From Enterococcus faecalis 13-SD-W-01 (lineage in GTDB: Bacteria > Bacillota > Bacilli > Lactobacillales > Enterococcaceae), in contig KE351687.1 of NCBI GenBank assembly GCA_000415185.1, positions 37,635 through 81,600 on the forward strand: a stretch of DNA of 43,966 bases, given 5' to 3'. Below, piece by piece: positions 1 to 43,966 of the stretch (its first letter is position 1; each line of letters begins with the position of its first letter). The translations under genes were made by a program, and so were the position numbers. A model generated the notes under the pieces. That model saw only the letters and a program-made list of their open reading frames with translations. It was not told the DNA's origin and searched no databases.

Positions 1-277
1 CCGAAAGTCAGCTTTGTGAACACCGTTTAAAAAGAGGTTGTGAAAAAACTGTCCAGCCCCAAGCGATAAGACTCTTTTTTCAGAGAAAATAGCTTCTTAC
101 ATTTTTTTTCTGAAAAAAGCTTATCGTCGCAGGGGCTAGCTTTTGAACACCGTTTATATAGAGATGATGAAAACAATGTTCTGCTTCAAGAAATAAGGAT
201 AAAAAAGACAGAAATAACTTATCATATTTTGCCTTTTTAACTTATTTCCGCAACTTAACTTTGTGACCGCCATCTCC
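1..277. repeat. Intergenic hairpin-repeat array, left copy
   Basis: The array holds the tail of one unit (1-29, ending GAACACCGTTTA), a full unit (about 30-156) and a diverged unit (about 158-277). The full unit begins AGAGGTTGTGAAAA and ends GCTTTTGAACACCGTTTA. These ends are an imperfect inverted repeat, and CAGCCCC pairs with GGGGCT further in. Inside is a second hairpin with arms TTTTTTCAGA / TCTGAAAAAA around an AAAATAGCTTCTTACATTTT-type loop. The same unit design recurs at 6513-6900 and 43912-43966. No reading frame of interest is seen here. It is probably a MITE-like or REP-like element; the name of the family is unknown to me. Confidence 0.8.
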
Positions 278-293
278 AATAACTGGCCGAAAT

Positions 294-326
294 CCGCAAA
301 ACAGGGTTTGTTTTGCGGTTTTTTTT
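294..326 (+). terminator. Rho-independent terminator
   Basis: CCGCAAAACA and TGTTTTGCGG form a hairpin followed directly by a run of eight T on the + strand. It lies between the repeat array and tag, so it would end transcription coming from upstream of the window or through the repeats. Confidence 0.75.
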
Positions 327-404
327 GCATAGAGATAAAAGTAAAGTTTCCTTTCGTTCGTGTAAATCACTTCATTTTGATAAAATAAAGGCGAGGTGAA
401 GAAA

Positions 405-980
405 ATGAAACGTTGTCCATGGGCTGAATCAACAGAATCAATGAAATACTACCATGATCATGTTTGGGGCGTGCCAGAATACGATGACCAAAAGCTTTTT
501 AGAAAACTGATGTTAGACATCAATCAAGCAGGCTTAAGCTGGCAGACGATTTTGAACAAAGAAGCGGCCTTTGATTTAGCCTATGATGGATTTGCAATTG
601 ATAAAGTCGCTGCTTATGACCAAAACAAAGTAGAAGAATTATTGACAAATCCAGGAATCATCCGCAACCGCCGAAAAATCGAAGCGGCAATCGTCAACGC
701 ACAAGCAGTACAAAAGATCCAAGCCGAATACACCAGTTTTTCTGATTACTTATGGTCTTTCACAGGTCATCAGCCGTTAAATAACCGTTATGAAGAACAA
801 AGCAAGATCCCAACGACCAACGAATTGTCGGATAAGTTGACCAAAGATTTGAAAAAAAGAGGCTTTAAATTTGTCGGAAGCACGACAGTCTATGCATTTT
901 TAGAAGCAGTCGGTATCATCAATGATCACTTAGCGGATTGTTTCCGCCATCAAGAAGTAAAGGAGCATATCCATGCGTAA
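405..980 (+). CDS. tag: DNA-3-methyladenine glycosylase I
   Basis: Removes 3-methyladenine from alkylated DNA as the first step of base excision repair in the cytoplasm. The 191-residue product has the family hallmarks: an N-terminal Cys-Pro-Trp (CPWAEST), the YHDHVWG segment, and a C-terminal NDHLADCF stretch. Together these supply the Cys/His ligands of the zinc site typical of Tag enzymes. The length is normal. ATG at 405 is preferred over the GTG at 396, because GCGAGGTG at 391-398 serves as ribosome binding site for the ATG. The last codons overlap the next gene by 8 bases, so the two are probably translated together. Confidence 0.93.
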   Translation: MKRCPWAESTESMKYYHDHVWGVPEYDDQKLFRKLMLDINQAGLSWQTILNKEAAFDLAYDGFAIDKVAAYDQNKVEELLTNPGIIRNRRKIEAAIVNAQAVQKIQAEYTSFSDYLWSFTGHQPLNNRYEEQSKIPTTNELSDKLTKDLKKRGFKFVGSTTVYAFLEAVGIINDHLADCFRHQEVKEHIHA

Positions 981-1509
981 AATCGTTTTTTATGGAGCAA
1001 TCAGTCTGGACGGCTATCTCGCCGCAGCGAATCATGATCTTCAATGGCTGTTGGATACACCAACAGGAGAACAAACAACTTATGAAGCGTTTTTTGAAAC
1101 TATAGATACAACTGTTATGGGAAGAAAAACGTACGAAGAAGCAAAAAAATTGTTAGAAGCAGAGGCGCTTTATCCAGAAAAGGAAAACTTTGTCTTTTCA
1201 AGAAACCCTGAATTGCAAATGTCTGATGCAACAGTTATCCACGAAGATCCTGTGACATTCTTAAAGCAGCTGCAGGAAAAAGAGGGAGGAAATATTTGGA
1301 TCGTCGGCGGAGGTTCCCTGATAAAACCGCTGCTTGAAGAGAACATGATCGACGAGTGGCAAATCCAAATAGCACCCGTATTATTAGGAAAAGGAATCCG
1401 ATTGTTTGAGCCAGGAGACTACGAAGAACGGCTTGAATATATAGGTGTGGAACAATTTGGACAATTTGCTGAATTGCGTTATAGAAAAAGAAGAGATTCT
1501 TCTTTATAA
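973..1509 (+). CDS. Dihydrofolate reductase-family protein (RibD C-terminal-like)
   Basis: A 178-residue protein of the DHFR/RibD reductase fold. It shows the N-terminal GAISLDGYLA segment, a MGRKTYEEA motif around residue 50, and the IVGGGSLIKPLL plus APVLLGKGIRLF segments of the NADPH-binding half. Members of this YyaP/YwjB-like group are predicted NADPH-dependent reductases whose substrates are mostly unknown; it should not be read as the housekeeping DHFR. AAGGAG at 959-964 lies within the end of tag, with ATG at 973, so this is the second gene of a two-gene operon. A terminator follows at 1517. Confidence 0.85.
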   Translation: MRKIVFYGAISLDGYLAAANHDLQWLLDTPTGEQTTYEAFFETIDTTVMGRKTYEEAKKLLEAEALYPEKENFVFSRNPELQMSDATVIHEDPVTFLKQLQEKEGGNIWIVGGGSLIKPLLEENMIDEWQIQIAPVLLGKGIRLFEPGDYEERLEYIGVEQFGQFAELRYRKRRDSSL

Positions 1510-1516
1510 AAAAACA

Positions 1517-1555
1517 AAAATACAGCGCAGGAAGTTATCCCGCGCTGTATTTTTA
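1517..1555. terminator. Bidirectional terminator
   Basis: TACAGCGC and GCGCTGTA pair across a short loop, with A-rich sequence on the left and T-rich on the right. It lies between two convergent genes, so it can serve both. Confidence 0.75.
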
Positions 1556-1557
1556 TG

Positions 1558-2112
1558 TTAGTCGGTCAATTTTTCTAAGAAATCGATGTAAGAATTCATG
1601 ATTGTTTGGAAGAAGTTCAATGTACTTTCGATGATTTCGCCATTTTCACCAATCAAGTTATTGATATTCCCAATATAGGCTTCAGGCTGCTGCAAAGTAG
1701 GAATATTCAGGAAGACAAGTGATTGGCGCAAGTGATGGTTGGCACCAAACCCGCCGATTCCACCAGGAGAAACAGAAACGACCAAACCTGGTTTCTTATC
1801 CCAAGCACTATGACCATAAGGGCGAGAACCGACATCTAAAGCATTTTTCAAGACAGCAGGTACAGAACGGTTGTATTCCGGTGTAACAAAGACAACACCA
1901 TCTAATTCTTTGACTTCATTACGGAAACGCGTCCACTCTGCTGGTGCTTTTTCTGGGCTTTCCAGATCTTCATTGTAAAAAGGCAGATCACTGATTGTTA
2001 TGATTTTACTTTCATAGCCGTCAGGAAGCAGATCAGCCAGAGCTAAAGCTGTTTTCTTGTTATAAGATTCTTCACGTAAACTACCAATAAAAAAACCGAT
2101 TTTTTTTGTCAT
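1558..2112 (-). CDS. NADPH-dependent FMN reductase
   Basis: A flavodoxin-like oxidoreductase of 184 residues that probably reduces FMN, quinones or azo compounds with NAD(P)H. Signature segments are the N-terminal phosphate-binding loop GSLREESYN, the PEYNRSVPAVLKNALD motif in the middle, and SPGGIGGFGANHHLRQ after it. The start is placed at 2112 rather than an upstream in-frame codon, because AAGGAGG sits eight bases before this ATG. It is a single gene convergent with the DHFR-like gene and divergent from rpsP. The physiological substrate cannot be told from sequence. Confidence 0.88.
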   Translation of the reverse strand: MTKKIGFFIGSLREESYNKKTALALADLLPDGYESKIITISDLPFYNEDLESPEKAPAEWTRFRNEVKELDGVVFVTPEYNRSVPAVLKNALDVGSRPYGHSAWDKKPGLVVSVSPGGIGGFGANHHLRQSLVFLNIPTLQQPEAYIGNINNLIGENGEIIESTLNFFQTIMNSYIDFLEKLTD

Positions 2113-2219
2113 AGATAATTCCTCCTTCATTTTGCTGCTATAATAAGCTTACAAAAGATAAGGAAACACGACAAATAATATGCATTTCAAGAAAAAAGTT
2201 AACTGTAAAGAAAAAAAGC

Positions 2220-2248
2220 TTTACAGGGTAAAAAAAAACTGTTAAACT
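2220..2248 (+). promoter_or_regulatory. Promoter of rpsP
   Basis: TTTACA (2220-2225), a 17-base spacer and TAAACT (2243-2248) give a good sigma-A promoter 39 bases before the rpsP start. The leader is short and shows no obvious structure. Confidence 0.65.
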
Positions 2249-2286
2249 ACAACTTGTGATTAAATCAATGGAGGTGGAAATAAATA

Positions 2287-2562
2287 ATGGCAGTTAAAAT
2301 TCGTTTAAAACGCATGGGTTCTAAGAAAAGTCCTTTTTACCGTATCGTTGTAGCTGATTCACGTTCTCCTCGTGACGGACGTTTTATTGAAACTGTTGGA
2401 ACTTACAATCCTTTGAAAGATCCTGCAGAAGTTGTTTTAAAAGAAGATTTAGTTCTTGACTGGTTGTCAAAAGGTGCACAACCTTCTGATACAGTTCGTA
2501 ACATCCTTTCAAAAGAAGGCGTTATGAAAAAACACCACGAAGCTAAATTTACAAAGAAATAA
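2287..2562 (+). CDS. rpsP: 30S ribosomal protein S16
   Basis: Small-subunit ribosomal protein of 91 residues. The N-terminus [32 protein letters not shown] is the highly conserved S16 signature; the listed run spans roughly residues 4-35. The ribosome binding site GGAGGTG lies nine bases before ATG. It is first in the operon with khpA (11-base gap), the usual Firmicute arrangement, but a terminator after khpA separates the pair from rimM-trmD. Confidence 0.97.
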
Positions 2563-2573
2563 GGTGAACGGAT

Positions 2574-2822
2574 ATGAAAGATTTAAGAGAGTTGATCTTA
2601 ACAATCGTTCGTCCGTTAGTCACCCAATCAGATCAAGCCGAGATTGAAATCGTTGAATCAGATGATTTTTACGAATACAATCTAACGGTAGCACCGGAAG
2701 ATATCGGACGTATCATCGGAAAACAAGGGCGGGTCGCAAAAGCGATTCGTACAATCGTTTATGGTGTCCGTACCAATGATTCGAAAAAAGTACGTTTGAA
2801 TATCCTTGACGGGAAAAAATGA
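2574..2822 (+). CDS. khpA: KH-domain RNA-binding protein KhpA
   Basis: An 82-residue protein made of a single KH domain with the RNA-binding GxxG loop seen as IIGKQGR near residues 48-54. KhpA proteins of Gram-positives bind small and messenger RNAs, often together with KhpB/EloR, and affect cell elongation and division. That role is carried over from the family. The gene follows rpsP by 11 bases with AAGGTGA as ribosome binding site, and is followed by a strong terminator. Confidence 0.93.
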   Translation: MKDLRELILTIVRPLVTQSDQAEIEIVESDDFYEYNLTVAPEDIGRIIGKQGRVAKAIRTIVYGVRTNDSKKVRLNILDGKK

Positions 2823-2828
2823 TCATCA

Positions 2829-2866
2829 AAACTGTTTTGAAGCTTGCTTCGAAACAGTTTTTTTTG
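2829..2866 (+). terminator. Terminator after khpA
   Basis: ACTGTTTTGAAGC and GCTTCGAAACAGT pair, followed by a run of eight T. It ends the rpsP-khpA transcript. Confidence 0.85.
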
Positions 2867-2914
2867 TCAAAATAAAAAAGACAGCGTATTCTTGAATAAA
2901 GAGGGGAGTGTCAA

Positions 2915-3724
2915 ATGATGAAAAAAATCATGTTCTTGGGAAGTTTTATCTTACTGTTGGCAGGCTGCAGCAATCCTGGCAGTAATGAACAAGAAAGTAC
3001 AGCAGAAAGTGCCGCAACAAGTACCGCAACAAGTACCACAGAAAGAACGCAAACTACACAAAGCAGCACTTCTAAAAGTACGGAAACAACCAGTGAAACA
3101 GACAAAAGCGAGACACAACCAACAGGCGATGCGATGGAGCAACTACAGCAAAAATATCCCAATGTCCTGCTGCCGACAAAAGTACCTGTAGCTCAGAACC
3201 TGAATATTGCAGCTGCTGAAACGAAGCAAGGTTTCTCGGTGCTTTATTATGATCTGGGCCAAAAATTACCGTTGAATGATCAGCAGTTGAATCAAGAAAC
3301 GCCACAAGCAACTTATCTTTACCGCTATGCATTTGCTTCAAGTAACGAAGCGGTAACGGCTATGCAGCCATTCACAGTGGATACCAACGCACAGCCAGTT
3401 GATTTAGGACATGACATCACAGGCTATCAGCAAGGCGCAGCCGGATCAAGCTATTTAGAATGGACAGAAGGAAACTGGCGTCTTCGTGTTCGTGCAAGTA
3501 ATATCGATGGTCAAGATCCTGTACCAGCTGCAAAAGATATCGTCAATTATCTAGAAGAAAATACCTTGCCAGCTCCTGAAATCGTAGGGCTGATCACTTT
3601 AGATTTGGCGGATACCAGTAATAAAGCCGCACAAGTAAGCTGGCAAAACGGGACAGATCTTTATACCATCACTCATCATGATCCGTTAACTGCTCTGGAA
3701 ATGGCTGTTTCGATGAACCGTTAG
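2915..3724 (+). CDS. Putative lipoprotein of unknown function
   Basis: The 269-residue product starts with a lipoprotein signal peptide ending in LLAGC, with Cys18 as the predicted lipidated residue. A Ser/Thr/Glu-rich tether runs from about residue 20 to 75, and a folded C-terminal domain of about 190 residues follows. The domain has no motif I recognise. It contains several aromatic-rich strands such as TYLYRYAF and SSYLEWTEGNWRLRVRA, suggesting a beta-rich extracellular domain. GAGGGGAG precedes the two possible ATG codons (2915, 2918). The gene stands alone between terminated khpA and the rimM promoter, interrupting a normally compact translation operon. Confidence 0.8.
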   Translation: MMKKIMFLGSFILLLAGCSNPGSNEQESTAESAATSTATSTTERTQTTQSSTSKSTETTSETDKSETQPTGDAMEQLQQKYPNVLLPTKVPVAQNLNIAAAETKQGFSVLYYDLGQKLPLNDQQLNQETPQATYLYRYAFASSNEAVTAMQPFTVDTNAQPVDLGHDITGYQQGAAGSSYLEWTEGNWRLRVRASNIDGQDPVPAAKDIVNYLEENTLPAPEIVGLITLDLADTSNKAAQVSWQNGTDLYTITHHDPLTALEMAVSMNR

Positions 3725-3765
3725 CGCAAAACTTCCAAACAAACCTAGAATTGCCGGTAGACAAA

Positions 3766-3774
3766 TGCTAAAAT
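3766..3774 (+). promoter_or_regulatory. Candidate extended -10 promoter of rimM-trmD
   Basis: TGCTAAAAT at 3766-3774 fits an extended -10 box (TGn plus TAAAAT) about 30 bases before the rimM start. No good -35 is seen, which is compatible with an extended -10. It would give rimM-trmD its own transcript. Confidence 0.4.
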
Positions 3775-3805
3775 AAAGCAGAGAAAAAAGAAATGAGGAA
3801 AAACG

Positions 3806-4330
3806 GTGACTGAATATTTGAATGTAGGTAAAATCGTCAATACACAAGGAATCAAAGGAGAAGTACGCGTAATCTCCATGACTGATTTTCCTGAAGAACG
3901 GTATAAAGCAGGCGAAACACTGACTTTATTCCAAGAAGGCAAACAGCCAATCGAATTAACGATCAAAAGCTCACGCAAACACAAGAACTTTATTATCTTG
4001 AGTTTTGAAAACCATCCAAACATCAATGATGTAGAAAAATATCGCGACGGCATCTTGAAAGTATCAAAAGAAAAATTAAGTGAATTATCAGAGGATGAGT
4101 TTTATTACCATGAAATCATTGGTTTAGATGTATTTGACGAGACTGGAGAATCGTTAGGGAAAGTAAAAGAAATTCTTTCTCCAGGAGCAAATGATGTTTG
4201 GGTCGTCCAACGTCCGAAGAAAAGAGATCTTTTATTACCTTACATTGCTTCTGTCGTCAAAGAAGTTGATCCTGAAAATGGAAAAATCATTGTTGAGATA
4301 CCAGAAGGGCTGATCGATGATGAAGATTGA
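3806..4330 (+). CDS. rimM: 16S rRNA processing protein RimM
   Basis: Ribosome maturation factor that assists assembly of the 30S head and binds S19. The 174-residue product begins [21 protein letters not shown], the classical RimM N-terminal barrel. The PRC-barrel domain from about residue 95 contains [14 protein letters not shown] and [18 protein letters not shown]. Translation starts at GTG with ATGAGG upstream. The 3' end overlaps trmD by 14 bases, so the two are coupled. Confidence 0.95.
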
Positions 4331-5054
4331 TGTATTAACTCTGTTTCCGCGAATGTTTGAAGGACCGATGGGCGAGTCGATCATTGGTAAAGCAGTAGAT
4401 AAAGGACTCTTGGATATCAATGTCTCAAATTTTAGAGAATACTCAGACAACAAGCATCAGACGGTGGACGATTATCCTTATGGCGGCGGTGCTGGCATGC
4501 TGTTGAAAGTCCAACCCATCTATGACAATATCCAAGCAATCAATGAAGCTGCTCCAGACGTGAAAAAACGCGTGATCCTGCTTGATCCAGCAGGAAAACG
4601 ATTCGATCAAAAAATGGCGGAAGAATTTTCGCAAGAAGAGCATCTTGTGTTCATTTGCGGCCATTATGAAGGGTATGATGAGCGTATCCGTACATTGGTA
4701 ACTGATGAAGTCTCATTAGGGGATTACGTCCTAACAGGCGGAGAACTAGGAGCAATGGTCATGATCGATGCGACCGTGCGCTTATTACCAGATGTTTTAG
4801 GCAATCAAACGTCTGCTCAAACAGATTCTCATTCCACTGGTTTGCTGGAACATCCGCAATATACACGTCCAGCAGAATTCAAGGGCATGAAAGTACCAGA
4901 AGTCTTGATGAATGGCAACCATAAACTGATTGAAGAATGGCAGCTGAAAGAATCCTTGCGCAGAACCTATCAAAGACGTCCGGATATGCTGGAAAAAATC
5001 GAATTGACCAATCAAATGAAAAAAATGCTGGAAGAAATCAAAAAAGAAGGATAA
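4317..5054 (+). CDS. trmD: tRNA (guanine-N1)-methyltransferase
   Basis: Methylates G37 of tRNAs with S-adenosylmethionine, preventing +1 frameshifting. The 245-residue product has the knotted SPOUT-fold signatures: [10 protein letters not shown] at the N-terminus, [13 protein letters not shown], and the SAM-binding knot [34 protein letters not shown] follows, part of the tRNA-binding region. Two adjacent ATG codons (4317, 4320) are possible; AAGGG at 4305-4309 favours the first. It overlaps rimM out of frame. The length is normal for the family. Confidence 0.97.
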
Positions 5055-5118
5055 AGAAAATTTTAAAAATAAATGCACCATTTTTTCTGAAAATGTCCGA
5101 TTCTTTTTTTGAAACTGC

Positions 5119-5147
5119 TTTACAGTGTTCGTAACTTATGTTAGAAT
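5119..5147 (+). promoter_or_regulatory. Promoter of rplS
   Basis: TTTACA (5119-5124), 17 bases and TAGAAT (5142-5147). It gives rplS a separate transcript with a leader of about 80 nt. Confidence 0.65.
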
Positions 5148-5151
5148 TTTT

Positions 5152-5227
5152 TGGTGAGTGTAAAACACTCAACTATTACGATATTCCGCTGTGACTAGTC
5201 ATATGAATATTTGGAATAAGGAGAAAG
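5152..5227 (+). ncRNA. Probable ribosomal protein L19 leader
   Basis: The leader between promoter and rplS contains a short hairpin (GAGTGT / ACACTC, 5156-5170). A second pairing of TATTCC with GGAATA brings the ribosome binding site AAGGAG next to a helix. The position and the ATTCCGCTGTGACTAGTC core resemble the Firmicute L19 leader, in which L19 is thought to repress its own translation. The resemblance is from memory. A covariance-model hit to the L19 leader family would confirm it, and no hit would refute it. Confidence 0.55.
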
Positions 5228-5232
5228 ATAAA

Positions 5233-5580
5233 ATGAATCCATTAATCGAAGAATTAACAAAAGAACAATTACGTTCTGACATCCCTGCTTTCCGTCCTGG
5301 TGACACAGTACGTGTTCACGCGAAAGTTGTAGAAGGTACTCGCGAACGTATCCAGTTATTTGAAGGTGTTGTAATCAAACGCCGCGGAGCTGGCATCAGC
5401 GAAACTTACACAGTACGTAAAGTTTCTAACGGGGTTGGCGTTGAACGTACATTCCCATTGCACACACCACGTGTTGCAAAAATCGAAGTTGTTCGTTACG
5501 GTAAAGTACGTCGTGCAAAATTGTACTACTTGCGTGCATTACACGGAAAAGCAGCTCGTATCAAAGAAATCCGTCGTTAA
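5233..5580 (+). CDS. rplS: 50S ribosomal protein L19
   Basis: Large-subunit ribosomal protein at the 30S-50S interface. The 115-residue product starts [18 protein letters not shown]. It contains the conserved [27 protein letters not shown] and [12 protein letters not shown] segments and ends RAARIKE-like with IRR. An in-frame GTG 42 bases upstream is rejected, because AAGGAG (5218-5223) lies just before the ATG at 5233. It is preceded by its own promoter and leader and followed by a strong terminator. Confidence 0.97.
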
Positions 5581-5602
5581 TCATTTGTTATCAGACAAAG
5601 GA

Positions 5603-5633
5603 AGAACCCTTGATCATCAAGGGTTCTTTTTTT
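5603..5633 (+). terminator. Terminator after rplS
   Basis: GAACCCTTGAT and ATCAAGGGTTC form a perfect hairpin followed by seven T. Confidence 0.9.
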
Positions 5634-5711
5634 ATTTTCTATTATTTTATAAACATGGAGGCCATGTTGTTCTGCCGTTTATATTTGCAAAAGAGACAAA
5701 AAAGGGGCAAA

Positions 5712-5738
5712 CAAAAATCCACCTGCTTTCACAGGCGG
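5712..5738 (-). terminator. Candidate terminator of the CPBP protease gene
   Basis: On the minus strand CCGCCTG and CAGGTGG pair (one mismatch), followed by ATTTTTG. It lies 36 bases past the stop codon of the CPBP gene. Confidence 0.5.
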
Positions 5739-5773
5739 ACAGTTATTTGTTTATTCAGCTATCTTCTTCAGAT

Positions 5774-6430
5774 TTATAACAAAAAGCCAAGCGCATTATT
5801 TAAAATATGGATAGCCATGACAAAAACAATTGAACGGTTTGCCGTCAAATAAGCAGCCGTTAACAAAATGGCTCCTGGTGCGTAGATCAAAAAATCGATT
5901 GGCTGCTGTACATGAAAGAATGTAAACAGAAAAATAGAAAGTAGAGAAGCGAATACTAGACCAATGTATCGAGAAAGCCAGTTGATCAAAAGATGGCGGA
6001 AAATAAGTTCTTCTATGATCGGACCAAAAAAAGCAAAGACGATCAATATCAAAAATAATGGCGTTTGTTCACCTAACTGCAGCAAACCTTCTTGATTCTC
6101 TGCTTGATTTTGTACGCCTATCAAGTTCTGCATAAGAATGTCCACCAAAAGAATAAGTGCTACCCAAAAGAAAATTCCAGCAATCCGCAACCAAGTATTC
6201 TTTTTAAAATAAGAAAAGCTTTGTATGATTTCTTTCCAAAATAAAATAATTCCTATAATCGATGGTATACATAAATTGGTTGCCAGTATCAAGAAGTCTG
6301 AGTTCACTAAATCAGTACCAGTCATTACAGATAGTGCATATAGCGGAAGCAGACCTAACTGCAACCCGATGAATAAAAAATAAATAATGAGCAGGGAAAG
6401 TTCCCTTTTGTTCGTACGAATAAATCCCAA
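5774..6430 (-). CDS. CPBP-family intramembrane glutamic endopeptidase
   Basis: A membrane protein of about 218 residues with several hydrophobic segments and the CPBP (Abi/CAAX protease-like) motifs: EELIFR with Glu140-Glu141, FFH with His173, and HILNN with His208. Relatives process prenylated or bacteriocin-related substrates or give self-immunity to bacteriocins; which applies here is unknown. The open frame continues upstream into the repeat array, but the likely start is TTG at 6430, because AGGAGG (6437-6442 on the opposite strand) sits six bases before it. The extra 38 upstream codons are largely repeat-derived. The gene is a singleton, convergent with rplS. Confidence 0.82.
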   Translation of the reverse strand: MGFIRTNKRELSLLIIYFLFIGLQLGLLPLYALSVMTGTDLVNSDFLILATNLCIPSIIGIILFWKEIIQSFSYFKKNTWLRIAGIFFWVALILLVDILMQNLIGVQNQAENQEGLLQLGEQTPLFLILIVFAFFGPIIEELIFRHLLINWLSRYIGLVFASLLSIFLFTFFHVQQPIDFLIYAPGAILLTAAYLTANRSIVFVMAIHILNNALGFLL

Positions 6431-6512
6431 AACGTACCTCCTAAAATTAGTATTGGACAAGCGTCCTTTAAAAAGGTAACAATAATGGGAATCTGATTCA
6501 ATATATTTGCCT

Positions 6513-6900
6513 ATAGAGGTTGTGAAAAAGCTGCTTTGCCTCAAGCATTAAAGAAGAATCCGCTGAAATAGCTTCATATATTTTAGCGGATTTTGAGTTA
6601 ATGCCGCAGAGGCTAGCTTTTGAACACCGTTTAGATAGAGGTTGTGAGCAAAGCGTTTTGGTCTGAGCACCCAGTAGGTACTGATCAACATCGAATCACT
6701 TCGTTCTTCGTATTTCACAGCAATAAGACTATTTTACGATAGAAAATGGCTTTTCACATTTTTTATCGTAAAAGCTTATTGCCGAAGGACAGCTTGGTGA
6801 ACACCGTTTAGATAGAGGTTGTGAGCAAAGCGCTTTGACTTGAGTATTAAGACTCTTCTTAACAACAAAATAACTTTCCATGTTTTTACGTTAAAAAGAA
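6513..6900. repeat. Intergenic hairpin-repeat array, middle copy
   Basis: Three head-to-tail units: 6513-6633, 6635-6810 and a truncated one, 6812-6900. Units begin ATAGAGGTTGTGA and the complete ones end GAACACCGTTTA. Inner hairpins have different arms: AATCCGCT/AGCGGATT, TTTTACGATA/TATCGTAAAA and TTCTTAAC/GTTAAAAAGAA. Each surrounds a similar loop (AAATARCTTNNNAYATTTT-like). The second unit carries about 50 extra bases containing GAGCACCCAGTAGGTACTG, also seen at 43948. The third unit lacks its right half and runs into the 3' end of the regulator gene, whose stop codon lies in the hairpin arm. No gene is seen in 6431-6890. Confidence 0.85.
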
Positions 6901-7754
6901 CGCACTTCCGCGCCTGCATACTTTTCTTTGATATGTTCAAAATGCACTTTGTATTTATGCGCAAAATTCTCCATATCCAGCAAGTGGAAGATAGTAAAAG
7001 CATCTGTTATCTTTTTTTCTCCTTCTGTTTGCATCCCTTTAGCATAATCAAGTAATCCTTCTAAATAAAGTCCCATCGTTTTCCCAAACAAGTCGCGAAT
7101 TTCCAACATATTTTTGAATGTTTGGAGGTATGTATAACCTTCTCTTAGATAACCAGTATCGATACACATCAATACAGCGTTCATCAATATTTTACAGTAA
7201 GGAGAGTTAAAACCGTGAGATTCAGCATATAGATTTCTTTTCTTTAAAAGAACATTGACGACAACGAACAACGTCTCTATCGGCAGCTCATCCATGATAG
7301 TGATAAATACTCTTGCTTCGCGGCTGGTCCAATTCTCCAGTTCCATCAAGCGTTGGATAATCTGGTCTATATTTGTGTTAGTAGCGTTGCCGCCTAAGCG
7401 AGCAATGAATAAATCAATGATGGCTGTGAGAGTAGGATCGTTGTGTTCGCCATTTTCTTTTAAAATCGCATTTTTAGCATCAACAAGTCCTTGAATATCA
7501 CCTTTATGATAAAGTTCAGAAAGTTCAAACCATGCGCGATCGCTCAATGGTTTTTTGTACTCGTTATGGATATACATAAATTCTTCTAAACCGACATTCA
7601 GGTTTTTGATGAGTTTCTCAAATACATCGATAGTAGGGGAGCTGATATTTCTTTCGATACGACTGTAGTAACTTAAAGTAACAATGTTTTGGCAAACATC
7701 TTTTTGTTTTAACCCTTTATCTTCTCTTATTTTTTTGAGCGTTTGGCCATACAT
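6891..7754 (-). CDS. Rgg/GadR/MutR-family transcriptional regulator
   Basis: A 287-residue regulator with an N-terminal Cro/C1-type helix-turn-helix (residues about 3-60, including LKKIREDKGLKQKDVC and YYSRIERN). A long all-helical C-terminal region of about 220 residues follows, as in Rgg proteins that sense short peptides or act as stand-alone activators. ATG at 7754 is preceded by GGGAGGA; an adjacent TTG is less likely. It is divergent from the WxL cluster across a 463-bp regulatory region, making that cluster the likely target (inference). Its last codons lie in a truncated repeat hairpin that may act as terminator. No cognate peptide gene could be identified with confidence. Confidence 0.82.
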   Translation of the reverse strand: MYGQTLKKIREDKGLKQKDVCQNIVTLSYYSRIERNISSPTIDVFEKLIKNLNVGLEEFMYIHNEYKKPLSDRAWFELSELYHKGDIQGLVDAKNAILKENGEHNDPTLTAIIDLFIARLGGNATNTNIDQIIQRLMELENWTSREARVFITIMDELPIETLFVVVNVLLKKRNLYAESHGFNSPYCKILMNAVLMCIDTGYLREGYTYLQTFKNMLEIRDLFGKTMGLYLEGLLDYAKGMQTEGEKKITDAFTIFHLLDMENFAHKYKVHFEHIKEKYAGAEVRSF

Positions 7755-7834
7755 CAATAAATTCCTCCCTTCGTTTATTTTAAGTATAGCACGAGTAAAG
7801 AAAATCCAAACAAATAAAAAAATGACTTATAGTA

Positions 7835-7905
7835 CATGTTTTTTTATTTGTGTTTCTTTTTTATGTTATTCTGTAAAAATAGTTAGAATTTAGTTATAAA
7901 AAACA
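7835..7905 (+). promoter_or_regulatory. Upstream copy of duplicated WxL promoter region
   Basis: Begins CATGTTTTTTT and ends GTTATAAAAAACA. It contains ATGTTATTCTG and a promoter-like pair CTGTAA (7871-7876), 17 bases, TTATAA (7894-7899). The same order and the same 17-base spacing occur in the copy at 8022-8091. The poor -35 boxes suggest that an activator is needed. Confidence 0.55.
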
Positions 7906-8021
7906 TCTTTATTTATTTGGTGGAATAGAGTTTTAATAGGGGATATGCCTTGTTAAATATGTGCTTAGTAACAAATTTAGGCGTTTTCAAGTCGATATAA
8001 CACCGTTTAAAATTTATAATG

Positions 8022-8091
8022 CATGTTTTTTTGTGTTTTTTATACTATATGTTATTCTGAAAATACAATGAGATGTTTGTTATAAAAAACA
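8022..8091 (+). promoter_or_regulatory. Downstream copy of duplicated WxL promoter region
   Basis: Imperfect direct repeat of 7835-7905, with CTGAAA (8057-8062), 17 bases and TTATAA (8080-8085). It lies about 130 bases upstream of the first WxL gene. Between the two copies is an AT-rich stretch ending AACACCGTTTA, the same as the end of the intergenic repeats. Confidence 0.55.
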
Positions 8092-8217
8092 CGCGAAAAT
8101 AAAAGGGGAAATGGGTGATAACGAATATTGACGAAAGATTCTAGAAAAATGTTGGACGATTTTTTTAGATGTTGGCAGAGCGTTTGTTCAAAGTAAAAAA
8201 GAAAAGGATGGGATACT

Positions 8218-8790
8218 ATGAAAAAGTTTGCTTTATTGTTGTTGGTCAGTGGTGTTGGTTTAGTTGGAGGCGCTCGGGGGATTTCTGCTGTAGAAGCAAA
8301 CCCTACAGCTGAATTAGAGAGTGAAGCTTCTTTGACTGTGCAGCCTGGTGTATTGAGCTTAGACACTGTTTCTAATTTTAACTTTGGTACATTATCGATT
8401 CAAGATATTGCGGAAGCAGATCAATCCTTGACAAGTACACCAGAGGCGACGACAGTTTCTGACTTTAGAGGACCGAATCAATCAGGATGGGCATTAACAG
8501 CTAAGCTTTCACAAATCGAAAATGAAAATTCTGTCAGACTGCAATCTGCAAAATTGAATCTAGCTGCAACTGCTGCTGCAGGGAATGCAACAATTGGAAC
8601 GATTCCAGCGCTTGATGCAGGTGCAACAGATCCAACGCTTGTAGCTTCTGCTGATGGAACAACTGGTTTAGCAAAAAATGAATTTGATTTCACTGCAACG
8701 ACTTTGACATTTCCAAAGCAAAACATCAACAGCGGTCAATATTCAGGAACAGTTACTTGGACATTGACGAACGCTTATACACCAGAGTAA
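8218..8790 (+). CDS. Small WxL-domain surface protein
   Basis: A secreted 190-residue protein: Sec signal peptide of about 25 residues (KKFALLLLVSGVGLVGG core), then almost only a WxL domain. The proximal Trp-x-Leu is in GWALTAKL (residue about 90) and the distal one in TVTWTLTNA near the C-terminus. WxL domains bind peptidoglycan non-covalently in enterococci and lactobacilli. AAAGGATGGG precedes ATG. It is first gene of the cluster and is followed by its own terminator-like hairpin, so it may be made in excess over the downstream genes. It resembles the small WxL proteins of the E. faecium WxL loci; I cannot tell which locus. Confidence 0.92.
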   Translation: MKKFALLLLVSGVGLVGGARGISAVEANPTAELESEASLTVQPGVLSLDTVSNFNFGTLSIQDIAEADQSLTSTPEATTVSDFRGPNQSGWALTAKLSQIENENSVRLQSAKLNLAATAAAGNATIGTIPALDAGATDPTLVASADGTTGLAKNEFDFTATTLTFPKQNINSGQYSGTVTWTLTNAYTPE

Positions 8791-8801
8791 CGGTAAAACA
8801 G

Positions 8802-8842
8802 CTCACATGTAATGAAAAGATTGCTTTACATGTGAGTTTTTT
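8802..8842 (+). terminator. Intra-cluster terminator or attenuator
   Basis: CTCACATGTAA and TTACATGTGAG form a perfect 11-bp stem followed by six T, between the first WxL gene and the DUF916 gene. Read-through would set the ratio of the small WxL protein to the rest. Confidence 0.8.
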
Positions 8843-8880
8843 ATAAAAGATTATCTTAAAGAATGGTGTGGTGATGAGAG

Positions 8881-9930
8881 ATGTTAAAAAACAAAGTTCT
8901 GCTCTTGATAACTTTTCTTTCAGGGCTTCTTTTCTTATGTTTGACTATCAGTGATTTATCCGCCGAAGCAGAGTCAACAGCTTTTACGGTGATACCAAGT
9001 TTTCCCGAAAACCAAGTGTCAGAAGCTACATATTTCGATTTACATGTGAAAGAGGAAACAAAGCAAGAGTTGACAATAATTCTTCAAAATACGACCAATC
9101 AATCACTGGATATAGAAGCAGCTGCTTTGAACAGCTATACGGCTTCTACGGGGATCATCGCCTATCAAAAAACTGAAACAGCTGAAAAAAACAAAGGACG
9201 TTCCTTCACAAAGCTGATTGAACCGAAACAGCAGCAGATACGGTTGATGCCCAATGAAGCAAAAGCAGTTTCTTTTACCTTAGACATGAAAAAACAAGCC
9301 ATTACAGGCGAGATCTTAGGTGCGTTTTCTTTTGCAGTAATTTCCTCAGAAACGGAAGAATCAAAGGATGCAATGCTCCAAGCACGTTACGAAACACAAG
9401 TCGGCGTTCGCTTAAGATCCGAACTGACCGATCTTCCTTCCCCGAATCTAACTTTAGAAAAAACAGAACCAATCGTAAAAAATGACCATGCAGCTATTCA
9501 AAGCACAGTAAAAAATGATCAACCAGTTGCGTTTGGCAAAGTAAAAGCGGAAATAACGATCCATGAAAAAGAAACAAAGAAAAACGTTGGCGAAAAAGAA
9601 GTCGAAAATTACCAGATTGCCCCAAATTCAACGATTCCCTTAGTGACAGAATTAAATGCAGAACAACTAGAGCCTGGCGAATATACCACGCATATCGAAC
9701 TGACTTCCCCAAAAGGTCATTGGGTCTTTGATGATTCATTCACTGTTTCTGCAGCAAATGCAAAAATGATCAATCAGAAAACCGTCTATGCAGAAAAATA
9801 TGAAAATAAAAATATGCTGGTTTATGTGCTGATTTTCTTTATCCTTCTGCTTTTGCTGGTCATTCTGTATTTGAGTTGGCGCTATTATCGATCAAAAAAA
9901 TCCAAAGAAAGTGGGACTAGGAATGGCTAA
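8881..9930 (+). CDS. DUF916/DUF3324 WxL-interacting membrane protein
   Basis: A 349-residue membrane-anchored surface protein. It has an N-terminal signal peptide, two immunoglobulin-like regions corresponding to DUF916 (about residues 35-150) and DUF3324 (about 155-290), and a C-terminal membrane helix at about 312-335. A short Arg/Lys-rich cytoplasmic tail follows (WRYYRSKKSK). Such proteins occur in nearly every WxL cluster and bind WxL partners; one domain has been linked to peptidoglycan and the other to host ligands. It overlaps the following lectin-WxL gene by 8 bases. It is a paralogue of the gene at 12647. Confidence 0.92.
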   Translation: MLKNKVLLLITFLSGLLFLCLTISDLSAEAESTAFTVIPSFPENQVSEATYFDLHVKEETKQELTIILQNTTNQSLDIEAAALNSYTASTGIIAYQKTETAEKNKGRSFTKLIEPKQQQIRLMPNEAKAVSFTLDMKKQAITGEILGAFSFAVISSETEESKDAMLQARYETQVGVRLRSELTDLPSPNLTLEKTEPIVKNDHAAIQSTVKNDQPVAFGKVKAEITIHEKETKKNVGEKEVENYQIAPNSTIPLVTELNAEQLEPGEYTTHIELTSPKGHWVFDDSFTVSAANAKMINQKTVYAEKYENKNMLVYVLIFFILLLLLVILYLSWRYYRSKKSKESGTRNG

Positions 9931-12088
9931 ACAAAAATTGTCAATTGTTTGTCGTGGATGGTGGCTGTTTTTTCTTTTCCTTGCTTGGTTGGTATGTTTA
10001 CCTTCAGAAATAAAGGCAGCAGTGGTCGAGCCGCCCTTTGAAACATTGCCTGTGGACAGTACGATGATCACTACAGCGGGAAAAGTAGGTGCGCCTAGTG
10101 GATCAGCCAATCACCGCTATGTCCAAATCAACGACACTACGACAAGCTCAAGTGGTGCGGTGTGGTTCAATAATCCTGTGTCATTTACAAGTGATTTTAA
10201 GATGGATATGGCTTTTTTTATTGAAAATACCGCAAATGATAGTGACGGGTTGACTTTTGTGATGCAAAGCAGCAGTCCGACTGCAATTGCTGCAGAGACT
10301 GGACCGACAATCGGTGTTTGGGCAAATACGGGAAATTCAAGTCCGCTTAGCCAGGGAGCAATCCCCAATAGTATTGCTATAGAATTTGATACTTTTTATA
10401 ACAATAACAGCAATATTATTGCTCATGACGGCATGATGGATCGGGATGTCGCCTCAAAAGGTCACCACATTGCCTGGGCTTATCCGGGATCAAATAGTTC
10501 CTATACGACAGATGGTTTTTTGATTATTGATAAAGTGCTTCATCACAATGATACAGTAGGTGTAACGGACTTGACAGATGGACAATGGCACCAGTTCACA
10601 GTTGAATTCAAAAAAAGTGCGAATACATTTACTTATAAAGTACCTGACTATAATGTCAATGTAACGATTCCTGTTGACGATACATTTAAAAATAACTTAG
10701 GCTTAAATTCAGGAAAGTCTGTTTATTTCGGTTTTACTGGCGCGAACGGCGGTTACGCTCAAGCAAAAGCAGTTTCTTTCGTCGATGTCCAAGGACTGGT
10801 GGATCTGCAATTAAGAACAGGGATTTTCCAACCAGAAAACATGCAGATGATTTTAGATACGGGAGCAGTAAATCCAACGATCAACACGGTTGATAAAGAG
10901 CAGGAACTTACGTATCTTACCGCCCTTAGTTATCTTAATACGAGTGATTTGACAAGTTTAAAAGAAGGAACTGTTATTAGTGTGTTGGTACCTAGGACGC
11001 TTGATTTAGTGGGGGATACTGTCAAATTTGTAAAAGTAGAAGACTCGTCTTCGGTAGTGATTCCGACAGAAGGAGAATCAATTCCTTTTACAAGAGATGG
11101 GGATACTCTGAAAGTGACTCTGCCTGATTTAGAAAGAGGAAACATGTACGAGGTTTTTTTCAATGTAAAAAATAACTATCTGGAAATCGATAAAAATCTG
11201 GATTTAAAGGTACCTGCTACGACTTCGTTTTCTGGGAACGCGTTTGCCTCGCCCATCTCATTAGGTAGTCCAGACACCCATTATTATAACGTCGTAGGAA
11301 GTTGGGTTCCGACCGTAGCAGACAGCTATACAACAACAGCAGAAGCACAAAGCAATGCGCAAATCGTCCGACAAAATCGCAAGGCTTATTTTCCGATAGA
11401 AATAGAGGATGAAAATTCAACTTCTGCGACATTATTCATGACACCATTAGTAACAGAAGATGAATTGCCGACAGCGGGATTTTCTGAAAAAGCAGTCCTT
11501 TCAAGAGAACAAGTAAGCGATCCTTTAAATACGACGATTGAATATGAAACAGATAACTTGCAGCCAGGAAATCTTTATTATGTGGGAATCTATACCGTCG
11601 ATACAGAAGGAAACCAGTCAGAAATAGTTTATAAAGCTGTTGATTTTCGAGGAATCATCCAACTGAATACTGTACCAGGAAATTTCGATGGACAGATTTT
11701 GACAGTCAATGACCTAGTCAATTCTCAGCAAGAAGATGGATTTTTTTACGTAAAAGTAGCCAATTTAGCGAATGCTGATTTAGACATAACAAATACAAGC
11801 GAAAATCGTTGGGTCTTGGATGGCCAGTTGAATAGTATTGCGGAACAGATAAATACATGGGGAGACAACCTTTCTCTTCGTTTTTTTGAAAAAGGGACCA
11901 AAAATCTGGTTTTCCAACTGACAAGCGAAAAGCAAAGAATACTTACTCAAGAAACAACAGAAGCAAATGTGAATAAAAATTTCAATGAGTACGATATCTA
12001 TTTTACATTCACAGCAAATCCTTTAAAGATTATCCCTGGGACATATGCTGGAACAGTCAATTGGACGCTGACAAGTACCGATTCTTGA
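9923..12088 (+). CDS. Large WxL protein with L-type lectin-like domain
   Basis: A secreted protein of about 721 residues. After the signal peptide comes an L-type lectin-like domain (about residues 30-295) with the typical AFFIENTANDSDGLTFVMQ, NSIAIEFDTFYN and ASKGHHIAWAYPG segments. Beta-rich repeats occupy about 300-575, and a C-terminal WxL domain runs from about 580 to the end, with WVL at about 629 and WTL at about 712. It is likely a wall-bound adhesin that recognises glycans (inference from the lectin fold). ATG at 9923 overlaps the end of the previous gene; a GTG at 9911 is an alternative. A strong terminator closes module 1. Confidence 0.9.
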   Translation: MAKQKLSIVCRGWWLFFLFLAWLVCLPSEIKAAVVEPPFETLPVDSTMITTAGKVGAPSGSANHRYVQINDTTTSSSGAVWFNNPVSFTSDFKMDMAFFIENTANDSDGLTFVMQSSSPTAIAAETGPTIGVWANTGNSSPLSQGAIPNSIAIEFDTFYNNNSNIIAHDGMMDRDVASKGHHIAWAYPGSNSSYTTDGFLIIDKVLHHNDTVGVTDLTDGQWHQFTVEFKKSANTFTYKVPDYNVNVTIPVDDTFKNNLGLNSGKSVYFGFTGANGGYAQAKAVSFVDVQGLVDLQLRTGIFQPENMQMILDTGAVNPTINTVDKEQELTYLTALSYLNTSDLTSLKEGTVISVLVPRTLDLVGDTVKFVKVEDSSSVVIPTEGESIPFTRDGDTLKVTLPDLERGNMYEVFFNVKNNYLEIDKNLDLKVPATTSFSGNAFASPISLGSPDTHYYNVVGSWVPTVADSYTTTAEAQSNAQIVRQNRKAYFPIEIEDENSTSATLFMTPLVTEDELPTAGFSEKAVLSREQVSDPLNTTIEYETDNLQPGNLYYVGIYTVDTEGNQSEIVYKAVDFRGIIQLNTVPGNFDGQILTVNDLVNSQQEDGFFYVKVANLANADLDITNTSENRWVLDGQLNSIAEQINTWGDNLSLRFFEKGTKNLVFQLTSEKQRILTQETTEANVNKNFNEYDIYFTFTANPLKIIPGTYAGTVNWTLTSTDS

Positions 12089-12130
12089 AAAGTATGAATA
12101 TCAAAGAAGTAAAAATACTGATTTTGGGCC

Positions 12131-12160
12131 GACTCTTTGTGCAGCAAAGAGTCTTTTTTT
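12131..12160 (+). terminator. Terminator after lectin-WxL gene
   Basis: GACTCTTTG and CAAAGAGTC pair with a TGCAG loop, followed by seven T. It separates module 1 from module 2. Confidence 0.88.
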
Positions 12161-12231
12161 GCAGGAAAACCAAGAAAAAACTTTCTTCCATAAGTAAAAG
12201 TAACCCCAAATCCTATTGATGCTCCTGAACT

Positions 12232-12459
12232 GTGTTGTTCCATCTGGCAGTTTTTGCAGGGGTGATCACCTTTTTATCTTTGTTTATGACGTTAGCATTT
12301 GTTGGTTCCGCAATCGGATTTAGTACACTGAAAATAACTTCAGATAATCCGCTGGAAGGTGTGGGTACAGGTTTGTATATCTGACTGATCATCACTTCTC
12401 TATCTGGTACGTGGGGTGCAAATTTTGTTAAAGAACCAAGACGAGAAATGAGAATGTAA
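12232..12459 (+). pseudogene. Possible remnant of a small membrane protein gene
   Basis: One + strand frame reads as two hydrophobic segments (HLAVFAGVITFLSLFMTLAF and VGSAIGFSTLKI), then SDNPLEGVGTGLYI, a TGA stop at 12382. It continues in the same frame as LIITSLSGTWGANFVKEPRREMRM to TAA at 12457. A terminator follows 19 bases later, as expected for a real former gene. There is no good ribosome binding site or start, and an upstream TGA closes the frame. I read it as a decayed gene between the two WxL modules. The 84-codon frame on the other strand looks like its shadow. The family is not recognised. Confidence 0.35.
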
Positions 12460-12477
12460 AAGAGCATATAAATGAAA

Positions 12478-12514
12478 AGAAACTGTTCGGCAGATGCCGC
12501 AGTTTCTTTTTTTT
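12478..12514 (+). terminator. Terminator upstream of module 2
   Basis: GAAACTG..CGGC and GCCG.CAGTTTC pair, followed by eight T. It follows the membrane-protein remnant and insulates module 2. Confidence 0.8.
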
Positions 12515-12646
12515 AAACTTTTACACAAAAGTATATTTTTTCGACATAAAAGTAACTTTGGCGTCAGAAAAAAATGCAAAAATTATCTACATAAAGCAGC
12601 AGCAATCAATTCTTCTGCTGAAAACGATAAGGAGGTGAAGAAGGGA

Positions 12647-13654
12647 ATGCAAAAATTTTTTCTAGCAATGTCTATTTTTCTTTGCTGGATTGGTCTTGCC
12701 ATTAAGCCGAAAGAAGTCGCCGCAAGTTCCGCTGTTTCCTTTTCTGTGGAAGCCTTAAATAAAGATGGGGAATCAAATGCACAAGGATTCTATCGGTTCG
12801 AAGGGAAGCCGGGAGAAAAGGAACAGGTAAAAGTAAAAATCACAAATGGCAGCAAACAGCCGATAAAAATAGCCGCTGAAGTAAATCCAGCCTTCACGAA
12901 CACTAATGGAATACCAAGTTATCAAAAAAGCGAACAACTTGACAATACGCTGAAATATCCATTAGACAGCTTAGTACAAATCGAGAAACAAGAAATTGAT
13001 TTAGAAGCTGGCAGTTCTCAAATAATAGCAGCAGATATCGAATATCCCAAAGAAATATGGGAAGGACAAATTTTAGGAGGGATACGTTTTTCAGAAATAA
13101 TCAACGCAGAAACTGCGCAATCAGTTACCCATCAAATCGCTTATACGATTGGTGTCTTGCTGACGATGGAAAATGGGGTGGTTCGGGAAAATAATTTACA
13201 GTTGAACAAAGTTGAAGTCGGTCAGCGAAATCATCGGAATTACATTGAAGCGAATATTCAAAATACTGCGCCAGCAATTATTTCTGCTATGGAAATCAAG
13301 GCAGAAGTCTATCAAAAAAATGATAAGAAACCTATTTATCAGTATGAAGCAAATGAAATGCGCATGGCGCCAAATTCCAATTTTGATTTCGGGATTCCTA
13401 CAGGGGAAGTACCGCTTCAACCTGGAGATTATAAACTGAAACTGAAAGTGGAGGCTGATTCAAAAAAATATGAATTTGAGAAATCATTTGAAATCAAAGC
13501 AAGTGAGTCAAAAAGATTAAATCAAAGTGCTGTAAATTTAGAAATAAAAGAGAACACAATGATTTATTGGGGGATAATCATTGCTTTACTCTTCATCATT
13601 GTTATTGGTTCAATGAGAAAAAAATATAAAAATAAAAGGGCAAAAATAAACTAA
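12647..13654 (+). CDS. DUF916/DUF3324 WxL-interacting membrane protein, second copy
   Basis: A 335-residue paralogue of the 8881 gene: signal peptide (KFFLAMSIFLCWIGLAI), DUF916-like region (about residues 30-150, with VKVKITNGSKQPIKIAAEV), DUF3324-like region (about 160-290), a membrane helix at about 304-322 and a basic tail (RKKYKNKR). The frame is open 51 codons further upstream, but GGAGGTGA at 12631-12638 fixes ATG at 12647. It is the first gene of module 2, only 16 bases before the next WxL gene. It probably partners the WxL proteins of this module. Confidence 0.92.
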   Translation: MQKFFLAMSIFLCWIGLAIKPKEVAASSAVSFSVEALNKDGESNAQGFYRFEGKPGEKEQVKVKITNGSKQPIKIAAEVNPAFTNTNGIPSYQKSEQLDNTLKYPLDSLVQIEKQEIDLEAGSSQIIAADIEYPKEIWEGQILGGIRFSEIINAETAQSVTHQIAYTIGVLLTMENGVVRENNLQLNKVEVGQRNHRNYIEANIQNTAPAIISAMEIKAEVYQKNDKKPIYQYEANEMRMAPNSNFDFGIPTGEVPLQPGDYKLKLKVEADSKKYEFEKSFEIKASESKRLNQSAVNLEIKENTMIYWGIIIALLFIIVIGSMRKKYKNKRAKIN

Positions 13655-13670
13655 TTAAGGTGGTAATTTT

Positions 13671-14396
13671 ATGAAGCAAGCAAAGTTATTCACAGTCTCA
13701 ATGATTTTAGCAAGCGGGTTTTTAGGAGCAATCCCGGCGGCAGCAACAGAGTATGAAAGTGCGACAAAAGTAATCACAAATGGCAAAGTAGAAATTTTAG
13801 AAGATGATAGTTCAGACAATAATATCCCAGACCCAGAGAATCCAGAAGAACCAATCGACCCGGAAGAACCGGTTAATCCCAATCCAGGGCAATTGAAAAT
13901 CAATTATGTCTCAGCATTCAACTTCGGAAAACAAGCTAATGTATCCAATCGTTTAACAATCAACGCTGACTTAGATGCTCTTATTAGTCCCAGTGGTTTA
14001 GAAACAAGACGTATTCCCTTTATTGCTACAGAAGATCGCCGAGGAACCGATCGTACAGGCTGGGAGTTGAGAGTGAGCCAGCCGCAAGGATTTTATGATA
14101 ATGAAGGGAACGAGTTAGCTGGAGCGACATTGACTTTAAAAAATCTTCGTTATGTCGATACGAATAATGCACCTGTACCAACAAATGGAGAAATTATTTT
14201 AAATACAGAGGAACAGACAATCGCAAAAGCGGACGAAATACAAGGAGCAGGTGCTTGGTCATTAGCATTAGGAAATCCTACAGACAAAGGAACAACAGAT
14301 GGTGTTGTTTTGGATATTCCAGCAAACACAATCAAAAATGTTACAACTTATTCAACATCGATCGTATGGGAATTGATCGCAGAACCAACAACATAG
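13671..14396 (+). CDS. WxL-domain surface protein with acidic proline-rich linker
   Basis: A secreted 241-residue protein: signal peptide ending near AIPAAA, then a linker at about residues 45-72 rich in Asp, Glu and Pro with tandem PEEPIDPEEP. A WxL domain follows, with WEL (GWELRVSQPQG, about residue 132) and a distal WEL (SIVWELIAEP, near the end). AAGGTGG is the ribosome binding site. This is the common WxL type with a PEEP-like linker, distinct in sequence from the 8218 protein. It is co-oriented with the BspA-WxL gene, but a 281-bp gap follows. Confidence 0.92.
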   Translation: MKQAKLFTVSMILASGFLGAIPAAATEYESATKVITNGKVEILEDDSSDNNIPDPENPEEPIDPEEPVNPNPGQLKINYVSAFNFGKQANVSNRLTINADLDALISPSGLETRRIPFIATEDRRGTDRTGWELRVSQPQGFYDNEGNELAGATLTLKNLRYVDTNNAPVPTNGEIILNTEEQTIAKADEIQGAGAWSLALGNPTDKGTTDGVVLDIPANTIKNVTTYSTSIVWELIAEPTT

Positions 14397-14677
14397 AGCA
14401 GAATCATTACTAATAAAAAAACATATCTATTGCTTATAATAGAAAATTTCTGATTGTTTTATTGCCAAAGCAGTATTCCAATCAGTTGAACATAGATGAT
14501 GCCAAAGAAGCAGCGAAATACACGTATCAGTAAACATACGTTGTGTCTTTTATGGCACAACGGTTTTACTGGTTTGACTAAAAGACAGACACAACTTGCT
14601 CAAGGAAAGTCTCTAACAATTAGACAGATTTCAGCAGCTGGTGTTGCATTTTAGAAAAATGAGAGTGGTGAGAAAGA
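14397..14677 (+). other. Gap inside module 2, no intact gene
   Basis: No complete gene is seen. One frame is open to a TAA near 14533 and reads as NIDDAKEAAKYTYQ at its end. Another, further on, reads LTKRQTQLAQGKSLTIRQIS before a TAG. Both look coding-like but have no start, so they may be scraps of a lost gene. A hairpin CGTTGTG / CACAACG at 14539-14562, followed by GTTTT, could be a weak terminator or attenuator ahead of the BspA-WxL gene. Confidence 0.35.
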
Positions 14678-17600
14678 ATGACGCGCAAATTAATGTTGAT
14701 AAGTGTTCTTTTGATGTTTTTTTTAGGACAATTGCCGACAAATACAGTTGCAGATACTATAGTAAAAGCAAGTCCAAATAGGGATGAGCAGATGTTGGAT
14801 GGAATAGATTTTGATACATCAGCTACAACAGAGATACCAACGAGTAATCAGAAAGTAGATGGAAATAAAGAACTTCAAGAAATAAACGAAGAAGAAAATA
14901 ACACTAAGGAACCGGAAGAGAATAGTATAGAGCCGATTTTAACGAATGATTCTGAAACTAAAGGTATTTGGGGAACAGCAGAATGGGCATTTAATCAAGC
15001 TACAGGTGAAATGAAAATAACTAATGGAGAGCTAACTGACTATCATGAATCACTATGGCAACAAGGAAATATCTCAAGCAGCAATATAAAAAGTATTGAA
15101 TTTATTGGGATAGTAAAAGCACCGAAAAACAGTTCATTTTTATTTGAAGGACTGACAAATGTAGTGGAGATTATAGGGTTGCTAGATACAAGTGAGGTAA
15201 CATCAATCGATTATATGTTTCAGGTATGTTTTAGTTTAAAAAGAATCGATTTTTTAAAGACTTTATATGTTACTAACATCAATAGAGCCGTAGGGGTATT
15301 TTCAGCATGCTACAATTTATCAGAAATAGACTTGTCTCACTGGGAAAATATCACACTTTCAGAAAATACATTTGCAGCGTGTAATTCATTGGAAAAGTTA
15401 GTTTTAGGCTCGAATATAAGTTTTATGAGTTTCCCAGAAGTTCAATTTCAAATGCCTCGTCCGCTCTATTCAGGTAATGTGGGAATAGCGACTGGTAATT
15501 GGACGAAAATAGATGGTACTTCTAAAGGTTATTCACCAAATGATTTTATTACTAATTGGGGAACTGGCGATTTAACACCAGGAGCTTACGTTGCAGAATT
15601 AGATGGAGGTTTCAGGTGGGGGACTTCCTCGGTCATTTTCGACAGTGAGACAGGTACGTTAACAATTGATGAAGGAGAACTAGGGGAGTCAACTACGTCA
15701 CCGTGGAATCGTAAAGATATTTATGAAGTTGATATTAGAAATATCAAGAAGATTGTTTTAAAAGAGAATATCATTGCACCTCAAAATGCAGCTAACTTGT
15801 TTGTTAAAACATCAAATCTTGACATAGTGCCGTGGGGATTGAATGCGATAGAAGGATTGGAAAATCTCGATACAAGTAATGCAACAGATATGTCAGGAAT
15901 GTTTGACTTATTGGTCTCCTTGGATACATTGGATTTAAGGAGCTTTGATACAACAAATGTAACAAGCATGAGGCGGATGTTTCGAGCGACGAGGGTAAGA
16001 GAATTAAATTTAGAAAGCTTCGATACGTCAAATGTTCAATCTATGAATGAAATGTTTAGTTTAAGCAGAATCAGTCAGCTTACTTTAGGTGAAAAATTCC
16101 GATTTTTAGGTACGTCAGCAAGCTTGAGTTCTCCTTATTCTACAGAGAATGTTACTGGCCGATGGATAAAGAATGATGGTACTTCTTCAGGGTATTTACC
16201 CAATGATTTTATGAATAATTATGGAACTGGCGATTTGTCTCCAGGAACTTACATCGCGGAGATGAAAAGTTTCGATTATGATATTGTTTTACCTGAAATA
16301 ACATTAGGGAATAAATTAGCTGATTTTGATTTGAATACAATCATTACTAATGTACGATTTGATGATGAGGAATTGATCCCAGAAGAATACGAACTAAGTA
16401 TCACTAAAGAGATTGAGACAGATATAGTCGGAGAGACTGTCGGTGAAATCCAGATAGCACATAAAAGAAATGGACTGATCCAAAAAATACCTTTACACAT
16501 TCAAAAAGTGAACTGGGGAAAAGCATTACGTTTCAAAGGCTATGATAACATGTCAGTGGGAACTTTTATTTACCATCCAGAATTGAACAAAATCACGCCG
16601 CGCTGGGGGTTATATAATGCGCATCAACAAATAAATCTTCCGGAATATGGAGATAATTTTTTCTATTCTATCAAACAATTTCGCGCATCTTCTAATCAAT
16701 TTATTTTAGATTTTGAAATACCGCTGAATTCAATATCAGCTAATGGAAATGATTCTTCAGATATTTTTATGAATCAGGGAAAAGAATGGGTAACAAATAT
16801 CGGGGATGTTTTAGAAGTTAAGCATGTGCAAGCGGCAAAGGATCGTTTGACAATGATGATAGAAGAAAAAGAAAAGCCACTATCGGAGCAAACCTATTTA
16901 GAACTAACAAAAGATGGATATAGGATGTTGCAGCTGAATCAAGTCAAACCAGTAAAAACAACAATTAACATAGGAGCGACTGAAGAGGAATTAGATACAA
17001 AGATCAATGGATTTATTGATAAAACAGCAGCCCCTGATGTTGAATTAGTTGGATTTGTTTCATACCCTGATACTTCAAAACAAGGAGAGTCATCAGGAAT
17101 TATCCAAATCAAGGAAAAACTCACTACTGGTAAATATGTTTATCAAAATTATGTCGTTCTATTTAATGTGGAATCAACCATTTTAGAACTTAAAGAACTT
17201 AAAAACGCGGATTTTGATTTCGGATCGATCAAAAAGAGCAGTCATGCTCAAACGCTTGCTGCAAAAGGTGAAAGTGCACCATCGATTACGATCAGTGATT
17301 ACAGTGAATCCAATTCTTGGGAACTGCGTGTTTCGCAACCAGAAGGCCTAAAAGATGCCCAAAAGAATGAATTATCCGGAGCAGTCATTCGCCTAAAAAA
17401 TATCCAAGTTGTAGACTCCGTCCATGAAAATATCCTGCTCCCTGCAAGAAATATAGAACTTTCTTCTGTTCAGCGATCTGTTGCGCGAATGGTGGATCAT
17501 GGCGGGGAAAAAGAGACTGGATTAACTATCCTGCAAATAGGGGATAGTAAAGATCAAACACTATCCGGGATCGAAATGAGTATTCCGAGAAACACGATAA

Positions 17601-17701
17601 GCAATGCGAGTACCTATCAAACAACAATTGAATGGGAATTGACAGGTGATCCTACATTGACCGAAGCAAAGCAGATAGGAGGGCAAGATGAAGCGTCTTA
17701 A
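14678..17701 (+). CDS. Giant BspA-like (DUF285) repeat surface protein with WxL domain
   Basis: A 1007-residue secreted protein. The signal peptide is followed by an acidic low-complexity region (about residues 40-95). Two BspA-type leucine-rich blocks come next (about 100-310 and 315-530), with the diagnostic LDTSNATDMSGMF, FDTTNVTSMRRMF and FDTSNVQSMNEMF repeats. A middle beta-rich region (about 530-830) leads to a C-terminal WxL domain from about 835, with WEL in SNSWELRVSQPEG (about residue 880) and in TIEWELTGDP (about 986). BspA repeats are found in adhesins of oral and gut microbes; a binding role here is inferred. ATG follows AGAGTGGTGAG. It overlaps the LPXTG gene by 14 bases. Confidence 0.9.
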   Translation: MTRKLMLISVLLMFFLGQLPTNTVADTIVKASPNRDEQMLDGIDFDTSATTEIPTSNQKVDGNKELQEINEEENNTKEPEENSIEPILTNDSETKGIWGTAEWAFNQATGEMKITNGELTDYHESLWQQGNISSSNIKSIEFIGIVKAPKNSSFLFEGLTNVVEIIGLLDTSEVTSIDYMFQVCFSLKRIDFLKTLYVTNINRAVGVFSACYNLSEIDLSHWENITLSENTFAACNSLEKLVLGSNISFMSFPEVQFQMPRPLYSGNVGIATGNWTKIDGTSKGYSPNDFITNWGTGDLTPGAYVAELDGGFRWGTSSVIFDSETGTLTIDEGELGESTTSPWNRKDIYEVDIRNIKKIVLKENIIAPQNAANLFVKTSNLDIVPWGLNAIEGLENLDTSNATDMSGMFDLLVSLDTLDLRSFDTTNVTSMRRMFRATRVRELNLESFDTSNVQSMNEMFSLSRISQLTLGEKFRFLGTSASLSSPYSTENVTGRWIKNDGTSSGYLPNDFMNNYGTGDLSPGTYIAEMKSFDYDIVLPEITLGNKLADFDLNTIITNVRFDDEELIPEEYELSITKEIETDIVGETVGEIQIAHKRNGLIQKIPLHIQKVNWGKALRFKGYDNMSVGTFIYHPELNKITPRWGLYNAHQQINLPEYGDNFFYSIKQFRASSNQFILDFEIPLNSISANGNDSSDIFMNQGKEWVTNIGDVLEVKHVQAAKDRLTMMIEEKEKPLSEQTYLELTKDGYRMLQLNQVKPVKTTINIGATEEELDTKINGFIDKTAAPDVELVGFVSYPDTSKQGESSGIIQIKEKLTTGKYVYQNYVVLFNVESTILELKELKNADFDFGSIKKSSHAQTLAAKGESAPSITISDYSESNSWELRVSQPEGLKDAQKNELSGAVIRLKNIQVVDSVHENILLPARNIELSSVQRSVARMVDHGGEKETGLTILQIGDSKDQTLSGIEMSIPRNTISNASTYQTTIEWELTGDPTLTEAKQIGGQDEAS

Positions 17702-17969
17702 ACTAACAATCATTTTCTTGCTTTTCAGTATCGTTTGGTTTCAACCAACTATATATCAAGCAGCAACAACAAATAAAGCGGTAATCACATTTAAAGAACC
17801 AGAAGAGAAGATAACGCCAGGTGAAGAAACTGAAAACGAAAATAACTCATCAGAAAACAAACAACAGCTGCCCAAAACAGGCGTTGAAAATCGTCCTTTT
17901 TTCTTTCTATTAGGTAGCGCCTTGCTTGTATGCAGCTATCTTGTACGTAGAAAAATCAAAAAAGGATGA
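17688..17969 (+). CDS. Small LPXTG-anchored protein of the WxL cluster
   Basis: A 93-residue protein with an N-terminal signal peptide (about residues 1-26), a short Glu/Asn-rich middle and a classical sortase signal: LPKTG at about residues 61-65, a hydrophobic stretch FFFLLGSALLVCSYLV and a basic tail RRKIKKG. Sortase A should link it covalently to peptidoglycan. Its start lies within the end of the BspA-WxL gene, so translation is coupled. Similar tiny LPXTG proteins are frequent last genes of WxL clusters; their role is unknown, and a scaffold or spacer function is a guess. Confidence 0.9.
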   Translation: MKRLKLTIIFLLFSIVWFQPTIYQAATTNKAVITFKEPEEKITPGEETENENNSSENKQQLPKTGVENRPFFFLLGSALLVCSYLVRRKIKKG

Positions 17970-17987
17970 TAAAAACAATAGAAAAAA

Positions 17988-18050
17988 CATAAAATAAAAG
18001 TTTATTTTATGATTAAGAGGACGGGCGAATTTTTGTCGCAGTCCTCTTTT
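17988..18050 (+). terminator. Terminator region at the end of the WxL cluster
   Basis: Two successive hairpins: CATAAAATAAA / TTTATTTTATG (17988-18011) and AAGAGGAC / GTCCTCTT (18015-18048), the second followed by TT. The AT-rich first stem and the stable second stem together should end the surface-gene transcript. Confidence 0.6.
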
Positions 18051-18077
18051 AAGTTGTTGGATTTTTAGGGAAACAGC

Positions 18078-18146
18078 ATGAAAAAAATAGTTTTTTCAAG
18101 AAAATTTCAATTGATTTGCATATGCTTATTGACATCAAGCAAATAA
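18078..18146 (+). CDS. Possible 22-residue peptide upstream of the kinase
   Basis: A short frame begins MKKIVFSRKF and continues with a hydrophobic, Cys-containing stretch (ICICLL) and TSSK. AGGGA is placed eight to nine bases before ATG. Located 66 bases before an AgrC/ComD-like kinase, it could be a signal peptide precursor. It could equally be the leftover signal sequence of a lost surface protein. Against it: the kinase promoter (TTGACA at 18129) lies inside it, there is no processing partner nearby, and no double-glycine leader. Confidence 0.25.
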   Translation: MKKIVFSRKFQLICICLLTSSK

Positions 18147-18157
18147 TTGTGTATATG
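18129..18157 (+). promoter_or_regulatory. Promoter of the histidine kinase gene
   Basis: Consensus TTGACA (18129-18134), a 17-base spacer and TATATG (18152-18157), 56 bases before the kinase start. It indicates transcription independent of the WxL operon. Confidence 0.65.
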
Positions 18158-18212
18158 GAAAGAGACCTTCAATCGTGAAATTTAAAAGTAAGAAGAGGAT
18201 GGTAGCAATTTA

Positions 18213-19487
18213 ATGCGATATCATGTTATTTTAGCAATAGTGTTTTTGACACATGCGTATTTTAATTTATACATAGGCGCTCGAGTACTAACAACCAAAT
18301 ATAAAGCAGCTTGTTTGCTGATGATCCTGAGTATTTTTTCTTTAGTAGTCAGTTTTCCTGCAATTGAATTTTATCTGCTGCCCAGCGTCTATTTTTTTAA
18401 CTTCTTGATTCTTTATGCTGCCACGAGAAATTATTTGTTTACAATCGTTTATATCCTAAGCGAGTATTTTATTATCCAAATGGGTCTGGTTGGAAGCGGC
18501 AGTGTTTATTTTGCCATCAATGATGTTCACTTTACTCAAATTGATCTTTTTACTTTTTCTATGATACTCGCAGGAATGACGATCCTTTTTTTTATTGGCA
18601 TCAAGGTATTAAATTGGGCTTATCAAAAGTTTGAAGTGTACGTTTTTCTTTATAAAATGTCAAATTCCAATAAAAGAGCGATGGCAATATGTTTGAGTAT
18701 TTTTGCTGTCTTTGCTTATTATCAAAGGATTTGTGTGGATTTTACCAAAAGTGATTACTGGCTCGTCACAGCAATTCTTTTTTTGATGGCGATTCTTTTA
18801 TTTGGCGGATTATATTTGGTTATCAAAGCGAGCATCTATTATGAAAATCTATATAATACTGTTGCTTTATATGATGAAAAGCTAGAAAAAATGAGTGATT
18901 TGAAATCGTTCCGACATGATTACGAAGGCATTTTATTCAGTTTGACCACTGTCTTAGAAGAAGGCGATACAAGAGCCGCTTTGGACCAGCTGCATAAAAT
19001 CAAGGAATACTCTGAAGAAGTGATTGATTCAAAAAGCTATCTCGAAGAATTAGAACTGATTAAATGTTTACCATTGAAAAGTATTTTGTATCTAGAAATA
19101 AATAAAGCAAAAGCTGCAGGGATAAAGATAGATATTCGTTTTGATCAAGAGGTTTCTGAAGTTTCAATGAATATGTTTGATCTGATCCGCTGTTTGACGA
19201 TTTTGTTGAATAATGCAATCGAAGCAAGTCTGGAAACAAAGAAACCATATATAAGTGTGAGAATCAGGGAACAGAATGGAGAGCTGCAAATAACTATCCA
19301 AAATAACTATTCAACGCGTTTGCCGCTGCATAGCATTGAAAATAAAGGCACTAGCAGTAAACAAGGACATTCAGGACTAGGACTTCAGAATTTAAAAAAA
19401 ATCACTAGTATGTACAATAATGTGCAGTACACTATTTCTCGAAATGAGCAATTTTTTGAGGTCGTTCTTTCTCTGAAAAAAATTTAA
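18213..19487 (+). CDS. AgrC/ComD-type sensor histidine kinase (GHKL)
   Basis: A 424-residue membrane sensor kinase with about six hydrophobic helices in residues 1-210, and the phosphoacceptor region KSFRHDYEGILFSL with His235. Its GHKL ATPase domain has the N box LLNNAIEAS (about 331-339) and the G box GHSGLGLQNL (about 385). This architecture is that of peptide-pheromone receptors such as AgrC, FsrC and ComD. ATG follows AAGAGGATGG. The likely partner, a LytTR regulator, lies just downstream but on the opposite strand. Position beside the WxL cluster suggests a link to surface-gene control (inference). Confidence 0.88.
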   Translation: MRYHVILAIVFLTHAYFNLYIGARVLTTKYKAACLLMILSIFSLVVSFPAIEFYLLPSVYFFNFLILYAATRNYLFTIVYILSEYFIIQMGLVGSGSVYFAINDVHFTQIDLFTFSMILAGMTILFFIGIKVLNWAYQKFEVYVFLYKMSNSNKRAMAICLSIFAVFAYYQRICVDFTKSDYWLVTAILFLMAILLFGGLYLVIKASIYYENLYNTVALYDEKLEKMSDLKSFRHDYEGILFSLTTVLEEGDTRAALDQLHKIKEYSEEVIDSKSYLEELELIKCLPLKSILYLEINKAKAAGIKIDIRFDQEVSEVSMNMFDLIRCLTILLNNAIEASLETKKPYISVRIREQNGELQITIQNNYSTRLPLHSIENKGTSSKQGHSGLGLQNLKKITSMYNNVQYTISRNEQFFEVVLSLKKI

Positions 19488-19529
19488 ATTATAGTATACA
19501 GTCTCCAATTATAACAATAATATATAACA

Positions 19530-19572
19530 CTTGATTTGCTGCCGAGAATTTTCTTCAAGGCAGTAAATCAAG
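19530..19572. terminator. Hairpin between convergent kinase and regulator genes
   Basis: CTTGATTTGCTGCC and GGCAGTAAATCAAG pair almost perfectly (14-base arms, one mismatch). The right arm includes the stop codon region of the response regulator. The T-tract is poor on both sides, so termination is likely but not certain. Confidence 0.5.
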
Positions 19573-20301
19573 CGTTTGTTTCACTTTGCTTAATATTTTG
19601 ATACTAGCATAGATTTCTGAATCATTTTTAAAGGTGATAATGCCAAGTTTTCGATTGATCGATTTGATTTGTTTTAAATTTAAAATGTAAGATTTTAAAA
19701 ACAAAAAGTATTGGGGGAAAGAAAGATCTTTTAATTTAGAAAAACTTTCATTCAGCAGATATTCCTGATCAATGGTCTCTAAATAGATAGAAAAACGATT
19801 CCCTTTAACTGTCTGTATGTAATTGATATCGGCAAAAGAAAAAATCTGACTCCCTTGTTCATTTTTTAAAATCAAAAATTTATCACGATTTGTATGCAAG
19901 TCAGTGAATACTTTTTTTAAGGTTGAACGTAACTGTTCTTTTGTTTGGGTGATATCCAATCCGGTTTTATGTATATAATCAAAGGGCGTAATATTTCGCG
20001 TAATGATATCAATTCCTTTGTCAACAAAACTGGTGATAAAAATAATTTTGCAGACAGCATTTGTTTTTCGAATTCTTTCAGCAATATCAATACCTGAATA
20101 TTGCGTATTTAAATCAATATCGATAAAAAAAAGATCCGTATCAACAATTTCCAGTGTTGGAAGCTGCTTTACAAATGACAGAGGAGAAGTAATAGGTGTC
20201 GTACGAACAATAAGTGAGTAATCTTTTGAGAACTCATGAATCGTATTTTCAATGAATCTTTGGTGCAAAAAGTTATCTTCAATAACGTAAATATTCTGCA
20301 T
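19555..20301 (-). CDS. LytTR-family response regulator
   Basis: A 248-residue regulator of the AgrA/ComE type. The receiver domain is at residues 1-130, with acidic residues near the N-terminus (IEDN), a phosphoacceptor in LFFIDIDL (most likely Asp61) and FITSF and YIHKT segments. A LytTR DNA-binding domain follows (about 140-245; ILKNEQG, YIQTVKGN, FLKSYILNLKQIKSINRK). It should be phosphorylated by the kinase at 18213. The two genes are tail to tail rather than co-transcribed, which is unusual for this pair type. LytTR regulators bind pairs of short direct repeats; I could not identify such a pair with confidence upstream of the WxL genes. Confidence 0.88.
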   Translation of the reverse strand: MQNIYVIEDNFLHQRFIENTIHEFSKDYSLIVRTTPITSPLSFVKQLPTLEIVDTDLFFIDIDLNTQYSGIDIAERIRKTNAVCKIIFITSFVDKGIDIITRNITPFDYIHKTGLDITQTKEQLRSTLKKVFTDLHTNRDKFLILKNEQGSQIFSFADINYIQTVKGNRFSIYLETIDQEYLLNESFSKLKDLSFPQYFLFLKSYILNLKQIKSINRKLGIITFKNDSEIYASIKILSKVKQTLDLLP

Positions 20302-20399
20302 GATTGACCGCCTCTTTTCAATAATGAACTAACTGAAAATGATTGTGTAAAAAATTGGATACAGCTGTATAGTTTAGCTAAAAATGCAAACAATCAAAT

Positions 20400-20444
20400 A
20401 ATCATTTATAAGTATAACAAATAAAAAATCGGTTATAAATGATT
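20400..20444. repeat. Perfect 12-bp inverted repeat between regulators
   Basis: AATCATTTATAA (20400-20411) and TTATAAATGATT (20433-20444) are exact reverse complements with a 21-base centre. It lies in the divergent region of the response regulator and the deoR-type gene, about 100 bases from either start. It could be an operator; no T-tract supports termination. Confidence 0.6.
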
Positions 20445-20458
20445 TGTAAGGAGAAAAG

Positions 20459-20517
20459 TTTGCATTTATTTGCTTTTTTAAATAAATGTTGCAAAAGAAT
20501 GCAAAATGGGTTAACTT
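20459..20517 (+). promoter_or_regulatory. Promoter and candidate operator of the deoR-type operon
   Basis: TTGCAA (20489-20494), 17 bases, TAACTT (20512-20517). Two inverted repeats overlap it: TTTGCATT (20459-20466) with AATGCAAA (20498-20505), and CATTTATTT (20463-20471) with AAATAAATG (20480-20488). The placement over the -35 region fits autorepression by the DeoR-type regulator. Confidence 0.5.
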
Positions 20518-20538
20518 AGAAATAAGGAGGGGAAGTTT

Positions 20539-21312
20539 ATGCTGATCGCACAACGTTTAGAAAAAATAAAACAGATTTTGGAAGAGAAAAAAAGTGTATC
20601 TATCGAAGAATTGGCAGAAAAATTGCATATTTCAAAGGACACTGTCAGAAGAGATTTGATCAAATTGGAAAACAAGAAAGTCTTGAAACGAACACATGGC
20701 GGTGCTGTTTTAGCCAATAAAGAGGCGGAAATCTTTGATTATGTGCAGCGTTCTGCAAAATATTATCCAGTGAAGCAAAAGATTGCTAAAAAAGTACGAC
20801 AAGTTATCCAGGATGATGCATCGATTATTTTTGATTCATCAACGACAGTAGAAGCGGTCATTCGACAGCTTTCTGATCGGAAAATACATGCGATCACGAA
20901 TTCTTTAACACATGCGCAGCTGCTAGCAAGTTTTGAAAAAACAACGATTTCGATGCTGCCAGGAACACTACATAAAGAACAATTATTTCTTTACGGTGCA
21001 GATACGATCGATAAACTTTCCCAGTTCCGCGCAGATTACACTTTGTTAGGCATTTTTGCTTTATCCAAAGAGGGCTTGTTTATCCATACAGAAGAAGAAG
21101 GCTTGGTCAAACGGAAAATGATCCAGCAAGGCAATTTTGTAATTGCTGCGGCGGACCACACGAAATTAGGCACTACTGGATTTTTCAAAGTAGGTGATTT
21201 AAGCGACCTTGATTTATTGATAACAGATCGGAAGCCAGAAGAAGAACTATTAGCAAAACTAACAGAAGCAAATGTTGAAATCATGATAACAGAAGAGGAG
21301 AAAACCAAATGA
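20539..21312 (+). CDS. DeoR/GlpR-family transcriptional regulator
   Basis: A 257-residue regulator: N-terminal winged helix (LAEKLHISKDTVRRDLIKL at about residues 25-43, then VLKRTHGGAV, the DeoR signature). The sugar-phosphate-binding domain has IIFDSSTTVEAV and the TNSLTHAQLL segment near residues 118-130. These proteins usually repress sugar or nucleoside catabolic operons and are released by a phosphorylated sugar. AAGGAGGGG precedes ATG. It overlaps the M24 gene by 4 bases (ATGA), so it probably regulates its own operon and perhaps the nearby nucleoside hydrolase genes (inference). Confidence 0.9.
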   Translation: MLIAQRLEKIKQILEEKKSVSIEELAEKLHISKDTVRRDLIKLENKKVLKRTHGGAVLANKEAEIFDYVQRSAKYYPVKQKIAKKVRQVIQDDASIIFDSSTTVEAVIRQLSDRKIHAITNSLTHAQLLASFEKTTISMLPGTLHKEQLFLYGADTIDKLSQFRADYTLLGIFALSKEGLFIHTEEEGLVKRKMIQQGNFVIAAADHTKLGTTGFFKVGDLSDLDLLITDRKPEEELLAKLTEANVEIMITEEEKTK

Positions 21313-22694
21313 AACCAACGATTTCTTTAGAAGAGGTAAAAGAACCGCCAGTATTTACAGAAGTTCCACCAGTTTTTTTGACAGATGAAACGATGGAAGT
21401 ACGAAAAAGGAAACTGCTTCAACGAATGAAAGAAGAACAAATCGATACGGTTGTTATTTATGCAGACAAGGAACATGGCAGTAATTTTGAATATCTAACT
21501 GGGTTCATTCCTCGTTTTGAAGAAGGTTTATTGGTTTTGGATAAAGAGGGAACGGCTGCACTGATTTTAGGAAATGAAAACTTGAAGTTATGCAAACATT
21601 CAAGAATAACAGCTGAATTATTCCATTATCCGCTATTTTCTTTGCCAAACCAACCGATGGAACAGGAGCGCGCATTAGAAGAAATCTTCAAAGAGCTTCA
21701 ACTAGATAAAAAGAAAAAAGTTGGTTTGATCGGCTGGAAAATGTTTACTGCCAAAATGAAAGCACCTTCTCAGTTATTTGATGTACCTTATTTTATTGTA
21801 GATGCATTAAAAAATACTCTTTCTGAAGGCGAACTAGTCAACAGTGTGTATTTATTGATTGGGGAAAATGGCGCTCGAACAACAAATAACGCAAATGAAC
21901 TTGCACATTACGAATATGGGGCAAATCTTTCTTCTCGAAGTATGCTGAAGGCAATGAACCATATAGCTCCTGGCGTAAGAGAAATAGAAATCGGGCAACT
22001 GTTGTCAGGAGAGGGACAGTATCATTCGGTCGTGACCATCGCTGCAACGGGCCAGCGTTTCGAACATGCAAATATGTATCCTACGTATAAAAAAATCAAG
22101 CAAGGTGACCCGCTGTCGATGACGACGGGCTTTAAAGGCGGACTATCAAGTCGGACGGGTTTTGTGGTGGAGAACCAAGAACAGCTTCCCGAGGAACAAA
22201 AAGATTATTTGGAACGCGTTGCCCAGCCTTACTATGGGGCAGTCGTCACTTGGTTAGAACAGATAAAGATCGGTCTGCGAGGAAAAGAGATGTATCAGCT
22301 GATTGAGGATGTTTTGCCTAAAAAAGACTATCACTGGCATTTGAACCCTGGACACCTAACGGCAGACGAAGAATGGATGTCTTCGCCTATTTATCCAAAT
22401 TCTGAGGAACAGCTTCAAAGCGGAATGATCTTCCAAGTGGATATTATCCCATCGGTTCCTGGCTATGCAGGGGTGAGCGCAGAAGAATGTGTCGCTCTTG
22501 CCGACGAACAGCTGCGAACAGAGATCCAAACGGAATATCCAGAATTATGGGAACGAATCACCACGAGAAGAGCTTATTTAAGCAAGGAATTATCCCTTGC
22601 GCTTCCAGATGAGGTACTGCCGCTTTCCAATACGGTTGGTTATTTACGCCCGTTTTATTTAGCGAAAAATAAAGCTTTGAAAGTAAAAAGATAG
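21309..22694 (+). CDS. M24-fold (aminopeptidase P/creatinase-like) protein, metal ligands degenerate
   Basis: A 461-residue protein with an N-terminal creatinase-like domain (about residues 30-170) and a C-terminal pita-bread fold. In M24 metallopeptidases five residues (Asp, Asp, His, Glu, Glu) bind two metals. Here the first Asp region reads GDPLSMTTGFKGG and the second SSRTGF, so both Asp are replaced. His is kept in HLNPGH, the first Glu is replaced in FQVDIIP, and the last Glu remains in SAEECVALAD. It is therefore unlikely to be a standard Xaa-Pro aminopeptidase. It may act without metal, as creatinase does, or be a binding protein. It lies between deoR and DUF4180 in one operon. Confidence 0.8.
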   Translation: MKPTISLEEVKEPPVFTEVPPVFLTDETMEVRKRKLLQRMKEEQIDTVVIYADKEHGSNFEYLTGFIPRFEEGLLVLDKEGTAALILGNENLKLCKHSRITAELFHYPLFSLPNQPMEQERALEEIFKELQLDKKKKVGLIGWKMFTAKMKAPSQLFDVPYFIVDALKNTLSEGELVNSVYLLIGENGARTTNNANELAHYEYGANLSSRSMLKAMNHIAPGVREIEIGQLLSGEGQYHSVVTIAATGQRFEHANMYPTYKKIKQGDPLSMTTGFKGGLSSRTGFVVENQEQLPEEQKDYLERVAQPYYGAVVTWLEQIKIGLRGKEMYQLIEDVLPKKDYHWHLNPGHLTADEEWMSSPIYPNSEEQLQSGMIFQVDIIPSVPGYAGVSAEECVALADEQLRTEIQTEYPELWERITTRRAYLSKELSLALPDEVLPLSNTVGYLRPFYLAKNKALKVKR

Positions 22695-22745
22695 TCTGCT
22701 TTATTCTTTTGATTAGTACAAGCAGCTAATTGATTGGAGGAAAAA

Positions 22746-23117
22746 ATGAAAGTAACTGAACAAAGCAAAAATGACCAAAAAGTCATTATCATTGAAGCTG
22801 ACACAGTTTTGATAAAGGACAGCCAATCAGCATTAGATCTGCTTTTATCATTGGCTTATGAATACCAAACAAATAAAATCATCCTTTTGAAATCTGTGAT
22901 AACAGAAGATTTTTTTGAGTTGAGAACAAAGATAGCGGGAGACATCTTGCAAAAATGCACGAACTATCATATCGAACTTGCTGTTGCTGGGGATTACAGC
23001 AGCTATACAAGCAAAGCACTAAAGGACTTTATTTATGAAAGTAATCAGAGCGGTATCTGCTTCTTTGTTGACATGCCAGAAAAAGGGCTGGATTTGTTGA
23101 CGAAAAGCGGAAGCTAA
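22746..23117 (+). CDS. DUF4180-domain protein
   Basis: A 123-residue cytoplasmic protein matching the DUF4180 pattern: SALDLLLSLAYEYQTNKIIL, EDFFELRTKIAGDILQKCTNY, AVAGDYSSYTSKALKDFIYESNQSG and a final FFVD stretch. The last two fragments are near residues 75-110. The fold recalls STAS-like or NTPase-like small domains, but no function is established to my knowledge. The ATG at 22746 is chosen because GGAGG lies five bases upstream; an in-frame TTG earlier is rejected. It is third gene of the DeoR-M24 operon (51-base gap) and is followed by a bidirectional terminator. Confidence 0.82.
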   Translation: MKVTEQSKNDQKVIIIEADTVLIKDSQSALDLLLSLAYEYQTNKIILLKSVITEDFFELRTKIAGDILQKCTNYHIELAVAGDYSSYTSKALKDFIYESNQSGICFFVDMPEKGLDLLTKSGS

Positions 23118-23133
23118 AAAGCTGATTCGTCAA

Positions 23134-23174
23134 AAAAACCTGCCAAAACATTTTGTTTTGGCAGGTTTTTTGTT
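23134..23174. terminator. Bidirectional terminator
   Basis: AAACCTGCCAAAAC and GTTTTGGCAGGTTT form a perfect hairpin with A- and T-runs on either side, between convergent operons. Confidence 0.9.
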
Positions 23175-23183
23175 TTTAATAAA

Positions 23184-23747
23184 TCAAGATTTGTTTTGTT
23201 GAAAAACTCTTCTTTCACCAAGCGATAAAACGACTGCTGCAACTAATACAACAGCCAGCAGCCGATCAAGATAATCGGTGCCTGCTTGGATCAGAATAAT
23301 ACTCGCTGTTTGATCAAGGCCCAATCCAGATAAAACCTGAACAAGAATACTTGAACCAGAAGAAGTGATCCCGCCAAACAAAAAGACAGTGATCAAAGAA
23401 GCAGCTACTGTTCCAGGAAATGAAATCAGCAGCGCTTGGAGCGGTAAACGAGATTTTTGGATTTTTCCGTTTAAGAGAAAACCAGCACACAAACCAGTAA
23501 TGATTTGAACAGGCGCATAATACAGAGAAAAAAGATCTGCTGTGATCCCGCTAAGCAACGCACTGATTGTTCCAGTCAATGCGCCGAATCCTGGTCCCAG
23601 CAAGGTGGCGGAAAAAATCGTTCCGATACTGTCCAAATAAATCGGCAGCCGCAAAAACAGGGCGATAGCACCGCCAATATAGTTCAAAGCGACGCTGAAA
23701 GCAATGATCGTGATCGTACGTGTCGTGAATTTTTTCATTTTTTTCAT
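23184..23747 (-). CDS. ECF-transporter S component (putative nucleoside or base uptake)
   Basis: A 187-residue integral membrane protein with about six hydrophobic helices. It has features of ECF substrate-binding subunits: N-terminal TITIIAFSVALNYIGGAIA, a LPIYLDSIGTIFSATLLGPGFG-like stretch (about residues 34-55) rich in small residues, and GTISALLSGITADLF. S components dock on a shared EcfAAT energising module encoded elsewhere. The ligand is not readable from sequence. Its start overlaps the stop of the nucleoside hydrolase (ATGA), so nucleosides or bases are the best guess (inference). Confidence 0.75.
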   Translation of the reverse strand: MKKMKKFTTRTITIIAFSVALNYIGGAIALFLRLPIYLDSIGTIFSATLLGPGFGALTGTISALLSGITADLFSLYYAPVQIITGLCAGFLLNGKIQKSRLPLQALLISFPGTVAASLITVFLFGGITSSGSSILVQVLSGLGLDQTASIILIQAGTDYLDRLLAVVLVAAVVLSLGERRVFQQNKS

Positions 23748-24718
23748 CCTAACTGCAGCATTTTTAGATCCCTAGCAACGGCTTCGGGTTGTGCATCTAA
23801 AATGACGGTCAAAAACTTCAGGAAGAATGATGAAACATCGACAGTTGTCAAAATCTTGCTGTTCGCAGGTTTTTGCCAAAAGTCAAAACGATCGACTAAT
23901 GTTTGGCCTAAACTGATTCCGGTAGTTTCTACAGCAGTATAGCTTTCAAACCCGCTGCAAAGCGCTGAATCGATAAAATAAGCCACAGCTAAAGGATCAT
24001 TGATCACACAGCCGAGGATTCGTTCCTGCTGCCAATGGAAATCATAGTAAAAGCGGGTGATTGCTTTCAAATAATTTCCCACCTCATTGTTGGTTTGGCA
24101 GCAATACTCTAAAATCGTAGGCGTAAACACGATTTCTCTGGTCACATCCAGTCCGACCATTTCAATCATCTTTTCTAAATGTTTGAAAACATAAGCCGCG
24201 GCATCTGGATCACACCAATAGTTGTATTCAGCTACTGGCGAACAGTTCCCATGACTTTTATAAGTGCCGCCCATTGTAACGAAGCGGGCCATATGGCGTC
24301 CTAGATGGGGATTTTTTTTCAGCGCTTGTGCGATATTGGTCAAAGGACCTAAAGCAATAACAGAGATATCTGTAGGAACAGAAAAGGTCTCAGCTAAAAA
24401 ATCAGCTGCTGGTTTTTCTTGTGCTTGGTATTCAGAAGTACGGGGGAAATAGGTTTCACCCAATCCATCCATGCCATGGGTATCTTGTGCGCTGATAAAT
24501 GAGCGGACAAGCGGTTTAGAAGCTCCGGCAAAGACCGGAATATCTAAACGTTGACATCTTTCTAGACAGCGAAAGGTATTTTCTACACCTAATTCGACAG
24601 GGACATTTCCGCAGACGACAGTAATACCGAGCACCTCTAATTCCGGCGATTGGACAGCCAGCATCAACGCCAGCGTATCATCGATTCCCGGATCGCAGTC
24701 AATAATTACTTTTCGCAT
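23744..24718 (-). CDS. Inosine-uridine nucleoside N-ribohydrolase family protein
   Basis: Hydrolyses the N-glycosidic bond of nucleosides to free base and ribose. The 324-residue product shows the calcium-binding DCDPGIDD motif at residues 7-14, a VTMGGTY segment (about 147-153), and NYWCDPDAAAYVF (about 166-178). The C-terminal calcium ligand is in INDPLAVAYF, with Asn240-Asp241. The residue before this Asp is often His (HDPLA) in purine/pyrimidine hydrolases; here it is Asn, which may change substrate preference. ATG at 24718 follows AAAGGAGG; a longer frame upstream is rejected. It is first gene of an operon with the ECF S component. Confidence 0.9.
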   Translation of the reverse strand: MRKVIIDCDPGIDDTLALMLAVQSPELEVLGITVVCGNVPVELGVENTFRCLERCQRLDIPVFAGASKPLVRSFISAQDTHGMDGLGETYFPRTSEYQAQEKPAADFLAETFSVPTDISVIALGPLTNIAQALKKNPHLGRHMARFVTMGGTYKSHGNCSPVAEYNYWCDPDAAAYVFKHLEKMIEMVGLDVTREIVFTPTILEYCCQTNNEVGNYLKAITRFYYDFHWQQERILGCVINDPLAVAYFIDSALCSGFESYTAVETTGISLGQTLVDRFDFWQKPANSKILTTVDVSSFFLKFLTVILDAQPEAVARDLKMLQLG

Positions 24719-25013
24719 TATTTCCAACCTCCTTTCTTTGGAATCCAAAAATAGACTGTTTTTCAAATGTTTTATTGATACAGTACTTTTTGGATCTATG
24801 AGAGATACTTAGTTTTTTATCCTGGGAAGTTTACGAACCAGTCCAAGAAATCTTCTTGTTTTAAATGCACAAATCAATCATAACTTAAAGTGAAGAAAAA
24901 GAACACGTTGTCAGAAGAATTTTATTTAAAAGAGTTTTTGCTGAGACATTTCTCCTCCTTTTTGAAATCTTGTTGTATAGTAGAGAAAATACGGGAAACG
25001 AGGAAAGAACCAA

Positions 25014-25538
25014 ATGAAAAAATATGTCATTTTTCTCCGAGGAATCAATACCGGAGGCTTAAAGATCAAAATGGAAGAACTGAAAAAAACGCTTGAACTG
25101 CCTGAATTCAAAACAGTCACGACTGTATTGGCAACGGGAAATGTAATCATCGAAACAAGTTTATCCGCGGATGAAACCTTGGAAAAAGTGCTGGTTTGTT
25201 TGAGTGAACATTGGCAGCGGCCGATTTACGGTTTGATTCGGACACAAGAAGAAGTCGAGAACATCGTCCAGCATGTGGCCGAGATGCCTGAACACAATCA
25301 AATGGTTCTTTTTTCAGATCAATCTTTATATGAAGAATTGAGTGAGCTGTTTGAAGCATCAGAACATGATGAACAAGAAAAGTTGATGTTATTCGAAGGA
25401 AAAGATTTGTTATGGGTGGTTAAAAAGGGAATGACGACAAAAAATTTTGGCAAAATACTTGCTTCGAAAAAATACCAGCAATTTTTAACCTCCAGAAACA
25501 TGCGGACGATAGAAAAAATCCATAAAAAATTGAGCTGA
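25014..25538 (+). CDS. DUF1697-domain protein
   Basis: A 174-residue cytoplasmic protein with the typical DUF1697 beginning YVIFLRGINTGG, then KMEELKKTLE and the VLATGNVIIET segment. A C-terminal stretch KNFGKILASKKYQQFLTSRNMRTIEKI follows at about 142-170. The family is widespread in Firmicutes and has no proven function. GAGGAAAG lies before ATG. It stands alone, divergent from the nucleoside hydrolase operon, with a bidirectional terminator behind it. The 295-bp region upstream holds a 9-bp inverted repeat (ATCCAAAAA / TTTTTGGAT at 24743-24795) near the hydrolase start. Confidence 0.85.
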   Translation: MKKYVIFLRGINTGGLKIKMEELKKTLELPEFKTVTTVLATGNVIIETSLSADETLEKVLVCLSEHWQRPIYGLIRTQEEVENIVQHVAEMPEHNQMVLFSDQSLYEELSELFEASEHDEQEKLMLFEGKDLLWVVKKGMTTKNFGKILASKKYQQFLTSRNMRTIEKIHKKLS

Positions 25539-25552
25539 ATCTACAAGAAAAT

Positions 25553-25607
25553 AAGCGCTCTTCCACATGGCGGAATCTTTCCGCCGCACGGAAGAGCACT
25601 TATTTTT
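25553..25607. terminator. Bidirectional terminator
   Basis: A long hairpin with outer arms AAGCGCTCTTCC / GGAAGAGCACTT and inner arms GGCGGAA / TTCCGCC, followed by ATTTTTG. It separates convergent genes. Confidence 0.88.
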
Positions 25608-25618
25608 GTTTGACTGGA

Positions 25619-26338
25619 TCAATTTGATTTGACATCCAGCAACGAATAGCTTCGGCTGTCAAATCGATTTCGGCTTGTTGAATACTCGATAGGTTTCCCA
25701 TCTTTTAGGTAAACGACTTGCTGGACTTCCAATACAGGATCATTTTCTGCACAATGCAAGTATTTTTGATCATAAACGGTACTTTTGTCCGCAGAGATTG
25801 CACGATATGCTCCAGCAAAAGCAATGTTCAACGATTCGTGCAAGTAAGCATAGATAGAAGAAAGCAGGTGTTCTTTTTTCAATCCAGGAACAAGGTGAAC
25901 GGGCATATATGTATGTTCCAAAATATAAGGTTTGTCATCTAAAATCCGTAAACGATGGATATTATAGACCGGTTGTTCGGCATCGATCATCAAGCGTTCC
26001 TGGATCATCTCATTAGGAAATTCAACAGTGAAGACGATGACGGTGCTTTTTAATGAGCGATGCTGACGTGTCATTTGCTGGCTTAGCCCCTCGTATTCAT
26101 TTGCTGGGGAAGTATCTTTTTGCAAGAAGGGATGATTGAGGATCTTTGTTCCAGCCCCTCTTTGAGAATACACTAGTCCTTCCATGAATAAGATGTTCAC
26201 TGCTTTTTTGATCGTCATACGGCTGACACCGAATTCTTTGACTAATTCTACTTGATTCGGCAGATAACTGTCGGGAGGATATTCTTTTGAACGAATTCTT
26301 TCCCGCAATGTATTTGCGATTTCTTCATATTTTGGCAT
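25619..26338 (-). CDS. GntR-family regulator with UTRA domain (HutC subfamily)
   Basis: A 239-residue regulator: N-terminal winged helix (EEIANTLRERIRSKEY, LPNQVELVKEFGVSRMTIKKAV, SQRGAGTKI within residues 5-70) and a UTRA effector domain (about 90-235). The UTRA domain has NIHRLRILDDKPYILEHTYMP near the middle and IEYSTSRNRFDSRSY at the end. Family members sense phosphorylated sugars and repress PTS and glycosidase genes. ATG at 26338 is set by GGAGGTGG. It is co-oriented with and downstream of the PTS gene but has its own promoter. The PTS/beta-glucosidase pair next to it is the likely target. Confidence 0.9.
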   Translation of the reverse strand: MPKYEEIANTLRERIRSKEYPPDSYLPNQVELVKEFGVSRMTIKKAVNILFMEGLVYSQRGAGTKILNHPFLQKDTSPANEYEGLSQQMTRQHRSLKSTVIVFTVEFPNEMIQERLMIDAEQPVYNIHRLRILDDKPYILEHTYMPVHLVPGLKKEHLLSSIYAYLHESLNIAFAGAYRAISADKSTVYDQKYLHCAENDPVLEVQQVVYLKDGKPIEYSTSRNRFDSRSYSLLDVKSN

Positions 26339-26359
26339 CTGATCCACCTCCATAGATTG

Positions 26360-26388
26360 AGTATAACGAAAGTCGGTACATGCGACAA
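26360..26388 (-). promoter_or_regulatory. Promoter of the gntR-type gene
   Basis: Minus strand: TTGTCG, 17 bases, TATACT, ending 22 bases upstream of the ATG. Confidence 0.55.
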
Positions 26389-26451
26389 GAATAGTCTCGA
26401 TAATTCTGTTTTTTTATTTAAAAAGCGAAAGTATTCTTTGTTTAAAAAGAA

Positions 26452-26494
26452 GAAAAAAACAAATTTACGCAAAAGTTCAACTTTTGCGTAAATT
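26452..26494 (-). terminator. Terminator of the PTS EIIC gene
   Basis: AATTTACGCAAAAGTT and AACTTTTGCGTAAATT are exact 16-base complements around a single C. On the minus strand the stem is followed by TGTTTTTTTC, 14 bases past the PTS stop codon. Confidence 0.85.
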
Positions 26495-26507
26495 AGATGA
26501 TTTATTA

Positions 26508-27788
26508 TTATGAAACAGCTTCTAAATCGACATCAGGCTGTTTATCTAAAACTCTTAAGAACGGATACCAGATCAAGCCGACGATAACAAAGTCGATGAC
26601 TTGCAAGAGACCGCCAAGCCAAGAGTTGGTTGCTAAGACACCGCTTGCAATAATCGGCACAGTCCAAGGAACAGAGACGCCAGTTGGTGCAGGAACAAGT
26701 CCAGCTGCCATAACAAGATAGTTGAATGTTGTTACAACTAAAGGAGCAACTACCCAAGGAATCAAAATCGTTGCATTCAATACAATTGGCAGACCAAAGA
26801 TCGTTGGTTCATTTACATTAAAGATCCCAGGAGCTAGGGCCAAACGACCAACATCACGGTATTGTTTTTTCTTCAAGACAAATGCCATCAAAAGAACAAC
26901 AGCAAGCGTCATCCCAGAACCGCCAAGACCTACAGTGAATGTTTCCATAAATGGTTTTGTGATGATATGAGGCAGTGCATCACCACGTTGGTAAGCTTCA
27001 AGGTTATCAAGCATCAATGTGTTCCAAATCGGGTCCATTACAGAGTTGACGATGATTTGGCCGTGAAGACCGAAGAACCATAAGAATTGAACAAAAAATA
27101 ACGCTAATAATGTCGCAGGCAAACTGCTGCCAAGACCGGTTAATGGACGTTGGATCACTTCATAAACGACATCATGGAGATTGGCATGGAAGACACCAGT
27201 CATGATTGCATTGATGATCAAGAAAACAGTTAATGTTAATACTGCTGGAATCAATGCAGCAAATGATTTTGTCACTGCTGGCGGAACTCCGTCAGGCATT
27301 TTGATCTGCCAGCCGCGTTTTGTGATTCGGCAATAGATTTCTGCAGCAAGGAAAGCAGCGATCATTCCGATGAACATTCCTTTTGCGCCTAAACGATCAA
27401 GTGAAAGCACGCCGCTGACTTCTTCACCGCCGACAGTTGTCATGACAAATGGTGTAAGAATCAAGAAACTAGCAAAGGAAACAGCGCCTCCGAAAATACC
27501 TTCAACATCATAAGATTTTGACAAATAATAGCCGATACCAAATGTAACAAAGACGGACATGATACTCATTGTTGCATTTTGCCCATTTCCAAATAACTCA
27601 GTTAGTGTTCCTTTGGTCGCATCGTTGAAAAATGGCAAGTTATTGATAACCACCACGATCGAACCGAACATCGTTAAAGGGAAAGAAAGCATGAAGGCAT
27701 CTCTTAACACGGTGAGATAGCGGTTTTGCCCAAGCAAGTTTGCGAGGGGCATGATTTTTTCTGACAGTTTATCCATAAATCCGTTCAT
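26508..27788 (-). CDS. PTS cellobiose-type permease, EIIC component
   Basis: A 426-residue polytopic membrane protein of the lactose/cellobiose (Lac) EIIC family. It carries the family segments FGLHGQIIVNSVMDPIWN (substrate-loop region), PHIITKPF, LGGSGMTLAVV and the conserved NVNEPTIFGLPIVLN motif with its NEP/IFGLP core. It moves a beta-glucoside while it is phosphorylated by an EIIB. No EIIA or EIIB gene is adjacent, so these must come from elsewhere. ATG at 27788 follows GAGGTGA; a GTG nine bases upstream is less likely. It is divergent from the 6-phospho-beta-glucosidase, with shared cre-type control. Confidence 0.92.
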   Translation of the reverse strand: MNGFMDKLSEKIMPLANLLGQNRYLTVLRDAFMLSFPLTMFGSIVVVINNLPFFNDATKGTLTELFGNGQNATMSIMSVFVTFGIGYYLSKSYDVEGIFGGAVSFASFLILTPFVMTTVGGEEVSGVLSLDRLGAKGMFIGMIAAFLAAEIYCRITKRGWQIKMPDGVPPAVTKSFAALIPAVLTLTVFLIINAIMTGVFHANLHDVVYEVIQRPLTGLGSSLPATLLALFFVQFLWFFGLHGQIIVNSVMDPIWNTLMLDNLEAYQRGDALPHIITKPFMETFTVGLGGSGMTLAVVLLMAFVLKKKQYRDVGRLALAPGIFNVNEPTIFGLPIVLNATILIPWVVAPLVVTTFNYLVMAAGLVPAPTGVSVPWTVPIIASGVLATNSWLGGLLQVIDFVIVGLIWYPFLRVLDKQPDVDLEAVS

Positions 27789-27809
27789 TATATTCACCTC
27801 AAATTTATT

Positions 27810-27862
27810 TGTAATCGATTACATGAAAAATATATCATGGTATTTTTTAAATGTCTAGTCAT
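27810..27862 (-). promoter_or_regulatory. PTS promoter with cre site and candidate GntR operator
   Basis: On the minus strand TAGACA (27857-27852), 17 bases and TATATT (27834-27829) form the promoter. TGTAATCGATTACA (27810-27823) matches the CcpA cre consensus and covers the predicted transcription start, so it should repress when glucose is present. ATGTCTAGTCAT (27851-27862), nearly palindromic around CTAG, overlaps the -35 box and resembles operators of UTRA-type GntR regulators. Confidence 0.65.
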
Positions 27863-27877
27863 TTTCTGATAAAAGTG

Positions 27878-27916
27878 TTGATTTATTTTTTTGAGTTGGT
27901 TATGATAACGGTATCA
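27878..27916 (+). promoter_or_regulatory. Beta-glucosidase promoter with overlapping cre-like box
   Basis: TTGATT (27878-27883), 17 bases, TATGAT (27901-27906). TGATAACGGTATCA (27903-27916), flanked by A on both sides, fits the looser cre consensus WTGNNARCGNWWWCAW and overlaps the -10 box and start point. It predicts catabolite repression of the enzyme gene as well. Confidence 0.6.
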
Positions 27917-27939
27917 AATGAAAAAGCGAGGAATAGAAA

Positions 27940-29337
27940 ATGACAGTATATAACTTTCCAAAAGGTTTTTGGTGGGGCTCTGCAGCTAGCGGACCACAAA
28001 CAGAAGGCAGAATTTTAGGAGATGGCAAAGGGGAGAGTATCTGGGACTATTGGTATGAAAAAGAACCAGAGAAATTTTTTGATCAAGTTGGTCCTGAAAA
28101 TACATCCCAAGTTTATACAAAATATCGCGAAGACGTTCAATTAATGAAACAAACAGGTCATAATACCTTTCGGACATCTATCCAATGGAGCCGTTTGTTC
28201 CCAAATGGCACTGGAGAAGTCAACCAAACAGCAGTATCTTTTTATCATGATTACTTTACAGAACTTTTAGAAAACGGCATTGAGCCATTCGTCAATCTTT
28301 ATCATTTCGATATGCCGATGGCGCTGCAGGAAAAAGGCGGCTGGCTCAATCGAGAAACAGTAGATGCGTATGCAGAATATGCAAAAACTTGTTTTGAATT
28401 ATTTGGCGGAATCGTCAAAAAATGGTTCACCCATAATGAACCAATCGTACCTGTAGAAGCAGGTTATCTGTATCAATTCCATTATCCAAACCATGTGAAT
28501 CTTAAAGAAGCAGTCCAAGTCGGCTTCCATGAAACATTAGCAAGTGCTAAAGCAATCAAAATCTATCACGAAATGGCACAAGATGGAGAAATCGGGATCA
28601 TCTTGAACTTGACGCCAAGTTATCCAAGAGATGAAAATAATCCAGCTGATGTGAAAGCAGCAGCGATTGCGGATGCGTTTTTCAACCGCTCATTTTTAGA
28701 TCCAGCAGTCAAAGGAACATTCCCAGAAGAATTGATCGAGATCGTTAAAGAATTAGACATGGTCCCTGAATTCAAGGAAGGCGACCTTGAACTAATCAAA
28801 GAAAATACAGTGGATCTTTTGGGAATCAACTACTACCAGCCTCGAAGAATCAAAGCAAAAGAAACACCTGTCGATCACAAAAACGGCCCAATGCCAGATG
28901 ATTATTTTGATAATTACGACATGCCAGGCAAAAAAATGAATCCTTACCGCGGATGGGAAATCTATGAAAAAGGAATCTATGATATTTTAACGAATACCCG
29001 AGAAAATTATGGCAATATCAAATGTTACATCTCTGAAAATGGAATGGGTGTTGAAGGGGAAGAACGCTTCATTAATCAAGAAGGCGTGATCGAAGACGAT
29101 TACCGCATCGAATTCGTACAAGATCATTTGAAATATGTGCATCAGGCGATTGAAGAAGGAACAAATTGTGTGGGTTATCATATGTGGACATGTATGGATA
29201 ACTGGTCTTGGACAAATGCATACAAAAACCGTTATGGCTTCATCGCTGTCGATTTAGACCAAGACGGCAAACGAACAATCAAGAAATCTGGTCATTGGTT
29301 CAAACAAGTATCTGAAAAAAATGGTTTTGAAGCATAA
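27940..29337 (+). CDS. 6-phospho-beta-glucosidase, glycoside hydrolase family 1
   Basis: Cleaves phosphorylated beta-glucosides such as cellobiose-6-phosphate after PTS uptake. The 465-residue product starts with the GH1 pattern FPKGFWWGSAASGPQTEG. The acid/base Glu167 is in THNEP and the nucleophile Glu366 in YISENGMG. The C-terminal end has the MWTCMDNWSWTNAYKNRYG aglycone/glucose-binding segment followed by FIAVDLDQDG. The length is normal. AGCGAGGAAT precedes ATG. It is divergent from the EIIC gene with a 151-bp control region. The substrate could also be a plant aryl-beta-glucoside such as arbutin or salicin. Confidence 0.93.
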   Translation: MTVYNFPKGFWWGSAASGPQTEGRILGDGKGESIWDYWYEKEPEKFFDQVGPENTSQVYTKYREDVQLMKQTGHNTFRTSIQWSRLFPNGTGEVNQTAVSFYHDYFTELLENGIEPFVNLYHFDMPMALQEKGGWLNRETVDAYAEYAKTCFELFGGIVKKWFTHNEPIVPVEAGYLYQFHYPNHVNLKEAVQVGFHETLASAKAIKIYHEMAQDGEIGIILNLTPSYPRDENNPADVKAAAIADAFFNRSFLDPAVKGTFPEELIEIVKELDMVPEFKEGDLELIKENTVDLLGINYYQPRRIKAKETPVDHKNGPMPDDYFDNYDMPGKKMNPYRGWEIYEKGIYDILTNTRENYGNIKCYISENGMGVEGEERFINQEGVIEDDYRIEFVQDHLKYVHQAIEEGTNCVGYHMWTCMDNWSWTNAYKNRYGFIAVDLDQDGKRTIKKSGHWFKQVSEKNGFEA

Positions 29338-29351
29338 GGTTTATTGTTGTT

Positions 29352-29374
29352 TGATCAAAAAATATTTTTGATCA
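29352..29374. terminator. Weak hairpin after the beta-glucosidase gene
   Basis: TGATCAAAAA and TTTTTGATCA are exact complements, but only TTGATTT follows, so termination would be inefficient. Confidence 0.4.
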
Positions 29375-29383
29375 TTGATTTAT

Positions 29384-29412
29384 TTGTCCGTTCTCTCAAA
29401 CAGTGCTAAAAT
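29384..29412 (+). promoter_or_regulatory. Promoter of the universal stress protein gene
   Basis: TTGTCC (29384-29389), 17 bases, TAAAAT (29407-29412), 22 bases before the start codon. Confidence 0.55.
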
Positions 29413-29434
29413 AGATATAAAGGAGGCGGTTTCA

Positions 29435-29872
29435 ATGGATTCTTATAACAATATTCTAATCGCGATCGATGGGTCGGAACAAGCAGAAAAAGCTTTTGCA
29501 GAGGCAATCGAGATTGCGAAAAGAAATCACGCGAAGCTTCACATTTTGTATGTAAATGAAATAACAGGGAATTTCTTTGGGGATTTTGCTTTTACAACTG
29601 CGAACCTTCAAGATGAGCTGGATGAAGTAGCGAAAAACCAAATGGATGCGCACCGTAACCTGGCGATTGAGAAAGAAGTAACGGATGTGAAGACCTATAT
29701 CATGTATGGCTATCCGAAAACATTAATCGCAAATTTCAATGAGTCAAAAGAACCAATCGATCTGATCGTTTTAGGATCAACTGGACTGAACGCAGTAGAA
29801 CGCGCAATCGTAGGATCAACGACTGCGTATGTCGTAAACCATGCGTCGTGCAATGTATTAGTTGTCAAATAA
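29435..29872 (+). CDS. Universal stress protein, UspA family
   Basis: A 145-residue cytoplasmic protein with a single Usp domain: NILIAIDGSEQAEKAFAEA at the start, and the ATP-binding signature GSTGLNAVERAIVGSTTAYV near residues 115-134, fitting the G-2x-G-9x-G(S/T) rule. It therefore probably binds ATP. These proteins help survival under starvation, acid and oxidative stress. The start is at 29435, after AAAGGAGG; an upstream in-frame ATG at 29375 lies in the promoter. It is a single-gene unit with a strong bidirectional terminator after it. Confidence 0.93.
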   Translation: MDSYNNILIAIDGSEQAEKAFAEAIEIAKRNHAKLHILYVNEITGNFFGDFAFTTANLQDELDEVAKNQMDAHRNLAIEKEVTDVKTYIMYGYPKTLIANFNESKEPIDLIVLGSTGLNAVERAIVGSTTAYVVNHASCNVLVVK

Positions 29873-29902
29873 GTAAATTTTGCAAAAACAGAATGAAAAG
29901 CA

Positions 29903-29940
29903 AAAAGCTCCGGCAGATGTTTGTCTGCCGGAGCTTTTCT
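29903..29940. terminator. Bidirectional terminator
   Basis: AAAAGCTCCGGCAGA and TCTGCCGGAGCTTTT are exact 15-base complements between convergent genes. Confidence 0.92.
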
Positions 29941-30337
29941 ACATATTCATCCAGTTTGGCTCTAGGATATTTCCATCTAAGTCTTGCACTTCCAAATTAT
30001 ACATTTGTTCTTCAGGAAATCCCATATCGACATGGTAAACATTTCCGCCATTTGCTTCTGCTTTTTCACCAAAGGCTTTGACTTCCTCAACGCTGTTCAT
30101 GCTGAAAGCAATCAAAGCACCGCTTGTTGTTTTTGTATCAGCAATCGTTTTATCACCAATAAACTTGCGATAAAAACCATGATCCAGCAGCATGACCATG
30201 AAATGTTCATCCCACACCATTGCAGTTGCTTCATCTGTTGAGAATTCAGGATTCATCGTAAACCCGAGTTTTTGATAAAATTCTGTGGACTTTGCGACAT
30301 CTTTAACTGGAAAATTTACAAATACCATTGTTGACAT
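29939..30337 (-). CDS. VOC-family (glyoxalase/bleomycin-resistance-like) protein
   Basis: A 132-residue vicinal-oxygen-chelate protein: FVNFPVKDVAKSTEFYQKLGF at the N-terminus, and EVQDLDGNILEPNWMNM at the C-terminus, whose Glu corresponds to a metal ligand. The central His of many VOC enzymes is not obvious, so metal-dependent catalysis is uncertain. Relatives of this type are often called extradiol dioxygenase-like or glyoxalase-like lactoyl enzymes without proof of substrate. AGGAGGGAG precedes ATG. It is a single gene upstream of which only a short AT-rich spacer separates it from cls. Confidence 0.85.
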   Translation of the reverse strand: MSTMVFVNFPVKDVAKSTEFYQKLGFTMNPEFSTDEATAMVWDEHFMVMLLDHGFYRKFIGDKTIADTKTTSGALIAFSMNSVEEVKAFGEKAEANGGNVYHVDMGFPEEQMYNLEVQDLDGNILEPNWMNM

Positions 30338-30479
30338 TTTTTCTCCCTCCTATTTGAATATTAAAGAAATACACTGGGCATCTCTTTGAAAACGCTATCT
30401 TGTATTCTATATCCAAGATAAACTGATACCGTTTTTTCGTCTAATAAGAGGAACTTTTCCACTAGAGCTTAATGAATAA

Positions 30480-31931
30480 TTAAAGAATAGGTGAAAACAG
30501 GCGAGAAACTTGTTGCTTGAACAATAGCCATTTTGACATCTGGCTTACAGTTTCTTCAGTCATCACGGTAGAGATTGCTTCATCTTGGATAAACTTGTCC
30601 GCTAGTTTGTCTAAGCATTCCGGGTCGTACAAAACAGCACTGCTTTCAAAATTCAAGCGATAACTGCGGATATCTTGGTTAGCGGAACCGACCATACAGA
30701 TTTCTTCATCCATGATCAATGTTTTAGCGTGCATAAAGCCGCCTTCATAAATCAAAATCTCGATTTTATCCTTGATAAGCTGGCGTGCATAATACTGTGT
30801 CGCACGATAGATGAAGGGATGATCTGGCTTGTTTGGGATCATGATTTTTACTTCTACGCCAGAAGCGGCTGCAATTCTCAATGCAGCAAGCACACTTTCA
30901 TCTAAAACAAGGTAAGGTGTTTGGATCCATAGGCGTTTTTTTGCGGAAGTGATCAACTTGATAAAAGCGAGTTTGATTTGTTCATTTTCACTATTTGGAC
31001 CGCTGGAAACGATTTGGATCGATGTTTTGTTTTCTTTGACCGTATGACTGTCTGTTTTTTTGAAGAAATAATCCAAATGATAGCCGACTTTTCGTTCAGC
31101 AGGCACAGAAGCATTCCAGTCCATTAGAAAACGTAATTGCAGCAGTGAAGACGCAGCACCATAAATACGAAGATGCGTATCGCGCCAGTAGCCGAATTTT
31201 TTCGTTGTTTTGACGTATTGGTCCGCAATGTTGAAACCGCCGATGTAACTGTATTTGCCATCGATCACAACGATTTTGCGGTGGTCGTGATAGTTCAGAC
31301 GGAAACGCATCAATGCTTTTTGCGAAGTAATGAATGTTTGCGCATGACCGCCGTTTTCCGTCAGCTTTTTGAAGTCTTTTGCTTTGGATCCTTTTGAACC
31401 AAAAGCATCATAAAGCAGACGAACTTCGACACCTTCAGCTGCTTTTTCTTCCAGCAAACGAAGAACTTGCTGCCCAATGCTATCGGTAACGAATGCATAA
31501 TATTCGATATGGATCGAATGTTTGGCGTTTTTGATATCTTTTAGAAGAGCATCCAATTTTTCTTGACCATCTGTAAACAAATCAACTGCATTATTTCGTG
31601 TCAGCGGCATTCTGTTCAACGCAGAAAAAAAGTCGACGAACTGCTGATGATCGGGATTTTTCATTCCTTGATCGTATAATTCATCTGTATTATCTTTAAA
31701 ATCACGAAAGTTATCTAATTCCTTCAAATCGCTTTGTTGAAGATAGAATTTTTTCTTGTCAGTCAATCCTCGACCGAAGAAGAGATATAAAACAAATCCG
31801 AAACCAGGCAAAGCAAATAACACCAGCAGCCATGCCCAGATCGCTGCAACATCTCTAGGTTTCATTAAAATAGTAACTAATGCAATAAGTGCATTGATAA
31901 AAAAAATAAAAGAAATAATACTTCCTACCAA
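30480..31931 (-). CDS. cls: Cardiolipin synthase
   Basis: Membrane phospholipase-D-type enzyme that condenses two phosphatidylglycerols into cardiolipin. The 483-residue product has two N-terminal membrane helices (about residues 4-23 and 30-52). Both HKD motifs are intact: HRKIVVID with His217, and HAKTLIMD in the second half. TTG at 31931 is used as start, with AAAGGAGG eight to nine bases upstream. This start puts Asn13, His215 and Arg218 exactly at the positions reported as mutated in daptomycin-resistant E. faecium, and here they are unmutated. The agreement supports both the start and the species call. Confidence 0.95.
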   Translation of the reverse strand: MVGSIISFIFFINALIALVTILMKPRDVAAIWAWLLVLFALPGFGFVLYLFFGRGLTDKKKFYLQQSDLKELDNFRDFKDNTDELYDQGMKNPDHQQFVDFFSALNRMPLTRNNAVDLFTDGQEKLDALLKDIKNAKHSIHIEYYAFVTDSIGQQVLRLLEEKAAEGVEVRLLYDAFGSKGSKAKDFKKLTENGGHAQTFITSQKALMRFRLNYHDHRKIVVIDGKYSYIGGFNIADQYVKTTKKFGYWRDTHLRIYGAASSLLQLRFLMDWNASVPAERKVGYHLDYFFKKTDSHTVKENKTSIQIVSSGPNSENEQIKLAFIKLITSAKKRLWIQTPYLVLDESVLAALRIAAASGVEVKIMIPNKPDHPFIYRATQYYARQLIKDKIEILIYEGGFMHAKTLIMDEEICMVGSANQDIRSYRLNFESSAVLYDPECLDKLADKFIQDEAISTVMTEETVSQMSKWLLFKQQVSRLFSPIL

Positions 31932-32042
31932 CTTGTGTCCTCCTTTTTCAATCTCGTATAGTATAGCATGGCTGCAGTAAAAAATTCTAATTGAGGTGTT
32001 GAAAATCTTTCAATATTATTTCAAAAAAAACAATTCCGATAG

Positions 32043-32071
32043 TTGCGTTTTGCAAAAAAGTAAGGTAACAT
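32043..32071 (+). promoter_or_regulatory. Promoter of the riboswitch-ATPase transcript
   Basis: TTGCGT (32043-32048), 17 bases, TAACAT (32066-32071), just upstream of the aptamer. Confidence 0.55.
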
Positions 32072-32082
32072 GAACTTACAGT

Positions 32083-32219
32083 TGAATAACCTCCTTAGGG
32101 GAGTAACCGGCAACCCAGTGTTGCGATAATATCAACAGTAAGTTAACCAATGGTTTTCTGGTATTGTATGAAATGGTGAGACCTAAGACAAATAGCTATT
32201 TGTCTTAGGTCTTTTTTTT
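32083..32219 (+). ncRNA. yybP-ykoY manganese riboswitch with terminator
   Basis: The aptamer shows the conserved GGGGAGTA (32098-32105) and the distal GTGAGACC (32176-32183). The closing stem pairs CTTAGG (32094-32099) with CCTAAG (32182-32187). The same CCTAAG belongs to the left arm of a perfect 15-bp terminator (32180-32194 with 32197-32211, then eight T). Metal-bound aptamer and terminator are thus mutually exclusive, predicting an ON switch. This class senses Mn2+, and the gene behind it is a P-type cation ATPase, as in streptococci and lactococci. Confidence 0.92.
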
Positions 32220-32270
32220 ATGACAGGACAGGAAAAAATTGGTGAAAAATAAAAAAACGGGGGATGACAA

Positions 32271-34949
32271 GTGGAAAATAAAGAACAGCATCAGCAAGAG
32301 ATCTACAAAGAATCGGTTCAATCGCTGATGACTCAAACAGAGAGTTCTGAATCAGGGTTGAGTACAGAACAAGCACAAACAAGGTTGGAAAGAGACGGCT
32401 ACAATCAGCTGAAGGAAGCCCCAAAGAAACCTGTCTGGAAATTATTTTTAGAAACATTCAAAGATGCAATGGTCATCGTTTTGCTGATCGTTGCTGCTAT
32501 CCAGCTGGTAATGGGTGACTATATCGAGTTTGTCGTTATTTTTGCTGTATTGCTGCTGAACTCAGTAGTTAGTGTTGTACAAGCGAAAAAAGCAGAAGGT
32601 TCTCTAGAGGCGCTGAAAAACTTATCCGCTCCTGATGCACGCGTAATCAGAGATGGCAAAGAGCGTACTGTTTTAGCAAAAGAATTAGTCGTAGGCGATA
32701 TCGTCTTGCTGGATGCAGGGGATTATGTACCGGCAGATGGCCGTTTGTTAGAGGCTGGTTCGTTGAAAATCGACGAAGGTATGTTGACAGGGGAATCTCA
32801 AGCTGCTGAGAAATCAGTAGGAGATATCGAACAAACTGTACCAATCGGCGACCGAACGAATATGGTGTTCAGCGGAACGATCGTAACTTATGGACGTGGA
32901 AAATTACTAGTCACTTCTACAGGAAATAATACAGAAATCGGACAAGTTGCCGGATTATTAGAAAGTACAACAGAACAAGCAACACCGCTTCAAAGAGGAT
33001 TAGACAGTTTCAGTAAAAAACTAAGCTTAGCGATCCTTGCGTTGTCACTTGTGATTTTAGGTATCCAATTATTACGTATCTTTACCGGTGAGGGCACAGG
33101 CGATCTTTCAAAAGATATCATCGACGCAATCATGTTTGCTGTCGCTGTTGCTGTTGCTGCGATTCCAGAAGCATTACAGTCGATCGTGACCATCGTTTTA
33201 TCTTTAGGAACAAACAAAATGGCAAAACGCCATGCTATCATCCGTAAACTGCCTGCTGTTGAAACACTTGGTTCAACAAGTATCATTTGTACGGATAAAA
33301 CCGGAACATTGACACAAAACAAAATGACGGTCGTTGATTACTATTTGGCGAATGGCGATACAGGCGACTTTACCAATGATCCGTCAAAATGGACAACAGA
33401 TGAACGCCGCTTGATCGAAATCAGTGTGTTGGCCAATGATGCCTCAATCAGTGAAGATGGAAGCAAATTAGGCGATCCAACAGAAGTAGCATTCGTTGAC
33501 TTCAGTGAGAAATTAAACCAGCCTTACCATGAGATCCGTCAAAACTATCCGCGTCAAAGCGAATTGCCTTTTGACTCTGATCGTAAATTGATGTCGACCG
33601 CTCACTCGATCGACGAAGAAAATGTTCTATTGGTAAAAGGCGGACCAGACATCGTGTTTGGACGAAGCAAATATGTTTTGATGAATGGCGAAGTCGTACC
33701 AATGACAGATGAAATCAGAAAACAATTCCAAGATCAAAATGAAGCATTTTCTAAACGCGCATTGCGTGTCTTGGCCTTTGCTTACCGCCCAATCGATTCA
33801 TTGGAACTTTCATTCGATGACGAAGATGAACTAGTACTTGTTGGTTTGATGGCGATGATCGATCCGCCAAGAAAAGAAGTAACAAGTGCCGTAGCAGAAG
33901 CGAAGAGTGCGGGAATCAAGACAATCATGATTACTGGTGACCATAAAACAACTGCTGTAGCAATTGCGCAAGAAATCGGTATTTTTTCTGAAGGCGACCA
34001 AGCATTGACTGGTACTGAACTAGATGCATTGTCTGAAGAAGAATTAACACAAGTTTTAGAAAAAGTAACCGTTTATGCACGTGTTTCTCCAGAAAATAAA
34101 ATCCGAATCGTTCGTGCATGGCAAACAAAAGGTCATATCTCTGCAATGACTGGTGATGGTGTAAATGATGCGCCTGCCTTGAAACAAGCAGATATCGGTA
34201 TTGCAATGGGTACAGGGACAGACGTAGCGAAAGATGCAGCAGCAATGGTCTTGACGGATGATAACTTTGCTTCGATCGTAAATGCGGTAGAAGTAGGACG
34301 TAATGTTTTCGACAATATCAAAAAAGCTGTTTCTTACTTGTTTGCCGGAAACTTAGGAGCGATCATCGCGATCATTTTTGCCTTACTTGCTGACTGGACA
34401 AATCCATTCACAGCGCTGCAATTGTTGTTTATCAACTTAGTAAACGACTCTTTACCAGCAATCGCTTTGGGAACGGAAAAAGCAGAGCCGTCAACAATGG
34501 AACGTCCGCCAAGAGATCCTAATTCAGGTATCTTTACTGGTCGTACCTTGATCTCTGTAACCTACCGCGGAATCTTGATCGGTGTCGCTGTTATCTTTGC
34601 ACAATGGCTTGGTATGCAGCATTCACAAGAATTCGGTGTAGCGATGTCCTTCTCTACATTGATCTGGTGCCGTACGTTCCAAACATTCCCAGCACGTTCA
34701 AATACCCAAACAGCGTTCCAAGCTGGATTCTTCTCAAACAAAGTCGTACTGTTGGCTGTCGTAGTCTGCGGCGCTTTGTTTAGTTTGACAATGATCCCTG
34801 GATTGAAAGAAGTCTTCTCGATTCCAGCTGCATTTGGTATTCAAGAAGTGTTAGTATCTATGGGTATTGCGATCGTAACGATTATTTTGATGGAAATCAC
34901 AAAACTAATCATCTTGCGTGTCCAAAAAAATAAAGTAGTAAGCGAATAA
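32271..34949 (+). CDS. P2-type cation-transporting ATPase (Mn2+/Ca2+ export candidate)
   Basis: An 892-residue P-type ATPase. It has an N-terminal cation-ATPase domain, the actuator motif MLTGES (about residues 168-173), and M4 motif AAIPEALQSIVTI (SERCA-type ion site, with Ala where Gly is common). The phosphorylation motif is DKTGTLT with Asp342, followed by KGGPD in the nucleotide domain and the hinge TGDGVNDAPALKQADIGIAMG (about 624-644). The M5-M6 segment is NLGAIIAIIF to LLFINLVNDSLPAIALG. Sequence class alone suggests Ca2+; control by a manganese riboswitch makes Mn2+ efflux more likely. It starts at GTG after GGGGGATGA. Confidence 0.93.
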   Translation: MENKEQHQQEIYKESVQSLMTQTESSESGLSTEQAQTRLERDGYNQLKEAPKKPVWKLFLETFKDAMVIVLLIVAAIQLVMGDYIEFVVIFAVLLLNSVVSVVQAKKAEGSLEALKNLSAPDARVIRDGKERTVLAKELVVGDIVLLDAGDYVPADGRLLEAGSLKIDEGMLTGESQAAEKSVGDIEQTVPIGDRTNMVFSGTIVTYGRGKLLVTSTGNNTEIGQVAGLLESTTEQATPLQRGLDSFSKKLSLAILALSLVILGIQLLRIFTGEGTGDLSKDIIDAIMFAVAVAVAAIPEALQSIVTIVLSLGTNKMAKRHAIIRKLPAVETLGSTSIICTDKTGTLTQNKMTVVDYYLANGDTGDFTNDPSKWTTDERRLIEISVLANDASISEDGSKLGDPTEVAFVDFSEKLNQPYHEIRQNYPRQSELPFDSDRKLMSTAHSIDEENVLLVKGGPDIVFGRSKYVLMNGEVVPMTDEIRKQFQDQNEAFSKRALRVLAFAYRPIDSLELSFDDEDELVLVGLMAMIDPPRKEVTSAVAEAKSAGIKTIMITGDHKTTAVAIAQEIGIFSEGDQALTGTELDALSEEELTQVLEKVTVYARVSPENKIRIVRAWQTKGHISAMTGDGVNDAPALKQADIGIAMGTGTDVAKDAAAMVLTDDNFASIVNAVEVGRNVFDNIKKAVSYLFAGNLGAIIAIIFALLADWTNPFTALQLLFINLVNDSLPAIALGTEKAEPSTMERPPRDPNSGIFTGRTLISVTYRGILIGVAVIFAQWLGMQHSQEFGVAMSFSTLIWCRTFQTFPARSNTQTAFQAGFFSNKVVLLAVVVCGALFSLTMIPGLKEVFSIPAAFGIQEVLVSMGIAIVTIILMEITKLIILRVQKNKVVSE

Positions 34950-34956
34950 AAAAATA

Positions 34957-35036
34957 AAGAAGTTGTCCAGCTATTCAGCAGTTTGCTGATCCTGTTAAAT
35001 CGATGCAGGAAAACAGGCTGTGACAGCTTCTTTTTT
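34957..35036 (+). terminator. Branched terminator after the ATPase gene
   Basis: Outer arms AAGAAGTTGTC / GACAGCTTCTT close over inner stems CAGCA/TGCTG and CCTG/CAGG, followed by six T. It overlaps the upstream extension of the methyltransferase frame, so that extension is not coding. Confidence 0.7.
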
Positions 35037-35060
35037 CCGTTGATTTCAAACGAGAAAGTG

Positions 35061-35816
35061 GTGAGAAGGATCGAAACAGAAGAGTTTTGGGATGACTTTG
35101 CGGAAACCTATTATGAGATCCAAGAAGAATCTCGACTGCCGATTGCAGAAGATACGGCGGCATTTTTAGCCAAAGCAGGGATTTTCCCTACACAAACATT
35201 TGCTGATGCAGCAGGTGGTACGGGACGCTATCTTAAAAATTTTGCTCCTCAAACAGGTCAATATGATTTGATCGATTTTTCGGATCAAATGTTGAAGTTT
35301 GCAAAAATAGAAGCAGAAAAGCACACCTTGGAAAATGTTCATTTCATCAAAAAAAATATGGCAGACTTTTTTGCTGATGACCAGAAGTATGATGTTGTCT
35401 TTTCTGCGATGAATCCAGCGTTGACAGAAGAAAATCAGTTGCTTCAATTGATGAGGAAAAGTAAAAAATGGGTCGTTGTCTTGCGAATGATCGAAAACCA
35501 TGATGATCTTTTTTCGCGTGCAGACCAACTGTTAGGAATTGCTGAAACAGACCCAAATGATGACAGTTCGCTGATGGATACATTTGAACGTTTTTTGACA
35601 GCACAGAACTTAGGACCTCATAAAAAAGATTTTACGTATCAGTACCAAGAAGAAATTACTCGGGAAATGGTGGAAGAATACTATGAAGAACAGCAGAACC
35701 ATCCGCTGTTTCAGTCATTGCTTGAACGACTTTTTAAAGAAAAAACAACTATCTGCAGCACAACGACTATTACTTATCGATTGTTGTATTGGCCAGCGGG
35801 GGATAAAGAAAAGTGA
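35061..35816 (+). CDS. Class I SAM-dependent methyltransferase
   Basis: About 251 residues with a Rossmann-type methyltransferase core. Motif I is FADAAGGTGRYL (SAM binding), followed by an acidic strand end YDLIDFSDQMLKFAK, then NVHFIKKNMADFF and DVVFSAMNPAL. The substrate is unknown. The C-terminal region is acidic and Gln/Glu-rich. The open frame begins earlier, at 34983, inside the ATPase terminator. The real start is likely one of two GTG codons (35058, 35061), but the ribosome binding site is poor, so the start is uncertain. The low start-site quality suggests weak expression. Confidence 0.8.
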   Translation: MRRIETEEFWDDFAETYYEIQEESRLPIAEDTAAFLAKAGIFPTQTFADAAGGTGRYLKNFAPQTGQYDLIDFSDQMLKFAKIEAEKHTLENVHFIKKNMADFFADDQKYDVVFSAMNPALTEENQLLQLMRKSKKWVVVLRMIENHDDLFSRADQLLGIAETDPNDDSSLMDTFERFLTAQNLGPHKKDFTYQYQEEITREMVEEYYEEQQNHPLFQSLLERLFKEKTTICSTTTITYRLLYWPAGDKEK

Positions 35817-35838
35817 GCCTAATTGAAGGGGGACGCTT

Positions 35839-36042
35839 CTACAAACACTCTTCAGGGAATCCTGAGCTAGCATCAATCTTCTCTCCGTTTTTGGCTGCTT
35901 CTTCAAAAATATTTTTTTTCTTCTTAATAAAAGTGATAGAATCATTTGTATCTTTGATTGCAAGATATTCAACATTTTCTTCAATGCCAAATTTTGAAGG
36001 GACCGTCAAAACGATTGCATTTCCTTGGCGTCTTGTTTTCAT
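35839..36042 (-). CDS. AbrB/MazE-like antitoxin without adjacent toxin
   Basis: A 67-residue protein with an N-terminal SpoVT-AbrB-type DNA-binding fold (KTRRQGNAIVLTVPSKFGI, then VEYLAIKDTNDSITFIKKKKN). A short C-terminal tail (IFEEAAKNGEKIDASSG) is of the kind that blocks a MazF/PemK toxin. AAAGGAGG is placed nine bases before ATG, and TATAAT lies upstream. No toxin gene follows: only 22 bases separate its stop from the convergent methyltransferase end. It may be a solitary antitoxin left after toxin loss, or a stand-alone regulator. Confidence 0.82.
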   Translation of the reverse strand: MKTRRQGNAIVLTVPSKFGIEENVEYLAIKDTNDSITFIKKKKNIFEEAAKNGEKIDASSGFPEECL

Positions 36043-36110
36043 GGATAGAACCTCCTTTGTAATGATGATGTATTTAAATTATACTCACTTTTTAGATGAA
36101 ACAGAACACA

Positions 36111-36145
36111 AAAAAGCAGGAGCGTAATGCACGCTCCTGCTTTTT
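36111..36145. terminator. Terminator between mvaS and the antitoxin gene
   Basis: AAAAAGCAGGAGCGT and ACGCTCCTGCTTTTT are exact 15-base complements. On the minus strand it lies immediately after the mvaS stop. Confidence 0.9.
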
Positions 36146-36146
36146 C

Positions 36147-37307
36147 TTATGCCATTCCGCGGTAGTAGCGGATATCATTTTCGATTTTTTCGATCGAAAA
36201 TATCATTGGATCTGAATAGACTGCTTGTTCACCATGTTCAGGTGCTTTTTCGCTGAAGATTTCTTCGTATTCTTGTAAAGAAAGCTTTTTACGCGTGTCC
36301 AGCATTTGCTGATGGACATCGGAGAAAAGATAGTTTTGGAATCCTTTTTCCAGTGTGCCGGTAAAGAATTCACTAACAGCGCCGGAACCATAACTGAAGA
36401 GTCCGATTCGTTCGCCGCCTTGTAGATTTTGGCTGTTTTCAAGTAAAGAAATCAAACCAAGATATAAAGAGCCGGTATAAAGATTGCCGATTCGACGGCT
36501 GTAGCGAATGCCTTCTTCATAGCGGGCAAGCAAACGTTCTTGTGTTTCGCTGTCGGTATCTTCTAACACGCTTTGTAATGCTTTTTTACCCATTTTTGTA
36601 TAGGGGATATGGAAGCATAGCGCATCGTAATCAGCTAACTGTAATCCGCTTGTTTCCACGTGGCGGTACCACACTTTTTGGAAAGCTTCGATATAGGTTG
36701 CATTTGATAAAGGACCGTCGACTACTGGAAATTCGCTGTAATCTGGTCGCCAAAAATCATAGATATCTTCTGTATGGAAAACATTGTCATTTTCAAAAGA
36801 AAGGATTCTTGGATCTTTTGTCACCATCATCGCAACTGCTCCAGCACCTTGGGTCACTTCGCCGCCGCTTTTTAGTCCATAACGGGCAATGTCGCTGGCG
36901 ATGACCAATACTTTTCGATCTGGATGGTTTTGGATATATTCTTTTGCCATATTCAATGCTGCAGTTCCGCCATAGCAAGCTTCTTTGACTTCAAAGGCGC
37001 GCGCAAAAGGCTGTATTTTCAATAAACGGTGGATAATGACTGCACTCGCTTTTGAATGATCGATCCCAGATTCCGTTCCTACGATCACCATATCGATCGT
37101 TTCGCGGTCATCTTCTGTGACGATGCGGCTGGCAGCATTTGCACCAAAAGTAATGATATCTTCTGAAACTGGATTAACAGCCATTTGATCTTGTCCGATA
37201 CCAATATGATATTTTGCAGGATCGTCCCCACGACCTTCTGCTAACTCTGTCATATCTAAATATAAATCAGGAATAAAAAAGGAAAGTCGATCAATCCCAA
37301 TTTTCAT
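36147..37307 (-). CDS. mvaS: Hydroxymethylglutaryl-CoA synthase
   Basis: Condenses acetyl-CoA with acetoacetyl-CoA to HMG-CoA, second step of the mevalonate pathway to isoprenoids. The 386-residue product has Glu79 (GTES), catalytic Cys111 (KEACYGGTAALN) and the His of FHIPYTKMGKKA. It also has YTGSLYLGLISLLEN and GLFSYGSGAVSEFFTG, all typical of bacterial HMGS. Numbering agrees with the E. faecalis enzyme as I recall it. ATG at 37307 is preceded by GAGGTG; the frame extends further but without a better start. It is divergent from mvaE. Confidence 0.96.
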   Translation of the reverse strand: MKIGIDRLSFFIPDLYLDMTELAEGRGDDPAKYHIGIGQDQMAVNPVSEDIITFGANAASRIVTEDDRETIDMVIVGTESGIDHSKASAVIIHRLLKIQPFARAFEVKEACYGGTAALNMAKEYIQNHPDRKVLVIASDIARYGLKSGGEVTQGAGAVAMMVTKDPRILSFENDNVFHTEDIYDFWRPDYSEFPVVDGPLSNATYIEAFQKVWYRHVETSGLQLADYDALCFHIPYTKMGKKALQSVLEDTDSETQERLLARYEEGIRYSRRIGNLYTGSLYLGLISLLENSQNLQGGERIGLFSYGSGAVSEFFTGTLEKGFQNYLFSDVHQQMLDTRKKLSLQEYEEIFSEKAPEHGEQAVYSDPMIFSIEKIENDIRYYRGMA

Positions 37308-37460
37308 TTCAACACCTCTTTGCTCAAAATAAAAACTCACGTATAATAAAGTATCACAAAATGAACAAAAAGACAGCGAAGAATACGAATATTTAAGTAT
37401 TGTTAAAATTTATTTGTATTTGAAGGAAAGAGTGTTATATTTTTTTTGGAGGTGGCTTAC

Positions 37461-39896
37461 TTGAAAGAAGTCGTAATAATTGATGCAATCCGAACACCAA
37501 TCGGTAAATATAAAGGAAGTCTAAGTGGCTTTTCAGCAACTAAATTAGGAGAAAAAGTATCCAAAGAGATTTTACATAAAACCCATGTAGCAGGAGATCA
37601 GATCGATCAAGTGATCTTTGGAAATGTTCTGCAGGCAGGCAGCGGACAAAACGTGGCACGCCAAATCTCGATCAACAGCGGTATACCTGAGACTACACCG
37701 GCAATGACAGTGAATGAAGTTTGCGGATCAGGAATGAAAGCTGTTATTTTAGCAAGACAATTGATCCAGCTGGGAGAAGCAGAAGTCGTGCTGGCTGGAG
37801 GGACAGAAAGCATGTCTCAAGCACCATTACTCCAAAAGTATGAGAAAGAGACCGACAGCTATGGTGATCCTATCTCAAGCATGATCAATGATGGTCTGAC
37901 CGATGCATTTTCAAAGACACACATGGGATTAACTGCAGAAAAAGTGGCCCAAACATTTTCTGTGACCAGAGAACAACAAGATGAATTTGCGTTGCAATCG
38001 CAATTAAAAGCAGCAAATGCCACAGAAAAAGGCATGTTCAAAGAAGAAATCCTTCCTATCCAATCAGGTGAGACACTTATGGACCAAGATGAAGGAATCC
38101 GCGGAAACAGTACATTAGAAAAACTCGGTACATTACGGACTGTATTTTCTGAAAATGGCACTGTTACTGCAGGAAATGCTTCGACATTGAACGATGGCGC
38201 TTCTGTGTTGCTGCTGGCTTCAAAAGAATATGCAGAGAAAAATGGTCTTTCCTATCTGGCAGTAATCAAAGAAACAGCGGAAATCGGGATTGATCCTTCA
38301 ATCATGGGCGTAGCACCAATCACAGCCATCAATCGACTTCTCGAAAAAGCAAATCTGCCGCTTTCTGAAATCGATTTGTTCGAGATCAATGAAGCATTTG
38401 CCGCTTCTTCGATTGCAGTCAATCGCAACTTAGGTCTAGATGAAGAAAAAGTCAACATTTATGGCGGCGGGATCTCACTAGGTCATCCGATTGGCGCAAG
38501 CGGTGCAAGAATTTTAACAACGTTAGGTTATGCATTGAAACGCGAAGACAAAAAATACGGCATCGCTTCGTTATGTATCGGTGGAGGTCTAGGATTAGCA
38601 ATGCTCCTGGAATCACCCAGGCAAAGCAGAGAAGGCTTAAGCCAAAAAAAGTTTTATCAGCTAAGTCCCGCTGAACGACGCCAACAATTGTTGGAAGAAG
38701 GCAAAATCACCAAAGAACAAGAAACTGTACTGAAAGAACAAGTTTTAACAGAAGAAATCGCCAATCATTTGATCGAAAATCAAATCAGCGAAATCGAGAT
38801 TCCCTTAGGTGTGGCACAAAACTTTGTGATAAACGGCCAGTCAAAAGTAATCCCAATGGCGACAGAAGAACCTTCCGTTATCGCAGCAGCCAGCAACGGC
38901 GCAAAAATCTGTGGGAATATCACTGCTTCTACACCACGCCGGCTGATGCGGGGCCAAATCGTTTTGACAGGTGATGCCGTTTACTCGGAAGTGATCCAAG
39001 CTGTAGAAGAGCGGAAAGAAGAACTTTTTGAAGCTGCTGCAAAAAGTTATCCTTCGATTATCAAACGCGGCGGCGGCGTACGCGAAATCTTGACACGAGA
39101 ATTTATGGGCAGCAGCAGTGCTTATTTGTCGATCGACTTTTTAGTGGATGTAAAAGATGCAATGGGCGCAAACATCATCAATACGATCCTAGAAGGCGTA
39201 GCAGAAGAAATCCGCAGCTGGTTTCCAGAAAAAACGATTTTATTCAGTATCTTAAGTAATTTTGCGACAGAATCCTTAGCAACGGCACGCTGTGAGATTC
39301 CTTTTGAACGTTTAGGCAAAACAAAAGAAGAAGGTAAAGCAGCTGCTGAAAAAATCCAACAAGCAGGAGAATATGCAAAATTAGATCCTTACCGCGCAGC
39401 TACACATAATAAAGGAATCATGAATGGCATCGATGCAGTCGTCTTAGCAACAGGCAATGATACACGTGCCGCAGCTTCTGCAATCCATGTCTATGCTGCA
39501 CGTCATGGACAATATGAAGGATTGACAGATTGGCAGATCAAAGGTGATAAGTTAGTGGGCGAATTGACGCTTCCGCTAGCAGTGGCTTCTGTGGGCGGCG
39601 CGTTGAAGGTTTTACCCAAAGCGAAAGCAGCGCTAGAGATGCTTAATGTAGACTCTGCAGAAGAACTTGCTCAAGTGATAGTCTCTGTAGGTTTGGCTCA
39701 AAATTTGGCGGCTGTTCGTGCACTGGTTACTTCTGGTATCCAAAAAGGACATATGGCCTTACAGGCGCGTTCGCTTGCTATTACTGTGGGAGCAAAAGGG
39801 GCAGAAATCAACGAATTAGCTGAAAAGCTGAAAAAAGCGAAACAAATGAATCAAGAAACAGCAAGAAAGCTTTTAGCAGAGTTGCGTAAAAAATAG
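37461..39896 (+). CDS. mvaE: Bifunctional acetyl-CoA acetyltransferase / HMG-CoA reductase
   Basis: An 811-residue fusion found in enterococci. The N-terminal thiolase (about residues 1-390) has the acyl-accepting Cys88 in NEVCGSGMK, INEAFAASS, GHPIGASGAR and the final CIGGGLGLAMLLE. The C-terminal class II HMG-CoA reductase (about 400-811) has IEIPLGVAQNFVING, VDVKDAMGANIINT (catalytic region) and ATGNDTRAAASAIHVYAARHG. The latter two lie near residues 555-700. It makes acetoacetyl-CoA and later reduces HMG-CoA to mevalonate. TTG at 37461 is the likely start, eight bases after GGAGG; the upstream frame contains the binding site itself. Confidence 0.95.
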   Translation: MKEVVIIDAIRTPIGKYKGSLSGFSATKLGEKVSKEILHKTHVAGDQIDQVIFGNVLQAGSGQNVARQISINSGIPETTPAMTVNEVCGSGMKAVILARQLIQLGEAEVVLAGGTESMSQAPLLQKYEKETDSYGDPISSMINDGLTDAFSKTHMGLTAEKVAQTFSVTREQQDEFALQSQLKAANATEKGMFKEEILPIQSGETLMDQDEGIRGNSTLEKLGTLRTVFSENGTVTAGNASTLNDGASVLLLASKEYAEKNGLSYLAVIKETAEIGIDPSIMGVAPITAINRLLEKANLPLSEIDLFEINEAFAASSIAVNRNLGLDEEKVNIYGGGISLGHPIGASGARILTTLGYALKREDKKYGIASLCIGGGLGLAMLLESPRQSREGLSQKKFYQLSPAERRQQLLEEGKITKEQETVLKEQVLTEEIANHLIENQISEIEIPLGVAQNFVINGQSKVIPMATEEPSVIAAASNGAKICGNITASTPRRLMRGQIVLTGDAVYSEVIQAVEERKEELFEAAAKSYPSIIKRGGGVREILTREFMGSSSAYLSIDFLVDVKDAMGANIINTILEGVAEEIRSWFPEKTILFSILSNFATESLATARCEIPFERLGKTKEEGKAAAEKIQQAGEYAKLDPYRAATHNKGIMNGIDAVVLATGNDTRAAASAIHVYAARHGQYEGLTDWQIKGDKLVGELTLPLAVASVGGALKVLPKAKAALEMLNVDSAEELAQVIVSVGLAQNLAAVRALVTSGIQKGHMALQARSLAITVGAKGAEINELAEKLKKAKQMNQETARKLLAELRKK

Positions 39897-39915
39897 AATC
39901 AATGATTTATGATTT

Positions 39916-39954
39916 GAAAAAGGAAGAATGAAAAAGTTCATTTCTTCCTTTTTC
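39916..39954 (+). terminator. Terminator after mvaE
   Basis: GAAAAAGGAAGAA and TTCTTCCTTTTTC pair exactly; the T-rich right arm doubles as the T-tract. Confidence 0.8.
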
Positions 39955-40039
39955 GTTCTTCTAAAGTACTGTTTTTTTGAACTTTTCTTAAAAACACCCG
40001 CAATTTGACAGAGAATTAAAGTTTTTTTGTACTTATGCC

Positions 40040-40068
40040 TTTTCAATCCGTTGTTTTTTTTTTATAAT
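40040..40068 (+). promoter_or_regulatory. Promoter of the 40097 gene
   Basis: TTTTCA (40040-40045), a 17-base spacer including ten T, and a consensus TATAAT (40063-40068). Confidence 0.6.
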
Positions 40069-40096
40069 CGAAAGGTATGAGTGAAGGAGAGTTCTT

Positions 40097-40819
40097 ATGA
40101 AGAAAAAACAGAAACAAAAATTATTGAATCAATTCCGTCCATCTTTGGATGCGATCCGCAGTCAATTATTCCATTCTTTAGAAGATGAAAGTTTGCGTCG
40201 TTATGGTTTGCCTTTGCAAGTCTTATTAGACCCAACGAATCGAAAAATGTTAACGATTGGTTTGGCTGGCAAAGCAAACGAAAAAACACGTGTCAATGTG
40301 CCGATCGACGACAACTTTACAACTGTGTTGAAACGAATCCGTTCAGGTGAACAAGGGATCTTCGAACGTTTCCGCGACAATCTATTGATCGAGATCGTTT
40401 CTTACTGGAATGATCAAAGAATGGAAAACCAACCGCAGCAAGAAGTTTCAGAAAAACCAGAAACAGCGAAGCCAGCGGAAAAGGAACCTGTTAAAGAAGA
40501 AGCAAAAGAAGAAGTAAAAGAAGAAGCTGAATCAAAACCAGCAGAAACCGAATCAGAAACAAAATTAGAAGGTTCTCTTGATTTCGATGCTTTTTCTAAA
40601 GCAACAGCTGACTATCCAAAATTCTATCTTGAAAAATCAGATGAAGCAGTAGTTGTTTACGAAGAAACAGCAAAAGAACCACGTAAATTGGCTGAGATCT
40701 CAATGACAAAAGAAAATGACTTTACAATTGAAAAAGCTTTGGAAAGAAAATACAAAGTAAAATTGACTTTTGTTCCATTGATCGAGCAATTTGCAGCAAC
40801 ACCTTTAGCAGAACGCTAA
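40097..40819 (+). CDS. Conserved protein of unknown function with acidic linker
   Basis: A 240-residue soluble protein that I do not recognise. A basic, mostly helical N-terminal part (about residues 1-110, LRRYGLPLQVLLDPTNRK and RVNVPIDDNFTTVLKRI) is followed by a Glu/Lys/Ala/Pro-rich linker with KEEAKEEVKEEAE repeats (about 115-155). A C-terminal mixed domain (about 160-240) follows. No signal peptide or membrane helix is present. A strong promoter, GAAGGAGAG ribosome binding site and tight terminator make it a single-gene transcript, probably well expressed. Two folded parts joined by a flexible linker suggest an adaptor, but this is only structural reasoning. Confidence 0.8.
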   Translation: MKKKQKQKLLNQFRPSLDAIRSQLFHSLEDESLRRYGLPLQVLLDPTNRKMLTIGLAGKANEKTRVNVPIDDNFTTVLKRIRSGEQGIFERFRDNLLIEIVSYWNDQRMENQPQQEVSEKPETAKPAEKEPVKEEAKEEVKEEAESKPAETESETKLEGSLDFDAFSKATADYPKFYLEKSDEAVVVYEETAKEPRKLAEISMTKENDFTIEKALERKYKVKLTFVPLIEQFAATPLAER

Positions 40820-40833
40820 AAATAAATATTCGG

Positions 40834-40872
40834 AACCAGCAAAACATGAGAATTGTTTTGCTGGTTTTTTTT
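40834..40872 (+). terminator. Terminator of the 40097 gene
   Basis: AACCAGCAAAAC and GTTTTGCTGGTT are exact complements followed by a T-run. Confidence 0.9.
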
Positions 40873-40942
40873 GTTCGAAATAAATTGTACTAGCATCATT
40901 TATTCCGAAAAGAGAAAAAATATAAAAACTTCAACACTTGAA

Positions 40943-41071
40943 ATGATGCGCATAATGCGTATAATGATGAAAGAAGGATATCCGCCAGTTCCGATACCTG
41001 TCCATAATAAGGACTTAAAAAAAGGAACAGAGCAAAAACTGCTGAAGGATCTAAGACTTAAAAAGTCCTAG
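40943..41071 (+). pseudogene. Truncated HicA-type toxin gene
   Basis: The frame ends in MKEGYPPVPIPVHNKDLKKG and then TEQKLLKDLRLKKS, which is the C-terminal half of a HicA mRNA interferase. Intact HicA is about 60 residues and has its catalytic His in a GSHH-type motif about 5-6 residues before this part. Here that region reads MRIMRIM, encoded by a 9-base tandem repeat (ATGCGCATA, ATGCGTATA). The N-terminal helix and the His are missing, and no other frame restores them. There is no ribosome binding site. It is probably inactive; the hicB antitoxin gene follows. Confidence 0.7.
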
Positions 41072-41079
41072 CCTTCAGC
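41041..41079 (+). other. Hairpin at the hicA remnant / hicB junction
   Basis: GCTGAAGG and CCTTCAGC pair, with inner GACTT / AAGTC, spanning the remnant's stop codon. There is no T-run, so it is more likely an RNA structure affecting hicB translation than a terminator. Confidence 0.45.
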
Positions 41080-41106
41080 GTCCGTAGAAGAAAGGAATGA
41101 TGGAAA

Positions 41107-41484
41107 ATGAAAAAAAGTTATCCAGCGATTTTTACGAAAGAAGATGACGGATTTTCGGTGGTGTTTCCTGATTTCGCGGGCGCCACACAAGGGGATGACC
41201 TAGAAGAAGCTATGTCCAATGCCAAAGAATTTCTGGATAGTATTTTAGCTTATTCGATCGACGAAAATTTAGAGATCCCTGAACCAACAGATATCAAGCA
41301 GCTGCAAGCAGAAGCGGATGAAACGATCATTTCTCTTATCCAAGGAGATCCGACTCCTTTTATCCAAAAAAAGACCGTTCGGAAAAATGTAACGATTCCT
41401 GAATGGCTAGCGGCTAAAGGAGAAAAAGACAAGGCGAATTTTTCTCAAATACTAACGGATGCTTTGTTTAAAAAATACGGTTAA
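41107..41484 (+). CDS. HicB-family antitoxin
   Basis: A 125-residue protein: N-terminal partially degraded RNase H-like HicB fold (YPAIFTKEDDGFSVVFPDFAGATQGDDLEEAMSNA region, residues 5-40), and a C-terminal ribbon-helix-helix-like segment (NVTIPEWLAAKGEKDKANF then SQILTDALFKKYG). In active modules it binds and neutralises HicA and represses the operon. Here the hicA gene ahead is truncated, so it may act only as a repressor, or protect against HicA encoded elsewhere. AAGGAATGATGG precedes ATG. The 3' end has a strong hairpin. Confidence 0.87.
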   Translation: MKKSYPAIFTKEDDGFSVVFPDFAGATQGDDLEEAMSNAKEFLDSILAYSIDENLEIPEPTDIKQLQAEADETIISLIQGDPTPFIQKKTVRKNVTIPEWLAAKGEKDKANFSQILTDALFKKYG

Positions 41485-41522
41485 AATAGTTAACTCAACA
41501 ACTCGTTGCTTTACAAAAAATA

Positions 41523-41580
41523 AAAACAGTAGGATACCCAGGAACATGTGTAAAAAATGCCTGGGAATCCTACTGTTTTT
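41523..41580. terminator. Bidirectional terminator after hicB
   Basis: AAAACAGTAGGAT..CCCAGG and CCTGGG.ATCCTACTGTTTT pair over a 17-base loop, between convergent genes. Confidence 0.9.
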
Positions 41581-41838
41581 CTATTTATGATTTTCTCGCG
41601 GAATCAACCCGAAACAGACACTTTCTTCTGTATAAACGATTTGATGACCATACCAATTGGTCGTTTTCAGATTTTCCCCAAGTCTTTCCCTGAAAGCTGC
41701 CATTTTTTGGTCTTCTGTCCAGCCTCGAGCCGGGAAATGCTGGATTTTATCTGGATAGATCAGGAACAAAAAGTCGGGATGAAAAGTTTGGTTAACTGTT
41801 TCTGGTAATTGATCCAAGCGTTTCGAATAATCGATCAT
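41581..41838 (-). CDS. Hypothetical small protein downstream of the aldo/keto reductase
   Basis: An 85-residue soluble protein of unknown family, rich in aromatic residues (HPDFLFLIYPDKIQHFPARGW, partly at residues 19-40), with WYGHQIVYTEES and a final CFGLIPRENHK. The start is set at ATG 41838, because AAAGGA lies about ten bases before it; codons at 41862 and 41865 are alternatives. It follows the aldo/keto reductase gene by 48 bases in the same direction and may share its transcript. I cannot assign a function. Confidence 0.6.
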   Translation of the reverse strand: MIDYSKRLDQLPETVNQTFHPDFLFLIYPDKIQHFPARGWTEDQKMAAFRERLGENLKTTNWYGHQIVYTEESVCFGLIPRENHK

Positions 41839-41886
41839 TGATGAAACAATCCTTTCTTGCATCAAACGAGTGCGTTGCTGTTTTGA

Positions 41887-42738
41887 TTAGAAAGAAGTTG
41901 TATCTGGATCTTTTGCTTTACCAACTACGCCGTCTAATTGGTCGATTTGTTTCATTTCTTCTTCTGAAAGTTCGAAATCGAATACTTGCGCATTTTCTTC
42001 GATCCGGCTTGGTGTAACAGATTTAGGTAATGGTAAGAATCCATGTTGCAATGACCAGCGCAATGCTACTTGAGCAATCGATTTGTCATGTGCTTCAGCG
42101 ATTTGTTTCATTTCTGGTACGTCGAAGATTTTCCCTGTTCCTAATGGGCTGTATGCTTCGATCACCATGTCGTGTTGTTTGCCGTAATCGACAACTGCTG
42201 GCTGCAATTCGCCTGGTGCTAAGAAGATTTGGTTGACCATCGGCATGATTTTCGCTGTTTTTGCTAATTCATCTAAATGATGCGGTAAAAAGTTGCTGAC
42301 ACCGATCGATTTGATTTTTCCAGCTTCATACAATTCTTCAAAAGCTCTCCATGTCTCAGCGTTGGCTTGCTGCCAGTTTTCGCGGAACGCTACAGGATTT
42401 GGCCAGTGGATCAAGAAAAGATCCAAGTAGTCTGTTTGCAATTTTTCCAATGATTCTTCAAAAGAAGACATGACTAAATCATAACTATGGTTTGCATTCC
42501 ATAATTTTGTTGTTAAGAAGATTTCTTCACGAGGGACGCCGCTTTCTTTGATGGCTTGGCCTACGCTTTCTTCATTTTTGTAGCCTTGTGCTGTATCGAT
42601 ATGGCGATAACCAGCTTCTAGTGCTTTTTTGACAGAGGCCACTGCAACATCTCCGTCAGGTGTTTGCCATGTTCCAAATCCAATGACAGGAATCTCGTAA
42701 CCGTTTGCTAATTTATAGGTGCTTTTTAATGAATCCAT
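41887..42738 (-). CDS. Aldo/keto reductase
   Basis: A 283-residue NADPH-dependent oxidoreductase with a TIM barrel of the AKR5-like bacterial type. It has GFGTWQTPDGD, the catalytic Asp and Tyr in HIDTAQGYKNEESVG, the Lys in TTKLWNANH and the His in LFLIHWPNP. GVSNFLPHHLDEL and the C-terminal cofactor segment LPKSVTPSRIEENAQVF follow; the last two are near residues 145 and 235-251. It reduces aldehydes or ketones such as methylglyoxal or diketogulonate; the exact substrate is unknown. AAGGAGCTGAA precedes ATG. Confidence 0.93.
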   Translation of the reverse strand: MDSLKSTYKLANGYEIPVIGFGTWQTPDGDVAVASVKKALEAGYRHIDTAQGYKNEESVGQAIKESGVPREEIFLTTKLWNANHSYDLVMSSFEESLEKLQTDYLDLFLIHWPNPVAFRENWQQANAETWRAFEELYEAGKIKSIGVSNFLPHHLDELAKTAKIMPMVNQIFLAPGELQPAVVDYGKQHDMVIEAYSPLGTGKIFDVPEMKQIAEAHDKSIAQVALRWSLQHGFLPLPKSVTPSRIEENAQVFDFELSEEEMKQIDQLDGVVGKAKDPDTTSF

Positions 42739-42904
42739 TCTGTTCAGCTCCTTCGTTAATTTAATACATCTACTAGTGTAGCCTACTTTTTTGAAAAATG
42801 GATGAATTTTGCTTGTTATTTAAATAGAAAACGTCAAAAAAATCATTTTATAACTAGCAAAAATATTTTTTTTCGCTAAACTAAAACAGAAGGGAATGAA
42901 GAAC

Positions 42905-43909
42905 GTGGATATTTATTTAAAAAAAGCAATCATGCATATTATTGATCGGGAAACAGGTTCACCGGTCTTTTCACAAAAAGAACTAGATTTGACGAAAGAA
43001 TTCGTTCGCGATTACTTACAGAAAAAAATCCAAAAGATCTCATCAGCACAAACAAAAACAGGGACACTTGCCGCCGAAAACGGCTTTACAAAATTGATCC
43101 AAGCTTGTCAAGAAGACTTTGTTCCAGCAAGTGAGCAATTAGTCCAACGCTGGTTTGAAGTTTACCAAGAAAGCGAAGAAGCGCCTAGTGCAGATGTCTT
43201 TTTGGTGCTTTATGAAGTGGACACAGTCATGCACCTTGCTTTGCTGAAAAACAATTACCGGGAAGCTTATACTCATTTTATCGAAGCCGATGAAGAAGGG
43301 ATCGACAACAAATTGATTTTAAATCGTGCGATCTTAGGCTCGAAATCACAAAAAGCCGATGAAGCACTTGCTGTTGATCTAAATGGTCTTTCTTATGAAT
43401 TGATTGAGAAAAAATATGAGTTTTCTGGAAAAAAACAAAATTATTTTTCGGAAAGAGTGATTGAAAGTGTTCCAGCACCTTCTCTTGAAGAAAATGTCAA
43501 AGTCATCCAAAAAGTAGCAAAATCATTAGGGAAAAAATTCGAGACAGAAGAATTTGACCTGATTGCTGATTTGAAAGAAGCAGTTTATGACACGATCGAA
43601 GAAAAAGGGCGTCTGGATCATGAAATGATCGCTGAAAAAGTCTTCAAAGATAACGTAACAGCGAAACTTGCTTTCAAAGAAGAAGTCCAAGAAAAAGGAT
43701 TTGTGCCAGAAGCGGAACCTGTTAGAGAAGTCCAAGAAATCTCAGAGAAAAAATTCGGCAAACAGAAATTCAAACTTTCAAATGGAATCGAGCTGGTCGT
43801 TCCAGTCGATGTCTATCGAAACCCGGATTTGATCGAGTTCGTCAATAATCCAGATGGGACGATTTCTGTGATGATCAAGAATGTGGAAGAAGTGATGAAT
43901 CGAATTTAG
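42905..43909 (+). CDS. Nucleoid-associated protein, NA37/YejK (NdpA) family
   Basis: About 334 residues. It begins DIYLKKAIMHIIDRETGSPVF, typical of the 37-kDa nucleoid-associated family. It continues with LVLYEVDTVMHLALLKNNYREAYTHF-like strands (about residues 100-130) and ends with FKLSNGIELVVPVDVYRNPD and ISVMIKNVEEV. These are characteristic C-terminal strands of the family. E. coli YejK binds DNA and the nucleoid; the Gram-positive role is little known. GTG at 42905 fits AAGGG at 42890-42894 better (ten-base gap) than ATG at 42896, which is one base away. A repeat unit begins three bases after the stop. Confidence 0.8.
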   Translation: MDIYLKKAIMHIIDRETGSPVFSQKELDLTKEFVRDYLQKKIQKISSAQTKTGTLAAENGFTKLIQACQEDFVPASEQLVQRWFEVYQESEEAPSADVFLVLYEVDTVMHLALLKNNYREAYTHFIEADEEGIDNKLILNRAILGSKSQKADEALAVDLNGLSYELIEKKYEFSGKKQNYFSERVIESVPAPSLEENVKVIQKVAKSLGKKFETEEFDLIADLKEAVYDTIEEKGRLDHEMIAEKVFKDNVTAKLAFKEEVQEKGFVPEAEPVREVQEISEKKFGKQKFKLSNGIELVVPVDVYRNPDLIEFVNNPDGTISVMIKNVEEVMNRI

Positions 43910-43911
43910 TG

Positions 43912-43966
43912 AAAGAGGTTGTTTTCTCAGTGTTCTGCTCCGAGCACCAAGTAGGTACTGTTTGAC
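43912..43966. repeat. Intergenic hairpin-repeat unit, left part (cut by window end)
   Basis: Starts AAAGAGGTTGT directly after the stop of the NA37 gene and contains GAGCACCAAGTAGGTACTG. This sequence matches the long-form unit at 6635-6810 (GAGCACCCAGTAGGTACTG). The rest lies outside the window. Confidence 0.75.

Follow-up and report, generated by a model that had tools for sequence, protein, structure and literature searches.

The window, a stretch of 43,966 nucleotides (C93:37635-81600 in a genome of 2.93 Mb and 95 contigs, called G000 here), carries at three sites copies of a hairpin element that we regard, with a probability of about 70%, as a non-autonomous mobile element of the EFAR type, which targets terminators and is spread across the Enterococcaceae and some other families of the order. 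Comparison of close relatives shows the element standing in place of the upper part of terminator stem-loops. In G000, the arrays sit at the 3′ ends of genes, for the most part in sense orientation, and often supply the stop codon. The kind of element is already known; what deserves attention is how widely it is spread, how it settles at gene ends and how strongly its structure is conserved.

The earlier note on this DNA had placed units of the family at 1-277, 6513-6900 and 43912-43966, and all three sites were confirmed in the sequence. As it had described, the units run head to tail with one or two bases between them, their ends are imperfect inverted repeats, they hold no gene and the three sites are intergenic. 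All the features of these sites lie on the plus strand. The first site (L148) opens with the 3′ end of a unit (1..28), whose 5′ part falls in an assembly gap, the N run standing directly before the window. It continues with a complete unit of 126 nt (31..156, C93:37665-37790), a long imperfect hairpin that scored 102.3 bits with R1, a covariance model made from 33 G000 units, and with a degenerate last unit (160..276, C93:37794-37910, 46.2 bits). Just 3′ of this array, a terminator-like hairpin with a T run (293..327) was recognised by eye, and the same L148 site appears in the terminator scan. The second site consists of a complete unit of 121 nt (6513..6633, 122.8 bits), a 176-nt unit with an inserted module (6635..6810, 54.8 bits on C93:44328-44444) and a truncated third and last unit that runs from 6812 to about 6893, its right end being set by eye. 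The third site holds the 5′ part of a unit and the start of the module (43912..43966); the N gap begins just past the window, and beyond it a degenerate unit, present by its 3′ end, and a terminator-like hairpin were seen by eye. Two of the sites touch stop codons, as had been claimed: the right end of the second overlaps the stop of the minus-strand ORF 6891-7757, and the third starts 2 nt past the stop of ORF 42896-43909.

The module of the second site (ACCCAGTAGGTACTG...CACAGCA, 6669..6722, plus strand) is one of 13 copies in the G000 stretches fetched, all of this hairpin-prone type of about 54 nt (ACCAAGTAGGTACTG...CACAGCA) and all at the same internal place in their units. It is also found at that place in units L213 and L215 of a second genome, G015, and elsewhere in L211. 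This distribution suggests that the module may be a nested element or a movable building block.

When folded as RNA, the 6513-6633 unit gave a z of −7.5, with none of 200 shuffles equally stable, and the 31..156 unit a z of −4.6, while the degenerate unit (folded as 158-274) gave −1.7, which is not significant, 16 of 200 shuffles being equally stable. At the Rfam gathering score the unit copies of the window had no family match, and a scan of 6400-7000 yielded sub-threshold matches only, which were not counted as evidence. One weak sub-threshold likeness, at 6493-6596, is to the Enterococcus sRNA EF0408_EF0409 (16.6 bits for a gathering score of 440), an RNA that may itself contain an EFAR. 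A CRISPR-like or coding reading of the units was ruled out, there being no spacers and no gene. Elsewhere in the window, a PreQ1 riboswitch lies at 24803-24847 on the minus strand (Rfam RF00522, 45.7 bits). Two A/T-rich direct copies of 66 nt, 74% alike and ending GTTATAAAAAACA, stand at 7840-7905 and 8026-8091 and are possibly binding sites, and a 107-nt direct repeat (15491-15597 and 16154-16260, 77% alike) inside ORF 14678-17701 probably encodes a repeated protein domain.

BLAST with the 6513-6633 unit found at least 64 places in G000 at E <= 0.001 (40 of 87 candidates scored), and R1 found at least 134 matches (the best 150 of 2742 candidates scored), numbers that exceed chance; the family is not merely present in the one or two copies per genome that the earlier note had held to speak against it. 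At 121 nt each, these 134 units make up about 0.55% of the 2.93 Mb. They fall into 69 sites, of which 24 have one unit, 30 two, 12 three, 2 four and 1 six, all unit counts being lower bounds with N runs cutting several arrays. Unit length is mostly 120-125 nt and typically about 121, some units are lengthened by a module of about 54-56 nt, and many arrays close with a unit that is partial or degenerate.

Head-to-tail arrays with a period near 122, together with length differences between genomes, are also what a plain tandem repeat (VNTR) expanding by slippage would give. In the seven-unit array L136 (C89), two units one apart are 97% identical, which may be a sign of block duplication, and one of 44 adjacent unit pairs exceeds 90% identity (L109, 92%). 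However, the mean identity of adjacent units is 62.1% (44 pairs) and that of units across sites 64.6% (5394 pairs), as measured on the best 105 of 150 rows of the model-based alignment A2, and the 69 sites are dispersed. As adjacent units are no more alike than distant ones, the G000 arrays are mostly not plain tandem duplications of one unit. Simple slippage was rejected on these identities, and we give it almost no credence.

One unit forms one long imperfect hairpin with four helix segments. In alignment A1, which comprises 33 of 47 motif-found unit-like stretches (without N, 118-126 nt, all from BLAST-found loci), 97.1% of 1287 cells are paired, compared with 72.4% after shuffling and 41-47% for slid structures. 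Both sides have changed with pairing kept in 30 of the 39 base pairs, and the covariation score is 0.670 (0.205 shuffled, 0.093-0.164 slid). None of the five pairing and covariation measures was reached by any of 500 shuffles, which ignore the relatedness of the units, so that these shuffle counts are not a probability. The unit ends, imperfect inverted repeats finishing in TA, are part of the outer helix. Invariant unpaired positions exist too, such as G21, A32 and C93-G94 in A1 numbering, and therefore the unit is not just a palindrome that copying has held perfect.

The non-Watson-Crick pairs of the 33 units comprise 70 GU and 14 AC. With re-paired 3′ columns the GU/AC ratio has a mean of 1.28 and a largest value of 2.71 in 500, and within-pair shuffles give at most 1.73. 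Leaving out the three columns with standing GU, the count is 36 to 14, in the same direction but weaker, with a ratio inside the range of the re-pairing control (largest 2.71) and above the within-pair shuffle maximum (1.73). The wider count, on the same best 105 A2 rows in an alignment that leans to the structure, is 249 to 59. We read this as the strand as written, and not its complement, being held to the fold. Split by context, the GU:AC counts are 156:42 for sense units, 46:8 for antisense units (19 units at 10 sites) and 47:9 for the unclear class, in which one of the 11 antisense sites (L125) was left. As the lean is equally strong in antisense, the constraint seems tied to the strand of the element and not to the direction of the neighbouring gene, which argues for a role in movement over a role in the host 3′-UTR. 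Young antisense copies could, nevertheless, simply not have decayed yet.

A gene end was scored when the array starts −15 to +13 nt from the stop of a same-strand frame of at least 80 codons, after four of 73 groups had been dropped as hairpin-only or weak (L097 plus, L099 plus, L119 minus and L134 plus). Such a stop is present at 44 of the 69 G000 arrays; of 3450 points drawn at random in these stretches, 111 had one. The unit often provides the stop codon itself: the stop ends at unit position 4 in 14 sites (the TAG of NTAGAGG; TAA in one), at position 3 (TAA) in 8 and at position 13 (a TGA inside the unit) in 7, 7 of the 150 aligned matches used for these positions overlapping better ones. 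The other 25 sites have no same-strand stop at the array start, and 11 of them have an opposite-strand stop near the right end, as at 6513-6893 of the window. At L102 the array begins immediately where a tRNA-Leu gene ends (tRNA 2653-2736, unit 2477-2652, both on the minus strand).

The last residues of some proteins are read from the unit. The L113 protein of G000 ends GKIVIERL, its final residues being unit-encoded, and nine full-length orthologues (62-70% identical) end natively, for instance in GKIVLTLA or GKIILSFEK, with the nearest R1 match at least about 0.6 kb away in all nine. The L144 protein ends AEFAQVHSEKRL in G000 and, for example, AEFSQQKIKK in relatives. Downstream, a terminator-like hairpin with a T run lies within 160 nt in 33 of 69 usable groups (of the 73 before the drop; one of the 33 is a dropped group), with 2.3 expected from a base-shuffle, not dinucleotide, control. 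Each unit was also considered as a terminator by itself, and this was rejected by eye, since the 123-nt type has no T run after the inner hairpin.

In the genus, R1 matches 15 of 15 genomes, with 21 to at least 150 matches each. Under stricter filters, the family has matches in 13 of 17 genera and in 81 of 105 genomes, the other 24 having none; in the order sample R1 matches 78 of 395 genomes, in 24 of 80 genera. Outside the family are 24 matching genomes of the order, which belong to five other families and score up to 121.6 bits; at two of these loci (L238, L239) a unit is followed by a terminator-like stem-loop (by eye). The joint between two units was found in E. lactis, E. durans, E. villorum, E. 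mundtii, E. italicus and two other Enterococcus strains (27 stretches), in a search that may leave out near relatives of G000. Partial matches occur in 16 plasmid records, 14 of them from Enterococcus. Two Klebsiella plasmid records with matches, CP069367 and CP069368, may be pieces of enterococcal chromosome misfiled as plasmid. Similarly, of 93 matching phage records 87 bear the name Listeria phage (e.g. LM 4-11-1 and LM 4-14-1); the 15 records listed are unannotated and 2.4-19 kb long, and the Listeria phage records may be enterococcal chromosome filed as phage.

The gene-end position and the conserved fold would also suit a domesticated 3′-UTR RNA element, whose hairpins are kept to end, protect or tune the mRNA of the upstream gene; such roles are proposed in the literature for REPs and transcribed MITEs. 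This is the main rival of the mobile reading, and we consider it unlikely. It accounts for the 44 of 69 arrays that begin at a same-strand stop with terminators following, for the strong covariation and for the excess of GU over AC, although that lean is as strong in antisense as in sense units. Comparison between species bears on it in both directions. E. lactis and E. faecium are near relatives, and the E. lactis loci match G000 at about 73-81%, an identity that does not support E. faecium as the origin of G000. Among ten overlapping locus pairs of G000 and other enterococci (aligned pieces of at least 400 bases, read from coordinates, in a sample biased by loci having been chosen for their arrays), three have the array in the same gap and orientation despite a DNA difference of about 19-23%: for L039/L117 it stands at the same base, for L049/L108 and L052/L097 within 31-96 nt of the aligned gene. 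The other seven show no clear shared array: one is in the opposite orientation, one a gene apart, one unclear and four are without array.

Two genes show separate acquisitions at one gene end. At queA, the G000 unit is fused to the stop, the G009 array starts 12 nt past its own stop and looks like a separate event, and R1 matches none of the other 13 relatives at the locus. The L144 gene has a sense array in G000 and an antisense one in G003 and G005, with no R1 match in the other 12 relatives. The queA locus, the 24 family genomes without a match, and gains or losses between genomes 94-95% identical speak against the 3′-UTR role. Just past the stop of the L144 gene in two relatives (L257, L258), a palindromic joint of a sense start and an antisense start (AGAGGTT...AACCTCT) precedes the antisense array.

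Filled and empty sites were compared in three relatives, G006, G007 and G011; over the pieces aligned, G006 shares 94.1% identity with G007 and 94.8% with G011. In four clean pairs, with end points set by eye and good to a few bases, 160 bp stand for 26, 160 for 30, 159 for 29 and 161 for 19. The replaced 19-30 bp are the upper part of a terminator stem-loop in all four, the stem base and the T run are kept at the filled sites (the flanks themselves having diverged in the fourth pair), and the inserted elements carry their own stem-loop before the retained T run. No target duplication was present in these four pairs. These clean empty sites come from relatives with two-stem-loop elements, the window's own arrays having no close enough relative here, and the window's arrays close with a partial unit and an intact terminator, not with a split one. 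The same stretches hold at least four sites common to the genomes by coordinates, two sites where the number of units differs by one (1 against 2, 2 against 3), a unit at one of these two resembling a recombination hybrid, and three further differences too tangled to read.

The four pairs weigh on two further readings. In one, the element is, like RUP, a classical MITE that depends on an IS630-like transposon targeting TA, with the TA of the stop codon as its target. Units often follow or contain a TA at the stop, the inverted ends finish in TA, and EFAR is listed among MITEs in PMC3733652; the pairs, however, show deletion of a terminator loop without duplication, and no parent was seen in the stretches searched. 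The TA-target MITE was rejected on the four pairs, and we hold it to be highly improbable. In the other reading, terminators are converted without a transposase: hairpins with A and T runs in common exchange their upper parts through recombination or template switching. In keeping with such an exchange, a terminator is the target in all four clean pairs, the A and T runs of the stem base are kept, and no enzyme was found in the stretches searched. Against it, the kept stem at h6:172681 (AAAACAAC/GTTGTTTT) extends beyond the A and T runs, and GAGG starts three of the four insertions, which looks like a defined element end. We judge conversion somewhat less likely still than the 3′-UTR role.

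In the EFAR-type mobile element, our best explanation, the unit is a hairpin of about 121 nt formed from one strand, to which a second, terminator-like stem-loop is added in several genomes, giving about 160-170 bp. The fold of that strand, as a single-stranded DNA or RNA hairpin, would be what the moving machinery recognises, and an enzyme acting in trans would cut or copy the folded strand into another hairpin. Arrays would grow by repeated arrival and later change in length by recombination between units. The second stem-loop, or the final terminator of an array, would restore termination, and with the stop codon also restored the insertion would be tolerated by the host. A stronger version is that of a class of mobile hairpins in several families whose members swap themselves into terminators by way of a folded ssDNA or RNA intermediate specific to one strand, without target duplication or a recognisable linked transposase, the fold being kept over the sequence; this we put forward tentatively, as a possibility with the odds somewhat against it. 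If true, its mode of movement differs from that of MITEs and REPs.

Compared with MITEs, the elements have terminal inverted repeats, although imperfect, and lack target-site duplication in the four pairs of relatives. A coding transposon of which the copies are fragments was an outcome that the earlier note had set against its own reading; no such autonomous parent was recognised in the fetched stretches of five genomes by a crude motif-pair test. In these stretches, lone unit ends are paired 0.4-5 kb apart at 7 distinct places, and at 6 of them ordinary-looking genes lie between, with no transposase recognised by eye; an autonomous parent at these places was rejected. On the minus strand of L168 and L185 (G006 and G011), unit-like 5′ and 3′ ends stand 1.7 kb apart with two ordinary-looking genes on the other strand between them. 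MITEs in general are transcribed and can stabilise or destabilise mRNA (PMC3733652).

The MITE- or REP-like element moved in trans that the earlier note had suggested thus holds in outline as a small non-coding mobile element, not as a strict MITE, and the moving enzyme in trans remains putative; the filled and empty sites it had called for exist in relatives, where the four clean pairs show no target duplication. New with respect to it are the targeting of terminators, the placement at gene ends, the covariation and a spread that goes further than the enterococci. The REP/BIME elements of enterobacteria resemble the units in being many intergenic palindromes, in arrays, with a proposed enzyme in trans, but REPs are 20-40 bp long, bear a GTAG or CGTC tag and are accompanied by RAYT genes (PMC3733652). 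At about 121 nt and without a GTAG or CGTC end conserved across alignment A1, the window's units are not REPs in the strict sense.

RUP of Streptococcus pneumoniae, with 107 bp, 108 intergenic copies and inverted ends, is similar in size and position, but it targets TA and resembles the ends of IS630-Spn1 (PMC2229807). The relatives' elements, in contrast, delete a stem-loop and duplicate nothing. The E. faecium MLVA scheme of Top et al. in 2004 reportedly includes a VNTR with a repeat of about 121 bp and a variable number of units; the likeness to our units in length and variability is one of description, a lead only.

The closest known system is EFAR. It was reportedly described from E. faecalis by Venditti et al. 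in 2007 as an element mostly of 170 bp with two independent stem-loops, assembled in a variable, modular way from several sequence types, and it is said to replace most of a stem-loop of 24-37 bp while keeping parts of the stem at its ends. G015 (a single contig of 2.9 Mb, alone in its genus among the 105 family genomes) has 24 R1 matches, found with a model built solely from G000 units. A 5′ end could be found at 22 of these 24 loci and both ends at 19, of which 14 are exactly 170 bp and the remaining five 116 (two), 223 (two) and 228 bp. The 170-bp element consists of a unit (GAGGTCGGG...CCGTTTA) and a second stem-loop ending mostly in CACGCTC or AGGCTC, followed by host flank. The flanks are complementary at a mean of 5.47 of 8 positions (4.39, sd 0.23, in shuffles; none of 2000 as high), and these complementary flanks are retained target stems.

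The likeness to EFAR thus lies in an intergenic palindromic family, in the G015 elements with their 170 bp, two stem-loops and complementary flanks, in the G006 and G007 elements of 159-161 bp, near the reported EFAR size, and in a stem-loop target of which stem parts are kept in four of four clean pairs with 19-30 bp lost. The differences are that G000 has mostly arrays of single hairpins of 120-125 nt, the other stem-loop occurring only as the final terminator, that its arm sequences differ and its units are joined to stop codons, and that the R1 family reaches other genera and families. The supposition of the earlier note that the repeat may already have a name in enterococci was right in outline, as it belongs with the 'EFAR elements in Enterococci' listed among MITEs in PMC3733652. 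In the open literature, with limited coverage, no paper on this family outside E. faecalis was recognised beyond that phrase. Efa-1 of E. faecalis is given in PMC2267715 with a size of 163, 65 (18) copies and two adjacent stem-loops.

From the reported description of EFAR, and not from its published sequence, we file the window's arrays as a probable tandem, one-hairpin variant of the EFAR kind. If they are one family with EFAR, then it is a gene-end element in many enterococci and some other Lactobacillales, which supplies stop codons, alters protein C-termini and, in relatives, takes the place of terminators. The strong covariation within one genome offers a direct test of how such a structure-defined element moves and whether its RNA matters.
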